NCBI RefSeq assembly: GCF_014083985.1
Contig: NZ_CP046907.1
Coordinates: 4,936,501 to 5,000,500 of the forward strand
Direction: 5' to 3'
DNA: 64,000 nt
Source of the DNA: Streptomyces sp. SCUT-3
GTDB lineage: Bacteria > Actinomycetota > Actinomycetes > Streptomycetales > Streptomycetaceae
Within the stretch, counting starts at the first letter, position 1. The number at the start of each line of letters is the position of its first letter. A model generated the notes under the pieces. That model was not told the DNA's origin and made no database searches. It worked only from the letters and a program-made list of their open reading frames with translations. Below, piece after piece: positions 1 through 64,000 of the stretch. A program made the translations under genes and the position numbers.

Positions 1-703
1 GGGGGCCGACGGGGATCCGGCCGGCCCGGCCACGCGGCGAGCCCCGGACTCGGCAGGCCGCCGCGGGTCCAGGCACAGCACGACGCTCACCTGCGGCGGC
101 CAGTTGCGCCCGGCCGCCTCGGCGGGGGTCAGCCGCTCGACGGCCTCCTCGCCGGTGCCCAGCGCCGAGGCGACGACCAGCACCCGCTCGGCCCCGGCCC
201 GGTGCAGGGCGGCGCCCAGCTCGGCGGGCCCGGCCCCCGGACCGGTGAGGACGGCGGCCTTCGGATGCGCGCGGCAGACGTTCACCGCGGTGCGCGGGTC
301 GCGCCCGTGGGCGCTGACCACGACCGCGTCGTCCCAGGACAGGCCCAGGCGGGCGAAGGCCACCGCGACCGACGGCGAGGACGGGTGGACCTCCAGCGCG
401 TCCGCGCCGAACCGCTCGGCCAGTGCCCGGGTGATCCCGAAGAACCCCGGGTCGCCCGAGGCCAGCACACCACCGGGCCGTCGCCCGACTCCCGGTGGGC
501 GGCGACGGCGTCCAGCGCCGGGGCGAGGGGGCCGAGCACGACGCGCCGAACCGCGGGCGGCAGCGGCGCGGCGTCCAGGTGGCGGCGGGCGCCGACCACC
601 AGCGCGGCGTCCGCCAGCGCCGCCGCGGCCCGGCCGGCAGCCCGGACGGGCCGGTGCCGGTGCCGGTGCCGGTGCCGGTGCCGGTGCCGATGACGGTGAT
701 CAC
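1..703 (-). pseudogene. cobL: CobL-type precorrin-6Y methyltransferase (CbiE part), cut by window edge and frameshifted as read
   Basis: Methylates C-5 and C-15 of precorrin-6Y and decarboxylates the acetate side chain in aerobic cobalamin synthesis. The CbiE half is readable on the minus strand: ITVIGTG at the start, then VVGARRHLDAAPLPP, LASGDPGFFGITRALAERFG and HPSSPSVAVAFARLGL. The CbiT half lies beyond the left edge. GTG at 703 is the likely start; the cobM stop is 95 bases upstream. As read, the frame breaks twice, near 629 and near 467, and each time inserting one G restores the family sequence, so sequencing or assembly error is as likely as true decay. The N-terminus holds an unusual run of Thr-Gly dipeptides from a GGCACC hexamer repeat. 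Identity is fairly certain; the exact start is not. Confidence 0.78.
651..686. repeat. Hexanucleotide tandem repeat (CCGGTG)6 inside cobL
   Basis: Six perfect copies of CCGGTG (GGCACC on the coding strand) encode a Thr-Gly run directly after the ITVIGTG nucleotide-binding start of CobL. It is in-frame, so copy number changes would only lengthen the loop. Confidence 0.8.
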
Positions 704-797
704 GCGGCCGGCCTCCGCACCCGGCCCCGGAAGCGCGCCCGGGCCCGCACCCGCACCGGCGGGCGGCCCGCGCCGGACGCGCCCGCGCCGGGCCGGC

Positions 798-1730
798 TCA
801 CGCCGTGCCCCCGGCGCCCCCGGTGCTACCGGCGCCGCCCGACGACGCCTGCCGCAGCGCACGGCGCGCCGCCGGGTCCGCCCTGCGGAAACCGTGGAAG
901 TGCCCCGGGTGGTACAGGTGCGAACGGGTCCCCGAGGCGCCCAGCGCCGGGCCGACCAGGAACAGCGTGTGCTTCCACAGCTTGTGCTCCTTGACGGTCG
1001 CCTCCAGCGTGCCCACCGTGCAGCGCAGCACCAGCTCCTCCGGCCAGGTCGCCTGGTAGGCGACGACCACGGGGGTGTCCTCGCCGTAGCCGCCCTCCAG
1101 CAGCTCGGAGGCCAGCTGCCCCGAGCGCGCCGCGGACAGGAAGACCGCCATGGTGGTGCCGTGCCGGGCGAACTCGCGGACCTCCTCGCCCTCCGGCATC
1201 GGCGTCTTGCCGCCGCCCAGGCGGGTGAGGATCACCGACTGCGCGACCTCCGGGACCGTCAGCTCGCGCTGCGCGATCGCCGCGACGGCGGAGAAGGAGG
1301 AGACGCCGGGCACGATCTCCACCTCGACGCCCAGCTCGGCGCACCGCTCCAGCTGCTCCTGGGTGCCGCCCCACAGGGCCGGGTCGCCCGAGTGGATGCG
1401 GGCGACCCGCAGTCCCTCGGCCGCCGCCCGCTCGTACACCACGAGCACGTCCTCCAGCGACATCGTCGCCGAGTCCATGACCTGCGCGTCCTCGCGGGCG
1501 TGCTGCAGCACCTCCTCCTGCACCAGGCTCGCCGCCCAGATCACGACGTCGGCCTCGGCGATGGCGCGCGCCGCGCGGAAGGTCAGCAGGTCGGCGGCGC
1601 CGGGACCGGCCCCGACGATCGTCACCTTCCCCCGGCCCGAGGTCCCGGCGGTGCCGTCCGTGCCGCCCGCGGCGTCCGTACGGGCGTCCGTACCGGCGTC
1701 CGTACCGGCGTCCGTCTCCGTGGTGCTCAA
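798..1730 (-). CDS. cobM: Precorrin-4 C11-methyltransferase
   Basis: SAM-dependent methylation of precorrin-4 at C-11, a middle step of corrin ring formation. The core starts at KVTIVGAGPGAADLLTFRAARA and includes HSGDPALWGGTQEQ, VEIVPGVSSFSAVAAIAQRELT and LTRLGGGKTPMPEGE, all typical of CobM/CbiF. TTG at 1730 was chosen because its TTGA overlaps the cobI stop and a GGAGG lies seven bases upstream; GTG at 1625 would remove the leader. The first 30 or so residues are a low-complexity TDAG/TDAR repeat from 12-bp units. The C-terminus has a Gly/Ala tail. The frame is intact, unlike its neighbours cobI and cobL. Confidence 0.93.
   Translation of the reverse strand: MSTTETDAGTDAGTDARTDAAGGTDGTAGTSGRGKVTIVGAGPGAADLLTFRAARAIAEADVVIWAASLVQEEVLQHAREDAQVMDSATMSLEDVLVVYERAAAEGLRVARIHSGDPALWGGTQEQLERCAELGVEVEIVPGVSSFSAVAAIAQRELTVPEVAQSVILTRLGGGKTPMPEGEEVREFARHGTTMAVFLSAARSGQLASELLEGGYGEDTPVVVAYQATWPEELVLRCTVGTLEATVKEHKLWKHTLFLVGPALGASGTRSHLYHPGHFHGFRRADPAARRALRQASSGGAGSTGGAGGTA
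1677..1716. repeat. 12-bp tandem repeat in the cobM 5' end
   Basis: About three and a half copies of a GGCGTCCGTACC-like unit. They code for the TDAG-TDAG-TDAR leader of CobM and probably arose by slippage. Confidence 0.6.
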
Positions 1731-2457
1731 AGCTTTCCTCCTCGGCCGCCGTCCCGCCGGGCGGGGGCGATCAGTGTCGACAGGTAGGGCAGCGGCCCGT
1801 TCTCCAGGTCGGCGGCGGGCCGGATCGACTCCTCGGGGAGCCCCAGCGAGGAGCCCCACACGGCCCCCTCCAGCCGGCCGGTCGCGCGCAGCGCGTCCAC
1901 GACCTCGGCGGCCTGCCGCCCGAACTTGTAGGCCACGACGGTGCCCGGGCCCTCCAGGGCCTCGCGCAGGGTGTCCGAGCCGGCCGTCACCGGCACCAGC
2001 ACCAGCGGTTCGGTGCCCTCGGTGAGGACGGCCCCGCTGCGCGCGGCCAGGTCCTGCATGGCGGTGATCCCGGGGACGGTCTCCACCACCGTGCCCGGCA
2101 CCAGCTCGGTGATCGTCTGCGCGAGGTAGGTGAAGGTGGAGTAGACGTTGGGGTCGCCGATGGTGGCGAACGCCACCGTGCCGCGCTCGCGCAGCAGCCC
2201 GGCGACCCGCTCCCCGGCCGCGTCCCACGCCGCCTCGCGGCGGGCCCGGTCGGTGCGCTCGTTGAGCGCGAAGACCACCCGCACGATCCGCTCGGGCGCC
2301 ACGTGGTGCAGCACGGTCGCCTCGGCGCGCCCGACGTCCACCCCCTCCATGACGGGGACCACCACGGCGTCGGCCGCGCGCAGCGCGTTCACGCCCTTCA
2401 CGGTCACCAGCTCGGGGTCGCCGGGGCCCACCCGACACCGATCAGACGAGGACTCAT
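1727..2457 (-). CDS. cobI: Precorrin-2 C20-methyltransferase, one frameshift near the 5' end
   Basis: SAM-dependent C-20 methylation of precorrin-2, the entry to the corrin branch. The start MSPRLIGVGWGPGDPELVTVKGV is recovered only if one G is added near 2427; as read, the frame from ATG 2457 runs out of phase after about ten codons. Downstream sequence is normal: ATIGDPNVYSTFTYLAQTI, ETVPGITAMQDLAARSG and VVAYKFGRQ. ATG 2457 overlaps the cobB stop (ATGA) and the stop overlaps the cobM TTG, so the operon coupling is preserved. Gene identity is secure; whether the lesion is biological is doubtful, because the same kind of deletion recurs in four other cob genes here. Confidence 0.88.
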
Positions 2458-3895
2458 ACGGCCGGCCTCCCGGAACAGTTCGACACGAGGCGGCGGGCCA
2501 CGCCCGGCGCACCCGCCCAGTGGACATGCAGGTAGGAGGCGTGGACATTGCCCGCGGCCCAGCCCTCGACACGCCGTACGGGATGCATGAACCCCCAAGC
2601 CGGCCCCCCGCCGGCCGCGGTGCCGGTCCTCCCGCCCGCCGCCGGTTCCACCGCGGTCCGGTGGAACTCGTGTCCGCGGACGCGGGTGCCGGCGGCGGCC
2701 AGCACGTTGTCGCCGACGGCCACGGCCTCCCGGTAGCCGAGGGTGAGGCGGTCGGTCATGCGGGCCTCCGCGTCCAGCACCCCGCACATCGGCTTCCCGT
2801 CCAGCGACCGCGCCAGGTACAGCAGGCCCGCGCACTCCGCCGCCACCGGGGCGCCGGAGGCGGCCAGGGCGGCGACCGCCGCGCGCAGCGGCTCGTTGGC
2901 CGACAGCTCCGGCGCGTACACCTCGGGGAACCCGCCGCCGACCACCAGCCCCGCCGTCCCCGCGGGCAGTTCCTCGTCCCGCAGCGGGTCGAAGGGGACC
3001 ACCTCGGCGCCGGCGGCGGCCAGCAGTTCGGCGTGCTCGGCGTAGGAGAAGGTGAACGCGGGCCCGCCCGCCACCGCGACCACCGGCCGCGACGCGGCCG
3101 CGCCGTCGGTCCGGGACCCGGCGGATCCGGCTGCCCTGTCGGCCTCGACGGCCCCGACGGCCTCGTCGGCCGGGTCCCAGGCGGGGCCGGGCAGCGGCGG
3201 GGCGCTGCGGGCCAGCGCCAGCAGCGCGTCCAGGTCGCAGCCCGCCCGCACCCGTTCCGCCAGTTCCCGCACCGACTCCACCGCCTGCGCGGTCCGTTCG
3301 GCCACCGGCACCAGGCCCAGGTGGCGCGAGGGCGTGCTCACCGGCTCCGCCCGCCGCAGGACCCCGAGCACGGGGACGCCGGACTCGTCCAGCGCCTCCC
3401 GCAGCAGCTCCTCGTGCCGGTCGGAGGCGACCTTGTTCAGGATCACCCCGCCGACGCGCACCTGCGGGTCCCACGAGGCGAAGCCGTGCACCAGCGCGGC
3501 CACCGACCGCGACTGCGAGGAGGCGTCGACGACCAGTACCACCGGGGCGCGCAGCAGCTTCGCCACGTGCGCGGTGGAGGCCAGTTCGCCCTGCCCGGCA
3601 GCCCCGTCGAACAGCCCCATCACGCCCTCGACGACGGCCAGGTCCGCCCCGCGCGCGCCGTGCAGGAACAGCGGGCCGATCCGCTCCGGGCCGCACAGGT
3701 ACGCGTCCAGGTTGCGGCCGGGGCGTCCCGCGGCGAGGGCGTGGTAGCCGGGGTCGATGTAGTCCGGGCCGACCTTGTGCGGGGAGACCGCCAGGCCGCA
3801 CGAGGCGAACGCGGCCATCAGCCCGGTGGCCACCGTGGTCTTGCCGCTGCCGGAGGCCGGCGCGGCGACGACCAGGCGGGCACGGAGGTGCTCAC
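2454..3895 (-). CDS. cobB: Cobyrinate / hydrogenobyrinate a,c-diamide synthase, one frameshift near the 5' end
   Basis: ATP- and glutamine-dependent amidation of the a and c side chains, needed before cobalt insertion. The N-terminal P-loop reads APASGSGKTTVATGLM, followed by PHKVGPDYIDPGYH; the C-terminal glutamine amidotransferase domain has GFPEVYAPELSANEP and AECAGLLYL with the catalytic Cys. GTG 3895, overlapping the cobO stop as GTGA, gives VSTSVP and then RLVVAAPASG only if one C is restored near 3878. Without it, a shorter frame starts at ATG 3833 and would lack the P-loop. Either reading ends at 2454. About 480 residues when repaired, the usual family length. Confidence 0.9.
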
Positions 3896-4488
3896 CACTC
3901 GATGCCTCTCTGGCCCTTCTGGCCGGTGTCCATCGGGTGCTTGACCTTGGACATGTCGGTGACCAGGTCGGCGTGGTCCACCAGTGCCTGCGGGGCGTTG
4001 CGGCCGGTGATCACCACGTGCTGCGTGCCCGGGCGGTCCCGCAGCACGGACACCACCTCGTCGGTGTCCACCCAGCCCCAGTGCATCGGGTAGGCGAACT
4101 CGTCCAGCACGTACAGCCGGTACGTCTCGGCGGCCAGGTCGCGCTTGACCTGCTCCCAGCCCTCGCGGGCCGCCTCCTCGCTGGAGGCGATGTCGCGCTG
4201 CACCCAGGACCAGCCGTCGCCCATCTTGTGCCAGGCCACGGTGCCGCCCTCGCCGGAGTCGCCGAGCACGCGCAGCGCGCGCTCCTCGCCGACCTTCCAC
4301 TTGGCGGACTTGACGAACTGGAACACCCCGATCGGCCAGCCCTGGTTCCAGGCGCGCAGCGCCAGGCCGAAGGCGGCGGTCGACTTCCCCTTGCCGATCC
4401 CGGTGTGCACGACCACCAGGGGCCGGTTGCGGCGCTGGCGGGTGGTCAGGCCGTCGTCGGGGACGACGGCGGGCTTTCCCTGCGGCAT
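3892..4488 (-). CDS. cobO: Cob(I)yrinic acid a,c-diamide adenosyltransferase
   Basis: Transfers the 5'-deoxyadenosyl group from ATP to the reduced corrinoid. The 198-residue protein has the CobA/CobO P-loop HTGIGKGKSTAAFG near residues 29-42, the FVKSAKWKVGEE segment, LYVLDEFAYPMHWGWV (Walker B-like) and VITGRNAPQALVDHADLVTDM. ATG 4488 overlaps the TGA of the chelatase gene upstream, and its own stop overlaps the cobB GTG, so it is translationally coupled on both sides. The frame is intact. Confidence 0.95.
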   Translation of the reverse strand: MPQGKPAVVPDDGLTTRQRRNRPLVVVHTGIGKGKSTAAFGLALRAWNQGWPIGVFQFVKSAKWKVGEERALRVLGDSGEGGTVAWHKMGDGWSWVQRDIASSEEAAREGWEQVKRDLAAETYRLYVLDEFAYPMHWGWVDTDEVVSVLRDRPGTQHVVITGRNAPQALVDHADLVTDMSKVKHPMDTGQKGQRGIEW

Positions 4489-6718
4489 CAGGCAGCACTC
4501 CTCACGTGGCGCACCAGCGAAGCGACGCTGTCGGCGCGCAGTTCGTCCAAGGTGACGGCCGTTCCGGCCAGGTCGCGGGCGAGGGCGCCCGCCAGTCCGA
4601 GCCGGACGGGGCCCGACTCGCAGTCCACGACCACCGACGCCGTTCCGTCGGCGGCCAGCAGCCGGGCGGCGCGCGAGGCCAGCGCGACGGCCCCGCCCGA
4701 ACCGGCCCCGCCCGAACCGGCCCGGCGCGGGCCGTCGGCCGTCGTCCCGGCGGCGGGCGCCGCGGCCGGGGCCGGGCCGGTGCCGGTGGTGATGCCGGTG
4801 GCGGTGCTGGTGGCCCGGCCGTCGGTGACCACGACCAGCAGCGGACGCCGCGAGGCGTCGCGCATCCGCTCGACGCGCAGCACCTCGCGGGCCTTGAGCA
4901 GCCCGGCGGCCAGCGGGGTACGGCCGCCGGTCGGCAGCGACCGCAGGCGCGCCGCGCCCGCCTCCACCGAGGAGGTCGGCGGCAGCGCCACCTCGGCGCC
5001 CGCGCCCCGGAAGGTGACCAGCCCCACCTTGTCGCGGCGCTGGTAGGCGTCGAGCAGCAGCGACATCACCGCGCCCTTGACTGCGCCCATCCGCTGCCGG
5101 GCGGCCATCGAGCCGGAGGCGTCCACCACGAACAGCACCAGGTTGCCCTCGCGGCCCTCGCGCACCGCCTGCCGCAGGTCGTCGCGGCGCAGCACCAGGC
5201 CCGGGCCGCTGCGGCCCCGGGCCCGCTGGTGCGGGGCGGCGGCCTGCACGGTCGCGGCCAGGTGCAGCGAGGTCAGGGCCCCCCGGGGCGGCGGGCGCGG
5301 GTGGTGCGGCCGTGGTCGGTCTCGGCGCGCGAGCGCCGCCCGGCGGCGCCGCTGCCCAGGCCGGGGACGGTCAGAGTCCGCGCCCGGAACGGTTCGTCGG
5401 CCGCGACGGCCTCCTGCTCGCCGCCCCCGGGGCGTCCCGGACGGTCCTCGTCGCGGCCGTCCGGCTTCCGCCGCCCGGACGCCCCGGCCGGCTGCTCCTG
5501 CTCCTGCGAGGACTGCTCCTGCGAAGGCTGCTGCTGCGGCTGTTCCTGCGGCTCGGGGGCCTGCGGGTCGCGGTCCGCCCCGCTCTGCGGGGGGACGGTG
5601 TCCGGGGCGTCCTGCCGCGGTGGGCGGCCGCCCCGCCGGGGCCCCCGTCGTCGGGGCCGTCGCCGCCGTCACCGCCGCCGGGGCCGCCCGGGTCCGGCTC
5701 GTCGTCCCCGCCGCCGTGTTCGCGCAGGGTCTCGTCGAGCTTGTCCTCGTCCAGGCCGGGGGCGTCGAACGGGTTGCGCCGGCGGCGGTGGGGGAGGGCC
5801 AGCAGCGCGGCCCGCCGCACGTCCTCGGCGGTGACGTCCCGGCGCCCCTCCCAGGCGGCGAGCGCGGTGGCGGTGCGGGCGGTGACGATGTCGGCGCGCA
5901 TGCCGTCCACCTCGAACGCCGCGCACACCGCCGCGATCTGGTGCAGCGCCGCGTCGCCGAGCCGCACCGACGGCAGCAGGGCCCGGGCGGCGGCGATCCG
6001 CTCGCGCAGCGCCCGCTCCTCGTCCGCCCAGCGGGCGGCGAAGCCGGCGGGGTCCTCCTCGAACGCCAGCCGGCGCCGCACGACCTCCACCCGTTGGCGC
6101 GGCTCGCGGGAGGCGGCGACCTCCACGGTCAGGCCGAACCGGTCGAGCAGCTGCGGGCGCAGCTCGCCCTCCTCCGGGTTCATCGTGCCGACGAGCAGGA
6201 ACCTGGCGGCGTGCCGCACCGACACGCCCTCGCGCTCGACGTGCGAGGCGCCCATGGCGGCCGCGTCCAGCAGCAGGTCGACCAGGTGGTCGCCCAGGAT
6301 GTTGACCTCGTCGACGTAGAGCACGCCGCGGTGCGCCGCCGCCAGCAGGCCGGCTCGAACGCCTTCTTCCCCTCGGCGAGGGCGCGTTCGATGTCCAGCG
6401 CGCCGAGCAGCCGGTCCTCGGAGGCGCCGACGGGCAGCTCCACCATGCGGGCCGGGCGGGCCTCGCCGGCCGCGGTGTCGTGCGGCCCGTCCGGGCACTG
6501 CGGGTCCGGGGCGGCCGGGTCGCAGGAGAACCGGCAGCCCGGCACGACGGGGACGTCCGGCATCAGTGCGGCCAGCGCCCGCACGGCGGTCGACTTGGCG
6601 GTGCCCTTCTCGCCGCGCACCAGCACGCCGCCGACGGCCGGCGACACGGCGTTGAGCAGCAGTGCCAGCCGCAGGTCGTCCATGCCGACGATCGCGGTGA
6701 ACGGGTAGGGGTGGCTGC

Positions 6719-6722
<4 letters not shown>
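4488..6722 (-). pseudogene. ChlI/ChlD-like cobaltochelatase ATPase subunit, three frameshifts as read
   Basis: Works with CobN to insert cobalt into the corrin ring. It fuses an AAA+ module and a von Willebrand A module. AAA+: [16 protein letters not shown] (Walker A), [14 protein letters not shown] (Walker B), [19 protein letters not shown]. Then comes a Gly/Asp- and Gln/Glu-rich linker, and the VWA domain with the MIDAS motif VVDASGSMAARQRMGAVKGA. The frame breaks near 6351, 5635 and 5287; each is repaired by one inserted G or C and then matches the family. Start ATG 6722 overlaps the cobN stop. Repaired length is about 745 residues, as expected. I mark it broken as sequenced, with error the likeliest cause. 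Confidence 0.85.
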
Positions 6723-10490
<3,768 letters not shown>

Positions 10491-10494
<4 letters not shown>

Positions 10495-12020
10495 GGTGCC
10501 CCCGGGGGAACGAAGGGAAGGCCGGCCGGTACGCCGCCCTCGATCAGGCGCATCAGTGCGCCGGTGTCCGCGTGGTGCTCGATCAGGTCGCCGAGCCGGT
10601 CGAGCTGCTGCTCGCGCAGGCCGACGAAGCAGGTGTCGGGCGCGGGCACGAACGCCCGGCCGGCGTCGGCGGCCACCCGGCGCAGGAAGGCGCGCCGGAA
10701 GCCGTCGTTCTCCAGGGCGCCGTGCCAGGTGGTGCCCCACACGGCGCCCTGCTGGCAGCCGTCCAGGGGCGTGCCGCGCCCGTCGCGGAAGAGGGGCTCG
10801 CCGCCGAGGACCTCGACCACGCCGTGGTGGATCTCGTAGCCGTGCACCGTCTCGCCCAGCGCGGTGCCGACCGGCCGGGCCAGGGTCTTCTCCGCGGCGA
10901 AGACGGTGCGCGTCGGCAGCAGTCCGAGCCCTTCGACGGCCCCGGCCCGGGACTCCACGTCGTCCTCGACGCTCCGGCCGAGCATCTGGTGGCCGCCGCA
11001 GATCCCCAGCACCGGCCGCCCCTCGGCGGCGCGGCGGGCCACCGCGTCGGCCAGGCCGCGCGAGCGCAGCCACTGCAGGGCGCGCACGGTGCCGCGGGTG
11101 CCGGGCAGCACCACCAGGTCGGCGTCGGCGATCTCCTCGGGCCGGTCCACGAAGCGCACCACGACACCGGGTTCGGCGGCGAGCGCGTCCACGTCGGTGA
11201 AGTTCGACATCAGCGGCACGGCGGCGACGGCGACCCGCAGCAGCTCCGCCCCGTGCGGGGGCGCCGCCGCACTCTCGCGGACCGCCCCGCGCAGCGGGAC
11301 GGCCATGCCGTCCTCCTCGTCGATGCCCAGCCCGTCCCGGAAGGGCAGGACCCCGAGGGTGGGGCGGCCGGTCAGGCCGCGCAGCATCTCCAGGCCGGGC
11401 TCCAGCAGCGAGACGTCGCCGCGGAACTTGTTGACGACGTACCCGGCGACCAGCGCCTGGTCCTCGGGGGACAGCAGCGCGGTGGTGCCGAAGAACGAGG
11501 CGAACACCCCGCCGCGGTCGATGTCGCCGACCACCACCACCGGGATCCCGGCGGCCCTGGCCAGGCCCATGTTGACGATGTCGGAGCGCCGCAGGTTGAT
11601 CTCGGCGGGGCTGCCGGCGCCCTCGCACACCACCACGTCGTGGGTGCGCCGCAGTTCGGCCAGGCAGTCGATGACGGTGCCCAGCAGCCGTTCCTGCTTG
11701 CCGTCGTGGTAGCCGCGGGCGCTCAGCTCCCCGACCGGCTTCCCCAGCAGCACGACCTGGCTGCTGCGGTCGCCGCCGGGCTTGAGCAGCACCGGGTTCA
11801 TCAGGGCGGTGGGCTCGACGCGGGCGGCCGCGGCCTGCATGGCCTGCGCCCGCCCGATCTCGGCGCCCTCGCGGGTCACGAACGAGTTCAGCGACATGTT
11901 CTGCGCCTTGAACGGCGCCACCTTCACGCCGCGCCGCGCCAGCCACCGGCAGATGCCCGCGGTGACCACGCTCTTGCCGGCGTCCGAGGTCGTCCCGGCC
12001 ACCATCAGCGCACCGCTCAC
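10491..12020 (-). CDS. cobQ: Cobyric acid synthase
   Basis: Amidates the b, d, e and g side chains of adenosylcobyrinic acid diamide using ATP and glutamine. The N-terminal domain shows MVAGTTSDAGKSVVTAGICR (P-loop-like) and PFKAQNMSLNSFVTREGAEIG. The C-terminal amidotransferase domain shows LGICGGHQMLGRSVED with the nucleophile Cys and YEIHHG with His. GTG 12020 was chosen: it overlaps the cobD stop (GTGA) and follows a GGAGG. It is in one piece (509 residues) and couples into cobN through GTGA at 10494. Confidence 0.95.
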
Positions 12021-13063
12021 GCGTTCCTCCCCATGGCGGCCCCGCGCCGCCCCGTCCCCGCGCCGTCCTCGGGCCCGCCCGCCGCCGCACCGGCCGCCGC
12101 GCCCACCGCGAGGCGGGCGGCGACGCAGACGGCCAGGGCGCCGGCGTTGACCCGGCGGGCCAGGCGCACCGCGCGTTCGATGTCGGCGGGGACGACCGGG
12201 CGGCCGCCCCCGTTGAGCACCGGGCGGTGCTCGGTGCGGCCGCCGTACGACAGGGTGCCGCCCAGCCGGACGCCCAGCGCGCCGGCGAAGGCGGCCTCGA
12301 CGGGCCCGGCGTTGGGGCTGGGGTGGCGCCGGCCGTCGCGCCGCGCGGCCCGCAGCGCGCCGCGCGGGTCGGGGCCCAGGAGCGCGGCGAGCGCGGCGGT
12401 CAGCCGGGAGCCGGGGAAGCCGGCCACGTCGTCCAGCCGGGCCGACGCCCAGCCGAACCGCAGGTGGCGCGGCGAGCGGTGGCCGACCATGGCGTCCAGG
12501 GTGTTGGCGGCCCGGAAGCCGACCAGCCCGGGCACGCCGGCGGCCGCGCCCCACACCAGGGCGCCGACGACCGCGTCGGAGGTGTTCTCGGCGACGGACT
12601 CCACCACGGCGCGGGCGATCTGCTGCTCGTCCAGGGACTGCGGGTCGCGGCCGCACAGGTGCGGCAGCCGGGCCCGGGCGGCGGCCAGGTCGCCGGCCTC
12701 CAGCGCGGCGGCGACCGCGCGGGCCTCGCGGCCCAGGGTGGTCCCGCCCAGCACGGCCCAGGTGGCGGCGGCGGTCAGGGCGACCCGCGCGGAGTCCCCG
12801 GCCGCGGCGGTGGCGCGGTGCGGGCTGCGGGAGGCCCGGCGGGCGGCCCCGGCCAGTGCGGCGGCGGCCGCGGTGGCGCCGCCCGCGCACACGGCGGTGT
12901 ACAGGGCGCCGGAGCCCCGGTGGTCGCGCCACAGGCGCTGCTCGACGGCTGCCGCGGCACGGCCGAACACGGCGACGGGGTGCCCGCGACGGGGGTCGCC
13001 GAGCAGCAGGTCGCCGAGGTGGCCGAGAGCGGCGCCGAACGCGAAGACGTGATCGGCACGCAT
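12017..13063 (-). CDS. cobD: Adenosylcobinamide-phosphate synthase (CobD/CbiB)
   Basis: Integral membrane enzyme that attaches aminopropanol (phosphate) to cobyric acid. The 348-residue protein begins MRADHVFAFGAALGHLGDLLLGDP and has hallmark segments GDPRRGHPVAVFGR, QQIARAVVESVAENTSDAVVGALVW and FRAANTLDAMVGHRSPRHLRFGWA, with several hydrophobic Ala-rich spans. It is the first gene of the cob operon, about 110 bases downstream of the cobalamin riboswitch, so it and everything to its left should be B12-repressed. Confidence 0.94.
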   Translation of the reverse strand: MRADHVFAFGAALGHLGDLLLGDPRRGHPVAVFGRAAAAVEQRLWRDHRGSGALYTAVCAGGATAAAAALAGAARRASRSPHRATAAAGDSARVALTAAATWAVLGGTTLGREARAVAAALEAGDLAAARARLPHLCGRDPQSLDEQQIARAVVESVAENTSDAVVGALVWGAAAGVPGLVGFRAANTLDAMVGHRSPRHLRFGWASARLDDVAGFPGSRLTAALAALLGPDPRGALRAARRDGRRHPSPNAGPVEAAFAGALGVRLGGTLSYGGRTEHRPVLNGGGRPVVPADIERAVRLARRVNAGALAVCVAARLAVGAAAGAAAGGPEDGAGTGRRGAAMGRNA

Positions 13064-13169
13064 CGGGGTCAGCCGGCCGTTCCGCCTCGGAGGGACGGGC
13101 GGGGGGTCGACGGGGGCGTCGACGGCGTACGGCGGCGGCTGCCGGGCATGGTGGTGTCCTCACTCAGGG

Positions 13170-13385
13170 TCCGCGCCCTGGATCGACGTGACCGGCGGTG
13201 AGAGTCTCCTGGCTCCCGGATCGGCACCCCTCCGCTGCCTTCCCGTCCCGCGCTGCGGGACAGTGGCGTTCTGCCGGGAGGGGCACTCCCCGGTGACAGT
13301 GGCGGGACCGCGCCGGATTCTCACCGGACTTCCTCTCCTGCCGCCGTTTGGCACGGGAAGTCCACCACGCTCCGTCATACCCGTC
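13170..13385 (-). promoter_or_regulatory. Cobalamin (AdoCbl) riboswitch
   Basis: On the minus strand the leader contains the conserved core GGCAGGAGAGGAAGTCCGG followed by TGAGAATCCGGCGCGG and CCCGCCACTGT, then GGGAAGGC, and the B12 box GGGAGCCAGGAGACTC. These are the diagnostic joining regions of the cobalamin aptamer. It lies between the upstream tandem repeats and cobD, so B12 binding should switch off the whole leftward cob operon. Limits are approximate because the P1 stem was not folded formally. Confidence 0.93.
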
Positions 13386-13436
13386 AACCCGGCGTTGACC
13401 TGCGGAGGGAAGATGTGCGCAAGGACATATCCCGGC

Positions 13437-13500
13437 CGGCCACCCGCAACGCCGGCCACCCGCAACGCCGGCCACCCGCAACGCCGGCCACCCGCAACGA
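13437..13500. repeat. 16-bp tandem repeat upstream of the cob riboswitch
   Basis: Three full copies and a 12-base partial of CACCCGCAACGCCGGC. On the minus strand every unit offers TTGCGG, similar to a -35 element. It occupies the space where the cob operon promoter should lie, between the riboswitch and the IS element. Confidence 0.85.
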
Positions 13501-13545
13501 CGGCTGCCCGGAACGGCGGGAGGCCCCGCCGGCCGTCCGGCGCGT

Positions 13546-15027
13546 CTTGGGTTCAAGGGGTCGTCGCAACACCACTTGGTTTCAGGTGGTGAGTAGATCA
13601 CGTAGACGCTCGGCTGGGGTATCCCAGCCGAGCGTCTTGCGTGGGCGGCCGTTGAGTTCCTGGGCGACGTGTTCGAGGTCTTCGGGACTGTGGACGCTCA
13701 GGTCGGTGCCCTTGGGGAAGTACTGGCGCAGGAGTCCGTTGGTGTTCTCGTTCGAGCCGCGTTGCCAGGGCGAGGCCGGGTCGCAGAAGTAGACGGGCAT
13801 GCCGGTGGCCATGCTGAACTGCTGGTGGCGTGCCATCTCGCTGCCCTGGTCCCAGGTGAGGGAGCCGCGCAGGTGGGCGGGCAGGGTCTGGACCGTGGTG
13901 ACGAGGCCGTCGCGGACGGTCTCGGCGTCGTGGACGCCGCCCGGCAGGTGGACCAGCATGGTGTACCGGGTGCTGCGCTCGACCAGGGTGGCGATCGCGG
14001 AGCGGCCGCCCGCGCCGATGATCAGGTCGCCTTCCCAGTGCCCGGGCACGGCCCGGTCCTCGACGTCGGCGGGACGGTCGCTGATCATCACCATGGGGTC
14101 GGTGAACCGAGGGGTGCGCCGCTGGGGGTCCCGGCGTGGTTTGCGGCGGGTGCGGCCGGAACGGACGGCGGCCTGGACCTCCCGCTTCAGGCCGCCGCGG
14201 GCCTGGAAGTACAGCGCCTGGTAGATCGTTTCCACGCTCACCCGCATGCTCTCGTCGTCGGGATGCTCCTTGCGTAGAGCGTGGCAGACCTGCTCCGGTG
14301 ACCACCGCCGGCGCAGTCCGTCCCGGACGAAGCGGCGCAGCCGTCCCGCGCGCAGCAGCTTGCGCTCCTTGGGCCGGGGCCTGCGTGCGGCGGCCGCGCG
14401 GTGGGCGGCGTAGGGCCGGTAGCCCTCGGTGCCGGAGTTCGCGTCGATCTCCCGCTTGACGGTGCTCGCCGGCCGTCCCAAGGCCCGTCCGATCGCCCGC
14501 AGCGACTGCCCCGCCGCACGCAGATCACGGATCTTCTCGCGCTCGGCGAGCGTCAGGAATCGCGGGTGAAGCTGCTTCTCCAGGGCGGTCAGGCCCACCG
14601 GTGGCATGGTCACACCGCACATCGTGACGGTCCCGGCCGCGTAGTCGACACGGCGCCCGTCCGGATAGATGCGCGAAGAGCGGGTCTTCTTGACGCCCCA
14701 GTCCCAGTCCTTGGCCGTGCGCTCGTTCACACCGACCTGCCGGGCCGCAACCCGGCGTGCGACACCGGCGGCCCGAAGCCGCTCGTACTCGTCCCGCCGG
14801 GGATGCCGGCGCGGCCGGCGCTCCGAACGCCGCCCGGCCTTCCGGGCCCAGCCGAAGGCAGTGTTCCGGTTCACCCCCAGCTCCCGGGCCACCACAGTCA
14901 CGTTCCCCACGACGTCCAGCCGCGCAAGGAAACGCTCCCGCAGCCCGGAAAAATCATCACGCTCAACGCCCACGGTCCCCGCAACTCCCACAGATCGCGG
15001 GTGTTGCGAGGACCGTTAGAACCCAAG
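13546..15027 (-). mobile_element. IS30-family insertion sequence
   Basis: A 1,482-bp element containing one transposase. The terminal inverted repeats are 13546-13573 and 15000-15027, 28 bp with 24 matches, both starting CTTGGGTTC and ending TCGCAACACC when read inward. It is flanked by a 3-bp direct repeat CGT (13543-13545 and 15028-15030), matching the short duplications known for IS30. The element looks complete and recent. Its insertion point is the loop of a long hairpin, the terminator of the pit operon. Confidence 0.93.
13582..14991 (-). CDS. IS30-family transposase
   Basis: DDE transposase of 469 residues filling the element. N-terminal helix-turn-helix regions are seen around VVARELGVNRNTAFGWARKAG and LTLAEREKIRDLRAAGQSLRAIGRALGRPASTV. 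The catalytic domain shows GHWEGDLIIGAGG (first Asp), LTWDQGSEMARH (second Asp) and RGSNENTNGLLRQYFPKGTD (Glu), the typical IS30 spacing. The stop lies eight bases inside the left inverted repeat, and ATG 14991 lies just inside the right one. No frameshift or internal stop, so it may be active. Confidence 0.95.
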   Translation of the reverse strand: MGVAGTVGVERDDFSGLRERFLARLDVVGNVTVVARELGVNRNTAFGWARKAGRRSERRPRRHPRRDEYERLRAAGVARRVAARQVGVNERTAKDWDWGVKKTRSSRIYPDGRRVDYAAGTVTMCGVTMPPVGLTALEKQLHPRFLTLAEREKIRDLRAAGQSLRAIGRALGRPASTVKREIDANSGTEGYRPYAAHRAAAARRPRPKERKLLRAGRLRRFVRDGLRRRWSPEQVCHALRKEHPDDESMRVSVETIYQALYFQARGGLKREVQAAVRSGRTRRKPRRDPQRRTPRFTDPMVMISDRPADVEDRAVPGHWEGDLIIGAGGRSAIATLVERSTRYTMLVHLPGGVHDAETVRDGLVTTVQTLPAHLRGSLTWDQGSEMARHQQFSMATGMPVYFCDPASPWQRGSNENTNGLLRQYFPKGTDLSVHSPEDLEHVAQELNGRPRKTLGWDTPAERLRDLLTT

Positions 15028-15073
15028 CGTGCGCCGGGGCCGGCGGGGCCTCCCGCCGTGCGTGTGCGTCCCG

Positions 15074-15295
15074 TCAGGACGCGATGAGGTAGATCCCGAA
15101 GCCGACGCCCGCCGTGCAGGCGGCGAAGGCGGCGTAGGCGCCGAGGCGGGCCGGGAGCCGGGAGGTGCCGTTGCGGCCGGCGGCCGTGGCGGCGGACAGG
15201 GCGCTGATGCCCAGGGTGAACATGCCCACGAGGGCAATGGTCACCACGAGGCTGACGCCTGCGACGGTGCCGAGTGCGGCCCAGTCGATCTTCAT
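15074..15295 (-). CDS. Small two-helix membrane protein downstream of pit
   Basis: A 73-residue protein with hydrophobic spans at about residues 8-33 (AALGTVAGVSLVVTIALVGMFTLGISAL) and 49-70 (LGAYAAFAACTAGVGFGIYLI), probably with both ends on the same side. ATG 15295 follows an AGGAGG eight to nine bases upstream and lies 14 bases after the pit stop, so it is in the pit transcript. I do not recognise a named family; the context suggests an accessory role in phosphate uptake. Confidence 0.78.
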   Translation of the reverse strand: MKIDWAALGTVAGVSLVVTIALVGMFTLGISALSAATAAGRNGTSRLPARLGAYAAFAACTAGVGFGIYLIAS

Positions 15296-15309
15296 CGGGT
15301 CCTCCTGCT

Positions 15310-16584
<1,275 letters not shown>

Positions 16585-16635
16585 TCACCCAGGCAATCGT
16601 TCGGGAGGTCAGGGGGCTTGATGGACAGTAGGTAT

Positions 16636-16657
16636 CCAGGGTGAACGGAAGGTGAAC
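16636..16657 (-). promoter_or_regulatory. PHO box (PhoP binding site) upstream of pit
   Basis: Minus strand: GTTCACCTTCC followed directly by GTTCACCCTGG, two 11-base direct repeat units matching the Streptomyces PHO box unit G(G/T)TCAYYYR(G/C)G. It sits upstream of the pit start, where PhoP activation or repression under phosphate limitation would act. Confidence 0.85.
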
Positions 16658-16659
16658 TG

Positions 16660-17066
16660 GGGCCGTCGTTGTGGTGCTGGGTTTCCCTGTCCGCCGCAGG
16701 CGAACGGGGAGGGGCGGAGCGCCGGGCCGTCGCACACTTCCCGGGCACCGGGGGGAGGACCCTCGGGCCCTCCTGCCACTGCCGGTATGTCCATTATCGC
16801 CAAGCGGAAGGGGTGGTTCCGGCGATTGTGCGCCGGGTCCCGCCGCCGGTGCGGCCCGGATCCCCGCGGGGGCCGGACTCCCTGCCGTTTCCCCGGGTTT
16901 CACGCATCGTCGGGTGTGATGCGTATCACGCGGTGCGAGGTGCCCGGGGTCTCCGGGAGGACACCCCCGAGGGGACCGGCCGGCGCCGTGCCCCCTCCGC
17001 CGCCCGGGCCCGCCGCCGCCCGGGCGTACTGCAGGTGCCGACGGGCGTGCCGGGGTGCTACCGGGG
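16660..17066. other. Intergenic stretch with no recognisable gene
   Basis: Between the pit promoter and the small membrane gene at 17067. Open frames here have no conserved motif or ribosome binding site. A GATGCGTATCACGCGGTGCG stretch at 16918-16937 is imperfectly dyadic. Nothing else is supported. Confidence 0.5.
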
Positions 17067-17288
17067 CTACCGCCCCTTCGCCTTCTTCGAGGCGCCGAGC
17101 ATGACCGTCAGCCCGCTCGTGGCCACCACGAGCCACGGGAGGCCGTAGGCGAGAGGGTGGACGTCGAAGCCCCTGAGGCGGACGATCGCGACGATCAGGC
17201 CGAGAACGGCGAACTGGGACGCCGCGTAGACCGTGACCCTGCGCCGCGTGCTCCGCGCCCGTACGTGTTCCGTGTCGTGCCCGCCCAT
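17067..17288 (-). CDS. Small two-helix membrane protein of unknown function
   Basis: 73 residues beginning MGGHDTEHVRARSTRRR, with membrane spans around YAASQFAVLGLIVAIVRL and LAYGLPWLVVATSGLTVML and a basic C-terminal tail SKKAKGR. ATG 17288 was chosen over the longer frame because the extension lacks hydrophobic character. It stands alone, between the pit region and the FAD oxidoreductase. No family recognised. Confidence 0.68.
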   Translation of the reverse strand: MGGHDTEHVRARSTRRRVTVYAASQFAVLGLIVAIVRLRGFDVHPLAYGLPWLVVATSGLTVMLGASKKAKGR

Positions 17289-17393
17289 GGCTCCGCCCGT
17301 CCTCTCCGGTCCGTGGTGACGACGCACAGTCTGGAGCGCCCGGCGTCCGCGATCACCGGGCCGGCCCGGCAACGTGACCGTCTGTTCGCTGCC

Positions 17394-17414
17394 GGTAACC
17401 GGTAACCGGTAACC
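17394..17414. repeat. GGTAACC x3 heptamer repeat
   Basis: Three perfect tandem copies of GGTAACC between the oxidoreductase stop and the upstream region of the small membrane gene. Function unknown. Confidence 0.8.
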
Positions 17415-17471
17415 GGCCCGCCCCGGAGCGGTGGGACCGGAGCGGCGTCGGCGGGGTCCGGAGGGGCCGGT

Positions 17472-18869
17472 CTAGCCCCGGCCCGCGATCCGGTCCGCGA
17501 TCCGCGCGATGCGGTCCGTCTCCGCGGCGAGCCCGCCCGCCTCGCGCCGGTCGGCCGCCCGGTAGGCGGCGTACAGCCCGTGCACGCCCAGCCACCGCAG
17601 CGGCTCCGGCTCCCAGCGGCGCACCCGGTGCCCCGTCCACGGCAGCCGGGTCAGCTCGGTCTGCCCGCCCTGGCCGGAGTCCATCCGCACCAGGTCCCGC
17701 AGGGTGCGGGCGGCCAGGTTCGCGGCCGCCACGCCGCTGCCGACGTACCCGCCGGCCCGGCCCAGCCCGGTGGAGCGGTCCAGGTGCACGCTCGCGCACC
17801 AGTCCCGGGGCACCCCGAGCACTCCGGACCAGGCGTGCTCGACCGCCACGCCGGCCAGCTGCGGGAAGAGGCGCACCAGCAGCTCCCGCAGTTCCTCCAC
17901 GGTCTCCGGGCGGGTCCGGCCGTCGTTGTCGGTGCGGGAGCCGAACCGGTAGGGGACCCCGCGGCCGCCGAGGGCGATCCGGCCGTCGGCGGTGCGCTGG
18001 GCGTACATGTACGAGTGCGCGAAGTCGCCGAGCGTCTCGTGCCCGGACCACCCGACGGCGTCCCACTGCCGCTCCGACAGCGGCTCGGTGACGATCATCG
18101 AGGAGTTCATCGGCAGCCAGGTCCGCCGCTCCCCCTTCAGCCCCGCCGTGAAGCCCTCGGTGCAGCGCAGCACGTACGGGGCGCGCACCGTGCCGTACGG
18201 GGTGACGGCGCGCCGGGGCGCGATCGCGCCGACCGGCGTCGACTCGTGGATCGTCACCCCGAGCGCCTCGACCGTGCGGGCCAGGCCCTGCACCAGCTTC
18301 GCCGGGTGCAGCCGGGCCCCGTGCGGGCTCCAGGTGCCGCCGGCCGCGTCGCAGACCCGCACCCGCTCCGCGGTCTCGCGGGCCGACAGCAGCACCCGGC
18401 CGGTCTCGCCGAACTCCGTCTCCGCGGCGTGGAAGGCGCGCAGCCGGGCGAGCTGGGCGGGGGTGCGGGCGACCTCCAGGACCCCGCCCGCGCGGATGTC
18501 GGCGTCGATCCCCTCGGCGGCCGCGGTGCGCACCACCTCGTCCACCGCCCCGTCCATCGCCCGCTGGAGGTCCGCGGCCGCCTGGCGGCCGTGCAGCTTC
18601 GCGTAGCGGTCGCGCCCGGCGACGCCGTTGTACAGCCAGCCGCCGTTGCGCCCGGAGGCGCCGTAGCCGCAGAACCTGGCCTCCAGCACGGTGATCCGCA
18701 GGAACGGCACGGCCTTCTTCAGGTAGTAGGCGGTCCACAGGCCCGTGTAGCCGCCGCCGACGATGCACACGTCGGCGGTGGCGTCCCCGGGCAGGGGCTC
18801 GCGGGGAGCGGGCAGTCCGGTCTGTGCGTACCAGAAGGAGATCCCGCCGTTGGCGGTCGTCGGTGCCAT
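17472..18869 (-). CDS. FAD-dependent oxidoreductase, DAO / gamma-glutamylputrescine oxidase-like
   Basis: 465-residue flavoprotein of the D-amino acid oxidase superfamily. The Rossmann dinucleotide motif DVCIVGGGYTGLWTAYYL is at about residues 33-50, and YGASGRNGGW follows at about 70, the pattern of PuuB/YcjA-type amine oxidases. The C-terminal FAD contact GYVGSGVAAANLAARTL is present. ATG 18869 (MAPTTANGGISFWY) follows a GGGGTGG ribosome site. Substrate is unknown; an amine or amino acid is likely. It is divergent from the class II aldolase at 18962 with about 90 bases between them. Confidence 0.88.
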   Translation of the reverse strand: MAPTTANGGISFWYAQTGLPAPREPLPGDATADVCIVGGGYTGLWTAYYLKKAVPFLRITVLEARFCGYGASGRNGGWLYNGVAGRDRYAKLHGRQAAADLQRAMDGAVDEVVRTAAAEGIDADIRAGGVLEVARTPAQLARLRAFHAAETEFGETGRVLLSARETAERVRVCDAAGGTWSPHGARLHPAKLVQGLARTVEALGVTIHESTPVGAIAPRRAVTPYGTVRAPYVLRCTEGFTAGLKGERRTWLPMNSSMIVTEPLSERQWDAVGWSGHETLGDFAHSYMYAQRTADGRIALGGRGVPYRFGSRTDNDGRTRPETVEELRELLVRLFPQLAGVAVEHAWSGVLGVPRDWCASVHLDRSTGLGRAGGYVGSGVAAANLAARTLRDLVRMDSGQGGQTELTRLPWTGHRVRRWEPEPLRWLGVHGLYAAYRAADRREAGGLAAETDRIARIADRIAGRG

Positions 18870-18947
18870 GCTGCCACCCCTGTTCGAACCCTTGTGTGGC
18901 CGGGACACTACTGTCCGCCGGAGAACGGCGGCAACGAGCGACATGGC

Positions 18948-18953
18948 TATCCT
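18948..18953 (+). promoter_or_regulatory. -10 element for a probably leaderless aldolase transcript
   Basis: TATCCT ends eight bases before ATG 18962, and no purine-rich ribosome site precedes that ATG. Transcription would start at or next to the start codon. Confidence 0.5.
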
Positions 18954-18961
18954 TCGCCGCC

Positions 18962-19630
18962 ATGACTGACGAGATGGAACTGGACCGAGCCTGGCAGCGC
19001 GTGGCCGCCACCGCCCGCAGGGCGGTCGCCGACGGACTGGTCGTCGGAGCCGCGGGCAACGTCTCGGAACGGGTCGGCGACCTCGTGGTCGTCACCCCCA
19101 GCGGCGTCCGCTACGGCGACCTGGGCCCCGAGGAGCGGGTCGTCGTCGACCTGGACGGCCGGCAGGTGGCGGGCCGGCTGCGGCCCACCAGCGAACTCGC
19201 CCTCCACCTGGGCGTCTACCGCACCATCGGCGCCCGCGCCGTCGTGCACACCCACGCCGTCCACGCCACCGCCGTGTCGGCCCTGGTCGACGAGGTGCCG
19301 CCGGTGCACTACATCACCGCCGAGCTCGGGGGAGTGGTGCGCGTCGCCCCGTACGCCACCTACGGCACGCAGGAACTGGCCGACCACGTGCTCCACGCCC
19401 TGCGGGACCGTGCGGGCTGCCTGATGCGCAACCACGGCACCGTCACCCACGGCCCGGACCTGGAGACCGCCTACGAGCGCACCGCCCACCTGGAGTGGAT
19501 CTGCCGGGTATGGCTCCTCGCCCGCGGGGCAGGGAATCCCTCACTGCTGTCCCACGAGGAGATGGACCGCGTCGTGGAGAAGTTCCGCGGCTACGGCCAG
19601 CCCGGCCGGGGAGAGGGACGAACCGGTTGA
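18962..19630 (+). CDS. Class II aldolase/adducin family protein
   Basis: Zn-dependent aldolase fold of the L-fuculose-phosphate / ribulose-phosphate epimerase group, 222 residues. Seen: AAGNVSERVGDLVVVTPSG (phosphate-binding loop), TSELALHLGVYRT (catalytic Glu), VVHTHAVHATAVSAL (the two metal His) and CLMRNHGTVTHG (third metal His). Complete in length for the family. ATG 18962 fits the -10 element spacing of a leaderless message. The substrate cannot be fixed from sequence alone. The alpha/beta hydrolase follows after 53 bases, perhaps in the same transcript. Confidence 0.9.
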   Translation: MTDEMELDRAWQRVAATARRAVADGLVVGAAGNVSERVGDLVVVTPSGVRYGDLGPEERVVVDLDGRQVAGRLRPTSELALHLGVYRTIGARAVVHTHAVHATAVSALVDEVPPVHYITAELGGVVRVAPYATYGTQELADHVLHALRDRAGCLMRNHGTVTHGPDLETAYERTAHLEWICRVWLLARGAGNPSLLSHEEMDRVVEKFRGYGQPGRGEGRTG

Positions 19631-19683
19631 CCCGGCCGCCCCGGCCCGATGGCCGTCCGCCGCCCGGCCCCGGAGACTGGACG

Positions 19684-20790
19684 ATGATGCGCTGGACCAC
19701 AGCGGCGGCGGTCGCCGCCACAACCGTGATCGGTGCCGGCACGGCCGCGGTGGCGGCCGGCCGGCACGTGTCCGACCTGTCGCTCAAACCCTCCGTCGAC
19801 GGCCCCGGCACCGCGGGGCCCCTGACCGTGCACTGGGCGGACGACGAACGGGTCGCCCTCACCCGCACCGTCGAGTCCCTGCGGCCCGGCCGCTACGGCC
19901 TCACCGGCCGCGGCGTCCACGCCGCCGTGGGCGAGCTGCTGTCGACCGCCGGCGACACCGTCACCCGCCGCCTGGAACGGGTCCAGCGCGGCCTGCTCCG
20001 GCCCGGCACCGAGGTCCGGATCACCCCCCAGGTGTACGCCGGGGACCCGGGCGGCACCCTGGGCCTGGACTTCGAGAACGTGGCGGTCGCCGGCGAGCTG
20101 GGCCCGATGCCCGCCTGGCTGGTGCCCGCGCCCCGCGACGTCTGGGTGATCACCGTGCACGGCCTGGGCACCACCCGCGAGCACCCCATGGTCGTGATGC
20201 CGGCCCTGAACCGCCTGCGCCTGCCCGTGCTCGACATCTCCTGCCGCAACGACCCCGGCGCGCCCCGCACGGCCGACCGCATCAGCCACCTCGGGGAGGC
20301 GGAGTGGCGGGACGTCGACGCCGCGATCCGCCACGCCGTCGACCACGGGGCCCGGCGCGTCGTCCTGTACGGGTGGTCGGTGGGCGCGACGGCGGTGCTG
20401 CACGCCGCCGAGCGCTCGCCGCTGCGCGAGAGGGTCGCCGGGACGGTGCTGGACTCCCCGGTCCTCGACTGGCGGGCCGCGCTGCGGGCGACGGCCCGGG
20501 GCCACGGGGTGTCCGGGGCGCTCGTCGCCCTGGGCGTGCGCGCCGCGCAGGGCCGCGCCGGGCTGGACGCCGGGCCCCCGGCCCTTCCCCGGCCGGCCGT
20601 GCCCGCACTGCTCGTCCACGGCCCCGACGACCGCATCGCGCCGTTCGAGACCTCCCGCCGCCTCGCCGAGCTGTACCCGGACCTGATCAGCGTGCGCACC
20701 GTCCCCCGGGCCGGCCACCAGTGCATGTGGAACGCCGACCCCGAGGCGTACGAGACGACCCTGCGGCGCTTCCTCACCCCCCTGCTCTGA
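19684..20790 (+). CDS. Alpha/beta hydrolase with N-terminal membrane anchor or signal
   Basis: 368 residues. The hydrophobic start MMRWTTAAAVAATTVIGAGTAAVAAG looks like a signal anchor. The hydrolase core has HGLGTTREHPM (oxyanion region), YGWSVGATAVLHAAE (nucleophile Ser in GxSxG), LLVHGPDDRIAPFETS (acid) and PRAGHQCMWN (His). The family is common in Streptomyces as a putative lipase/esterase; the substrate is unknown. ATG 19684 was chosen because it places the hydrophobic segment first; a second ATG is adjacent. Confidence 0.86.
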   Translation: MMRWTTAAAVAATTVIGAGTAAVAAGRHVSDLSLKPSVDGPGTAGPLTVHWADDERVALTRTVESLRPGRYGLTGRGVHAAVGELLSTAGDTVTRRLERVQRGLLRPGTEVRITPQVYAGDPGGTLGLDFENVAVAGELGPMPAWLVPAPRDVWVITVHGLGTTREHPMVVMPALNRLRLPVLDISCRNDPGAPRTADRISHLGEAEWRDVDAAIRHAVDHGARRVVLYGWSVGATAVLHAAERSPLRERVAGTVLDSPVLDWRAALRATARGHGVSGALVALGVRAAQGRAGLDAGPPALPRPAVPALLVHGPDDRIAPFETSRRLAELYPDLISVRTVPRAGHQCMWNADPEAYETTLRRFLTPLL

Positions 20791-21013
20791 ACCACCGGGC
20801 ACCGTCGGGGGCGCGGGCCGAACCCCCGCGCCCGCCCGCCGGCGCACCGCCCCCACCTCCCGGGGCCGGGCCCGGGCGGGAACCCCGGGCGGGAGTGCCG
20901 CCCGGGAACCCCGGCCGGGAACCCCGCCCTCCGGTTCTCCGGCAGGGCCGTTCGCCGCCCATTGCGACCACCCCGTTTTGGGTTTCCGGGCCGTCACCCG
21001 GGACACTGCTGCC
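20791..21013. other. GC-rich intergenic with hairpin-forming C/G tracts
   Basis: Several CCCGGG and GGGAACCCC blocks between 20860 and 20930 can pair and may terminate the hydrolase transcript. No gene is seen. Confidence 0.4.
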
Positions 21014-22372
21014 GTGACGTCCCGTACACCGCGAGAGACAGCACTGCGCCTCGTCCCCCGTAGGCCCATCGCCGCAGCCCGGCAGGCCGCCGAGATCCGC
21101 AGGTCCCGGCCGCCGAAACCGCCGGAGGGCACTCCGCCCACCCGCGAGCTGGCCCGCATGGCCCGCGCCGTCCTGGCCGACGCGGTGCTCCTGGCCCGCT
21201 GGACGGACAGCACCCTGCGGCCCGGGCCCACCGGCATACTGCCCGACGCCGACGTGCGCCGGGCGTCCGCGGCCCTGGAACTGACCGGACGCCAGGTGCG
21301 CAACGCCTGGGACCGGGCCCGCCTGGCCGGCCTGGTCGAGCTGAGGGACGGCTCGGTCCGCCACGGCTGGCGGCTGCGCGTGTGGAACCACGACGACGCC
21401 GCCGTGCTCCGCGGCTGGGTCGCGCTGTTCGACGCGTGGTCGCTCGCCCGCCCCGCCTGGTCCCACCGGGCCTCCGCGGACGCCGACCCCGGCCTGGTGG
21501 CCGAGGCCGTCGAGGCCGTCCCCCAGCTCCTGTCCCTGCTGCACCTGTCCTCCGGGCCGGTGCCGGTCGACACCCTCCTGGACCTGCTGCGCCAGCGGGT
21601 GGCCGAGCTGCGCGCCGAGCGGGACGAGCCGCCCGCGGCCGGTGACCGCGACCCCTACCCGGCCCTGCTCGACTGGGTGATAGAGGCCCTCGGCTCCGTC
21701 GGCGCGCTGCGCCCCCGGGCCGACGACGAGGTCGCGGTGACCCCGCTGGGCAGCTGGGCGGTGTGGGTCAAGCTCGAGCAGATCTGCCTGGCGGCCCAGA
21801 CCACCGAGGGCCACACGGAGAGGCCGGCCGAGGAGCTGCTGCGCGCCTGCGCCCGCTACTCGCCCGGCCCGGCCCGCGCCGAGTACCGCGCCTGGCTGGC
21901 GGCCCGCCCCGTCGGGCAGGCCGTCGCCGAGCTGCTGGACGTGGCCCGCGGCGACGACCCGCTGCTGCGCGGCCTCGCCTTCGAGGCGCTGCGCGTGGTC
22001 GGGGAGCCGGCGGCCCCTGCGGTCCGCGCGGTGGTCGACGAGCCCTACCTGCGCCCCTACGCGGTCCTGTGGCTGGGCGAGCTGGAGGACGACGAGCACG
22101 CGGAGAGCCGCCTCACCCGCGAGGAGGCCACCTGGCTGTGGGTGGACACCGCGGCCGCGGTCTCCGACCACGGTGAGGGGCACCTGCTGGTCAGCCACCT
22201 CGAGTCGGCCGTGCAGAGCACCGTGCCGCAACTGCTCGCCGAGGTGCGCACGGTCGACCACCCGCGCACGGTGCAGGTGCTGGTGGCGCTGGCCGCCGCG
22301 CACCCCGACCCCAAGCTGTCCAAGGCCCTGCGGCGGGCCGCCTTCCAGGTGCACACCGGCGGCAGCGACTGA
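21014..22372 (+). CDS. Unknown protein with winged-helix-like N-terminus and HEAT-like C-terminus
   Basis: 452 residues from GTG 21014 (VTSRTPRETALRL). After a basic leader, residues of about 60-120 read ADAVLLARWTDSTLR, ASAALELTGRQVRNAWDRAR and LAGLVELRDGSVRHGWRL, which looks like a winged helix with a wing hairpin. Residues of about 300-440 contain alternating helices such as AVAELLDVARGDDPLLRGLA, FEALRVVGEPAAPAVRAV and RTVQVLVALAAAHPDPKLSK, reminiscent of HEAT repeats. No catalytic motif found. It may be a regulator; no named family recognised. It stands alone in orientation before the repeat tract at 22394. Confidence 0.75.
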   Translation: MTSRTPRETALRLVPRRPIAAARQAAEIRRSRPPKPPEGTPPTRELARMARAVLADAVLLARWTDSTLRPGPTGILPDADVRRASAALELTGRQVRNAWDRARLAGLVELRDGSVRHGWRLRVWNHDDAAVLRGWVALFDAWSLARPAWSHRASADADPGLVAEAVEAVPQLLSLLHLSSGPVPVDTLLDLLRQRVAELRAERDEPPAAGDRDPYPALLDWVIEALGSVGALRPRADDEVAVTPLGSWAVWVKLEQICLAAQTTEGHTERPAEELLRACARYSPGPARAEYRAWLAARPVGQAVAELLDVARGDDPLLRGLAFEALRVVGEPAAPAVRAVVDEPYLRPYAVLWLGELEDDEHAESRLTREEATWLWVDTAAAVSDHGEGHLLVSHLESAVQSTVPQLLAEVRTVDHPRTVQVLVALAAAHPDPKLSKALRRAAFQVHTGGSD

Positions 22373-22393
22373 CCGCGCCCCCGCGCCGCCCCC

Positions 22394-22503
22394 GCGCCGG
22401 ACCCGCGCCGGACCCGCGCCGGACCGGCGCCGGACCCGCGCCGGACCGGCGCCGGACCCGCGCCGGACCGGCGCCGGACCCGCGCCGGACCGGCGCCGGA
22501 CCG
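22394..22503. repeat. 11-bp tandem repeat, ten copies
   Basis: Ten uninterrupted copies of GCGCCGGACC(C/G). The eleventh base follows the order C C G C G C G C G G. The tract lies between the convergent genes ending at 22372 and 22537 and can fold into many alternative hairpins. Confidence 0.92.
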
Positions 22504-22536
22504 GCGCGGGAGTGCGCGGGGCCCGGGCGGCCGGGC

Positions 22537-23454
22537 TCAGTGCGGCAGTTCCTGCCGGGCGTCCTCGACGTCCGCCATCGGGTCGCCGTCCCGCCCGACC
22601 CGGGCGAGCACCTCCTCGGGCGGGAACCTCAGCTCCTGCGGTGAGCGGCAGGCCCCGACCTCCTCCCAGGACACCGGCGCGGCGACCACCGGCTCCTTTC
22701 CGGCCCGCAGCGAGTACGGGGCGACGGTGGTGCGCGCCGGGTTGTTCTGGTTCCAGTCGACGAACACCCGGCCCCCGCGCAGCGAGCGGTCCATGCGCGC
22801 CACCACCAGGTCCGGCTCCTGCCGGGCGAGCCGCTCCGCCAGCGCGCGGGCGTAGCGGGCGGCCCGCGCCCCGGTGGCGGAGGCGACCGGCACGTACAGG
22901 TGCAGCCCCTTGGAGCCGGAGGCCTTCGGCCAGGCCCGCAGCCCGTCCTCGGCGAGCATCCGGCGCAGCTCCAGCGCCACCCGGCAGCACTCCACCACGG
23001 TCGCCGGGGCGCCGGGGTCGAGGTCGAACACCAGCAGGTCCGGCCTGCGGACCCCGCCGCGCGGCCCCACCCGCCACTGCGGCACGTGCAGTTCCAGGAC
23101 CGCCTGCCCGCCCGCCCACAGCAGTGTGGGCAGGTCGTCCACGACGACGTACTCCACCTCCCGACGGCCCTTGGTGCTCCCCGGCGAGGGCAGCACGACG
23201 GTGCGCACCCAGTCCGGGGTGCCGCGCGGTGCGTTCTTCTGGAAGAACCCCTCGCCGCCGGTCCCGTCGGGGAACCGCTTGAACGAGGCCGGCCGCGACC
23301 GCACGTGCGGCAGCAGGACCGGGGCGATCCCCTCCAGGTACCGCAGGAGGTCGCGTTTGGTGAATCCGCTCGGGTACAGCTCCTTGCCGGGGTTGCCGAC
23401 CGTCAGGGTGCGCCCGCCGGCCCCGAACCGTTCTTCGGTGTCGTGTTCCGTCAT
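22537..23454 (-). CDS. LigD-type DNA polymerase domain protein (NHEJ primase-polymerase)
   Basis: 305-residue stand-alone PolD domain of the archaeo-eukaryotic primase superfamily, acting in bacterial non-homologous end joining with Ku and ligases. Seen: TVGNPGKELYPSGFTKRDLL, GFFQKNAPRGTPDWV, LLVFDLDPGAPATVVEC (metal-binding Asp-x-Asp), KASGSKGLHLYVPV (the conserved SGSKGLH) and VFVDWNQNNPARTTVAPYSLR (third Asp). Length matches single-domain PolD enzymes. No ku or ligase gene is in the window. Start ATG 23454. Confidence 0.92.
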   Translation of the reverse strand: MTEHDTEERFGAGGRTLTVGNPGKELYPSGFTKRDLLRYLEGIAPVLLPHVRSRPASFKRFPDGTGGEGFFQKNAPRGTPDWVRTVVLPSPGSTKGRREVEYVVVDDLPTLLWAGGQAVLELHVPQWRVGPRGGVRRPDLLVFDLDPGAPATVVECCRVALELRRMLAEDGLRAWPKASGSKGLHLYVPVASATGARAARYARALAERLARQEPDLVVARMDRSLRGGRVFVDWNQNNPARTTVAPYSLRAGKEPVVAAPVSWEEVGACRSPQELRFPPEEVLARVGRDGDPMADVEDARQELPH

Positions 23455-23503
23455 GGGGTGCGGCTGCCCGGCCGGACGGCGGAAACACGGTTGCCCGGGC
23501 CGC

Positions 23504-23509
23504 TAGACT
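23504..23509 (+). promoter_or_regulatory. -10 element upstream of the 7-codon ORF and ABC-F gene
   Basis: TAGACT is followed by seven bases and then ATG 23517. That distance puts the transcript start at the first base of the short ORF. No good -35 is seen. Confidence 0.5.
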
Positions 23510-23516
23510 GGCGTCC

Positions 23517-23540
23517 ATGGCAGCTCTCCTCGCGCATTAG
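23517..23540 (+). CDS. Putative 7-residue leader peptide MAALLAH
   Basis: ATG GCA GCT CTC CTC GCG CAT TAG, immediately after a TAGACT -10 element and 59 bases ahead of the ABC-F start. If the transcript is leaderless, the ribosome would meet this ORF first. Translation-sensing uORFs are known ahead of some ABC-F resistance genes, but whether this one regulates is inference. Confidence 0.42.
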   Translation: MAALLAH

Positions 23541-23599
23541 ACGGCGCACGCACCCGTCCGCCCCCGCCGTCCGTCCACGCCCAGGAGTGTTTCCCCCGC

Positions 23600-25198
23600 A
23601 TGATCACCGCCACCGGCATCGAACTGCGCGCAGGCGCGCGCGTCCTCATCGAGTCCGCCTCGTTCCGCATCGCCAAGGGCGACCGCATCGGCCTGGTCGG
23701 CCGCAACGGCGCCGGCAAGACGACTCTGACCAAGGTGCTGGCGGGCGACGGCATCCCGGCCGCCGGCACGGTCACCCGCTCCGGCGAGGTCGGCTACCTG
23801 CCCCAGGACCCGCGCACCGGCGACCTGGACGTCCTGGCCCGCGACCGCATCCTGTCCGCCCGCGGGCTGGACGAGGTGCTGCGCAAGATGCACGAGGCCG
23901 AGCAGCGGATGGCCAGCGCGTCGGGCAACACCCGCGACAACGCCATGCGCAAGTACTCGCGGCTGGAGACGGAGTTCCTGACCAAGGGCGGCTACGCCGC
24001 CGAGGCCGAGGCGGCCACCATCGCGGCCAGCCTCAACCTCCCCGACCGGGTCCTCGGCCAGCCCCTGCACACCCTCTCCGGCGGCCAGCGGCGCCGCGTC
24101 GAACTGGCCCGGATCCTCTTCTCCGACGCCGACACCCTGCTGCTGGACGAGCCGACCAACCACCTCGACGCCGACTCGATCCTGTGGCTGAGGGACTTCC
24201 TGAAGACCTACCGCGGCGGGTTCATCGTGATCTCCCACGACGTCAACCTCGTCGAGGAGGTCGTCAACAAGGTCTTCTACCTGGACGCCAACCGCTCGGC
24301 GATCGACGTCTACAACATGGGCTGGAAGCAGTACCTCCAGCAGCGCGAGTCCGACGAGAAGCGCCGCAAGCGCGAGCGGGCCAACGCCGAGAAGAAGGCC
24401 GCCGCGCTGAACTCGCAGGCCGACAAGATGCGCGCCAAGGCCACCAAGACCGTCGCCGCGCAGAACATGGCCCGCCGCGCGGAGAAGCTGCTCTCCGGCC
24501 TGGAGTCGGAGCGCGCCTCCGACAAGGTCGCCAAGCTGCGCTTCCCCGAGCCCGCGCCCTGCGGCAAGACCCCGCTGACCGCCGAGGGGCTGTCCAAGTC
24601 CTACGGCTCCCTGGAGATCTTCACCGACGTCGACCTGGCGATCGACAAGGGCTCGCGGGTGGTCGTCCTGGGCCTGAACGGCGCGGGGAAGACGACCCTG
24701 CTGCGCCTGCTGGGCGGGGTGGAGGAGCCGGACACCGGAAAGGTCGTGCCCGGCCACGGCCTCAAGCTCGGCTACTACGCCCAGGAGCACGAGACCCTGG
24801 ACCCGGACCGCACGGTCCTGGAGAACATGCGCTCGGCCGCCCCCGACATGGACCTGGTCGAGATCCGCAAGATCCTCGGCTCCTTCCTGTTCTCCGGGGA
24901 CGACGTGGACAAGCCCGCAGGCGTCCTCTCCGGCGGCGAGAAGACCCGTCTGGCCCTGGCCACCCTGGTGGTCTCCTCGGCCAACGTCCTCCTGCTGGAC
25001 GAGCCCACCAACAACCTCGACCCGGCCAGCCGCGAGGAGATCCTGGGCGCGCTGCGCACCTTCACCGGCGCCGTCGTGCTGGTCACCCACGACGAGGGCG
25101 CGGTGCACGCGCTCCAGCCGGAGCGGATCATCCTGCTGCCGGACGGCATCGAGGACCTGTGGAGCGAGGACTACGCGGACCTGGTCTCCCTCGCCTGA
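23600..25198 (+). CDS. ABC-F family ATPase (ribosome-associated)
   Basis: 532 residues with two ABC cassettes and no membrane domain, the ABC-F layout of translation factors and ribosome-protection proteins. First cassette: GLVGRNGAGKTTLTKVL, LSGGQRRRVELARILFSD, LLLDEPTNHLDADS. Charged linker at about residues 240-320 (ESDEKRRKRERANAEKKA). Second cassette: VVLGLNGAGKTTLLRLLGG, LSGGEKTRLALATLVV, LLLDEPTNNLDPASR. ATG 23600 follows an AGGAG. Likely a housekeeping EttA/Uup-like factor rather than a drug-specific protein, since no biosynthetic cluster is nearby, but this cannot be decided from sequence. Confidence 0.93.
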   Translation: MITATGIELRAGARVLIESASFRIAKGDRIGLVGRNGAGKTTLTKVLAGDGIPAAGTVTRSGEVGYLPQDPRTGDLDVLARDRILSARGLDEVLRKMHEAEQRMASASGNTRDNAMRKYSRLETEFLTKGGYAAEAEAATIAASLNLPDRVLGQPLHTLSGGQRRRVELARILFSDADTLLLDEPTNHLDADSILWLRDFLKTYRGGFIVISHDVNLVEEVVNKVFYLDANRSAIDVYNMGWKQYLQQRESDEKRRKRERANAEKKAAALNSQADKMRAKATKTVAAQNMARRAEKLLSGLESERASDKVAKLRFPEPAPCGKTPLTAEGLSKSYGSLEIFTDVDLAIDKGSRVVVLGLNGAGKTTLLRLLGGVEEPDTGKVVPGHGLKLGYYAQEHETLDPDRTVLENMRSAAPDMDLVEIRKILGSFLFSGDDVDKPAGVLSGGEKTRLALATLVVSSANVLLLDEPTNNLDPASREEILGALRTFTGAVVLVTHDEGAVHALQPERIILLPDGIEDLWSEDYADLVSLA

Positions 25199-25638
25199 CC
25201 GGCCCGCGGCGGCCCGGCCCGGACCGTCCGGCCTGGCCCCGTCCGGCCCGCGCCCGTACCGGCCCCGCGCGCCCCGCCCCGTCCCGTCCCGGTCCCGCCC
25301 CGTCGTGGCCCGTTCGGCGGACGGGGCGTCCGTCATCCGGCCCATTGCGGCTCGTACGGTGTCCACCCGCGCCGTTTCTCCCCCCGGACCGGCCTGCCGG
25401 GGGAGTGCCGCGGCCGTGTTCCTCCCCCCGCCGCACTGACCTGCTGCTTCCCCCGCCCCGCCCGGCCGTCCGGCGTTCCGCGGCCTCCCGGAGCGGGGCG
25501 TTCCGCGCGGTCGCGGACGGTGCCCGGCCGGTCCAGGGAGGGAAATGTTGTGGCACCGACCTTGCCGAAACGGTGGCCAGGAAGCACGGTAGGGGTGATC
25601 ATGAGAGTCCAGAGCGCACTTCCCACGAGGAGGCACGG
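25199..25638. other. 440-bp intergenic, C-rich then ordinary
   Basis: The first 130 bases are low-complexity CCCGTCC/CCGGCC sequence. The rest must hold the promoter of the small HTH gene, but I see no clear -35/-10 pair. No gene is supported. Confidence 0.45.
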
Positions 25639-25863
25639 GTGGCCGAGACTCTGAAGAAGGGCAGCCGGGTTACCGGCGCCGCGCGTGAAAAGCTCGCGGC
25701 AGACCTGAAGAAGAAGTACGACTCCGGGGCGAGCATCCGGGCGCTGGCCGAGGAGACCGGCCGCTCCTACGGCTTCGTCCACCGGATGCTCAGCGAGTCC
25801 GGGGTGGCCCTGCGCGGACGCGGCGGGGCGACCAGGGGCAAGGCCAGGGCCGCCGCTGAATGA
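25639..25863 (+). CDS. Small helix-turn-helix protein
   Basis: 74 residues from GTG 25639, preceded by GAGGAGG. The centre ADLKKKYDSGASIRALAEETGRSYGFVHRMLSESG is a resolvase/CENP-B-like helix-turn-helix: the second helix is IRALAEETG and the recognition helix SYGFVHRMLSES. The ends are basic (KKGSRVTGAAREK and RGGATRGKARAA). It is probably a conserved actinobacterial DNA-binding protein; targets unknown. An enoyl-CoA hydratase-like gene follows after 136 bases. Confidence 0.85.
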   Translation: MAETLKKGSRVTGAAREKLAADLKKKYDSGASIRALAEETGRSYGFVHRMLSESGVALRGRGGATRGKARAAAE

Positions 25864-25946
25864 CGGCACGGGCTCTCCGGGCGCGGGCCCGGGGCGGGCT
25901 CCCGACCGAGTGGTGCACCCGCCCGGGGCTTCGGCAGACCGGGAGG

Positions 25947-25965
25947 TTACTGTTCGGTAGGGTAA
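25947..25965 (+). promoter_or_regulatory. Operator-like dyad with embedded -10 (TAGGGT) before the crotonase gene
   Basis: TTACTGTTCGGTAGGGTAA has TTAC/GTAA ends and contains TAGGGT at 25958-25963. The same skeleton (TTACT N2 TCGGTA) recurs before the hydroxylase gene at 33098. It is likely a TetR-type operator overlapping the promoter. Confidence 0.5.
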
Positions 25966-25999
25966 TCGCCCCGGACCCGTGCCCAGCTCGGAGGTGCCC

Positions 26000-26806
26000 A
26001 TGACCAGCGCTGCGGAAAAGCCCGAAACCCTGCAGTTCGAACGCGACGGAGTGCGGCTGGAGGTCGACGGCGCCGTCGCCGTCGTCACGCTCGCCAACCC
26101 CAGCAAGCGCAACGCCCAGAACTTCGCCATGTGGCGGGCCCTCACCGAGGCGGGCCGGACCCTGCCCGGCAGCGTCCGCGTGGCGATCCTCAAGGGCGAG
26201 GGCGCCTCCTTCTCCGCCGGCCTGGACCGGCAGGCCTTCACGCCCGAGGGCTTCGAGGGCGAGCCGTCCTTCATCGACCTGGCCCGCAGCACCGACGAGG
26301 AGCTGGACGCGGCCATCGCCGGCTACCAGGAGGCGTTCACCTGGTGGCGGCGCCCCGACGTCGTCACCATCGCCGCCGTCCAGGGCCACGCCATCGGCGC
26401 CGGCTTCCAGCTGGCCCTCGCCTGCGACCTGCGGGTCGTCGCCGACGACGTGCAGTTCGCCATGCGCGAGACCAGCCTGGGCCTGGTGCCCGACCTGACC
26501 GGCACCAAGCCGCTGCTCGACATCGTCGGCTACTCCCGTGCCCTGGAGATCTGCGCCACCGGCCGCTACGTGCACGCCGACGAGGCCGTGCGGATCGGCC
26601 TGGCCAACATCGCCGTGCCGCGCGCCGAGCTCGACGCCGCCGCGAACGACCTGGCCGCGGCCCTGCTCGCCGCCCCCCGCGACGCGGTCGTGGAGACCAA
26701 GGCGCTGCTGCAGGGCGGTACGACCCGCTCCTACGACGAGCAGCGCGCCGCCGAGCGCGCGGCCCAGGGCCGCCGCCTGCGCGACCTGGCGGGCCTGGGC
26801 GAGTAA
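26000..26806 (+). CDS. Enoyl-CoA hydratase/isomerase family protein (crotonase fold)
   Basis: 268 residues. Crotonase signatures: LKGEGASFSAGLDRQAF (oxyanion loop) and AAVQGHAIGAGFQLALACDLRVV, then FAMRETSLGLVPDLTGTKPL. The first catalytic Glu of true hydratases (GGCE position) is replaced by Gln (GAGFQ), while a Glu is kept at the second position (RETSLG), as in several isomerases. It may therefore be an isomerase or hydrolase rather than a hydratase. ATG 26000 is preceded by GGAGGTG; an in-frame GTG 21 bases upstream is rejected. Confidence 0.88.
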   Translation: MTSAAEKPETLQFERDGVRLEVDGAVAVVTLANPSKRNAQNFAMWRALTEAGRTLPGSVRVAILKGEGASFSAGLDRQAFTPEGFEGEPSFIDLARSTDEELDAAIAGYQEAFTWWRRPDVVTIAAVQGHAIGAGFQLALACDLRVVADDVQFAMRETSLGLVPDLTGTKPLLDIVGYSRALEICATGRYVHADEAVRIGLANIAVPRAELDAAANDLAAALLAAPRDAVVETKALLQGGTTRSYDEQRAAERAAQGRRLRDLAGLGE

Positions 26807-26957
26807 CCGCGGGCGACCCGCACCCGGACCGCTGCGCCCCGGCGCACGGCCCGCCCGGGTCCCTGCCGGTCCCCGCCCCGGATCCCCACGCCGGATCCCT
26901 GCGCCGGGCCCCGCACGATGCGGAGGCCCGGCGTCCGGCGTCCGGCGTGCACCGAGG

Positions 26958-27719
26958 TCAGAAGCCGTGCCGGAGGCCGCCGTCGACCGGGAGCATGATC
27001 CCGGTCAGGTAGGACGCCGCGGGGGAGAGCAGGAAGGCCGCCGCGCGGCCGAACTCCTCCGGGGTGCCGTAGCGGCGCAGCGGGATCGCCGCCTCCTGCG
27101 CGGCCCGCGCGCCCTCCGGGTCGCCGCCGCGGGCGTCCAGTTCCCGGAGCCGGTCGGTGTCGATGCGGGAGGGCAGCAGCCCGACCACCCGGACGCCCCG
27201 CGGCCCCAGCTCGTTCGCCAGGGTCTTGGCGTACCCGGCCAGTCCCGGGCGCAAGCCGTTGGAGATCGCCAGCCCGGGGATCGGCTCGTGCACCGAGCCG
27301 GACAGCACGAACCCGATCACCCCGCCCTCCCCGAGGACGCCGGCGGCGGCGCGGGCCAGCCGCACCGCGCCCAGGAAGACCGACTCGAACGCCTCCTGCC
27401 ACTGCTCCTCGGTGACCGCGTCCGACCGCCCGGCCGGCGGGCCGCCGACGCTGACCACCATCCCGTCCAGCCCGCCGAAGTACTCGAGGGCGGTGTCCAC
27501 CAGGCGCTGCGCGGAGCCGGGGTCGGCGTTGTCCGCGCCCGCCCCCAGCACCCTGTCCGGCCCGCCGAGCCCCTGCGCGGCCGCTGCCGCCGAGGCGTCG
27601 GAGCGTCCGGTCACCACGACCTTCGCGCCCTCCTCCAGGAGCACGCGCGCCGTGGCCAGGCCCAGCCCCCGGGTCGCGCCGGTGACGATGTACACCCGGT
27701 CCTTCAGTCCAAGATCCAT
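26958..27719 (-). CDS. SDR family protein lacking the Tyr-Lys catalytic pair
   Basis: 253 residues with a normal short-chain dehydrogenase fold: VTGATRGLGLATARVLL (cofactor loop), VVVTGRSD (Arg suggests NADPH), VSVGGPP in place of NNAG, and the C-terminal LLSPAASYLTGIMLPVDGGL. At the active site the usual YxxxK is SNGLR: aligning PGLAISNGLRPGLAGYAK with family sequence puts Ser for Tyr and Arg for Lys, while LSGS keeps the Ser. It may act on unusual substrates or be a non-catalytic binding protein. ATG 27719. Confidence 0.88.
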   Translation of the reverse strand: MDLGLKDRVYIVTGATRGLGLATARVLLEEGAKVVVTGRSDASAAAAAQGLGGPDRVLGAGADNADPGSAQRLVDTALEYFGGLDGMVVSVGGPPAGRSDAVTEEQWQEAFESVFLGAVRLARAAAGVLGEGGVIGFVLSGSVHEPIPGLAISNGLRPGLAGYAKTLANELGPRGVRVVGLLPSRIDTDRLRELDARGGDPEGARAAQEAAIPLRRYGTPEEFGRAAAFLLSPAASYLTGIMLPVDGGLRHGF

Positions 27720-27723
27720 GCCC

Positions 27724-29526
27724 TCATCCTGCCCTGCCCCGTCCGGAGAGCAGCAGCGCGGTGTTGACCAGCCCGAGGTGGCTGAACGCCTGGGGGAAGT
27801 TGCCCAGCTGCCGGCCGGCGGCCGCGTCCCACTCCTCCGAGAGCAGACCGACGTCGTTGCGCAGCTGGAGGAGGCGCTCGAAAAGCTCCCGGGCCTCGGC
27901 CCGCCGCCCGGTCACCCACAGGGCGTCCGCCATCCAGTACGAGCACACCACGAACGTGCCCTCCCCGCCGGGCAGGCCGTCCACGCTGTGGTGGGCGTCC
28001 GTGCTGTAGCGCCGCACCAGGCCGCCGTCGGTCTCCAGCTCCGCGCGGACCGCGTCGACCGTGCCGACGACCCTGGGGTCGTCGGGCGGCAGGAAGCCGG
28101 TCAGGGGGATCAGCAGGTTGGCGGCGTCCAGCTCCCGCGAACCGTAGTACAGGGTGAAGGTGTTGCGGTCCGGGTCGTAGCCCTTCTCGCAGACCTCCCG
28201 GTGGATCTCGTCGCGCATCCGCCGCCAGGCGCCCACGTCGCCCTCGAGGCCGTACTCCGCGCCGTGCGCCTCCAGGGTGCGCACCGCGCGGTCGGCCGCG
28301 ACCCACGCCATGATCTTGGAGTGCACGAAGTGGCGCCGGGGGCCGCGGACCTCCCACAGGCCCTCGTCCGGTTCGCGCCAGTGCTCCCGCACGTACTCCA
28401 CGAGGACCCGCTGCAGTTCCCAGGCGTGGAGTTCGTGCTCCAGGCCCTGCTCGCGGGCGTAGTGCAGGGCGTCGAGCACCTCGCCGTACACGTCCAGCTG
28501 GAACTGGTCGACGGCGGCGTTGCCGATGCGCACGGGCGCGGACCCGGCGTATCCCGGCAGCCACTCCAGCTCCGTCTCGGGCAGCCGGTGCTCGCCGGTC
28601 AGGCCGTACATGATCTGCAGGTCGGCGGGGCTGCCCGCGACGGCCCGCAGCAGCCACTCCCGCCACTCCTGCGCCTCCTCCAGGTACCCGCAGGCGACCA
28701 GGGCGTTCAGGGTGAGGGTGGAGTCGCGCAGCCAGCCGTAGCGGTAGTCCCAGTTGCGCACCCCGCCGATCTCCTCGGGCAGCGAGGTCGTCGCGGCGGC
28801 GGCGATGCCGCCGCTGGGGCGGTAGGTCAGCGCCTTCAGGGTGATCAGGGAGCGCATCACGGCCTCCCGGTGGGGGCCGTCGTAGGTGCACAGCGCCGAC
28901 CACTTCTCCCAGTCCTCCAGGCTGTGCCGCAGCGCCTCGAACGGGTCGACCGGGGCGGGCCGGTCCTCGTAGGAGGGGTGCCAGGTCATGACGAACGCGA
29001 CCTCCTCGCCGGCGGAGACGGCGAACCGCGAGTGCGTGCAGAAGTCCTCGCCCCAGGTGTCCGCCGCCGGCTCGCTGCGCAGCCACACCGAGTCCGGCCC
29101 GGCCACGGCGACCCGGTGGCCGTCCGCCCGCCGCACCCACGGCACCAGGCGCCCGTAGTCGAAGCGCAGGCGCAGCGCGCTGTGCATCTCCACCCGCCCC
29201 GAGACCCCCCGCACGATCCGCACCAGGTCGGGGGCCCGGTCCCGCTGCGGCATGAAGTCGGTGACCACGACGGTGCCGGAGGGCGTCTCCCAGACGGTGT
29301 CCAGGACCAGGGTGTCGCCGCGGTAGGAGCGGCGGGTGCACACGGGAGGGCCGTCCTGCGGGGCGAGCCGCCAGTGCCCGTGCTCCTCGTCGCCCAGGAG
29401 GGCGGCGAAGCAGGCGGGGGAGTCGAAGCGGGGCAGGCACAGCCAGTCGACCGATCCGTCGGTGCCCACCAGCGCGGCGGTCTGCAGGTCGCCGATCAGC
29501 GCGTAGTCCTCGATGCGTCCGGGCAC
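27724..29526 (-). CDS. Glycoside hydrolase family 15 protein (glucoamylase/trehalase-like)
   Basis: 600 residues, cytoplasmic (no signal). N-terminal beta domain RIEDYALIGDLQTAALVGTDGSVDWLCLPRFDSPACFAALLGDE, then the alpha/alpha-barrel with EEIGGVRNWDYRYGWLRDSTLTLNAL (catalytic Glu in the EGLWEVRG-type loop further on) and CSYWMADALWVTGR. This is the bacterial GH15 group that includes actinobacterial trehalases; trehalose or alpha-glucan is the likely substrate. GTG 29526 with GGAGG upstream was chosen because longer frames add only Arg/Pro-rich sequence. It ends four bases before the SDR start, so the two are probably cotranscribed. Confidence 0.9.
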   Translation of the reverse strand: MPGRIEDYALIGDLQTAALVGTDGSVDWLCLPRFDSPACFAALLGDEEHGHWRLAPQDGPPVCTRRSYRGDTLVLDTVWETPSGTVVVTDFMPQRDRAPDLVRIVRGVSGRVEMHSALRLRFDYGRLVPWVRRADGHRVAVAGPDSVWLRSEPAADTWGEDFCTHSRFAVSAGEEVAFVMTWHPSYEDRPAPVDPFEALRHSLEDWEKWSALCTYDGPHREAVMRSLITLKALTYRPSGGIAAAATTSLPEEIGGVRNWDYRYGWLRDSTLTLNALVACGYLEEAQEWREWLLRAVAGSPADLQIMYGLTGEHRLPETELEWLPGYAGSAPVRIGNAAVDQFQLDVYGEVLDALHYAREQGLEHELHAWELQRVLVEYVREHWREPDEGLWEVRGPRRHFVHSKIMAWVAADRAVRTLEAHGAEYGLEGDVGAWRRMRDEIHREVCEKGYDPDRNTFTLYYGSRELDAANLLIPLTGFLPPDDPRVVGTVDAVRAELETDGGLVRRYSTDAHHSVDGLPGGEGTFVVCSYWMADALWVTGRRAEARELFERLLQLRNDVGLLSEEWDAAAGRQLGNFPQAFSHLGLVNTALLLSGRGRAG

Positions 29527-29715
29527 GGAAAGCAGCCTCCCTCGCCGGCCCCGCGGAGGGTGCGGGGGCCTGTCAGGGCGGCGTCTTCCCCGACCCCGCA
29601 CGCTCAAGCCGGGAGGGACCGCGGGGCGCGGGCGCCCGGACGCGGGGCGTGGGCACGGGGACGCGCGGGGCGTGGACGCAGGGGCGCGGGGCGTGGGCGC
29701 AGGCCCGTGGGCCGG

Positions 29716-30534
29716 TCAGCCGGCCGGGGCCGGCTGACCGTCGCGCTGTTCCTGCGCGGCCCGCTGCGCGAGGAGGTCCTTGCGCTCGCGCCGCACCAGG
29801 ATCACCCAGCCCACCGGGACCATGGCGGCGAACAGCCACCACTGCAGGGCGTAGGCGAAGTGCGCGCCGATGCCGGAGTGGTCCGGCTCGGGGACGGGAT
29901 CGGGCTGCCCGCCCGACGGCTCCGGCTCGGTCCCGGTCAGTTCGACGTAGCCGCCGAGCACGGGCGCGCCCAGGTCGGCGGCCCGCTGTTCGCTGTTGAT
30001 GAGCATGACCTGGCGGTCGGGCATGCCCGGCTTGTCCTTGATCCCGCTGTTCGCGGTGGTCTCGTCCGCCCGCAGTCGGCCGGTGACGGTGACCTCGCCC
30101 GCGGGGGCCTGCGGCACGTCGGGGAACCGGGTCAGGTTGCCCGGGGCCGGGATCCAGCCGCGGTTGACCAGGACGGCCCGGCCGCCGTCCAGGCGCAGGG
30201 GGGTGAGCACGTAGTAGCCGATGCTGGCCCCGTCGGCGCCGGTGCGCTGGCGGACGACCACCTCGTGGCGGGCGTCGTAGCGGCCGGTGGCGGTCACGGT
30301 CCGCCACACGTCCTCGCGCCGGACCTCCGCACCGGGGGAGGAGAGCTCGGTGACGGGGACGGCGGGATCCGCCAGGTTCCTCGCGATGAGCTCGTTGTTG
30401 GCCACGCGCCGCTCGTGCCGGTGCATCTGCCAGAAGCCCAGCTCGATCATTCCGGGGATGAGCAGCAGAGCCACCAGCGTGAGGATCACCCACTGGCGGG
30501 ACAACAGGAAGCGGTACACGCACCGACGGTACAT
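29716..30534 (-). CDS. SURF1 family cytochrome oxidase assembly protein
   Basis: 272 residues with the SURF1 plan: an N-terminal membrane helix (QWVILTLVALLLIPGMIELGFWQMHRHERR), a periplasmic domain (GRYDARHEVVVRQR, YYVLTPLRLDGGRAVLVNRGWIP) and a C-terminal helix (FAYALQWWLFAAMVPVGWVILVRRE). It helps insert heme a into the aa3-type oxidase. An internal GTG six codons downstream is an alternative start. It stands alone here, without cox genes. Confidence 0.93.
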   Translation of the reverse strand: MYRRCVYRFLLSRQWVILTLVALLLIPGMIELGFWQMHRHERRVANNELIARNLADPAVPVTELSSPGAEVRREDVWRTVTATGRYDARHEVVVRQRTGADGASIGYYVLTPLRLDGGRAVLVNRGWIPAPGNLTRFPDVPQAPAGEVTVTGRLRADETTANSGIKDKPGMPDRQVMLINSEQRAADLGAPVLGGYVELTGTEPEPSGGQPDPVPEPDHSGIGAHFAYALQWWLFAAMVPVGWVILVRRERKDLLAQRAAQEQRDGQPAPAG

Positions 30535-30570
30535 GCCGCCCGCCCCGTCCCCGAAGGCCGGGTCGGACGG

Positions 30571-30822
30571 TCAGCCCGCCGGAATGCTCCCCACCCGGTC
30601 GACGAGCCGGGCCTCGCCCTCCGCCTTCGCGCAGTGCGCGCAGCAGTACCAGCGCCCGTCCGCCTCGACCCCGTGCCCGACGATCTGCACCCGGCAGTGC
30701 TCGCAGATCGGCGCCATCCGGTGGATCGCGCACTCGAAGCAGTCGAAGACGTGGACCGCGCCCTGGGCGTGGACCTCGAAGCTCATGGAGTAGTCGTTTC
30801 CGCAGACCTCGCAACGTGCCAT
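30571..30822 (-). CDS. Small zinc-ribbon protein
   Basis: 83 residues from ATG 30822. Four Cys clusters, CEVC (residue 4), CFEC (about 34), CEHC (about 46) and CCAHC (about 66), plus a His, suggest two zinc ribbons. Conserved in Streptomyces near surF-like genes, but without a known role. The upstream in-frame extension is Ala/Pro-rich and unlikely to be translated. Confidence 0.83.
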   Translation of the reverse strand: MARCEVCGNDYSMSFEVHAQGAVHVFDCFECAIHRMAPICEHCRVQIVGHGVEADGRWYCCAHCAKAEGEARLVDRVGSIPAG

Positions 30823-30905
30823 GCACCCAGCGTGGGCAGCAGCGGCCGATGCGGCAACCGGAGGGGGGACGGCAGCGCGGCCCGTCACCCGTCCGGCGCA
30901 CCCGG

Positions 30906-30953
30906 CCGGGCGTGCCGGACGGCCGGGCGTGTCGCCCGGCCGGGCACGCCCGG
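30906..30953. terminator. Nested hairpin downstream of the exonuclease-TerD gene
   Basis: Outer stem CCGGGCGTGCC (30906-30916) with GGCACGCCCGG (30943-30953), inner stem GGCCGGGCG (30921-30929) with CGCCCGGCC (30933-30941). It begins eight bases beyond the stop at 30961 (minus strand). Confidence 0.65.
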
Positions 30954-30960
30954 TCCGGCG

Positions 30961-33048
30961 TCACCTGGCCGACGACACCCCGTGGGCGCGGGCCACCTCG
31001 TCCAGCTCCTCGCGGTAGCCCTGCCCCCAGGAGCGGAAGCGCCAGCCGCCGCCGCGCCGGTACACCTCGGCCAGGACCAGCACCCGCTCCTCGGTCGCCG
31101 CGTCGAGCACGGTGCGCGCGAACACCTCGCCGCCGCGCGGCCCGATCCCGACCTCGACCGGGCCGACCGCGCCGAAGCCGGCCCCGGCGCCGCGGGGCAG
31201 GGCGAGGGCGACCGCCATCCGCTCGGCCCCGGCGGGGAGGGCGTCCAGGCGCAGGGTGAGCGCGGCGGCGGCCCGCGACGCCCCCTCGATCGCGACCGCC
31301 CCGGACGGGTGCGCGGGGTGCTCCCGGGTGACGAAGCAGGAGTCGTCCGGCACGCGGCCGTCGGGGCCGAGCACGAGGGCGACCAGTTCGGGGGCCGGGT
31401 CGCAGTCGTCGCGCCACAGGGCGGAGAGGGTCCAGCGCCGCCCCGAGGAGACGTCCGGAAGGTCCGCCACGCCTCCGCGGACCAGTTCCAGGGGCCCCGG
31501 GCGGTCCGCCGGGGCGGGATCCGCCGCTCCCGCGGGGCTCCCGGACGCGTCGGTGCTGAACAGCACGCCGCTCTCCTCGGCGCCCGCCGAGGGGTCGCGC
31601 CAGGTGCCGGCCGCGGCGGGCGGGAGCAGGGAGGCCGGGTCGATCCTGGGCAGGCCGGCCGCGGCGGCCCGTGCGGCCCGAGGGTCGTCCTCCCCGCCGG
31701 GGAGCACGACGACGGCGTCCACGGAGCGGGTCAGGTTGACCCGCACGCGGTCCCCGCGCGCGGCGAGCAGGCCGCGGACCCGTTCCGCCTCGGCCCGCTC
31801 CCCGGGCCCGGAGAGCACCAGCACCTGCCGTCCCGCGGCGGGGGCGCCGTCGCGGTCCGCGGGACGGGCCGGGGCCGCCCCGCCCGCCTCGCCCGGGGTG
31901 GGGCCCGCCGCCGGGAGCTCCGCGGCGGCCTCCCCGGCCCGGCCGTCCGCCGCTTCGGCTGCGTCCGCCGCTTCGGCGATCTCGGTGTCGCCGAGGGCGT
32001 CCGGGGGCGGGGACTGCGGGGCGTCCAGCGGGGTCCCGGCCGGGGCGATCGTGGCCAGCAGCTGGAGGAAGGCCGCCTCGTCCACCACCGGGGTACCGTG
32101 CTCGCGGGCCTTGACCACCTTGCCGGTGGGGGAGTCGGGGTCGTTGGTGACCAGCAGGCTGGTCAGCCTGCTGACGCTGCCCGCCACGTGCAGCCCGGCC
32201 TCCGAGGCGCGGTCCTCCAGCAGTTCGCGGTCGGTCTCGGTGTCCCCGGAGAAGGCCACCCTCATGCCCTGCACCAGCGGCCCGTTCGGGTGCAGCCGGC
32301 CGGGGTTGGGGTGCGGGCACGGCGGCCGCTTGCGGGAGGGGCGCCAACTGCGCCACGACCCCCCGCCGTACGCGGACGACCCGTACGCGGACGACCCGTA
32401 GGCGGACGGCCCGGACGCGGAGCGGCCGGACGCGCCGCCGCCCGGCGCGGCGGGCGGACGGCAGGCGTGCAGGGGCAGGCGCAGGCCGGAGGCGGCGGCC
32501 AGGTGCAGGCTCGGGCGGAACGCCTCCGCCAGCACCCGCGCGTCGTCCAGCGCGTGGTGGGCGCGCCGCTGCCGGACGCCGTAGTGCGCGGCCAGCGACT
32601 CCAGCTTGTGGTTGGGCAGCGGCAGGCGCAGTTCCTTGGCGAGCACGATGGTGCACAGGCGGTTCTCCACCGGGGGGCGCCGGCCCAGCCGCGCGTACTC
32701 GGCGGAGACCATCCGCCAGTCGAACAGCGCGTTGTGGGCCACGAAGACCCGGCCGTCCAGCCGGGCGGAGAGCTCCTCAGTGATGTCCGCGAAGAGCGGG
32801 GCCGACTCCAGCACCTCGCTGGTCAGGCCGTGGATCCAGACCGGTCCCGGGTCGCGCTCGGGGTTGACCGGGGTGTACCAGTGGTCCTCCACCTCGCCGC
32901 GCGCGTCGAGGCGGTAGACGGCTGCGGAGACGATGCGGTCGTCCCGCTCCAGCCCGGTGGTCTCGACGTCCACCACCGCGTAGCCCGCGGGGTAGGAGTC
33001 GGGCCAGGGGAACGGTTCGGCGCTCGCCGAGAAGCGGTCTTCCAGCAT
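30961..33048 (-). CDS. DEDDh exonuclease - BRCT - TerD fusion protein
   Basis: 695 residues with three recognisable modules. Residues about 20-190: DnaQ-like 3'-5' exonuclease with AVVDVETTGL (Asp/Glu), FVAHNALFDWRM (Asp) and HHALDDARVLAEA (His/Asp). Residues about 265-350: BRCT domain (LVQGMRVAFSGDTETDRELLEDRASEAG, SLLVTNDPDSPTGKVVKAREHG), with a second BRCT-like stretch near 430-490 (RQVLVLSGPGERAEAERVRGLL). Residues about 540-695: TerD/stress domain (WTLSALWRDDCDPAPELVALVLG, SWGQGYREELDEVAR). ATG 33048 begins MLEDRF. Linkers are Ala/Pro-rich. Known as an actinobacterial architecture, but its role, perhaps nucleic-acid repair in stress, is untested. Confidence 0.88.
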   Translation of the reverse strand: MLEDRFSASAEPFPWPDSYPAGYAVVDVETTGLERDDRIVSAAVYRLDARGEVEDHWYTPVNPERDPGPVWIHGLTSEVLESAPLFADITEELSARLDGRVFVAHNALFDWRMVSAEYARLGRRPPVENRLCTIVLAKELRLPLPNHKLESLAAHYGVRQRRAHHALDDARVLAEAFRPSLHLAAASGLRLPLHACRPPAAPGGGASGRSASGPSAYGSSAYGSSAYGGGSWRSWRPSRKRPPCPHPNPGRLHPNGPLVQGMRVAFSGDTETDRELLEDRASEAGLHVAGSVSRLTSLLVTNDPDSPTGKVVKAREHGTPVVDEAAFLQLLATIAPAGTPLDAPQSPPPDALGDTEIAEAADAAEAADGRAGEAAAELPAAGPTPGEAGGAAPARPADRDGAPAAGRQVLVLSGPGERAEAERVRGLLAARGDRVRVNLTRSVDAVVVLPGGEDDPRAARAAAAGLPRIDPASLLPPAAAGTWRDPSAGAEESGVLFSTDASGSPAGAADPAPADRPGPLELVRGGVADLPDVSSGRRWTLSALWRDDCDPAPELVALVLGPDGRVPDDSCFVTREHPAHPSGAVAIEGASRAAAALTLRLDALPAGAERMAVALALPRGAGAGFGAVGPVEVGIGPRGGEVFARTVLDAATEERVLVLAEVYRRGGGWRFRSWGQGYREELDEVARAHGVSSAR

Positions 33049-33097
33049 GGTCCACGAGGATACGGGCCCGCGCCGACAGCCCCCGGCGGCGATTCTT

Positions 33098-33115
33098 TTA
33101 CTCGTCGGTAAGTAA
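33098..33115. promoter_or_regulatory. Palindromic operator candidate before the hydroxylase gene
   Basis: TTACT at 33098-33102 and AGTAA at 33111-33115 form a dyad (inner TTAC/GTAA at 33098-33111) in an AT-richer patch between divergent genes. It shares TTACT N2 TCGGTA with the crotonase promoter at 25947. Confidence 0.5.
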
Positions 33116-33142
33116 CTCTGTTCAAAGGCTTCCTGGGCGTCT

Positions 33143-34009
33143 ATGTTGCCGCTCATGCCGAACCTGCCAGACGTCGTCCTGTGGTCGATACCGGCTTTCG
33201 TCCTGCTCACCGTCGTGGAGATGGTGTCCTACCGGATCCACCCGGACGAGGACGCCGCCGGCTACGAGGCCAAGGACGCAGCCACCAGCGTCGGGATGGG
33301 CCTGGGCAGCCTGGTCTTCGACGCGCTGTGGAAGATCCCGGTCCTGCTGGTCTACTCCGCCGTCTACGCCCTGACCCCGCTGCGCGTGCCGGTCGAGTGG
33401 TGGACGCTGCTGCTGATGCTCCTCGCCCAGGACTTCTTCTACTACTGGTCCCACCGCGGCCACCACGTGGTCCGGATCCTGTGGGCCTGTCACGTCGTCC
33501 ACCACTCCAGCCGGAAGTTCAACCTGACCACCGCGCTGCGCCAGCCCTGGACGAGCCTCACCTCCTGGCCGTTCTACCTGCCGATGATCGCCTGCGGCGT
33601 CCACCCGGCGGCCCTGGCCTTCTGCTCCTCCGTCAACCTCGTCTACCAGTTCTGGATCCACACCGAACGGATCGACCAACTGCCGCGCCCGGTGGAGTTC
33701 CTGCTGAACACCCCCTCCCACCACCGGGTCCACCACGCCTCCCAGGGCGGCTACCTGGACCGGAACTTCGGCGGCATCCTCATCGTGTGGGACCGCCTGT
33801 TCGGCTCGTTCGCGGCCGAGACCGAGCGCCCCGTCTTCGGGCTGACCAAGAACATCGACACCTACAACCCGTTGCGGGTGGCCACCCACGAGTACGTCGC
33901 GATCGCTCGCGACCTGGCGGCCGCGACACGCTGGCGGGACCGGGCCGGCCACCTCCTCCGGGGGCCCGGCTGGCAGCCGGCGGCGCGCCGGGACGGGAGC
34001 GCCGGATGA
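33143..34009 (+). CDS. Sterol desaturase / fatty acid hydroxylase superfamily protein
   Basis: 288-residue integral membrane di-iron enzyme. The histidine clusters are DFFYYWSHRGHH, CHVVHHSSRKFN and NTPSHHRVHHASQGGYLDRNFGG, the order found in sterol C-5 desaturase-like hydroxylases and alkylglycerol monooxygenase relatives. Membrane spans occur at VVLWSIPAFVLLTVVEMV, VLLVYSAVYAL and TSWPFYLPMIACGV. Substrate unknown (lipid). ATG 33143 used; ATG 33155 is nearly as good. The lysoplasmalogenase gene overlaps its stop, suggesting joint ether-lipid metabolism. Confidence 0.9.
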   Translation: MLPLMPNLPDVVLWSIPAFVLLTVVEMVSYRIHPDEDAAGYEAKDAATSVGMGLGSLVFDALWKIPVLLVYSAVYALTPLRVPVEWWTLLLMLLAQDFFYYWSHRGHHVVRILWACHVVHHSSRKFNLTTALRQPWTSLTSWPFYLPMIACGVHPAALAFCSSVNLVYQFWIHTERIDQLPRPVEFLLNTPSHHRVHHASQGGYLDRNFGGILIVWDRLFGSFAAETERPVFGLTKNIDTYNPLRVATHEYVAIARDLAAATRWRDRAGHLLRGPGWQPAARRDGSAG

Positions 34010-34677
34010 ACCGCGACCGCACGGCGGCGCTGCTGCTCGCCGCCTTCGCCGCCGTCTCCTTCGTCCACCTGGCGGCCCTGCTCGCCGGTGCGGACCTGCT
34101 CGGGCAGGCGACCAAGCCCGCCCTGATGCCGCTGCTCGCCGCCTGGGCGGCCGTGCGCGGCGGGCCCCGCGCCCTGGTGGTGGCCCTGCTGTTCGGCTGG
34201 GGAGGGGACACCCTGCTGCAGGTCGGCGGGGAGGTGCCGTTCCTGGCCGGTATGGGCTGCTTCGCGGCCGGCCACGTCTGCTACGTCGTCATGTTCGTGC
34301 GGCGCGGGGCGTTCGCCGACCGCCGCAGGGCCCTGGCCGCCACCGCCGGGTACGCCGCGGCCTGGGCCGCCGTGGTGACGCTGCTCTGGCCGGACCTGGG
34401 CGACCTGCGGTTCCCGGTCGCCGTCTACAGCCTGCTGCTCACCGCCACCGCGGTCACCGGGGCGGGCACGGGGGCCGCGGCGGGGCTGGGAGGGGCGCTG
34501 TTCCTGCTCTCCGACACCCTCATCGCCACCGGCCTGGCGGACTGGCCGCAGCTGCCGGCCCCGCAGTTCTGGATCATGCTCACCTACATCGCGGCCCAGT
34601 ACCTGCTGGCCCGCTCCCTGGCGGGCCGGGCCGCCGGGGCGCGGTCCCCGGAGCGGGAGGGCGCGGCCGGCGCCTGA
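34006..34677 (+). CDS. YhhN/TMEM86 family lysoplasmalogenase
   Basis: 223 residues with about eight membrane spans. Family segments: QATKPALMPLLAAW near residue 35, LLFGWGGDTLLQVGG near 62, GMGCFAAGHVCYVVMF near 82 and GALFLLSDTLIATG near 165; the conserved Asp in the last two blocks is kept. The family hydrolyses the vinyl-ether bond of lysoplasmalogens. ATG 34006 overlaps the preceding stop (ATGA), so it is coupled to the hydroxylase. Confidence 0.9.
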   Translation: MNRDRTAALLLAAFAAVSFVHLAALLAGADLLGQATKPALMPLLAAWAAVRGGPRALVVALLFGWGGDTLLQVGGEVPFLAGMGCFAAGHVCYVVMFVRRGAFADRRRALAATAGYAAAWAAVVTLLWPDLGDLRFPVAVYSLLLTATAVTGAGTGAAAGLGGALFLLSDTLIATGLADWPQLPAPQFWIMLTYIAAQYLLARSLAGRAAGARSPEREGAAGA

Positions 34678-34711
34678 GCGGCCGCACGCCCGCCGGGTCC
34701 CGGCACGAGGA

Positions 34712-34756
34712 CGCGACCGCGGGCCCGGCGTTGTCCTCGCCGGGCCCGCGGTCGCG
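34712..34756. terminator. 19-bp perfect hairpin terminator
   Basis: The arms 34712-34730 and 34738-34756 are perfect complements with a 7-base loop. It lies 35 bases after the lysoplasmalogenase stop, between converging genes. Confidence 0.85.
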
Positions 34757-34838
34757 CTGTGCCGGTGCCGGTGGACGGGGGCGGTGTCACGGCGGACCCC
34801 GCAGGGATCCTCCGTGACGGCCCGTCACCCGCCGCCCC

Positions 34839-34890
34839 GGCGGCCGGTCGACCGGCCGCCGGTCAGCCGGTCAGCCGGTCAGCCGGCCGG
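34839..34890. repeat. Palindrome and GGTCAGCC direct repeats
   Basis: A 22-base perfect palindrome (34839-34860) is followed by three near-contiguous GGTCAGCC units, ending just past the stop of the leftward subtilase gene. Possibly part of its terminator. Confidence 0.55.
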
Positions 34891-34902
34891 CCGGTCGCTT
34901 CT

Positions 34903-36441
34903 TCACTTCCGGACGGCGTCCAGGGCGTCCACGATGCCGTGGCCGTAGAAGCTGTTGTACTCCTCGGTGCCCTCGCACTCGGCGTTGGCCTGGCCGTTGC
35001 CGTCGGGGTCGTAGAGGTCGGTCGGGCAGCCCGGGTTGTCGGCCTGGGCCTTCAGGCGGTACTGCAGCTCGCCCGGACCGGCCTTCGGGTGCGTGCTCTT
35101 GAGCAGCGCGGCGACGCCGGCGACGTGCGGGCCGGCCATCGAGGTGCCCTGCAGGTACTCGTAGCCGCCGCCCGGCATGGTGGACAGGATGCGGCCGTTC
35201 TTCGACTCGGTGTCCGGGATCTGGTACTTGTCGCCGCCGGGGCCCGCGACGTCGATCTGGCCCAGGCCGTAGTTGGAGTAGTACGACTTCAGGTTCTGCA
35301 CGCCGGTCGCCGAGACGGTGACCACGCCCGGCAGCTGCGCGGGCACGTCGAGGCAGACCGACGGGTCGATGTCGCGGTCGACGGGGGTGGTGTCGTTCGG
35401 GCTGGAGCCGTCCGCGATGGAGTCGGCGGCCAGGTCGAAGTTGGAGTTGCCCGCGGAGGCGACGTTGAGCAGGCCCTTGCGCTCGGCGTACTTCGCGGCG
35501 CGGCCGACGGCGTCGACGATGGCCTTCTGGTCGAGGTCGTCCGTGCAGTTGAACATCCACGGGTCGACGTAGTAGCTGTTGTTCGTGATCTCCACGCCGC
35601 TGTCGGCGGCGAAGACGAAGGCGCAGACCACGGCCTCGGCGTAGAACAGGCTGGTGTCCGGCTCGCTGACCTTGATGGAGGAGACCTTCACCCCCGGCGC
35701 GACGCCGGCCACGCCGACGCCGTTGCGGGCGGCGGCGATCTCGCCGGCCACGTGGGTGCCGTGGTAGTCGTCGTTGGTGTAGGGGCGCCAGGCGCCCGCG
35801 GAGGTGTCGGCCTTGCCGCCGACGCAGTTGGCGGACTGCTCGGCGGAGAAGTTCGGCGCCAGGTCCGGGTGGGTGTCGTCGACGCCGGTGTCGATGACGG
35901 CGACGGTGACCTTCTTGCTGCCGGTGCTCTCGCGGTGGGCCTGGTCGGCCTTGATGGCCGGCAGGTCCCACTGCAGGGGCTCGAGCGGCTCCTGGGCGTC
36001 GGTGGCCCGCGAGGCCGCCTTCTTCGCCTCCGCGGCGGACAGCTCCTGCGGGGCGCCCTGCTCGGTCGTGGTGGCCGCGGCCAGCGGGGCCGTCCGGCTG
36101 GCGCCGGCGGAGTCCACTCCGCGGACCGCGCGTATCCTCTGGGCGAAGTCGCTCACCGCGGAGTGCACGACGATCGTGCCGGTCTGGCGGTAGGTCTGGA
36201 CGACGGTCCCGCCGTTGAGGACGACGGCCCGCTCGACGGCCTTGAGCACGCGCGGGTCGGTCGAGGTGTTGACGACGTAGCTGAGCTTCGGCCCGTCGGC
36301 GGCCGGGGCGGCGGCCGGGGTCTCGGTCTGCCCGGCCGGCGCGGCGGTGGCCGCGCCCGGCAGGAAGGCGAGGGAGGCGGCCAGGGCCATGCCCGCCGGC
36401 ACGGCGACAACTCGTCTGCGACGGGACACAGGAACGGACAT
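34903..36441 (-). CDS. Secreted S8 family serine peptidase (subtilase)
   Basis: 512 residues. Signal peptide MSVPVSRRRRVVAVPAGMAL to about residue 35 (GAATAAPA), then an I9-like propeptide (LSYVVNTSTDPRVLKAVERAV). The catalytic triad is VAVIDTGVDDTHPDL (Asp), YHGTHVAGEIAA (His) and LQGTSMAGPHVAGVAALLK (Ser), with NNSYYVDPWMFN as the oxyanion Asn. ATG 36441 follows GGAGA; the longer frame would bury the signal. It ends in DALDAVRK without a C-terminal sorting domain, so it is a soluble extracellular protease. Confidence 0.93.
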   Translation of the reverse strand: MSVPVSRRRRVVAVPAGMALAASLAFLPGAATAAPAGQTETPAAAPAADGPKLSYVVNTSTDPRVLKAVERAVVLNGGTVVQTYRQTGTIVVHSAVSDFAQRIRAVRGVDSAGASRTAPLAAATTTEQGAPQELSAAEAKKAASRATDAQEPLEPLQWDLPAIKADQAHRESTGSKKVTVAVIDTGVDDTHPDLAPNFSAEQSANCVGGKADTSAGAWRPYTNDDYHGTHVAGEIAAARNGVGVAGVAPGVKVSSIKVSEPDTSLFYAEAVVCAFVFAADSGVEITNNSYYVDPWMFNCTDDLDQKAIVDAVGRAAKYAERKGLLNVASAGNSNFDLAADSIADGSSPNDTTPVDRDIDPSVCLDVPAQLPGVVTVSATGVQNLKSYYSNYGLGQIDVAGPGGDKYQIPDTESKNGRILSTMPGGGYEYLQGTSMAGPHVAGVAALLKSTHPKAGPGELQYRLKAQADNPGCPTDLYDPDGNGQANAECEGTEEYNSFYGHGIVDALDAVRK

Positions 36442-36828
36442 GGAGTCTCCAGTTCGTTTGCGCGACCGCCCGGAGGCACAGTGCCGGCGGGCGGGTGCAC
36501 GGCGAGCAGGCCGGAGTCGGAACGATGCGGCGCTCAACAACCGTGCATGAGGATCATGTGACATTAAGAGCTCTGTGTCAGCCGTACGTGCCACCCGATT
36601 TCCGTATTGCTCCGAAAGAGAGTTGACGGTTCGCCGGAAATAGGGATTCCCCCCGGTCTGCTGTCCGCGAACCCCGGTGCGGACGGGCGGGTTCCCTGTG
36701 GTAGTGCGCCCCCGTGCCGATTCCCGCCCCTCCCGCCCCCCGAAATGGGATGCTCGCCCGGAATCGTCCCTGCGGGCCCGACGGGGCGGGTGCTCTCCGC
36801 TGTCGCCCGGTAACGCTGGAAAAACACT
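36442..36828. other. Divergent promoter region, no gene seen
   Basis: About 480 bases separate the leftward subtilase gene from the rightward DUF485-actP operon; this part is lower in GC around 36540-36620. The only structured signals I can point to are the two dyads at 36830-36864, listed separately. Confidence 0.5.
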
Positions 36829-36829
36829 T

Positions 36830-36864
36830 GGTCAGACCTCTTTTGCATCCACCCGGTCCGACCT
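36830..36864 (+). promoter_or_regulatory. Two GntR/FadR-like GGTCNGACCT sites upstream of DUF485-actP
   Basis: GGTCAGACCT (36830-36839, preceded by CTT) and GGTCCGACCT (36855-36864), 25 bases apart. The second touches the likely -10 TAGCAT (36864-36869). TGGTCnGACC is the FadR-type GntR operator core, so repression by a fatty-acid or acetate-responsive regulator is plausible. Confidence 0.55.
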
Positions 36865-36922
36865 AGCATTCCCGCACTGCCACCGACGTGATCTGCCACA
36901 CGTCCCTTCAGAGGAGCCGCAC

Positions 36923-37321
36923 GTGGACACCGCCCCTCCGCCCCCCCAGGCATCACCGCCGGAACCGAACGTCTACGCCGAAGTCCAGGCCGGTGCCGAG
37001 TTCGGTGCCCTCCGCCGGTCCTTCCGCGGCTTCGCCTTCCCCCTCACCGTCGGCTTCATCGCCTGGTACATGCTCTACGTCCTGCTGTCCAACTACGCCG
37101 GCGGGCTGATGGGCACCACGGTGGTGGGCAACATCAACGTCGCCTTCGTCCTGGGCCTGCTCCAGTTCGCGACCACCTTCGGCATCGCGTGGCTGTACTC
37201 CCGCCACGCGGGGGCCAAGCTCGACCCCCGCGCCGAGGCCATCAAGGCCGACATCGAGGGCCGCCCCGCACGGGCAGCGGCGGAGAAGGCCGCACCGGCC
37301 GGGAAGGGCGGTGCCGCGTGA
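36923..37321 (+). CDS. DUF485 membrane protein, partner of the acetate permease
   Basis: 132 residues from GTG 36923 (VDTAPPPPQA), with GAGGAG upstream. A Pro-rich start, then AEFGALRRSFRGFAFPLTVGF, and two membrane spans: FAFPLTVGFIAWYMLYVLLSNYA and NINVAFVLGLLQFATTFGIAWLYSRHA. DUF485/YjcH proteins are regularly encoded next to actP and are thought to assist it. The stop overlaps the actP GTG (GTGA), so translation is coupled. Confidence 0.92.
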   Translation: MDTAPPPPQASPPEPNVYAEVQAGAEFGALRRSFRGFAFPLTVGFIAWYMLYVLLSNYAGGLMGTTVVGNINVAFVLGLLQFATTFGIAWLYSRHAGAKLDPRAEAIKADIEGRPARAAAEKAAPAGKGGAA

Positions 37322-38940
37322 CCGGCACGATGCAGCTCGCGGCCGAGGGCGCGAGCGACCACCGGGGCCTCATCATCGGCCTCTTCGGCGCCTTCGTCGT
37401 GGCCACCCTCGCCATCACCGTGTGGGCGGGGCGGCAGAACAAGGACGCCGACGACTACTACGCCGGCGGCCGCTCCTTCACCGGTTTCCAGAACGGCCTC
37501 GCCATCTCCGGCGACTACATGTCGGCGGCCTCCTTCCTCGGCATCGCCGGCGCCATCGCCCTGTACGGGTACGACGGCTTCCTCTACTCCATCGGCTTCC
37601 TCGTCGCCTGGCTGGTGGCCCTGCTGCTGGTCGCCGAGCCGCTGCGCAACTCCGGCCGGTTCACCATGGCCGACGTCCTCGCCTACCGGATGCGTCAGCG
37701 CCCGGTGCGCACCGCGGCCGGCACCTCCACCATCGTGGTGTCGATCTTCTACCTGCTGGCCCAGATGGTCGGCGCCGGAACCCTGGTCGCCCTGCTGCTG
37801 GGCATCGACGGCGAGGCCGGACGTCGCTGGGTCGTCGTCGGCGTCGGCATCGTCATGGTGCTCTACGTCACCGTGGGCGGCATGAAGGGCACCACCTGGG
37901 TCCAGATGATCAAGGCCGTCCTGCTGATCGCGGGAACCCTGCTGATCACCGTCCTGGTGCTCAACAAGTTCGGCTGGAACATCTCCGCCCTGCTCGGCGC
38001 CGCGGCCGAGTCCAGCGGCAAGGGCACGGCCTACCTCGAACCCGGCCTGAAGTACGGCATCAGCGACCTGTCCAAACTGGACTTCATCTCGCTCGCCGTC
38101 GCCCTGGTCCTGGGCACCGCCGGCCTGCCGCACATCCTGGTCCGCTTCTACACCGTGCCCACCGCCAAGGCCGCCCGGAAGTCCGTCAACTGGGCGATCG
38201 GCATCATCGGCGCCTTCTACCTGATGACCATCGCCCTCGGCTTCGGCGCCGCGGCCCTGGTCGGCCCGGACAAGATCATCGCGTCCAACGCGGCCGGCAA
38301 CACCGCGGCCCCGCTGCTCGCCGAAGCGGTCGGCGGCGGCCCCGGCTCCACCGGCGGCGCGATCCTGCTCGCGGTGATCTCCGCCGTCGCCTTCGCCACC
38401 ATCCTGGCGGTCGTCGCCGGCCTCACCCTGGCCTCCTCCGCCTCGTTCGCCCACGACCTGTGGGCCAACGTCATCCGCAAGGGCAAGGCTTCGGAGAAGG
38501 AGGAGGTGCTCACCGCCAAGATCGCGGCCATCGCCATCGGCGCCGTCTCCATCGTGCTGGGCATCTTCGCCGACAAGCTCAACACCGCCGCCCTGGTGGC
38601 CCTGGCCTTCGCGGTCGCCGCCTCGGCGAACCTGCCCACCATCCTCTACAGCCTCTTCTGGAAGAGGTTCACCACCTCCGGCGCGCTGTGGTCGATCTAC
38701 GGCGGCCTGGCCTCCTCCGTCCTGCTGGTGGTCTTCTCGCCGGTCCTCTCCGGCTCGGAGACCTCGCTCTTCCCCGACTCGGACTTCGCCTTCTTCCCGC
38801 TGTCCAACCCCGGCCTGGTCTCCATCCCGCTCGGCTTCCTCCTCGGCTGGCTGGGCACCGTGGTCTCCAAGGAGAAGGCCGACCCGGCCAAGTTCGCGGA
38901 GATGGAGGTGCGTTCCCTCACCGGCGCCGGCGCCCACTAG
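37318..38940 (+). CDS. actP: Cation/acetate symporter (SSS family)
   Basis: 540-residue sodium:solute symporter with about 13 membrane spans. Diagnostic parts: DADDYYAGGRSFTGFQNGLAISGDYMSAASFLGIAG, GRFTMADVLAYRMRQRPVRT, GTAGLPHILVRFYTVPTAKAARKSV and FAVAASANLPTILYSLFWKRFTTSGAL. It imports acetate and related short-chain monocarboxylates. GTG 37318 overlaps the DUF485 stop; ATG 37330 is an alternative. The pair of GntR-like dyads in front of the operon suggests carbon-source control. Confidence 0.93.
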   Translation: MTGTMQLAAEGASDHRGLIIGLFGAFVVATLAITVWAGRQNKDADDYYAGGRSFTGFQNGLAISGDYMSAASFLGIAGAIALYGYDGFLYSIGFLVAWLVALLLVAEPLRNSGRFTMADVLAYRMRQRPVRTAAGTSTIVVSIFYLLAQMVGAGTLVALLLGIDGEAGRRWVVVGVGIVMVLYVTVGGMKGTTWVQMIKAVLLIAGTLLITVLVLNKFGWNISALLGAAAESSGKGTAYLEPGLKYGISDLSKLDFISLAVALVLGTAGLPHILVRFYTVPTAKAARKSVNWAIGIIGAFYLMTIALGFGAAALVGPDKIIASNAAGNTAAPLLAEAVGGGPGSTGGAILLAVISAVAFATILAVVAGLTLASSASFAHDLWANVIRKGKASEKEEVLTAKIAAIAIGAVSIVLGIFADKLNTAALVALAFAVAASANLPTILYSLFWKRFTTSGALWSIYGGLASSVLLVVFSPVLSGSETSLFPDSDFAFFPLSNPGLVSIPLGFLLGWLGTVVSKEKADPAKFAEMEVRSLTGAGAH

Positions 38941-39074
38941 CGAGGACGCCGTGGGCGCCGCCCCGGCGGCGCCCGCGCGGCCACTCCTGCGCCGCCCGGA
39001 AGGCGGTCCTGGCCGGGACCACTCTTCCGGGCGGCGCTTTTCGCGTACGGTGGACCACAGGGAGGAGGTGGACC

Positions 39075-40064
39075 GTGCTCGTCGACACCTACGGCCGCGT
39101 CGCCACGGACCTGAGGGTCTCGCTGACCGACCGGTGCAATCTGCGGTGCACCTACTGCATGCCCGAGGAGGGCCTGCAGTGGCTGGCCAAGCCCGAATTG
39201 CTCACCGACGAGGAGGTCGGCCGCCTGGTCCGGATCGCGGTCGCCGACCTGGGAGTGCGCGAGGTGCGGTTCACCGGCGGCGAACCGCTGCTGCGCCCCG
39301 GCCTGGCCGGCATCGTCGCCGCCTGCGCCGCCCTGGAGCCGCGCCCGAGGATCTCGCTCACCACCAACGGCATCGGGCTGGCCCGGACCGCCGACGCCCT
39401 GCGCGACGCCGGCCTGGACCGGGTCAACGTCTCCCTCGACACCCTGCGCCCCGACGTCTTCCACACCCTGACCCGGCGCAGGCGCCACCACGACGTCCTC
39501 GCCGGCCTCGAGGCGGCCCGCGCCGCCGGGCTCGCCCCGGTCAAGGTCAACGCCGTCCTGATGCGCGGCGTCAACGACGACGAGGCCCCCGACCTGCTCG
39601 CCTGGGCCCTGGACAACGACTACGAGCTGCGCTTCATCGAGCAGATGCCGCTGGACGCCCAGCACGGCTGGCAGCGCAGCGACATGGTCACCGCCGACGA
39701 GATCCTGCGCAGCCTGGCCACCCGCTTCTCCCTCACCCCCGAGAAGGAGGACGAGCGCGGATCGGCCCCGGCCGAGCGCTGGCTCGTCGACGGCGGCCCG
39801 GCCCGGGTGGGCGTCATCGCCAGCGTCACCCGCCCGTTCTGCCGGGCCTGCGACCGCACCCGGCTCACCGCCGACGGCCAGGTCCGCACCTGCCTGTTCG
39901 CCCGCGAGGAGTCCGACCTGCGCGGCGCGCTGCGCTCGGGCGCACCGGACGAGGAGATCGCCCGGCTGTGGCGGGCCGCGATGTGGGGCAAGAAGGCCGG
40001 CTCCGGCCTGGACGACCCCTCCTTCCTCCAGCCGGACCGCCCGATGTCCGCCATCGGCGGCTGA
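39075..40064 (+). CDS. moaA: GTP 3',8-cyclase MoaA (molybdenum cofactor)
   Basis: Radical-SAM enzyme converting GTP to 3',8-cyclo-GTP, the first step of molybdopterin synthesis. 329 residues. N-terminal cluster SLTDRCNLRCTYCMPEEGL (CxxxCxxC), RFTGGEPLLRPGL, and the C-terminal cluster RPFCRACDRTRLTADGQVRTCLF (CxxC...C). It ends in the conserved Gly-Gly tail SAIGG. GTG 39075 follows GGAGGAGG. It stands 135 bases after actP, with no other mo genes in the window. Confidence 0.96.
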   Translation: MLVDTYGRVATDLRVSLTDRCNLRCTYCMPEEGLQWLAKPELLTDEEVGRLVRIAVADLGVREVRFTGGEPLLRPGLAGIVAACAALEPRPRISLTTNGIGLARTADALRDAGLDRVNVSLDTLRPDVFHTLTRRRRHHDVLAGLEAARAAGLAPVKVNAVLMRGVNDDEAPDLLAWALDNDYELRFIEQMPLDAQHGWQRSDMVTADEILRSLATRFSLTPEKEDERGSAPAERWLVDGGPARVGVIASVTRPFCRACDRTRLTADGQVRTCLFAREESDLRGALRSGAPDEEIARLWRAAMWGKKAGSGLDDPSFLQPDRPMSAIGG

Positions 40065-40156
40065 CCCGCGCCCGCCGCGGGTACGCGCACCGGCACGGGC
40101 GGATCCCGCCCTCCCGCCACTGCGGGGCCGGACGAGGACGAGCGAGGAGGACGGCG

Positions 40157-40504
40157 GTGGAACGCGGACTGCACATGACCGGCGTGCGGATCACCACGGG
40201 ACGGCTGTGGCGCCGGCTGCTGACGCGCGCCGGCCAGGTGCTGCTCCGGAACGGGCGGCTCGTGCTGCTCACCAGCCGGGGCGTGGAGATCGACGGAGCC
40301 CCCGTGCACCGGGTGCGCGTGCGGGAGTCGCTGCGGGCCGGGCGCCGGTGCGTCCGGTTCGTCCTCAACGGCTCGCGGTACGTCGTGGACCTCGGGCGCG
40401 GGCCGGGCCCGTCCGCCGCGCCGGGCCCGCGCGGCGGCGCCCCCGCCCTCTCCGTCACGGACCTCGTCGCCGCCGTGCGCACGGCCGGGGCCGCAGTGCG
40501 GTGA
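40157..40504 (+). CDS. Hypothetical small basic protein
   Basis: 115 residues from GTG 40157, with GAGGAGG seven bases upstream. RLLTRAGQVLLRNGRLVLLTSRGVEIDGAPVHRVRV and CVRFVLNGSRYVVDLG suggest a short beta-rich domain (possibly SH3-like) with a Pro/Gly-rich tail. ATG 40175 is a second possible start. No family recognised. Its coding bias is normal for the region. Confidence 0.6.
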   Translation: MERGLHMTGVRITTGRLWRRLLTRAGQVLLRNGRLVLLTSRGVEIDGAPVHRVRVRESLRAGRRCVRFVLNGSRYVVDLGRGPGPSAAPGPRGGAPALSVTDLVAAVRTAGAAVR

Positions 40505-40514
40505 CCGCCCGCCT

Positions 40515-40566
40515 GCCGGGGGACCGCCTGCCGGGGGACCGCCCGCCGGGGGACCGCCCGCCGGGG
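40515..40566. repeat. 15-bp tandem repeat
   Basis: GCCGGGGGACCGCC(C/T) repeats with period 15 from 40515; the unit starts at 40515, 40530, 40545 and 40560. It lies between the convergent genes ending at 40504 and 40577. Confidence 0.8.
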
Positions 40567-40576
40567 GCGGAGGGGG

Positions 40577-40795
40577 TCAGCCGCCCCACTCCTCCAGGCG
40601 CACCACGTCCCGCAGGAAGCCGCGCACGCCCAGGAACTTCGACAGGTACTCGCGGTGGTCCTCGCAGGCCAGCCACGTCTTGCGCCGCTCCGGCGTGTGC
40701 AGCTTGGGGTTGTTCCAGGCGAGCACCCACTCCGCCTCGGCGCTGCAGCCCTTCGCCGAGCAGACGGGAACGTCGGGATCGGGGGGGATCAGCAT
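40577..40795 (-). CDS. Small conserved Cys/His protein
   Basis: 72 residues from ATG 40795 (MLIPPDPDVPVCSAKGCSAEAEW), with AGGTGA eight bases upstream; GTG 40807 is the other option. Pattern C-x4-C, then AEWVLAWNNPKLHTPERRKTWLACEDHREYLSKFL with Cys and His, looks like a small zinc-binding fold conserved in actinomycetes. No assigned function. It is often annotated loosely; I would not trust an enzyme name. Confidence 0.8.
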   Translation of the reverse strand: MLIPPDPDVPVCSAKGCSAEAEWVLAWNNPKLHTPERRKTWLACEDHREYLSKFLGVRGFLRDVVRLEEWGG

Positions 40796-41011
40796 GGGGT
40801 CGTTCACCTGACAAGCGTGGGATCGACTGGCCGGGGCACGCACGGCCCGGACGGGAAAAGGGCGACGCCGGGCAGCCACGGGGGGAGCCGCCCGGCGTCG
40901 GTCCGTCGCTCCGACGGGGGATGCGGAGCGCCTACGAAGTATGGCACGGGCGCGGGGCGGTCCGTCAGCCGATCGGCGCGATTCATCTGAGCTTTTCTTG
41001 AGCTTGGCGTG

Positions 41012-41341
41012 TCACTGCTGCTCAGGAGGGCGCCGGCCCTCCTCGAGCATGGGCCTACTGGGCGTTTCGATGAAGGCCGAGGGCAGCGAAGGGGCGTTCT
41101 CCCGGCCCGCATTGGCGATCACCACCGAGACGTAGGGCAGGACCAGACCCAGGGCGAGCGCCACCACCGACAGTGGCCGCCACACGTTCCACAGCGTTGC
41201 CGCCGCGATGAAGGACAGGGTGCGCACCCCCATCGAGATGATGTAGCGGCGCTGCCGCCGGCGCACGTCCTCGGCGAGCCCGCTCCTGGCCCCCGTGATC
41301 CGGAAGACCTGCTGGGACTTGCCGCGATGCTTGAGGATCAC
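41012..41341 (-). CDS. DUF3099 membrane protein
   Basis: About 109 residues. QVFRITGARSGLAEDVRRRQRRYIISMGVRTLSF is the DUF3099 core, followed by two membrane segments (TLSFIAAATLWNVW, PLSVVALALGLVLPYVSVVIANAG) and a polar tail. GTG 41341 used; the family usually starts close to this point. Divergent from the GlsB-like gene. Function unknown. Confidence 0.85.
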   Translation of the reverse strand: MILKHRGKSQQVFRITGARSGLAEDVRRRQRRYIISMGVRTLSFIAAATLWNVWRPLSVVALALGLVLPYVSVVIANAGRENAPSLPSAFIETPSRPMLEEGRRPPEQQ

Positions 41342-41544
41342 CGTCCACCGCCCGATCGAACCGCCGGGGGACTCCCTGCCCCGGCACCCCTTCAACGGTA
41401 CGCCGCCCGGAGCAGCGCAACGAGAGCGGGTCCGCGACCCGGCGGGCACGCGGCGTGACCGAGGACGTCACCCGTACGGCCCTGCGGGCATGCCCCGGCC
41501 CCCGGCGGGCCCGAAACTGGCCCCACGACACGGAGGAGACTCGC

Positions 41545-41826
41545 ATGAGCTGGATCTGGGCAATCATCGTCGGTCTGATCCTCGGTGTGATCGCCAGGGC
41601 GATCCTGCCGGGCCGCCAGAACATCCCCATCTGGCTGACCGCGCTGCTCGGCCTCATCGGCAGCCTCCTGGGCAACGCCCTGGCCAACGCGATCGGAGTG
41701 GGGGAGACCAAGGGCATCGACTGGATCCGCCACTTCTTCCAGCTGGCCGGGGCCATCGTGATCGTCGCGCTCGGGGCGCCGCTGTACGCGAAGGCGAAGA
41801 GCCACCCCCGCGGCACCCACCGATAG
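41545..41826 (+). CDS. GlsB/YeaQ/YmgE family stress-response membrane protein
   Basis: 93 residues, ATG 41545 with GGAGGAG upstream. Three spans: WIWAIIVGLILGVIARAIL, IWLTALLGLIGSLLGNALANAIG and FFQLAGAIVIVALGAPLY, with the Gly-rich transglycosylase-associated protein pattern. Small general-stress membrane proteins; role unclear. Confidence 0.9.
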   Translation: MSWIWAIIVGLILGVIARAILPGRQNIPIWLTALLGLIGSLLGNALANAIGVGETKGIDWIRHFFQLAGAIVIVALGAPLYAKAKSHPRGTHR

Positions 41827-41930
41827 CGGCCGGAGCGGGCCGCGGCCCCGCCAACCTTGTCCCGCCCTGCCCGCCCGGCCCCGCCCTGCCCCGCCCGACC
41901 GGGCGCCCGACAGGGCGGGGCCGGCCGGGC

Positions 41931-42509
41931 TCAGGGCGTGTCCGGCAGCACCCGCAGGAACTCCGGCGGCACCCGGTCGGTCAGCCACACCCCGTTGGCG
42001 CTGACCCGGAAGGCGTGGCCGGCGCGTGCCGCCGCGGCCGCGTCGACCGCCAGCACCACCGGACGCCCGTGCCGCGCCCCCACGCGCCGTGCCGTGGCCG
42101 CGTCCGCCGACAGGTGCACGTCCTGCCGGGACATCGGCCTCAGCCCCTCCCGCAGGACCAGCGGCAGGGCGCGCGAGGCCGTGCCGTGGTGGAGCACCGC
42201 GGGCGGCTCCACGGCGGGCAGGCCCAGGTCGACGTCCACCGAATGCCCCTGGCCGGCCCGGATCCGGCGGCCGTCCGCGGAGAGGGCGAAGCGCTTCTTG
42301 TCGCTGGTCGCCACCACGTGCTCCAGTTCGGCCCGGGTGAAGGGGCGCCCCGCCGCCGCGCAGGCGCGGATCAGGACGTCCACCTCCACCCAGCCCTCCC
42401 GGTCCAGGACGACCCCGGCCGCGGCCGGATCGTGCCGCAGCACCAGGGCGAGGAACTTCGAGATCCGCACCGCCCGCTTCGCGTCCGCTCCCGCACCCCC
42501 CGACGGCAT
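41931..42509 (-). CDS. kptA: RNA 2'-phosphotransferase (Tpt1/KptA)
   Basis: 192 residues. Removes an internal RNA 2'-phosphate by ADP-ribosylation using NAD+. Family residues: FLALVLRHDPAAAGV (RH), RRIRAGQGHSVDV (R..QGHS), LHHGTASRALPLVL (HGT) and DVHLSADAATARRVGARHG (R in the second half). The first Arg, His and two further Arg of the catalytic set are visible. ATG 42509 starts three bases after the pmbA stop, so it is in the tldD-pmbA operon. Confidence 0.92.
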   Translation of the reverse strand: MPSGGAGADAKRAVRISKFLALVLRHDPAAAGVVLDREGWVEVDVLIRACAAAGRPFTRAELEHVVATSDKKRFALSADGRRIRAGQGHSVDVDLGLPAVEPPAVLHHGTASRALPLVLREGLRPMSRQDVHLSADAATARRVGARHGRPVVLAVDAAAAARAGHAFRVSANGVWLTDRVPPEFLRVLPDTP

Positions 42510-42512
42510 CCG

Positions 42513-43964
42513 CTACACCCCCCGGCTGACCGAGCTCATGTTGAAGTCCGGCACCCGCAGCGGCGGCATCGCGGCCCGGGTGAACCAGTCGCCCCACTCG
42601 CGCGGCAGGGTGCGCACGGTGGCCCCCGCCTCGGTGGCCCGGCCCAGCAGGTCCACCGGCGACTCGTTGAACCGGAAGTTGTTCACCGCGCCCGTCACCT
42701 CGCCGTTCTCCACCAGGTAGACGCCGTCCCGGGTGAGCCCGGTCAGCAGCAGGGTCGCGGGGTCGACCTCGCGGATGTACCACAGGCAGGTCAGCAGCAG
42801 CCCGCGGTCGGTGCGGGCCGCCATCTCCTCCAGCGACTGCTCCCCGCCCCCCTCCAGCACCAGGTTGTCCACCTGCGGGGCGAGCGGCAGGCCCGTCAGG
42901 GCGGCGGTGTGCCGGGTGGTGGACAGGTTCGCCAGCACGCCCTCGCGGATCCAGTCGGTCCGGCCCAGCTCCAGCCCGTTGTCGAACACCGACGCGTCAC
43001 TGCCCGAGGAGTGGGCGATCACGAACGGCGCCGACTCGATGCCCGGCTCGGCCGGGTCGCTGCGCAGCGTCAGCGGCAGCCGCGCCAGCCGCTCGCCGAC
43101 CCGGGTGCCCCCGCCGGGCCGGCTGAAGACGCTGCGGCCCTCGGCGGCGTCCCGCCCCCCGGCGGACCACATCTGGTAGACCAGCAGGTCGGCCACGGCC
43201 GACGGCGGCAGCAGCGTCTCGTACCGCCCGGCGGGCAGTTCCACCGTGCGCCGCGCCCACTCCAGCCTGCGCGCCAGGTCCTCGTCCGTCGCCAGCGGGT
43301 CCACGTCGCGGAAGTCCGAGGTGGCCTGCCCGGCCCAGGCGGAGCGCGTGCGGTCGGGCGACTTGGCGTTCAGCTCCAGCGTTCCCGTCGGCTGGTCGTG
43401 CCGCAGCCGCAGGCCCGAGGAGGTGCCCAGGTAGGTGGAGGTCATGAGGTGGTGCGCGAAGCCGTACAGCTCCCGGCCGCCGGAGCGGGCGCGGGCGAAC
43501 GCCTCGCCCAGGGCCGGGGCGAAGGCCGCGAAGACCTCCCCGGAGGTCTCGGCCGGCGGCTCGGCGAAGTCGGGGGAGGACGGCCGGGAGGGCGGCAGCG
43601 GCTGCGCGTCCTCGGCCGGGCCCGCCTCGCGGGCGGCCGCCTCCGCCGCCCGCACCAGCGGCTCCAGCTCGTCGGCGGTCACCGCGGAGCGGGACACCAC
43701 CCCGGAGGCGGTGCCCTGCGTCCCGTCGACGGTGGCGATCACGGTGAGCGTGCGGCCGCGGGTGACGCCGTTGGTGGTCAGGGCGTTGCCCGCCCAGCGC
43801 AGGTTCGCCGACGACTCCTCGTCGGCGATCACCACGCAGCCGTCCGCGCGGGACAGCTCCAGCGCCCGCTCGATGATCTCCGACGGGGAGACCGGACGCG
43901 CCGTGCCCGCGGCGCCCGCCGTCCGCGCCGTGCCCGTGGCGCCGTTGCCCGTGCTGCTGTTCAT
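42513..43964 (-). CDS. TldE/PmbA family metallopeptidase subunit
   Basis: 483 residues, the non-catalytic partner of TldD in the heterodimeric protease that processes modified peptides. Seen: NLRWAGNALTTNGVTRGRTLTVIA near the N-terminus, and VENGEVTGAVNNFRFNESPVDLLG near the C-terminus. It lacks the HExxxH metal motif, as expected for the E subunit. ATG 43964 overlaps the tldD stop (ATGA) and follows AGGAGG. kptA is next. Confidence 0.92.
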   Translation of the reverse strand: MNSSTGNGATGTARTAGAAGTARPVSPSEIIERALELSRADGCVVIADEESSANLRWAGNALTTNGVTRGRTLTVIATVDGTQGTASGVVSRSAVTADELEPLVRAAEAAAREAGPAEDAQPLPPSRPSSPDFAEPPAETSGEVFAAFAPALGEAFARARSGGRELYGFAHHLMTSTYLGTSSGLRLRHDQPTGTLELNAKSPDRTRSAWAGQATSDFRDVDPLATDEDLARRLEWARRTVELPAGRYETLLPPSAVADLLVYQMWSAGGRDAAEGRSVFSRPGGGTRVGERLARLPLTLRSDPAEPGIESAPFVIAHSSGSDASVFDNGLELGRTDWIREGVLANLSTTRHTAALTGLPLAPQVDNLVLEGGGEQSLEEMAARTDRGLLLTCLWYIREVDPATLLLTGLTRDGVYLVENGEVTGAVNNFRFNESPVDLLGRATEAGATVRTLPREWGDWFTRAAMPPLRVPDFNMSSVSRGV

Positions 43965-45484
43965 CGGCCTGCCTCCTGAGCGGTGTTGAGGATGGTGACG
44001 TCGCGGAACAGCGCGGACGGGCAGCCGTGCGAGACGGCCGCGACCTGCCCCGGCTGGGCCTTCCCGCAGTTGAACGCACCGCCCAGCACGTACGTCTGCG
44101 GGCCGCCGACGGCCTCCATCGAGCCCCAGAAGTCGGTGGTCGTCGCCTGGTAGGCGGCGTCCCTGACCTGACCGGCCAGTTCGCCGTTCTCGATGAGGAA
44201 CGCCCGCTGCTGGGTGAACTGGAAGTTGTAGCGCTGCATGTCGATCGACCACGACTTGTCGCCGACCAGGTACAGCCCCCGCTCCACGCCGGAGATCAGC
44301 TCCTCGGTCGAGGGCCCGTCCGGCGCGGGCCTCAGCGAGACGTTGGCCATCCGCTGCACCGGCACGTGTGCGGGGGAGTCGGCGTACGCGCAGCCGTTGG
44401 AACGCTCGAAACCGGCCAGCCGGGCGATCCGGCGGTCCAACTGGTAGCCGGTGAGCACGCCGCCGGTGACCAGGTCCCACTCCTGCGCGGCCACGCCCTC
44501 GTCGTCGTAGCCGACGGTCGCCAGACCGTGCTCGGCCGTGCGGTCGCCCGTGACGTTCATCAGCTCCGAGCCGTAGCGCAGCGTGCCCAGCCGGTCGAAC
44601 GTGGCGAACGAGGTGCCCGCGTACGCCGCCTCGTAGCCCAGGGCCCGGTCCAGCTCGGTGGCGTGCCCCACCGACTCGTGGATCGTCAGCCACAGGTTGG
44701 ACGGGTCGACCACCAGGTCGTAGCGGCCCGGCTCGACCGACGGCGCCCGCAGCTTCTCCGCCAGCAGGCCGGGGATGCGCTCCAGCTCGCCGTCCCAGTC
44801 CCAGCCCGTGCCCGTCAGGTACTCCCAGCCGCGGCCCGCCGGAGGGGCGAGGGTGCGCATGGTCTCGAACGCGCCGGAGACCGCGTCCACCGCCACCGCG
44901 GTCAGCTCCGGGTGCAGCCGCACCCGCTGCTGGACGGTCGTCGTGCCGGCGGTGTCGGCGTAGAACTTGTTCTCCTTGACGGTCAGCAGCGAGGCGTCGA
45001 CGTGGGAGACGCCCTCGGCGCGCAGCAGCCGCGAGCTCCACTCGGCCAGCAGCGCCGGCTTGTCCGCGTCCGGCACCGCGAACGGGTCGACCTCGTAGGA
45101 GGAGACCCAGCGGGCGTCGGCGTGCACCGGCTCGTCCGCCAGCTCCACCCGCTCGTCCGACCCGGCCGCCGCGATCACCTGCGCCGACAGCCGCGCCATG
45201 GCCACCGCCTGCTCGGCGACCCGCGCGGCGGCCTCCGCCGTCAGGTCCACGCCCGAGGCGAACCCCCACGCCCCGCCGTGCACGACGCGCACGGCGAAAC
45301 CGGTGTCGGTGGTGTCCGAGGAGCCGGACGGGCGCGCGTCCCGCAGCCGCCACGCGGCGTTGCGCACCCGCTCGAAGCGGAAGTCCGCGTGATCGGCCCC
45401 CAGCTCCCGGGCCCGGGTGAGCGCTGCGTCCGCCAGGCGCCGCAACGGCAACGTCAGGAACGTCTCGTCGATCTGATGGGGCAC
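43961..45484 (-). CDS. tldD: TldD family metalloprotease
   Basis: 507 residues. The catalytic motif is LTIHESVGHATELDRALGYE (HExxxH), preceded by VVDPSNLW; the C-terminal domain has QRYNFQFTQQRAFLIENGELAG and GAFNCGKAQPGQVAAVSHGCP with Cys as later metal ligand. It pairs with the PmbA-like subunit encoded next. GTG 45484 follows GGGAGG; the longer frame is Pro/Arg-rich and rejected. No RiPP precursor is visible nearby, so the substrate is unknown. Confidence 0.93.
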   Translation of the reverse strand: MPHQIDETFLTLPLRRLADAALTRARELGADHADFRFERVRNAAWRLRDARPSGSSDTTDTGFAVRVVHGGAWGFASGVDLTAEAAARVAEQAVAMARLSAQVIAAAGSDERVELADEPVHADARWVSSYEVDPFAVPDADKPALLAEWSSRLLRAEGVSHVDASLLTVKENKFYADTAGTTTVQQRVRLHPELTAVAVDAVSGAFETMRTLAPPAGRGWEYLTGTGWDWDGELERIPGLLAEKLRAPSVEPGRYDLVVDPSNLWLTIHESVGHATELDRALGYEAAYAGTSFATFDRLGTLRYGSELMNVTGDRTAEHGLATVGYDDEGVAAQEWDLVTGGVLTGYQLDRRIARLAGFERSNGCAYADSPAHVPVQRMANVSLRPAPDGPSTEELISGVERGLYLVGDKSWSIDMQRYNFQFTQQRAFLIENGELAGQVRDAAYQATTTDFWGSMEAVGGPQTYVLGGAFNCGKAQPGQVAAVSHGCPSALFRDVTILNTAQEAGR

Positions 45485-45653
45485 GGCATCCTCCCGTGGG
45501 TCGCGGCCGTCCGACCCGATCATGCCGCACCCGTCCCGGCCGCCGCCGCAGGAGGCGGCGGGCAGGGAGCGGGCGGGAGCGGGCAGGGAGCGGGCGGGAG
45601 GCGGACGGACTGGGGGCGGTCCGGGTCCGCAGGAGAAACCGGCCACTCGGCGG

Positions 45654-45659
45654 TAGCTT
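45654..45659 (+). promoter_or_regulatory. -10 element for a probably leaderless phosphatase transcript
   Basis: TAGCTT is followed by seven bases and ATG 45667, with no ribosome site between. Same geometry as at 23504. Confidence 0.48.
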
Positions 45660-45666
45660 TTCAGAC

Positions 45667-46821
45667 ATGGCATCTGGCGACCCCGGCGAGCGCTCCCGCG
45701 CCGTACGCCTGTGGCGCCACCCGCGGTCGATCACGGCCATGATGCTCGCGTTCCCGCTCGGCCTCCTGGCGATAGAGGAGTTCACCACACCGGACATCCG
45801 TCTCGGCCCCCTCATGGCTGCCGGGCCCGCCCTGGCCGCCGTCTTCTGCAGCCCGATGGGCGTGCTGGTCGTCCTCGCGGTGACCCTGCTCTGCGTGGCC
45901 GGGGCGGCACAGGCGAACCTGCAGCTGTACGAGGCGAACTTCGTCGTCCAGATGGTGACCACCGTGCTGATCGGCGCGGCCGCGATGTGGGCCGCCGGCG
46001 TGCGCCGGCGCAGGGAGAAGGAACTGGCCCAGGCGCGCTGGGTGGCCGAGGTGACGCAGAAGGTCCTGCTGCGGCCGCTGCCCCGCAGGCTGGGCTCCCT
46101 GGAGATCGCCTCCCTGTACCTGGCGGCCGACGACGAGGCGGCCATCGGCGGCGACCTGTACGCGGCCGCCCGCGTCGACGGCACCGTGCGGCTGATGGTC
46201 GGCGACGTCCAGGGCAAGGGAATGGACGCGGTCGAGGCGGTGAGCTACCTCCTCGGCGCCTTCCGGCAGGCGGCCCGGTCCTGCGTGGCCCTGCCGGTGC
46301 TGGTCCCCTACCTCGAATGCAGCTTCCGCGCGGACGTGGAGGAGGCGGCCGAGGCCGAGCGCCGCATCTCCGGCGGCAAGGGGACGGAACGGCGCATGCA
46401 GGAGGGCTTCGTCACCGCCCTCGTGGTGGACGTGCCCGAGGACGGCGGCCCGATCCGCCTGGTCAACCGCGGGCACCCGCCCCCGCTGCTCCTGCGGCAC
46501 GGCAAGGTCCTCCCGCTCGACCGGGAGGTCCCCGACCTCCCGCTGGGGCTGGGCGACCTGGACGGAACCCTCGGGGGCGCCCCGACGGACGTCGACACGG
46601 TCGACTTCGAACCCGGCGACACCCTGCTCCTGTACACCGACGGCGTCAGCGAGGCCCGCGACGAGCACGGCGTCTTCTACCCCCTCGCCGACCGCCTCGC
46701 CGACTGGACCGGGTACGCCCCGGACGACCTGCTGGAGGCCGTCCGGGGAGACCTGCTGCACCACGCCCGCTCCCGCCTCGGCGACGACGTCGCCCTCGTC
46801 GCCGTCCGCCGCACGGCCTGA
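45667..46821 (+). CDS. Membrane-anchored SpoIIE/PP2C-type serine phosphatase
   Basis: 384 residues. N-terminal membrane region with about three spans (ITAMMLAFPLGLLAIEE, LMAAGPALAAVFCSPMGVLVVLAVTLLCVAG, FVVQMVTTVLIGAAAMWAAG), then a PP2C domain: AIGGDLYAAARVDGTVRLMVGDVQGKGMDAVEA, RLVNRGHPPPLLL, LLYTDGVSEARDEHG and LGDDVALVAV, with the metal Asp residues in place. Likely acts on an anti-sigma-antagonist pathway; the partner is unknown. No GAF or PAS sensor is present. Confidence 0.92.
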   Translation: MASGDPGERSRAVRLWRHPRSITAMMLAFPLGLLAIEEFTTPDIRLGPLMAAGPALAAVFCSPMGVLVVLAVTLLCVAGAAQANLQLYEANFVVQMVTTVLIGAAAMWAAGVRRRREKELAQARWVAEVTQKVLLRPLPRRLGSLEIASLYLAADDEAAIGGDLYAAARVDGTVRLMVGDVQGKGMDAVEAVSYLLGAFRQAARSCVALPVLVPYLECSFRADVEEAAEAERRISGGKGTERRMQEGFVTALVVDVPEDGGPIRLVNRGHPPPLLLRHGKVLPLDREVPDLPLGLGDLDGTLGGAPTDVDTVDFEPGDTLLLYTDGVSEARDEHGVFYPLADRLADWTGYAPDDLLEAVRGDLLHHARSRLGDDVALVAVRRTA

Positions 46822-46878
46822 GGCGCCCCGGGGAGGCCCGCGCCCCGACGGGCGGGGGCGGGCAGGCCCCGCGAGCCG

Positions 46879-47937
46879 TCAGACGGGAGGCCGGGGAACG
46901 AGGGCCTCCACCGGGCGGCGGGGCGCGCGCAGCAGGGCCCGGCCCTCCGGGGTGATGGTGTGCAGGACGTGCTGGGCCTTCCGGGAGCTGACGAGCAGCC
47001 CGGCGTCGCGCAGCACCGCCACGTGCTGGCTCACCGCCGACGCCGACACCCCGAGGTGCCGGGCGAGGTCCCCGGTCGAGCACCCGCCCCGGACGGCGTC
47101 CAGCAGCGCCGCGCGGGTACGGCCGATCAGCGGCCCGAGCCCGCCACCGGCCTCCCCGTCCCGGGCACCGCCCCGGGCACCGTCCCGGGCGCGCGGCGCG
47201 CCGCCGGGCGCGTCCTCCAGCCAGCCGGGACCGGGCCGCACGGGGTAGACCAGCACCGGCGACAGGGCGCCGTCCACGAACGTGACCGGCATGCGCCAGC
47301 AGAAGAAGGACGGCTGCAGCAGCAGCCCGCGCCCGTCGAGGTGGAGGTCCCGCTCCACCGGGTAGTCGGCCTCCAGCACCGGCGACCGCCAGCGGAACGC
47401 CGGCCCCAGGGACCGCAGCACCCCCTCCACGCCGCCTGCGAGGAACGCCTGGCCCCGGGCGGCCCGGTCGGCGTCGACGTGGGCCCGGATCCGCGACCAG
47501 ACCGGCGCGACCGCCTCCCGGTGGCAGACGCGGAACGCTTCGCCGAGCCGGTGCAGGGTCTCCGCCTCCCCGGCCGCCAGCGCCGACACCCACGGCGGCA
47601 GCCTGCGTTCGGTCGCCAGCACGGCCAGGTCGTGGCGCAACTGCCGGCGCGGGGTGGAGGCGATCGCGTCGATCGCGGCCTCCAGGCCCGGGCCGCCGGG
47701 CAGCACCGGGGTGAGGAAGTCCGGGAAGTACCCGTACGCCGGCAGCAGCGGGGCCAGCATCCGGCTGCCCGCCGACGACAGCCGCGGCCCGGTGAGCCGC
47801 CGCCACTGGCCGAAAACCGTCGCGGCCTCGCGTTTGCGCAGCAACTGGAAGCCGTTCACGGTCTCCCACAGCGGGTCCGCGGTCGTGGCGATCCGCACCC
47901 GCACCAGATCCTGGGCAGTGAAGTGCACGCGCAGCAT
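46879..47937 (-). CDS. ArsR-type winged-helix regulator with large N-terminal domain
   Basis: 352 residues from ATG 47937 (MLRVHFTAQDLVRVRIA), ribosome site GGGGAGA. The C-terminal 80 residues are an ArsR-like winged helix: ARHLGVSASAVSQHVAVLRDAGLLVSSRKAQHVLHTITPEGRAL. The N-terminal 240 residues form a family-specific domain (DPLWETVNGFQLLRKREA, DFLTPVLPGGPGLEAAIDAI). Ligand and targets unknown. Convergent with the phosphatase gene. Confidence 0.88.
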   Translation of the reverse strand: MLRVHFTAQDLVRVRIATTADPLWETVNGFQLLRKREAATVFGQWRRLTGPRLSSAGSRMLAPLLPAYGYFPDFLTPVLPGGPGLEAAIDAIASTPRRQLRHDLAVLATERRLPPWVSALAAGEAETLHRLGEAFRVCHREAVAPVWSRIRAHVDADRAARGQAFLAGGVEGVLRSLGPAFRWRSPVLEADYPVERDLHLDGRGLLLQPSFFCWRMPVTFVDGALSPVLVYPVRPGPGWLEDAPGGAPRARDGARGGARDGEAGGGLGPLIGRTRAALLDAVRGGCSTGDLARHLGVSASAVSQHVAVLRDAGLLVSSRKAQHVLHTITPEGRALLRAPRRPVEALVPRPPV

Positions 47938-48152
47938 GGTTCGTCTCCCCCGTCCCCCGACGCGCAGCAGCGCCCAGTGTGCCCACCGGGCGGACGGATC
48001 GCGCGCCTGTTTTCGGACGGTCTGCCGCGCTCGGCGGCCCGTGTCCGGGTTCATCTGCGCGTTTAAGGCAGAACTGCACTGCATGGCGGCGCGGACGCGT
48101 CCGGCCACATCCTGGCGTCCGGTCGGCACACCGACGGACCAGGGAGGGCACC

Positions 48153-49100
48153 GTGCCGGAAGAACCGGACGTGACACGGCGCACCGGGCGCCTCGCGCGG
48201 GGAGCGGTCTCCGCGCTGTTGTGCCTCGCGGCCACCACGGGATGCGGTGGCGCGGGGGAGGCCGGCGGTGCGGCCCGGAAGGACGGCGCGGCCCGCGAGG
48301 CCGACGGCACGGCCCCGCGACCGCTGACAGCCCGGGAGAAGTCGCTGTTGTACGACGCCGAGCAGACGCTGGTGCAGCAGTGCATGCGCGAGGCGGGCTT
48401 CCGGCTGTGGAAGACCCCGGAGAACCCCCTGCCCGAGCACCGGGACTTCCCCTACGCGGTGGACGACGCCGACTGGGCCCGCGAACACGGGTACGGCAGC
48501 GGCCTGCGGCAGCGCGTCGAACGCCTGCGCGCCGAGGACCCCAACCGCCGCTACCTCCAGGGCCTCTCCCCGCAGCGCAGGCAGGCCGCCGTCACCGCGC
48601 TCAACGGCACCGACCCGCAGGACGGACCGCACGCGACGCTGCCCATGGGGGCGCAGGTCAGCAGGAGCAGCGAGGGCTGCACCTCGGCGGCACAACGCGA
48701 ACTGTACGGCGACCTCGACGCCTGGTTCACCGCGCAGATGATCACCGACACCCTCCCGTCGATCCGGCGGGCCAGGGTGCTCGACGACGCCGCCTATACG
48801 ACGGCGGTGGGCAAGTGGTCCTCGTGCATGCGACGGCGGGGCCACGACCACGCCGACCCCGGCGAGGCCCGCGCCGCGTTCGCGGAACCGCACGGGACGG
48901 CGCCGTCGCGGCGGGAGGTGCGCACGGCGGTCGACGAGGCCGAATGCGCCGCCGACAGCGGCCTGGCCGCCACTGCCCGCCGCCTCGACCGGCACCACGG
49001 CCGACGACTGGACGAGCAGTACCGGGGCGAAATCCGCGACAGGACCCGCCTGGAGAGGGCGGCGCTCCCGCGCGCCCGGTCCGCCGTCCGAGCCGGGTGA
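48153..49100 (+). CDS. Putative secreted protein or lipoprotein
   Basis: 315 residues from GTG 48153, with AGGGAGG. Hydrophobic start LARGAVSALLCLAATTGCGGAG offers a weak lipobox (TTGC). The mature part has conserved Cys residues (VQQCMREAGFRLW, EGCTSAAQREL, KWSSCMRRRGHDH, EAECAADSGLA) and is otherwise helical and charged. This resembles Streptomyces secreted families of unknown function. Confidence 0.72.
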   Translation: MPEEPDVTRRTGRLARGAVSALLCLAATTGCGGAGEAGGAARKDGAAREADGTAPRPLTAREKSLLYDAEQTLVQQCMREAGFRLWKTPENPLPEHRDFPYAVDDADWAREHGYGSGLRQRVERLRAEDPNRRYLQGLSPQRRQAAVTALNGTDPQDGPHATLPMGAQVSRSSEGCTSAAQRELYGDLDAWFTAQMITDTLPSIRRARVLDDAAYTTAVGKWSSCMRRRGHDHADPGEARAAFAEPHGTAPSRREVRTAVDEAECAADSGLAATARRLDRHHGRRLDEQYRGEIRDRTRLERAALPRARSAVRAG

Positions 49101-49175
49101 CCCGCCCGGCCCACAGAGCAGCCCGCCCGGACCCGGGCGGGCGAGAAGGAACGAACCCACCGAAGGAGACCACGC

Positions 49176-49664
49176 ATGTCCACCACGAGGCTCAAGACCG
49201 CCCTGGCCGCCCTGGCGCTGGGCGGAACCGCCGTCCTCGCCGCGCCCGCCGCCGCCGGCGCCACCGGCACGGGGGCGTCCGCGGCCGCCTCCACCTCCGC
49301 TTCCCCGGCCGAGTCCGGCACCGTGGGCGCCCTGGCGGACGGATACCTGTACGCCTACGAGCACATCGACCGGGGAGGCGCCCACTGCCGCTGGTACGGG
49401 GACGACGCCGACTGGAGCACCTGCTCGCCCGGCGGGAACATGCGCAACAAGGCATCGTCCCTGTGGAACAACGGCTACCCCGGCTCCTACGACGACGTCC
49501 TCCTCTACTGGGGCGTCAACTACACGGGTGCCTCGGCCTGCCTCCGCAACGGCGTCTACTGGAACAACCTGACCGACCTGCACTTCAACAAGCCCGGCTA
49601 CTCGGGCCACGGGCAGACGCTCAACGACAACATCTCGTCCCACAAGTGGGTCAACAGCTGTTGA
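49176..49664 (+). CDS. Secreted peptidase inhibitor I36-like protein
   Basis: 162 residues. Signal peptide MSTTRLKTALAALALGGTAV to about residue 28, then a Ser/Ala linker and a beta-gamma-crystallin-like domain: YLYAYEHIDRGGAHCRWYGDD, CSPGGNMRNKASSLWNNGYPG, CLRNGVYWNNLTDL and C-terminal NSC. Four Cys could form two disulfides. The SMPI/I36 type inhibits metalloproteinases; inhibition here is inferred. ATG 49176 follows GAAGGAG. Confidence 0.82.
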   Translation: MSTTRLKTALAALALGGTAVLAAPAAAGATGTGASAAASTSASPAESGTVGALADGYLYAYEHIDRGGAHCRWYGDDADWSTCSPGGNMRNKASSLWNNGYPGSYDDVLLYWGVNYTGASACLRNGVYWNNLTDLHFNKPGYSGHGQTLNDNISSHKWVNSC

Positions 49665-49678
49665 GACCGCCCGGGAAC

Positions 49679-49723
49679 ACGTGCCGGGTGCGGACGGGCG
49701 GGGCCCGTCCGCACCCGGCACGT
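49679..49723. terminator. 21-bp perfect hairpin terminator
   Basis: The arms 49679-49699 and 49703-49723 pair perfectly around a 3-base loop, 15 bases after the inhibitor-like stop and just before the convergent gene ends at 49740. It should act in both directions. Confidence 0.88.
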
Positions 49724-49739
49724 CCCGGAACCCGCCGCC

Positions 49740-50711
49740 CTACTGGGTGTTCAGCCGGAGGGGGTGGCCGATGTCCTCCGGGCACTGGAAGACCTGCAGC
49801 CTGCCGCCCCTTCCGATGACGAGTCCGGGAGCGTCATCACTGTCGATCGTGAGGAAGAGCCGCATCCGGCTGCCGCAGACGCAGTCGATCTCCTCCAGAT
49901 CGGTCACACGCCAGGTCGGCCACCCCCCGAGCTTCCAGCCCTGCACACAGGCGAGGTCGTAGTAGTCCGTCCGTCCCGCCCCGCCGCGCCACCGCTCCAC
50001 CCGCTCCCACAGGTCCGGCGGCAGTTCGTCGCGGTCGGGAAGATCCAGGGATTCGACGGGGGCCACCGTGCACGGCCGGGGCAGGTAGTAGTGGTCGGCG
50101 GTCCGGCAGGGTGCGGGCGGGGAGGCGAGCACGTCCCGCACGTCGCCGGCCCTGCGTCGGCGCAGGGCCACCGTCGGGCCGAAGTAGTACGGCTCCTGGC
50201 CCGGAGGGGTGTCGTGGTCGTTGGGACACCACAGGATTTGCAGCAGGTCCGTCCCCTCGGGCCACTCGACGCCGGGCACGTCCCCGGCGAACAGTTGGAG
50301 CACCGGAACCATCGCCACACCTGTCGCAGGCGTCTCCGGGCGCAGCGAGTGCACCTGCCAGGACACCGTGTCGATCACTCCGCCCCGGGCGGAGATCCGG
50401 TCGTAGGCCGAGGCCTCCTCCTCGGTGAGCACGCTGTTTCCGCCGCTGCGGCGTTCCGCCCCCGTCCGCCGTGCTCCTTCGAGCACGGACCGCTCCTCGG
50501 CGGACAGGTCCTCGTGGTGGCCGACGAGGTGGTCCTCCTTGCACACCGGCCACTCCTCGTCCGCCGGCCACAGCAGCGGGCCGCCGACGGAGCTTTCGTG
50601 CGGGCCGGGCTCGCCGGGCTGCGGTTCGAGGAGCAGCGCCGTCCGGAAGTACTCGCGCAACTCCGGGAAGGAATCAACCAGTTCGGCGACGAGGGAAGAA
50701 CGTTCGGGCAT
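49740..50711 (-). CDS. DUF1963/YwqG-like protein of unknown function
   Basis: 323 residues from ATG 50711 (MPERSSLVAELVDSF). Features: SVGGPLLWPADEEWPVC, LQLFAGDVPGVEWPEGTDLLQILWCP, ACVQGWKLGGWPTWRV, and the C-terminal CVCGSRMRLFLTIDSDD and GRGGRLQVFQCPEDIGHPLRL. The W-P-x-C and C-x-C-G...F-x-C-P pattern is like YwqG/DUF1963 proteins. No known activity. Confidence 0.75.
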   Translation of the reverse strand: MPERSSLVAELVDSFPELREYFRTALLLEPQPGEPGPHESSVGGPLLWPADEEWPVCKEDHLVGHHEDLSAEERSVLEGARRTGAERRSGGNSVLTEEEASAYDRISARGGVIDTVSWQVHSLRPETPATGVAMVPVLQLFAGDVPGVEWPEGTDLLQILWCPNDHDTPPGQEPYYFGPTVALRRRRAGDVRDVLASPPAPCRTADHYYLPRPCTVAPVESLDLPDRDELPPDLWERVERWRGGAGRTDYYDLACVQGWKLGGWPTWRVTDLEEIDCVCGSRMRLFLTIDSDDAPGLVIGRGGRLQVFQCPEDIGHPLRLNTQ

Positions 50712-50875
50712 CACGGGCGAACCGTAGCGCCTGTGGACGACAGTGGTTCGCCCGTTCCTGTTTCCGTTCCCGGGCAACGGGCCCTGGGGCCATCGACCGC
50801 AGATCCTCCGCCCGGCGAACACGGAGGCCGTCTCCCGTGACGGACGGGAGACGGCCCCTGCGGTGCCCGGCGGGA

Positions 50876-51100
50876 TCAGAGTTCGCCGGCTATGACACCC
50901 CGGCGGAACGCGTCCCACTCGGCGGCGGTGTAGCGCAGCGGCTCCATCCCGGGCCGCTTGGAGTCGCGCACGGCGACCCCGCCACCGGGAAGCTCGGCGA
51001 TCTCGACGCAGTTGCCCTCGCCGCCGCTGGCGGAGGACTTGCGCCACGTGGCGCTCGAAAGGTCGAAGGAGTACAGCTCCGCCTTGTGATCGTCGTTCAC
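50876..51100 (-). CDS. DUF397 protein, partner of the XRE regulator
   Basis: 74 residues: TWRKSSASGGEGNCVEIAELPGGGVAVRDSKRP then PLRYTAAEWDAFRRGVIAGEL, the standard DUF397 sequence. ATG 51100 overlaps the stop of the XRE gene, so the two are translationally coupled. In Streptomyces, DUF397 and XRE(DUF5753) pairs are thought to work as antagonistic regulator pairs. Confidence 0.94.
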   Translation of the reverse strand: MNDDHKAELYSFDLSSATWRKSSASGGEGNCVEIAELPGGGVAVRDSKRPGMEPLRYTAAEWDAFRRGVIAGEL

Positions 51101-51966
51101 TTCCGGCTTCCTTCTTCCATACGGGAGATGAGAGCCAACGAGTCATCTGTCGGTAGAGCGGCTGCGACGATGCGCTCGAAGGCGTCGGCGAAGACCTGTA
51201 CTTCGTCGACCCCCTCAACGTAGGCGGATCCGAGGAGATTCTCCAGAAGCACGACATCGGGCATGGGCCCGGGAAAGCCGACGAGGCTGAACCCGCTCAC
51301 GCTACCGGGGTGCGGGGTCGCGTTCAGGGGCATGACCTGGATCGTGACGTTGGGCATCTCGGCCGCGTCGAGCAACCTGCGCAGTTGTTCGCGCATGGTG
51401 TGGGGGCGTACCGCAAACCTCTGGTGAAGGGCGGCTTCGTGGATGACCGCCCACAGTTTCAAGGGGCGTTCCGGGCGTGCAAGGACGGACTGACGTGCCA
51501 GCCGAACCTCCGCCAGGGCGATGACTTCTTCCGGGCTGCGGGTGATCGCGTTTGCGGCGATGGTCTCGCGTGCGTAGGAGGCTGCCTGGAGAAGCCCCGG
51601 GACCAGCAGAGGGGCGAACTCACGCACACAGTCGGCGTCGGACTCCAAGGAGATGTAGTCCGCATACGTGGGTGACACGACACCGCTGTACGTCTGCCAC
51701 CAGCCACGCTTTCCCGCGTCCTTGGCCAACCCCTCCAACGCGGCAATGACCTCGGGGTCGTCCATTCCGTAGACCCGGAGCAGGGCTGCCACGTCTGCGG
51801 GGCGGATGTGTGCGTTTGCGGTCTCGATCCGGGAGAGCTTGGGAGCTGTCCACCCCACAGCTTCGGCAGCTCTGTCGAGCGTCATACCGGCTTCACCGCG
51901 AAAGCGGCGCAGGGTCTGCCCCAAGCGCCTACGTCGGACGGTCGGGGCCGGACGCGCGTTCGGCAT
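51097..51966 (-). CDS. XRE-family regulator with DUF5753 (WhiJ-like)
   Basis: 289 residues. N-terminal helix-turn-helix LGQTLRRFRGEAGMTLDRAAEAVGWTAPKLSRIE, then DUF5753: EFAPLLVPGLLQAASYARETI, VRLARQSVLARPERPLKLWAVIHEAALHQ, MPNVTIQVMPLNATPHPGSVSGF and VYVE-like SAYVEGVDEVQVF. The typical genome has dozens of paralogues, implicated in development and antibiotic control. Upstream, at 52086-52108, lies a perfect inverted repeat. A divergent HATPase gene starts at 52164. Confidence 0.93.
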   Translation of the reverse strand: MPNARPAPTVRRRRLGQTLRRFRGEAGMTLDRAAEAVGWTAPKLSRIETANAHIRPADVAALLRVYGMDDPEVIAALEGLAKDAGKRGWWQTYSGVVSPTYADYISLESDADCVREFAPLLVPGLLQAASYARETIAANAITRSPEEVIALAEVRLARQSVLARPERPLKLWAVIHEAALHQRFAVRPHTMREQLRRLLDAAEMPNVTIQVMPLNATPHPGSVSGFSLVGFPGPMPDVVLLENLLGSAYVEGVDEVQVFADAFERIVAAALPTDDSLALISRMEEGSRK

Positions 51967-52085
51967 GAAGAGAGTCTTCCGTTCTGGAGTTCACGAACCC
52001 ATGGAACAAAAAGGCGATTCCATGAGGAGGGTGACAATCTTGCGTGTTCGATTTCCAAAAGGGCATGCTGTCGCGAAAGTTACGT

Positions 52086-52108
52086 CACGCATCGTAGAAC
52101 GATGCGTG
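52086..52108. promoter_or_regulatory. Perfect 10-bp inverted repeat between XRE and HATPase genes
   Basis: CACGCATCGT (52086-52095) and ACGATGCGTG (52099-52108) with a 3-base spacer, in an AT-richer 197-base divergent region. A likely operator for the XRE regulator. Confidence 0.6.
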
Positions 52109-52163
52109 CGAAGCGTGGTCACTTGAGAGTTTGCGCGGCCCCGCGCCGCAGTCTGGAGGCGTT

Positions 52164-52661
52164 GTGCCTGCCCTTGTGGAGGAGGAGGTCCGGGAGCGGA
52201 CCGCCCCCGGCTTCTACCTGCGGAGCGGACCGTCGGGATTCGTCCTGCACGTGAACGCCTCGGCGCAGAGCCTCGCCCTGGTGCGGGAGTTGGCCGCCGA
52301 AGTGCTCGTCGCGGCCGGTGCCGAGGGGGCCGCCGTGGACGTGGTGCAGCTCGTCGTGTCCGAGCTGGTCGGCAACGCGGTGCGCGCCTGCGGGGCGCGG
52401 GCGCCGCTGGTCGTGGGGGTGGAGGTGCGACCGGCCACGGTGTCCGTCAAGGTCCACGATCCCGACCCGGACCGACTGCCACGCCTCGCCACCCCGGCCG
52501 AGGGCGACGACACGGCCGAGTCGGGCCGGGGCCTGCTCCTGGTGGAGAACCTGGCCCTCGCCTGGGGCACGCGCATGCTCCCCGACGGGATCGGCAAGAC
52601 CGTGTGGGCGAACGTCGCCCTGCGCAGCCGGACGGCGACCGCGCCGGGGGAGGGGTGCTGA
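52164..52661 (+). CDS. ATP-binding protein, SpoIIAB/RsbW-like HATPase
   Basis: 165 residues from GTG 52164, with GGAGG. GHKL motifs: VVQLVVSELVGNAVRACGARA (N box), VKVHDPDPDRLPRL (G1) and ESGRGLLLVENLALAWG (G2). Stand-alone HATPase of anti-sigma kinase type, commonly found beside XRE/DUF397 pairs in whiJ-like clusters. The XRE gene is divergent, sharing the region with the inverted repeat. Confidence 0.9.
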   Translation: MPALVEEEVRERTAPGFYLRSGPSGFVLHVNASAQSLALVRELAAEVLVAAGAEGAAVDVVQLVVSELVGNAVRACGARAPLVVGVEVRPATVSVKVHDPDPDRLPRLATPAEGDDTAESGRGLLLVENLALAWGTRMLPDGIGKTVWANVALRSRTATAPGEGC

Positions 52662-53131
52662 CCCCGGCCGCCCGGCAGGCTCCGCGTCCGCGCCCGCGTC
52701 CGCGCCCGCGTCCGGCCCCTGACCCGTCTCCGGGCCCTGCCCCTGCCCCTGCCCCGTGTCCGACCCCGTGCCCAACCCCGGGGCAGGGACCGCCCCTGGG
52801 GTCCGGGGCCGCCACCGGTGCCGGCTACCGGTGCGACGCCGTTGCGGTGTCGGCCCGCGGCGATCTGGCGTTCGCCCTGGGCTCGTACCGCACTCGCTCG
52901 CCGTCCTCCGCCCTCGGCTGGCTGCTCCTGCGCGGCCGGGACGTGGCCGACCAACTCGCCCCCGCCGCCGCCCGCCCGGTCCGTCACTGGTTGCGCGACC
53001 GCCACGAGCACGAACGCGCCCTGGCCGCTCTGGCGGACGGCGGCACCTACACCTTCACCGCCCACGAGGACGGCGTCCGCTACCTCCTCACGGCGGGTCC
53101 CCGCGACCGGGCCTCGACGTCCCGCCCGTAG
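52655..53131 (+). CDS. Hypothetical protein with Pro-rich N-terminus
   Basis: 158 residues from GTG 52655, which overlaps the HATPase stop by seven bases and has GGGGGAGGGG directly upstream. Residues 10-45 are RPRPRPRPAPDPSPGPAPAP-type low complexity (C-rich DNA with a 12-bp period). Residues 60-150 look folded: YRCDAVAVSARGDLAFALGSYR, HWLRDRHEHERALAALADGGTYTF. No family recognised; it could be translated with the HATPase. Confidence 0.55.
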   Translation: MLTPAARQAPRPRPRPRPRPAPDPSPGPAPAPAPCPTPCPTPGQGPPLGSGAATGAGYRCDAVAVSARGDLAFALGSYRTRSPSSALGWLLLRGRDVADQLAPAAARPVRHWLRDRHEHERALAALADGGTYTFTAHEDGVRYLLTAGPRDRASTSRP

Positions 53132-53226
53132 AACGTCCGCAGCGGATCGTCCGTGGTCCGTCCGCGGCCCGTACTCGGCAGCGTTCGTGCGGCCGGGTCA
53201 CGCCCTGGCGTCCGTCCGTCCCGTCC

Positions 53227-54114
53227 TCACCAGCGCACGGCGGTGAAGTCGACGGGCCGGGGGCGCAGCGCCCGGGCGCGTTCGGCCAGGGAGCGCAGGC
53301 GGCGGGACATCTCCGGTGCGGGCAGGCGGTGGCGGTCGCCGTGGCCCGGGAGGATCCACTCGAAGCGGAGCCGGGCGGCCACGCGCCCCAGGGAAGCGGC
53401 GAGCGCGGTGACCGACCACCAGGTCACAGTGTCGAACACCTCCAGGTCGGCGGTGGTGCGCGACCAGTAGAGGCTGTCGCCGCTGAAGCAGTACCGGTCG
53501 TCGGCCACGTACAGGACACTGCCCGCGGTGTGGCCGGGGAACGGAAAGGCGGTCAGGCCGTCTCCGACAACGGCCGGTTCGGTGCCGCGCAGGACGCGGT
53601 CGGCGTCCGGGGCCGCGTCCAGGTCGCCCTCGTGGATCCACAGGCGGGCGCCGAGGCGGTCGGCCCAGCGGCGGCCGTGCGCGGCGTGGTCCCGGTGGGT
53701 GAGCAGGACGTCGGTGACCGGTCCCGCCAGCGCCTCGTACCGCGCGGCCAGGGCCTCGCTCCAGCGGGGCGTGTCCACCATCACCGCCCCGGACGGGCGG
53801 CGCAGCAGGTACGAGTTGGCCCCCGCGGTGCGCTGCGAGTTGTGCCCGCACAGGTACAGGCGGTCCTCCTCCAGGGGCAGGGGGAACGGATCCGGTACCG
53901 CGACGATCCTGCCGGAGGCACGGCGCACGGACCGGGTGTGGCAGGCGTGTGCGGCGGCGTGCATCCTGCGCTCCTCCGCCTCGTCGCGCGGCTGTCGCAG
54001 GACCACCGCGCGGCCGTCCGCCTCCCCGATCAGACCCGGCGCGAGCTGCCGGGCGGCGTCGCAGTTCGTGCAGCGGCCGTCCACGTACCAGTCGGCCCCG
54101 ATGTCGTCGGTCAT
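53227..54114 (-). CDS. MBL-fold metallo-hydrolase with N-terminal Cys-containing domain
   Basis: 295 residues. The N-terminal ADWYVDGRCTNCDAARQLAPGLI and AAHACHTRSVRR (Cys residues) resembles a ferredoxin-like segment. The MBL core: YLCGHNSQRTAGANSYLLRR, VLLTHRDHAAHGRRWADRLG (HxDH), FPFPGHTAGSVLYV (His), YCFSGDSLYW (Asp) and ILPGHGDRHRL (His). All zinc ligands are present, though the first motif is HRDHAAH rather than HxHxDH. Substrate unknown. ATG 54114. Confidence 0.9.
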   Translation of the reverse strand: MTDDIGADWYVDGRCTNCDAARQLAPGLIGEADGRAVVLRQPRDEAEERRMHAAAHACHTRSVRRASGRIVAVPDPFPLPLEEDRLYLCGHNSQRTAGANSYLLRRPSGAVMVDTPRWSEALAARYEALAGPVTDVLLTHRDHAAHGRRWADRLGARLWIHEGDLDAAPDADRVLRGTEPAVVGDGLTAFPFPGHTAGSVLYVADDRYCFSGDSLYWSRTTADLEVFDTVTWWSVTALAASLGRVAARLRFEWILPGHGDRHRLPAPEMSRRLRSLAERARALRPRPVDFTAVRW

Positions 54115-54292
54115 CGTGCACTCCTCTCCCCGTCGTTCCCACCAGCCTCCCCCGGCACCCCGGCGATCGGTAGCGGGACCCGCCCTTGTACTTCGTCTGC
54201 CGGACCGTTCTCCCCGCCCGTGCCCCGCGTTGTCGTACCCGTCCGCGACCATGGCGCCCGGGCGTCGGGCGACGCCCCCGGGAGGAGCCGTC

Positions 54293-54298
54293 ATGGAC
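54293..54298 (+). other. Possible stranded start (ATG GAC) of the HEAT-repeat gene
   Basis: GGAGGAG at 54281-54287, five bases, then ATG GAC, immediately before TTGA where the TnpB element ends. Joining GAC to AGTCAG in front of GTG 55703 keeps the frame (MDSQVKDVRG). This suggests that the element separated the start codon from the body of the gene. Confidence 0.45.
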
Positions 54299-54360
54299 TT
54301 GACTCCTCCTCCTCGTGAACGAGGAGGATTCCTGGCTCACTCCGCCCGGCACCTAGCAGG
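54299..54360 (-). ncRNA. Candidate omega-RNA 3' scaffold region of the TnpB element
   Basis: In IS605-type elements the TnpB guide RNA is read from the tnpB 3' end through the right-end hairpin, with the guide taken from flanking DNA. Here the tnpB 3' end, the 54308-54327 stem and the TCAA end are arranged in that way. The guide would begin GTCCATGACGGCTCC, from the flank. Only the hairpin is directly seen. Confidence 0.4.
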
Positions 54361-55558
54361 TGGCAGGTCTTACAAGATCAGCGCCAGCCGGGTCGAGACC
54401 GGCCCGGACGAGCATCACGCGGGCGGAGTTCTTGTCCCTGGGCGAGACGGCTCCGCACGCGGCGCACGTGTACGTTCGCTCGGACAGCGGGAGTGCGTGC
54501 TTGGATCTCGCTCCGCACCGTGCGCAGTCCATGGTGGTGTGCGCGGGGTGGACCAGGTGCACGGCCCGGCCGTGCTTGCGGCCCATCTCCACCAGCGCCG
54601 CCTTCGTCGCGCCGATCGCGGCGTCGGCCGCCTTCCGCGCCATCGTGGTCCTGGCGAGGAATTTCGGGCGGAAGTCCTCCACCGCGACCGCGTCATGGTC
54701 ACGGACGACGCGCTTGGCCCACTTGCGGGCGGTGTCGGTGCGCTGCCGCGCCACCTTCTTGTGCAGCCGCGCGGCCCGGCGCCGCGCGGTCCGGTACCCG
54801 GCGGAGGCCGCCTGCCCGCGCGCCGGGCGGCGCCGGGCCATCATCCGCTGATAGCGGGCCAGCCGCTGCGCCGCGGCCTTGCCGTGCCCGGGGTGCGGCA
54901 GGTCGTGGGCGTCGGAGGTGGTGGTGGCGATCACCGCCACGCCCCAGTCGACGCCGAGCACCCGGCCGGTGGCGGGCAGCGGCTGCACCGCGACAGCCAC
55001 CACGAACGAGGCGTACCAGTGCCCCGGACCGTCCCGGTAGATGCGCACGCTCGTCGGATCGGCAGGCAGGTCCCGGGACCACACCACGGTCAGCACGATC
55101 CCCCCGGCCAGATGCAACCGGCCGTCCTTGAGCCGGAACCCGCGCCGGGTGTAGTTCAAGGTCGGATCAGCCTCGCGCTTCTTCCTGTGCCGCGGCATCC
55201 CGGCCCTGCGCCGTACCGGCAGCCCCGCCCGGAGGTCCTTCAGGGCCTTGGCGCGGGAGGCGGCGAAGTCCCGCACCGTCTGCTGCTGCGGGACGGAGGC
55301 GCCCTCGCGCAGCCACGGCAGCTGGGCGCGGGCCGCGGTCAGCATCCGGTCCAGCTGCGCCGGACCGCACGTGGCCCTCCCCCCGGACGCCTTGTTCAGG
55401 GCGTGGATCCTGCGGGAGACGGCCACGCACTCGTTCCACACCCACCGGCACCGCGCCCACTCCGCCTCCAACCGGGCGAGCGCGGTCGACGACACCCGCA
55501 ACCGGTACGTGTACCGGGCACACCCCGCCACACCGCCGGCCACCGCTGCTGTCATCAT
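54353..55558 (-). CDS. RNA-guided endonuclease TnpB family protein
   Basis: 401 residues. RuvC-like nuclease: VLGVDWGVAVIATT (Asp), VAVEDFRPKFLARTTMARKA (Glu), the zinc finger MDCARCGARSKH and YTCAACGAVSPRDKNSARVM (four Cys, with the final Asp in SPRDKNSA). N-terminal RYTYRLRVSSTALARLEAEW and RCRWVWNECVAVSRRIHALN match the TnpB recognition lobe. All catalytic acids are present, so it may be active. Start is ATG 55558 (or the next ATG, 55555). Confidence 0.92.
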   Translation of the reverse strand: MMTAAVAGGVAGCARYTYRLRVSSTALARLEAEWARCRWVWNECVAVSRRIHALNKASGGRATCGPAQLDRMLTAARAQLPWLREGASVPQQQTVRDFAASRAKALKDLRAGLPVRRRAGMPRHRKKREADPTLNYTRRGFRLKDGRLHLAGGIVLTVVWSRDLPADPTSVRIYRDGPGHWYASFVVAVAVQPLPATGRVLGVDWGVAVIATTTSDAHDLPHPGHGKAAAQRLARYQRMMARRRPARGQAASAGYRTARRRAARLHKKVARQRTDTARKWAKRVVRDHDAVAVEDFRPKFLARTTMARKAADAAIGATKAALVEMGRKHGRAVHLVHPAHTTMDCARCGARSKHALPLSERTYTCAACGAVSPRDKNSARVMLVRAGLDPAGADLVRPATC

Positions 55559-55702
55559 GGCCGGAAACCTAGGCCCCCCCACTGACAACGGAAGAAAGCC
55601 CAGGCCGGAACAGATGCGCACAGAAATCCGCCGCTTCGCGGCTCCGTGCCAAGGACCCATTCCTCCCCGGCCTGAAGGCCGGGGCATCCTGGGAGAAGTC
55701 AG

Positions 55703-56656
55703 GTGAAGGACGTGCGGGGCCTCGCGGCCCACGATCTGCTGCCCCTGCTCGGTGACGCCGACGAAAAGGTCGCACAGGAGGCGGAGGACGCACTGGAGCG
55801 GCTCGGGGAGGAGGCCGTCCCCCTGCTCCGACGCGCCCGGGAGGAGGGGCCGGGCCGGCTGCGGGCACGAGCCCTGACCGTGCTCGCCCGGATCGGCGGG
55901 GAGGCGGCGCTCTCCCGCGCCGACGTGGCAGCGGTCGAGCGGCTCGTCCGCGTCAGGCTCTCGGACGACCGCCCCGGGACGTTGGAAACGTGCTGGAGCC
56001 GCTGGATCGCCGTTCCCGGGGGAGACCGGGACGGCGTCGTCGAGGCCTTGGGCCTCGCCCGCCCCAGGCCCGCGACCTTCGCCCTCGCCCGGGACGTGCT
56101 CGACCAGGACGTCCACCACCGTCCTGTCGACAGCCCCCGACGTTACGGGCGGGTCTTCGTCACGCCCGAACTGGACGGCTGGACCCTCGTCCTCGGCGCC
56201 TGGTGCGATCCCTGCGGCGAGGAGCGCGCGGAGGACGTGCTGCGCCTGTGCACGCAGCTCAGCGCCCGCTACGGCCGTGCCCAGGCGTACTACTACGGCT
56301 CCCAGGGGGACGGCTCCGCGTGGCTGATCGCCGAGGCCGGGGCCGTCGTGCGGCGCTACTGCGAGACGGGGGAGGGCGAGGACGAACTGCTCACCCTCGG
56401 CGAGCCCCTGCCGCTGGAACGGGCACGCCGCCTCGAACTGGGTCTGTCCCCCGAATGGGACGCGGCGCAGGAGAGCGAGGAGGACGAGGAGGAGTGGCAG
56501 TGGGCCGCGTCCGGTCTGGCGCCCGAGATCGCCGCGGCCCTCGGAGTCAGCCCCCTCGGCCTCGGACCGGACACGCCCTCGCGCGGCACCGGCGTGCTCG
56601 CCCTCACCCCGTACGGCACGGCCCACGGCGTGCCGCCGGGCGCCTACCGCGTCTGA
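55703..56656 (+). CDS. HEAT-repeat protein, probably lacking its native start
   Basis: 317 residues from GTG 55703, 18 bases from the left-end hairpin of the TnpB element. KDVRGLAAHDLLPLLGDADEKVAQEAEDALERLGEEAVPLLRRA and RLRARALTVLARIGGEAAL are HEAT repeats. The rest (WTLVLGAWCDPCGEERAEDVLRL, YYYGSQGDGSAWLIAEAGAVVRRYC, PLPLERARRLELGLSPEWD) is a domain of unknown function. GTG 55703 may not be the original start: an ATG GAC with a good GGAGGAG lies at 54293 across the element. It may still be translated from GTG. Confidence 0.75.
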   Translation: MKDVRGLAAHDLLPLLGDADEKVAQEAEDALERLGEEAVPLLRRAREEGPGRLRARALTVLARIGGEAALSRADVAAVERLVRVRLSDDRPGTLETCWSRWIAVPGGDRDGVVEALGLARPRPATFALARDVLDQDVHHRPVDSPRRYGRVFVTPELDGWTLVLGAWCDPCGEERAEDVLRLCTQLSARYGRAQAYYYGSQGDGSAWLIAEAGAVVRRYCETGEGEDELLTLGEPLPLERARRLELGLSPEWDAAQESEEDEEEWQWAASGLAPEIAAALGVSPLGLGPDTPSRGTGVLALTPYGTAHGVPPGAYRV

Positions 56657-56699
56657 CGGGCCGCCCCGGACGGGGGAGGCTCCGGGGCGGGCGGCCCGT
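56655..56699. terminator. GC-rich hairpin after the HEAT gene
   Basis: ACGGGCCGCC near 56657 pairs with GGCGGCCCGT near 56699, with CCCGGA/TCCGGGG inside and a short bulge. Placed directly after the stop. Confidence 0.6.
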
Positions 56700-56798
56700 A
56701 CCCGTACCACTCGTCGGCCCGGAGGAGCTTCGGGCACATCCAACGGCCCAGCGGTAAAGGCAGGGCCGCCGGGCGGTCCCGTGCGCCAGGATGGCGGG

Positions 56799-58577
56799 AT
56801 GACCGATGAATCGATCGCCGGCCCCAACGACCCGGCCGCTCCCACGACTTCCGCGGACTCCACCATCCCCGCCGAGTGGGCGACCCCGCGGCGCGTCGCC
56901 GACGCCTACGTGCAGGCCCTCGCCTACCTCGACCCGCTGACCGCCGTCTACCTCGGGCTCAACCCGGAGGACACCCGGCTGCCCGACCTGTCCCCGGACG
57001 GCCTGGAGGCCGTCGCCGACCTGGGCCGCCGCACGCTCGCCGAGCTCGACGCGGCGGAGAAGGCCATGGTGGAGAAGGCCGCGGCGGGCGACGCCCCCGG
57101 GATCGACGCCGTCGCCGAGCGGCGCTGCGCCCGGCTGCTGCGGGAGCGGCTGACCGCTTCCCTCGCCGTCCACGACGCGGGGGAGGGGCTGCGGACCGTC
57201 CGCAACCTGGCGTCCCCGCTGCACGAGGTGCGCGACGTCTTCACCCTCGTGCCGACCGCCACCGACGAGGACTGGGCGCGGATCGCCCGCCGCCTGGAAC
57301 GCGTCCCGCAGGCCCTGGACGGCTACCGGGCCACCCTCGCCGAGGGGATCAGGCAGGGCCTGCTCTCCGGTCCGCAGCAGGTCACCACGGTGATCGGGCA
57401 GCTCGCCGAGTGGCTGGGCACGGAGTCGGGCAACGGCTGGTTCGCCGACTTCGCCGCCGGCGGGCCCCAGCCCCTGCGGCCCGAACTGGACCGGGCCGCA
57501 GCCTCCGCCACCGCCGCCCTCACGGACCTGCGCGACTGGCTGCGCGACGTCTACGCCCCCGCCGCGGCCGACACCCCGGACACGGTGGGCCGCGAGCGCT
57601 ACGCCCGCCTCGTCCGCCACTGGAACGGCGCGGACGTCGACCTCGACGAGGCGTACCACTGGGCCTGGGGCGAGTTCCGCCGCCTGGAGGCCGAGATGCG
57701 GGCCGAAGCCGGACGGGTCCTGCCCGGCGCGGACCCGTCGGAGGCCATGAGGTACCTGGAGGAGGAGGGCCCCGCGATCCACGGGGCCGAGGCGGCCCGC
57801 AGCCACCTGCAGGACCTGATGGAGCAGGCGATGCGGGACCTCCAGGGAACCCACTTCGACCTCGCCGAGCCCGTCCGCCGGGTGGAGTCGATGATCGCCC
57901 CGCCGGGCAGCGCGGCCGCGCCCTACTACACCGCGCCCTCGCTGGACTTCTCCCGCCCCGGGCGCACCTGGCTGCCCGTCCGCAGCCACGACCGCTACCC
58001 GCTGTGGGACCTGGTCAGCACCTGGTACCACGAGGGGGTCCCCGGCCACCACCTGCAGCTCGCGCAGTGGAACTACGTGGCCGGCAGCCTGTCCACCTAC
58101 CAGGTGAGCCTCGGTTCGGTCAGCGCCAACGTCGAGGGCTGGGCGCTGTACGCCGAGCGCCTGATGGACGAGCTCGGGTACCTCACCGACCCCGGGGCCC
58201 GCCTGGGCTACCTCAACGCGCAGATGATGCGTGCGCTGCGGGTGATCGTCGACATCGGCATGCACTGCCGCCTGGACTTCCCCGACGACTCCCCGTACCT
58301 GCCGGGCGAGCTGATGACGCCGCGGGCCGCCCGCGAGTTCTTCGGCCAGTACTGCGGTCTGGCCTCCGAGGTCCTCGACAGCGAGCTGGTCCGCTACCTG
58401 GGGCTGCCCGGCCAGGCCATCGGCTACAAGCTGGGCGAGCGGGCCTGGCTGGCCGGCCGCGAGGCGGCCCGCCGGGCCCGCGGCGACGCCTTCGACCTCA
58501 AGGCCTGGCACATGGCCGCCCTCTCCCAGGGCTCCCTCGGCCTGGACGACCTGGTCGAGGAGCTGTCCCGCCTCTGA
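56799..58577 (+). CDS. DUF885 family metallopeptidase-like protein
   Basis: 592 residues. The zinc motif is VSTWYHEGVPGHHLQLAQWN (HExxPGHH) with the distant Glu in SANVEGWALYAERLMDELG, as in the DUF885 group of M32-like peptidases. The N-terminal half is helical and acidic (TPRRVADAYVQALAYLDPLTAVYLGLNPED). ATG 56799 has GGATGGCGGG ahead; no signal peptide, so it is cytoplasmic. Likely a carboxypeptidase or oligopeptidase. Confidence 0.9.
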   Translation: MTDESIAGPNDPAAPTTSADSTIPAEWATPRRVADAYVQALAYLDPLTAVYLGLNPEDTRLPDLSPDGLEAVADLGRRTLAELDAAEKAMVEKAAAGDAPGIDAVAERRCARLLRERLTASLAVHDAGEGLRTVRNLASPLHEVRDVFTLVPTATDEDWARIARRLERVPQALDGYRATLAEGIRQGLLSGPQQVTTVIGQLAEWLGTESGNGWFADFAAGGPQPLRPELDRAAASATAALTDLRDWLRDVYAPAAADTPDTVGRERYARLVRHWNGADVDLDEAYHWAWGEFRRLEAEMRAEAGRVLPGADPSEAMRYLEEEGPAIHGAEAARSHLQDLMEQAMRDLQGTHFDLAEPVRRVESMIAPPGSAAAPYYTAPSLDFSRPGRTWLPVRSHDRYPLWDLVSTWYHEGVPGHHLQLAQWNYVAGSLSTYQVSLGSVSANVEGWALYAERLMDELGYLTDPGARLGYLNAQMMRALRVIVDIGMHCRLDFPDDSPYLPGELMTPRAAREFFGQYCGLASEVLDSELVRYLGLPGQAIGYKLGERAWLAGREAARRARGDAFDLKAWHMAALSQGSLGLDDLVEELSRL

Positions 58578-58603
58578 CCCGCCGCCGACCCGCACCGGCC
58601 CCT

Positions 58604-58630
58604 CCCGCCCCGCCGCCCCGGCGGGGCGGG
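58604..58630. terminator. 11-bp perfect hairpin terminator
   Basis: CCCGCCCCGCC (58604-58614) and GGCGGGGCGGG (58620-58630) with a 5-base loop, 27 bases after the DUF885 stop. Confidence 0.82.
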
Positions 58631-58812
58631 AAGGACCGCCGGGCAGGCAGGGCCGGGGGTATGACAGGGCCCGGGGGAGTGGGGTGGGAAGAAGTTTCCG
58701 AGGGTGTCATGGACTCGTCATGAACGTCTACCATGCTGCACGTCTACACGCGTAACACCCCCCAGTGGCACGTCGGTCGTGCATCTCCCTCCCCTCCCAG
58801 GAGCACCCACCC

Positions 58813-61194
58813 ATGTCCCTGAAACCCCCACCGGCCCGCGGCCGTCACCGCGCCCTGGCCGCGGGCTGCTCGCTCGCCCTGGCCGGCACCGCGCTCTCCC
58901 TCACCGGCGGCGGCGCCGTGCAGGCGGCCTCCGCCGACATCGTCATCAGCCAGGTCTACGGCGGCGGCGGGAACTCCGGATCCCCGTACACCCACGACTT
59001 CGTCGAGCTGTACAACCGCGGGACCGGCCCGGTGTCCGTGACCGGCTGGACCGTCCAGTACGCCTCCGCCACCGGCTCCTCGTGGACGAGGACCACGCTG
59101 TCGGGCACCATCGCCCCCGGCGCGTACTACCTGGTGCAGCAGGCCGCCGGCACCGGCAGCGGCTCGGCGCTGCCCGCCGCCGACGCCACCGGCAGCACCG
59201 CGATGAGCGCCACGACGGGCAAGGTCGCCCTCGTCACCGGCGGCACGGCGCTGACCTGCAGCACCGGCTGCGCCTCCAGGAGCGGGGTGAAGGACTTCGT
59301 CGGCTACGGCAGCAGCGCCTCCTCCTCGGAGACCTCCCCGACCGCCACCCTGTCCGCCACCACCGCCGCGGTGCGCGCCGCGGGCGGCGCCACGGACACC
59401 GACAACAACGCGGCCGACTTCTCGGCGTCCGCCCCGACCCCGCGCAACTCCAGCCACAGCGGCGGCGGTGGCGGTGGCGGCGGCACCCGCATCCGCGACG
59501 TCCAGGGCGCCCGCCACGTCTCGGCGCTGGCCGGGAAGAGCGTCACCGACGTGCCCGGCGTGGTCACCGCGGTGGGCGCTGCCGGCTTCTGGATGCAGGA
59601 TGCCGCCCCGGACTCCGACCCGGCGACCAGCGAGGGCATCTACGTCCACGCCGGTTCGGCGCCCGGCGTCTCGGTCGCCGACTCGGTGAAGGTGTCCGGC
59701 ACGGTCACCGAGTACCGTTCCGGAGGCAGCGCCTCGACCTCCCTGACCCTCACCGAGATCACCTCCCCGGCGGTGACGGTCCTCGCGTCCGGCGCCGCCC
59801 TGCCCGCCGCGACGGTGGTCGGCTCCGGCGGCCGGGTCCCGCCGGGCGCCGTGATCGACGACGACGCCACCGGCGACGTGGAGACCTCCGGCACCTTCCA
59901 GCCCGCCACGGACGGCATCGACTTCTGGGAGTCGCTGGAGGGCATGCGGGTCCGGATCGACGGCGCCGCGGTCGTCGGGCCCCGCTCCTCCTACGGCGAG
60001 GTCCCGGTCGTCCCGCAGGGCAGCGGCACCCGCAGCGCCCGCGGCGGCATCGTGGTGCAGTCCGGCGACCACAACCCCGAGCGGGTGATCCTGGACGACG
60101 TCCTGGCGCCCACCCCGACGGTGGACGTCGGCGACACCCTGACCGGCTCCACGGTCGGCGTCCTCGACTACGGGTACGGCAACTTCAAGCTCCTGCCCAC
60201 CGCCACCCCCTCGGTGACCAGAGGCGGGATCACCGCCGAGACCACCGCGGCACCCTCCGCGGACCAGCTGTCCGCCGCCACGTTCAACGTGGAGAACCTG
60301 GACCCGTCCGACCCGCAGGCCACCTTCGACGCGCTCGCCCGGACGATCGTGAACAACCTCAAGGCCCCCGACCTGGTGGCCCTCGAGGAGATCCAGGACA
60401 ACAGCGGCCCCACCGACGACGGCACCGTGGCGGCCGACCGCACCATGGCCAAGCTGACCGCCGCGATCAGCGCCGCCGGCGGGCCGGGCTACTCCTACCG
60501 CCAGATCAACCCGGCGAACAACCAGGACGGCGGCCAGACCGGCGGCAACATCCGCCAGGTCTTCCTGTACCGCACGGACCGCGGCCTGGCCTTCACCGAC
60601 CGCCCCGGAGCGACGGCGACCACGGCCACCTCGGTGACCGGCACCGGCGGCGTGCCGGCGCTGACGTACTCCCCGGGCCGCGTCGACCCGTCGAACTCGG
60701 CGTTCTCCGGCAGCCGCAAGCCGCTGGCCGGCGAGTTCACCTGGAAGGGCAAGCCGGTCTTCGTCATCGCCAACCACTTCAACTCCAAGGGCGGCGACGA
60801 CCCGCTGTTCGGCCGCAAGCAGCCGCCGACCCGCTCCAGCGAGACCCAGCGGCACGCCCAGGCCGCCGCAGTGGACGCCTTCGTCGACCGGATCCTGGCC
60901 GTCGACGCCAACGCGCGGGTGATCGTCCTCGGCGACATCAACGACTTCGAGTTCTCGCGCACCGCCGACATCCTGACGGCCGGCGGATCCCTGGTGGACC
61001 TGCCCCGCACGCTCCCCGCGGCGGAGCGCTACACCTACGTCTACGAGGGCAACTCCCAGGTGCTGGACCACATCCTGATCTCGCCGTCCCTGGCCTCGAC
61101 GGCGTACGCGTACGACATCGTGCACGTCAACAGCGAGTTCGCCGTCCAGATGAGCGACCACGACCCGCAGGTCGTGCGCATCCCGCTGCCCTGA
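58813..61194 (+). CDS. Secreted ExeM/NucH-type nuclease
   Basis: 793 residues. Signal peptide RHRALAAGCSLALAGTALSL to about residue 40 (VQAASA). A lamin-tail domain follows (IVISQVYGGGGNSGSPYTHDFVELYN, VTGWTVQYASATGSSW), then a Gly linker near residue 220, an OB-like region, and an endonuclease/exonuclease/phosphatase domain: AATFNVENLDPSD (Asn/Glu), LVALEEIQDNSG (Glu), KPVFVIANHFNSKGGDDP (His), VIVLGDINDFEFS (Asp/Asn) and VQMSDHDPQVVRI (His). Extracellular DNase/RNase, perhaps for phosphate scavenging. ATG 58813. Confidence 0.93.
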   Translation: MSLKPPPARGRHRALAAGCSLALAGTALSLTGGGAVQAASADIVISQVYGGGGNSGSPYTHDFVELYNRGTGPVSVTGWTVQYASATGSSWTRTTLSGTIAPGAYYLVQQAAGTGSGSALPAADATGSTAMSATTGKVALVTGGTALTCSTGCASRSGVKDFVGYGSSASSSETSPTATLSATTAAVRAAGGATDTDNNAADFSASAPTPRNSSHSGGGGGGGGTRIRDVQGARHVSALAGKSVTDVPGVVTAVGAAGFWMQDAAPDSDPATSEGIYVHAGSAPGVSVADSVKVSGTVTEYRSGGSASTSLTLTEITSPAVTVLASGAALPAATVVGSGGRVPPGAVIDDDATGDVETSGTFQPATDGIDFWESLEGMRVRIDGAAVVGPRSSYGEVPVVPQGSGTRSARGGIVVQSGDHNPERVILDDVLAPTPTVDVGDTLTGSTVGVLDYGYGNFKLLPTATPSVTRGGITAETTAAPSADQLSAATFNVENLDPSDPQATFDALARTIVNNLKAPDLVALEEIQDNSGPTDDGTVAADRTMAKLTAAISAAGGPGYSYRQINPANNQDGGQTGGNIRQVFLYRTDRGLAFTDRPGATATTATSVTGTGGVPALTYSPGRVDPSNSAFSGSRKPLAGEFTWKGKPVFVIANHFNSKGGDDPLFGRKQPPTRSSETQRHAQAAAVDAFVDRILAVDANARVIVLGDINDFEFSRTADILTAGGSLVDLPRTLPAAERYTYVYEGNSQVLDHILISPSLASTAYAYDIVHVNSEFAVQMSDHDPQVVRIPLP

Positions 61195-61295
61195 CCCCGG
61201 ACGGGCGGGGCGCGTCCTCCCGGGCGCGTCCCGCACCCGCCCGTCCCGCACCTCTCCTGCTGTTCACGCTGTCCATCACTCACGAGGAGAAAACG

Positions 61296-62270
61296 ATGCG
61301 CATTCGGAACAGTGAGGCAACAGCCCGGTCACCGCGTGCGGCCCGGCCCGTCCCGGGAGTGTCCCGGCGCACCCTGCTGGCCGGCCTGGGCACCGGTCTC
61401 GGCATGTCCCTGGCGGGCCTGGCGGGCCCGGCCGCGCGGGCGTTCGCCGCGACGCCGAAGGACGCCCGCTGGTGCAACCCGGCCCTGGGGCACTTCCCCT
61501 CCGGCGGGCACTACGGGGCGCCGCGCGGCAGTTACCCCCACGCCGGGCAGGACATCACGAACTCGGTGGGCACCGCGGTCTACGCGGCGGCCGCCGGAAC
61601 GGTGGTCCGGCGGGGCACGGGCGTGCTCACGGGCCGCACCGGCTACGGCCTCGTCATCGCGCACGGCAACGGGCAGTACACCTACTACGGGCACCTCAGC
61701 GTGTTCCGGGTCGCCCTGAACGCCACGGTCGCCGCCGGGCAGCGCATCGCCGACATGGGGGCCACGGGCAACGTCACCGGGCCGCACCTGCACTTCGAGA
61801 CCCACTCGGGCGGGCTGGGCTCCACCGTCGACCCGGTCGCCTTCATGGCCGCCCGCGGTGTCGACCTGGGCGGCGGCTGGCCGCGCATCGACCCGGGGGC
61901 GAACGGCGAGACCGTGAAGGTGGTCCAGTACCTGATGAAGCAGCACGGGTACGCGCTGGAGACCGACGGGTACTACGGACCGGTGTCGTCCGACGCGGTC
62001 AAGAGGTTCCAGGCGTCGCGCGGCCTGGTCGCCGACGGGCAGGTCGGCCCGGCGACGTGGCCGAAACTGGTCTACACGCTCCGGCAGGGCAGCAGTGGCT
62101 CGCACGTGCGGGCCCTGCAGGTCGCGCTCAACAAGCGCAGCGCCGGACTGGTGGTCGACGGCGGCTTCGGCTCGGTGACCTACACGGCGGTGCGGAACTT
62201 CCAGAGCGTCAACCGGCTCCTGGTGGACGGCGAGGCCGGCCCGGTCACCTGGGAGGCACTGGTCGGCTGA
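61296..62270 (+). CDS. Secreted M23 peptidase with peptidoglycan-binding domains
   Basis: 324 residues. Twin-arginine signal SRRTLLAGLGTGLGMSLAGL (RR then hydrophobic), cleaved near AFAATPKD. LytM/M23 domain: GSYPHAGQDITN (His), YGHLSVFRVALNA, GPHLHFETHSGG (HxH). Two peptidoglycan-binding repeats follow: TVKVVQYLMKQHGYALETDG and HVRALQVALNKRSAGLVVDG. Cleaves stem-peptide crosslinks in the wall or in prey cells. ATG 61296 follows GAGGAG. The nuclease gene ends 101 bases upstream. Confidence 0.94.
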   Translation: MRIRNSEATARSPRAARPVPGVSRRTLLAGLGTGLGMSLAGLAGPAARAFAATPKDARWCNPALGHFPSGGHYGAPRGSYPHAGQDITNSVGTAVYAAAAGTVVRRGTGVLTGRTGYGLVIAHGNGQYTYYGHLSVFRVALNATVAAGQRIADMGATGNVTGPHLHFETHSGGLGSTVDPVAFMAARGVDLGGGWPRIDPGANGETVKVVQYLMKQHGYALETDGYYGPVSSDAVKRFQASRGLVADGQVGPATWPKLVYTLRQGSSGSHVRALQVALNKRSAGLVVDGGFGSVTYTAVRNFQSVNRLLVDGEAGPVTWEALVG

Positions 62271-62278
62271 CGACCCGT

Positions 62279-62340
62279 ACGGGCCCCCACGGCGGACTCC
62301 CGGCGCACGTTGCCGGGGAGTGCCCGCCGTGGGGGCCCGT
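62279..62340. terminator. 17-bp hairpin terminator between convergent genes
   Basis: The arms at 62279-62295 and 62324-62340 are perfect complements, with an inner pair of CTCCCGGC/GCCGGGGAG having one bulge. It separates the M23 gene from the DUF397 gene and should serve both. Confidence 0.85.
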
Positions 62341-62348
62341 GCGCGGCG

Positions 62349-62552
62349 TCAGGTGTGGGGGAAGGCGCTGCGTCTTATGCCGGCCACGAAGGCGCTCCAG
62401 GCCAGGGCGGGGACGGTCAGGACCGGCCCCGCCGGATTCTTGCTGTCGCGGAGGGCGACGACCCCCGTTATGTTCCGTGCGACCTCTATGCACTCCCCCG
62501 TGGCTCCGCTGTAGCTGCTCTTGCGGAACTCGAACCCCGTTGGGTCGGTCAC
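62349..62552 (-). CDS. DUF397 protein, partner of the second XRE regulator
   Basis: 67 residues from GTG 62552, directly after the XRE stop. EFRKSSYSGATGECIEVARNITGVVALRDSKNPAGPVL and LAWSAFVAGIRRSAF are the DUF397 pattern. Coupled to the XRE gene and divergent in sequence from the copy at 50876. Confidence 0.93.
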   Translation of the reverse strand: MTDPTGFEFRKSSYSGATGECIEVARNITGVVALRDSKNPAGPVLTVPALAWSAFVAGIRRSAFPHT

Positions 62553-63434
62553 CTACATCTCCTCGGTCAGATCGCTTATCAGGGTGCGGGACTCGTCCGG
62601 CGACAGCGCGGACCTGCACACGTTGTCGAACAGCCCCCGATGACGCTCCGCGTCCTCCTCGCTCTCCAACCACAGTGTGGTGCCGGCGGTCTCCACGTAG
62701 ACCACGTCCAGCGAGGTCGGCTCGTCGAACCCCACGATGACGAACGGCCCGGTCATCGAGGCGTGCGCCCCCGCGCTGAACGGCAGGACCTGGAGGGTGA
62801 CGTTGGGCATGGCGGAGGCTTCCACCAGGCGCTGGAGCTGGAATCGCATCGTGGTCCGGCCGCCCACCTGCTGGCGCAGCGCGGCCTCGCAGACGACGGC
62901 GTGCAGTTGCAGGGGGTTCTCGCGGGTCAGCCGGGCCTGCCGTGCCAGCCGGGCCTGGACGAAGTGCTCGACCTCGTCGGCGTCCTGCCACACGTCGTCG
63001 GCGGAGGCGACGGCCCGCGCGTACTGGGCGGTCTGGAGCAGGCCGGGGACCAGGTGGTTCTGGTAGGTGCGGATCGTGGACGCGCCGTCCTCGAGCTGGA
63101 TGTACTCGACGAGGTCGCCCAGGGCCGAGTACTCCTTCCACCAGCCCGAGGCGCGGCGGCGCTGGCGGTCCGCGTGGGCCAGGGCGAGGAACCGGTTGCG
63201 CAGGGGGCTGTTGCGCGCGACCCCGTACAGGTCGCACAGGGTGTGCAGGTCGGGCTCCCGCACGGGGGAGACGCCCCGCTCGATCTTGGCGATCTTGGTC
63301 TGGGTGGCGGTCAGGGCGGCCGCGGCCTGGGGCTGCGACAGGCCGCTGGTGTCCCTGAGCCGGTGCAGTTCGCCCCCCAGCTTCCGGCCGAGGACGGTTG
63401 ACATGCGCCCCGCGGGCGCTTGGCGGTGTGGCAT
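62553..63434 (-). CDS. XRE-family regulator with DUF5753 (second pair)
   Basis: 293 residues. Helix-turn-helix LGGELHRLRDTSGLSQPQAAAALTATQTKIAKIERG, then DUF5753: YQNHLVPGLLQTAQYARAVA, LARQARLTRENPLQLHAVVCEAALRQ, MPNVTLQVLPFSAGAHASMTGPF and DVVYVETAGTTLWLE. It is close in layout to the regulator at 51097 but clearly different in sequence. ATG 63434 follows GGGAGG. An inverted repeat lies at 63512-63535. No HATPase gene accompanies it. Confidence 0.93.
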   Translation of the reverse strand: MPHRQAPAGRMSTVLGRKLGGELHRLRDTSGLSQPQAAAALTATQTKIAKIERGVSPVREPDLHTLCDLYGVARNSPLRNRFLALAHADRQRRRASGWWKEYSALGDLVEYIQLEDGASTIRTYQNHLVPGLLQTAQYARAVASADDVWQDADEVEHFVQARLARQARLTRENPLQLHAVVCEAALRQQVGGRTTMRFQLQRLVEASAMPNVTLQVLPFSAGAHASMTGPFVIVGFDEPTSLDVVYVETAGTTLWLESEEDAERHRGLFDNVCRSALSPDESRTLISDLTEEM

Positions 63435-63511
63435 GGGTGTGAACCTCCCTGACGAGCGGCCACAGTCTGTAGCCGTTCGTGTGTGCTGCGCAAGCGAGGC
63501 CCTGGCATCTC

Positions 63512-63535
63512 ACTCCCGGGAATGAATTCCCGGGA
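63512..63535. promoter_or_regulatory. Perfect 10-bp inverted repeat upstream of the second XRE gene
   Basis: CTCCCGGGAA (63512-63521) and TTCCCGGGAG (63526-63535) with a TGAA spacer, 78 bases before the start of the XRE gene. A likely operator or leader hairpin. Confidence 0.55.
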
Positions 63536-63603
63536 GCGGTGTGCGAATCGGGGCGGGCGGAGCGCTCCGGGGGCGCGGGGGCGGGGTGCGCCGTACGGGT
63601 TGC

Positions 63604-63650
63604 CGACAGTCGTGTCGATAACGTGCCCTATGATGCCGACAGGAGTGTCG
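63604..63650 (+). promoter_or_regulatory. Twin CGACA-N4-TGTCG dyads around the -10 of the permease gene
   Basis: Two dyads, CGACAGTCGTGTCG (63604-63617) and CGACAGGAGTGTCG (63637-63650), start 33 bases apart, about three helical turns, and flank TATGAT (63629-63634). This is the layout of a TetR-type repressor site over a promoter; the permease gene starts at 63758. Confidence 0.65.
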
Positions 63651-63757
63651 TCAAGGTTCGGCAAAGTGCTGCCCGCGCCGGTACCGCCGTGCCGCGTGCG
63701 GACCCGCCGTCCCCCGCCCACCCCGTGTCCTGTGCCCCCCGTATCCGGGAGTCCCCC

Positions 63758-64000
63758 GTGTTCCTCGCACTACGCGACCTGCGGTTCGCCCGCGGCCGCT
63801 TCGCCCTCATGGGAGCCGTGGTCGCGCTGATCGCCGTCCTGGGCGTGCTGCTGTCCGGCCTCGCCTCGGGTCTGGCCGACGCCGGCATCTCCGGCCTGCG
63901 CGCCCTGCCCAACACCCACATGGCCTTCGACGCCAAGGCCACCAGCGAGCAGTTCTCCCGCTCCACGGTCGAGAAGGAGGACTGGCGGGCGTGGGCCGCG
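63758..64000 (+). CDS. ABC transporter permease, cut by the window edge
   Basis: First 81 residues from GTG 63758: VFLALRDLRFARGRFALMG then a membrane span VVALIAVLGVLLSGLASGL, and an extracellular start (DAGISGLRALPNTHMAFDAKATSEQFS). This is typical of MacB/FtsX-type permeases such as DevC. The rest, and presumably an ATPase and a TetR regulator, lie to the right. The leader has CCGGGAG ahead of the GTG. Confidence 0.82.
   Translation, partial: MFLALRDLRFARGRFALMGAVVALIAVLGVLLSGLASGLADAGISGLRALPNTHMAFDAKATSEQFSRSTVEKEDWRAWAA

Follow-up and report, generated by a model that had tools for sequence, protein, structure and literature searches.

A PRK06063-type exonuclease gene of Streptomyces sp. 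SCUT-3 whose tail joins a probable second BRCT to a TerD domain lacking the acidic loop

The gene at 30961..33048 on the minus strand of the window, a 64,000-nucleotide stretch of Streptomyces sp. SCUT-3 DNA (positions 4936501-5000500 of a single 6.08-Mb contig), encodes a protein whose core, a 3'-5' exonuclease and a first BRCT (BRCT1), is by its profile matches a member of the known actinobacterial PRK06063 (DnaQ-like) DEDDh exonuclease family. The core is followed by a tail with a probable second, degenerate BRCT (BRCT2) and a TerD domain. Our best explanation, to which we assign a probability of about one half, is that the tail serves this nuclease as an optional module for docking or ligand sensing. 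The core would trim or proofread 3' ends, while the BRCT pair and TerD would place or switch the nuclease, with a catalysis that would not be driven by Ca2+. The tail might dock the nuclease on Ter-type stress assemblies, for example, or sense a nucleotide-like ligand. Judged from sequence, the protein is a variant of a known nuclease family, conserved but patchily distributed, and the role given to its tail is a proposal. In its favor we counted the domains and family, the catalytic residues, the recurrence of the fused form, selection on the tail, the tail-less relatives (110/110), the QxALF ends in genus g20, the lack of shared neighbors among fused genes, and the presence of TerD on a second exonuclease core. 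Counted against it were the tail of the window protein, which is the most diverged, the BRCT2 region with its missing Pfam match, hhalign probability of 18% and low pLDDT, the lack of an adjacent ter or repair gene, and the reported lack of a proofreading role for mycobacterial DnaQ homologues.

The gene is a single uninterrupted frame from ATG 33048 to the stop at 30961, and the frame together with Pfam and NCBIfam matches gives 695 residues in the order DEDDh exonuclease, BRCT1, linker, BRCT2-like region and TerD. Pfam matches to RNase_T (residues 25-177, 75.6 bits), BRCT (256-330, 30.8 bits) and TerD (536-688, 55.8 bits) are all above the curated cut-offs. The original prediction of an exonuclease, a BRCT and a TerD in one chain was thus right in coordinates, strand and domains, and its view that the fusion is complete also holds, since the frame is uninterrupted and the exonuclease site is intact. 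A mechanical list of open reading frames includes a longer alternative from GTG 33210. This start is unlikely; of the loci of 80 named relatives, 67 have an ATG precisely at the start of the match (locus position 5001), the remaining 13 having a different flank length or a match beginning elsewhere. A 15-base tandem repeat of 3.7-4.6 copies (32366..32434, minus strand) encodes SAYGS-like repeats in the first linker, and residues 346-403 (31840..32013, minus strand) form an Ala/Pro-rich linker, before or inside the equivalent of which the tail-less relatives stop. The coding pattern of GC content by codon position persists through the tail (GC3 of 0.95 in BRCT2 and 0.98 in TerD), so the tail is not a chance read-through. 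A frameshift or read-through artefact was rejected on the basis of the open frame, the coding GC3 across the tail, and the same domain order in other genomes. The core of the window protein is 72-79% identical in alignment to those of 20 named Streptomyces-related loci. A promoter scan yielded no promoter-like sites and two terminator-like sites.

The exonuclease domain (residues 25-177; 32518..32976, minus strand) was assigned from the RNase_T match and residue conservation, and D27, E29, D110, H164 and D169 are all present. In an alignment of 132 distinct rows, D110, H164 and D169 are kept in 114/114 unfused and 18/18 fused rows, and D27 and E29 in 114/114 unfused and 17 of the 18 fused rows, the sole gap being a truncated window locus. 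A loss of nuclease residues in most orthologues, which would have spoken against the original prediction, is therefore not seen. The catalytic site is intact and exonuclease activity is expected. NCBIfam model NF004719 (PRK06063) matches residues 12-338 at 430.6 bits against a cut-off of 389, with the exonuclease and BRCT1 covering 9-313 of its 331 positions, and the window locus shares the SURF1 surroundings of the Streptomyces members. In contrast to a model of this length, the window protein does not end soon after BRCT1 and carries about 350 further residues, namely the BRCT2-like region and TerD. The NF004719 core is not universal, as 15 of 118 genomes of the class match it at 1e-60, and the best-scoring members found belong to genus g20. 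BRCT1 (residues 256-330; 32059..32283, minus strand) is supported by its Pfam match and by an AlphaFold pLDDT of 84-94 over residues 251-340. LigA models also match BRCT1.

Residues of about 404-482 (31603..31839, minus strand) are probably a second, degenerate BRCT that the original prediction overlooked, as suggested by profile searches and hhalign. Across 16 fused sequences, seven positions of this region are invariant, including N in the NLT motif as well as L and G in LPGG. When a profile of these 16 members was searched against PDB, the two best matches were the DNA ligases 2owo and 5tt5 (E 0.013, positions 3-75 of 85), falling on ligase residues 596-667 and 616-687, respectively. We take this matched region to be the BRCT of LigA, which would fit the LigA model matches of BRCT1. 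The likeness to the LigA BRCT is tempered by an E-value of only 0.013 and by the absence of a Pfam BRCT match (PF00533) in all 16 members. Compared by hhalign with BRCT1 of the same proteins, BRCT2 gave a P-value of 0.0013 over 52 columns with a probability of only 18%, compared with P-values of 0.025 for TerD and 0.47 for the exonuclease. In two plasmid records, second matches of the BRCT2 profile over BRCT1 were sub-threshold in hmmsearch (0.7 and 2.8 bits) and too weak to count. The mean AlphaFold pLDDT was 37.3 for the tail alone and 49.4 for the whole protein modeled with 20 tail-less relatives, and only BRCT1 was well modeled.

To place the tail among relatives, we compared 110 loci (L012-L121), which are the best 80 of 401 hits (the named relatives) and the best 30 of a second search rather than a random sample. 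The exonuclease-BRCT frame has neither BRCT2 nor TerD and ends 0-90 residues past the model end (median 1) in 110/110, and SURF1 is present in 109 of the 110 stretches. A tblastn search of these loci with the TerD part of the window protein gave five weak matches (L018, L023, L036, L104 and L119; E 7e-4 to 5e-3), which we take as noise, and found no TerD gene beside the tail-less gene. Separate genes in relatives, which would also have weakened the original prediction, were therefore half seen: the tail is missing at the same locus, but no neighboring TerD gene stands in for it. Because the 110 loci had been picked as best core matches, a cross-check was made within one set of 61 genomes, in which 51 had a core match above the cut-off and the window alone had a tail match (E <1e-24) beside such a core. 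The core matches of other fused genes in these 61 genomes fall below the cut-off.

By tail search and frame reading, complete exonuclease-BRCT-BRCT2-TerD proteins were found in at least 12 of 101 genomes of family f1, taken as Streptomycetaceae, with the window included as the one genome of its genus in the collection. Because scoring in the genome searches was limited to the top 30, 8 or 6 candidates of each genome, these counts of fused genes are lower bounds. The fused gene is split across two short contigs in G037, and its frame is broken in G099. At the level of the class, the BRCT2-TerD profile scores at least 259 bits in 12 of 296 genomes, with the match that follows at 138 bits; six of the 12 genomes belong to f1, four to f18 and two to f4. 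The exonuclease is in the same frame in ten of these 12, while G322 has BRCT2-TerD alone and G348 TerD alone. In a sample of the phylum, 5 of 396 genomes match at 1e-45, all within the class. The full protein occurs in Nocardia farcinica NCTC11134 (NZ_LN868939.1) and on a mobilizable 1.7-Mb linear plasmid of Streptomyces sp. NBC_01340 (NZ_CP108366.1). SURF1 did not appear in any of the 20 stretches, each of 14 kb, that surround fused genes or remnants outside the window locus. A comparison of the other fused genes by their neighbors showed no neighbor shared between clades, and surroundings were kept among close species (L190, L192 and L193). In f18, a gene of 381-437 residues is present in three loci; it adjoins the fused gene in two of them, L196 and L197, and lies further off in L199.

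In six pairs of fused genes, dN/dS was 0.08-0.25 for BRCT2, 0.06-0.25 for TerD and 0.12-0.29 for the exonuclease-BRCT1 part, with synonymous sites almost saturated in the pair L163/L164. By these values, purifying selection acts on the tail in those other bacteria with fused genes, and the tail matters to them. The window tail is the fastest of 17, with an end branch of 1.34 in the tail versus 0.68 in the N-terminal part; 9 of 41 positions that are invariant elsewhere are changed in it, compared with 0-6 in the sixteen other rows. Since it is the most diverged of the fused tails, the window tail could be non-functional, and in this species the fast-evolving tail may be decaying, with its role perhaps being lost.

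For the history of the tail, trees were built with 42 tail-less and 17 fused sequences, omitting duplicate or truncated window loci (L008, L122, L129 and L158). In the exonuclease-BRCT1 tree of 59 rows, which was rooted by choice on four f4/g20 rows and in which long branches meet at the root, the fused rows do not form one clade and the fused label needs five changes. Holding all fused rows together was rejected (p-AU 1.2e-5), as was placing the window with the fused genera g2 and g5 (p-AU 3.2e-4). The window row is nested in the group of tail-less Streptomycetaceae, with an SH-aLRT of 100 for 36 rows, 99 for the 33 rows without L119-L121 and 83 for the 32 rows without L118. In the tail tree, however, the window groups with the tails of g2 and g5 at 100/99. 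Either the tail would be old and have been lost several times, or it would have been regained at the window locus.

It is possible, although we do not favor it, that the tail is a relic here, in that the fused form is old, most Streptomycetaceae have lost the tail, the window species is losing it, and the exonuclease-BRCT1 part works alone. The fast evolution of the window tail and the nesting of the window row among tail-less rows (the groups of 33 and 32 rows) agree with such a history, and holding the tail-less Streptomycetaceae together without the window was weakly rejected (p-AU 0.035). Broken or truncated copies elsewhere (TerD only in G348, BRCT2-TerD only in G322, the broken frame in G099) and the Pro/Ala-rich stubs of 69 and 90 residues that end L118 and L081 point the same way. 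However, the frame has remained open over 1 kb of tail and its coding signal is intact; ERVLVLAEVYRRGGGWRFRSWGQGY, the end of TerD, is retained, and the tail may have been regained by recombination.

The optional module that we prefer would make the C-terminal end of this nuclease a swappable address, being QxALF in g20, BRCT2-TerD in the fused proteins and neither of them in most Streptomycetaceae. All four g20 homologues have a QxALF C terminus (HQLALF, DQYALF, AQLALF or QQFALF), which resembles the consensus of the sliding-clamp motif. While g20 members of NF004719 end in QxALF, the fused proteins have BRCT2-TerD instead; a pattern scan found a clamp-like C-terminal end in none of 18 fused rows, with one internal QVAPF, and no sliding-clamp motif near the C terminus of the window protein. 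Tail-less Streptomycetaceae rows carry neither the QxALF end nor BRCT2-TerD. In L204 of g20, a divergent neighbor gene carries GTNGKSTTT, presumably the Mur-ligase motif, which would make this neighbor murT-like. Because this murT-like gene lies divergent, the g20 gene is regarded as the mycobacterial DnaQ type, with g20 taken to be Mycobacterium and its gene the DnaQ homologue Rv3711c/MSMEG_6275. According to PMC10050696, MSMEG_6275 adjoins murT divergently. For M. tuberculosis, PMC4731781 describes an epsilon exonuclease reconstituted with Pol III, and it relates that the PHP domain of DnaE1 reportedly does the proofreading, with no role left for DnaQ homologues in standard culture. For the lack of a proofreading role of the mycobacterial DnaQ homologues, the nearest relatives to have been studied, it cites Rock et al.

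A second fused family (group B; L148-L153) was found in six genomes of g2, g5 and g15. These proteins of about 750-890 residues have an exonuclease, a helical region, a BRCT-like region, a long Pro-rich linker and TerD, in this order. In the three examined, only RNase_T and TerD are above the Pfam cut-offs and no Pfam BRCT was found; the term BRCT-like rests on tblastn with BRCT1 of the window protein (33-41% identity; seen in five of the six loci, L153 being the exception) and on a match to the PADLOC model PDC-S48. The helical part gave E 0.045 against TerB (PF05099), at 14.5 bits with a cut-off of 24.4 and behind three other sub-threshold matches, and a helical profile of group B found no match in the window loci. 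In a TerD tree of 51 rows, where L008 stands for the window, the TerDs of proteins built like that of the window (group A) with their truncated or contig-split copies (L133, L147, L162 and L165) form one group (SH-aLRT 99), those of group B another (98), and A and B group together at 93. The p-AU values of this analysis were set aside, because these four copies had been given the label 'other' in it. Since the TerDs of A and B group and tail-less forms of each exist, two exonuclease cores carry related TerD tails, and both cores also occur without one. For the second core, a single frame contains exonuclease as well as helical region in 15 of 19 fetched PDC-S48 loci, and in none of these 15 does that frame show TerD, the frame of L223 running off its stretch.

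PDC, which we take to stand for phage-defence candidate in PADLOC, suggests for group B, and by extension for exonuclease-BRCT-TerD proteins, a function as anti-phage effectors. We regard this as improbable for the window protein. The match of the group B protein L149 to PDC-S48 spans 3-408 of its 411 positions, with 366.8 bits, and the window protein matches it at 253.1 bits in two stretches, which do not cover the whole model. The window protein resembles PDC-S48 in having a DEDDh exonuclease followed by a BRCT, but it has no central helical region, and the 15 PDC-S48-type proteins have no TerD in frame. A match of the window protein to the CRISPR-associated DEDDh model of PADLOC (111.5 bits), the patchy distribution of fused genes, a full-length copy carried by a mobilizable linear plasmid, and the proposal, in PMC7824862, that Ter systems exclude phages are consistent with defence. 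On the other hand, a search at 1e-60 found PDC-S48 in 16 of 197 genomes of the class, including the window genome, where it lists another exonuclease and not the window gene. Because the search picked another exonuclease, the match of the window protein largely reflects a shared exonuclease subfamily. The window gene also lies in a conserved locus of ordinary genes, and two PADLOC papers make no mention of this meaning of PDC.

The TerD domain of the window protein (residues 536-688; 30985..31443, minus strand) was assigned by the Pfam match (PF02342, 55.8 bits against a gathering cut-off of 25.3) and by alignment of the tail with the solved TerDs 3ibz (E 1.6e-9) and 2kxt (E 4.4e-9), presumably from Streptomyces coelicolor and Klebsiella, and with the other TerDs of the genome. 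3ibz, 2kxt and the genome's TerDs in L001-L003 share an acidic loop, TGDN.TG.G.GDDE, after the FVF strand; we take this loop to be the Ca2+ site of TerD. The loop is absent in all 17 fused TerDs aligned, that is, the window and 16 others: at its position the window has EGASRAAAA, and the others have a brief segment, DGPAEQ for example. The window TerD has also lost the greater part of the acidic D.DFVF strand, while the C-terminal strand motif, with the end ERVLVLAEVYRRGGGWRFRSWGQGY, is kept. The domain is thus a member of the TerD family by its match but differs from it in the missing loop, the fusion to a nuclease and its place outside a ter cluster. Because all 17 lack the acidic loop, the calcium binding expected for this TerD in the original prediction is probably wrong, and calcium regulation is not our leading reading. 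A stress nuclease whose TerD binds Ca2+ and thereby switches the exonuclease is very improbable. For it speak the presence of the TerD fold and the Ca2+ binding of Klebsiella TerD (as cited in PMC8123226); against it, the loop is gone from the window and the 16 other fused TerDs, as is most of the acidic strand in the window.

According to proposals in PMC7159879 and PMC7824862, TerB and TerD would detect nucleosides or nucleotides that act as signals in stress and in the exclusion of phages, and such nucleotide sensing would fit a nuclease switch. More speculatively, and with considerable doubt on our part, the loop-less TerD lineage could be a targeting or ligand-sensing tail of two exonuclease-BRCT cores, which would couple the Ter system to the processing of DNA or RNA 3' ends, possibly under nucleotide gating, for repair or anti-phage defence. 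In the openly licensed PMC literature, we found no paper combining TerD, BRCT and exonuclease, nor a title or start of an abstract describing such a fusion. The function of TerD domains is a long-standing question, and here a TerD is covalently tied to an enzyme with an assayable activity. With two architectures and natural tail-less orthologues as controls, the same nuclease can be compared with and without TerD.

The link between nucleic acid processing and the Ter system that had been suggested for this gene stands as a protein architecture, because the architecture recurs under purifying selection elsewhere, but it does not extend to membership in a ter gene cluster. No ter or repair gene is adjacent to the window gene, and the closest of the genome's other TerD matches has its end at 4916622, while the fused TerD begins at 4967464-4967485. 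A partnership with ter genes was considered and gains no support from the neighborhood of the window gene or of the other fused genes. The surroundings of the window gene are a SURF1 family gene, a GH15 gene, an SDR gene and a fatty-acid-hydroxylase family gene. The SURF1 gene (29716..30534, minus strand), identified by Pfam and NCBIfam, served as the locus marker. Directly downstream of the fused gene, 30571..30888 on the minus strand encodes a small Cys-rich protein of 105 residues, which belongs to no NCBIfam family and has only sub-threshold Pfam matches, and a homologue of it is present in 100 of the 110 relatives' loci.

The fused gene, encoding a DEDDh exonuclease, a BRCT, a probable second BRCT and TerD, shows signs of repeated decay in sequence comparison, with truncated or broken copies at three pairs of fetched loci. 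The copy at L165/L188 is reduced to TerD only, that at L162/L199 is reduced to BRCT2-TerD only, and that at L147/L202 has a broken frame. Streptomyces sp. NBC_01340 carries one complete fused gene (L218) on a linear, mobilizable plasmid of 1.7 Mb, and the fused family can therefore move. Since the first linker in the window holds a 15-base tandem repeat encoding SAYGS-like repeats (32366-32434), its length may differ among strains.

A second exonuclease type (L148-L153), found in six genomes from three genera, has the order exonuclease, helical part, BRCT-like and TerD, and is of the type described by the PADLOC protein model PDC-S48, plus a TerD tail. The helical part matched TerB only weakly (E 0.045). 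In a pattern scan, all four PRK06063 homologues of one genus (L204-L207), which are probably mycobacterial, end in QxALF, which resembles a sliding-clamp binding motif, and this pattern had no match among the Streptomycetaceae rows scanned.

Directly downstream of the fused gene, a Cys-rich (CxxC) protein of 105 aa is encoded on the minus strand (30571-30888). NCBIfam returned no family for it and Pfam sub-threshold matches only. A homologue is present in 100 of 110 relatives' loci (the best 80 of 401 matches and the 30 best from a second search), and the gene's orientation appears reversed in some of these. Three loci of family f18 (L196, L197 and L199) share a gene of 381-437 aa near the fused gene, which it adjoins in two of them.
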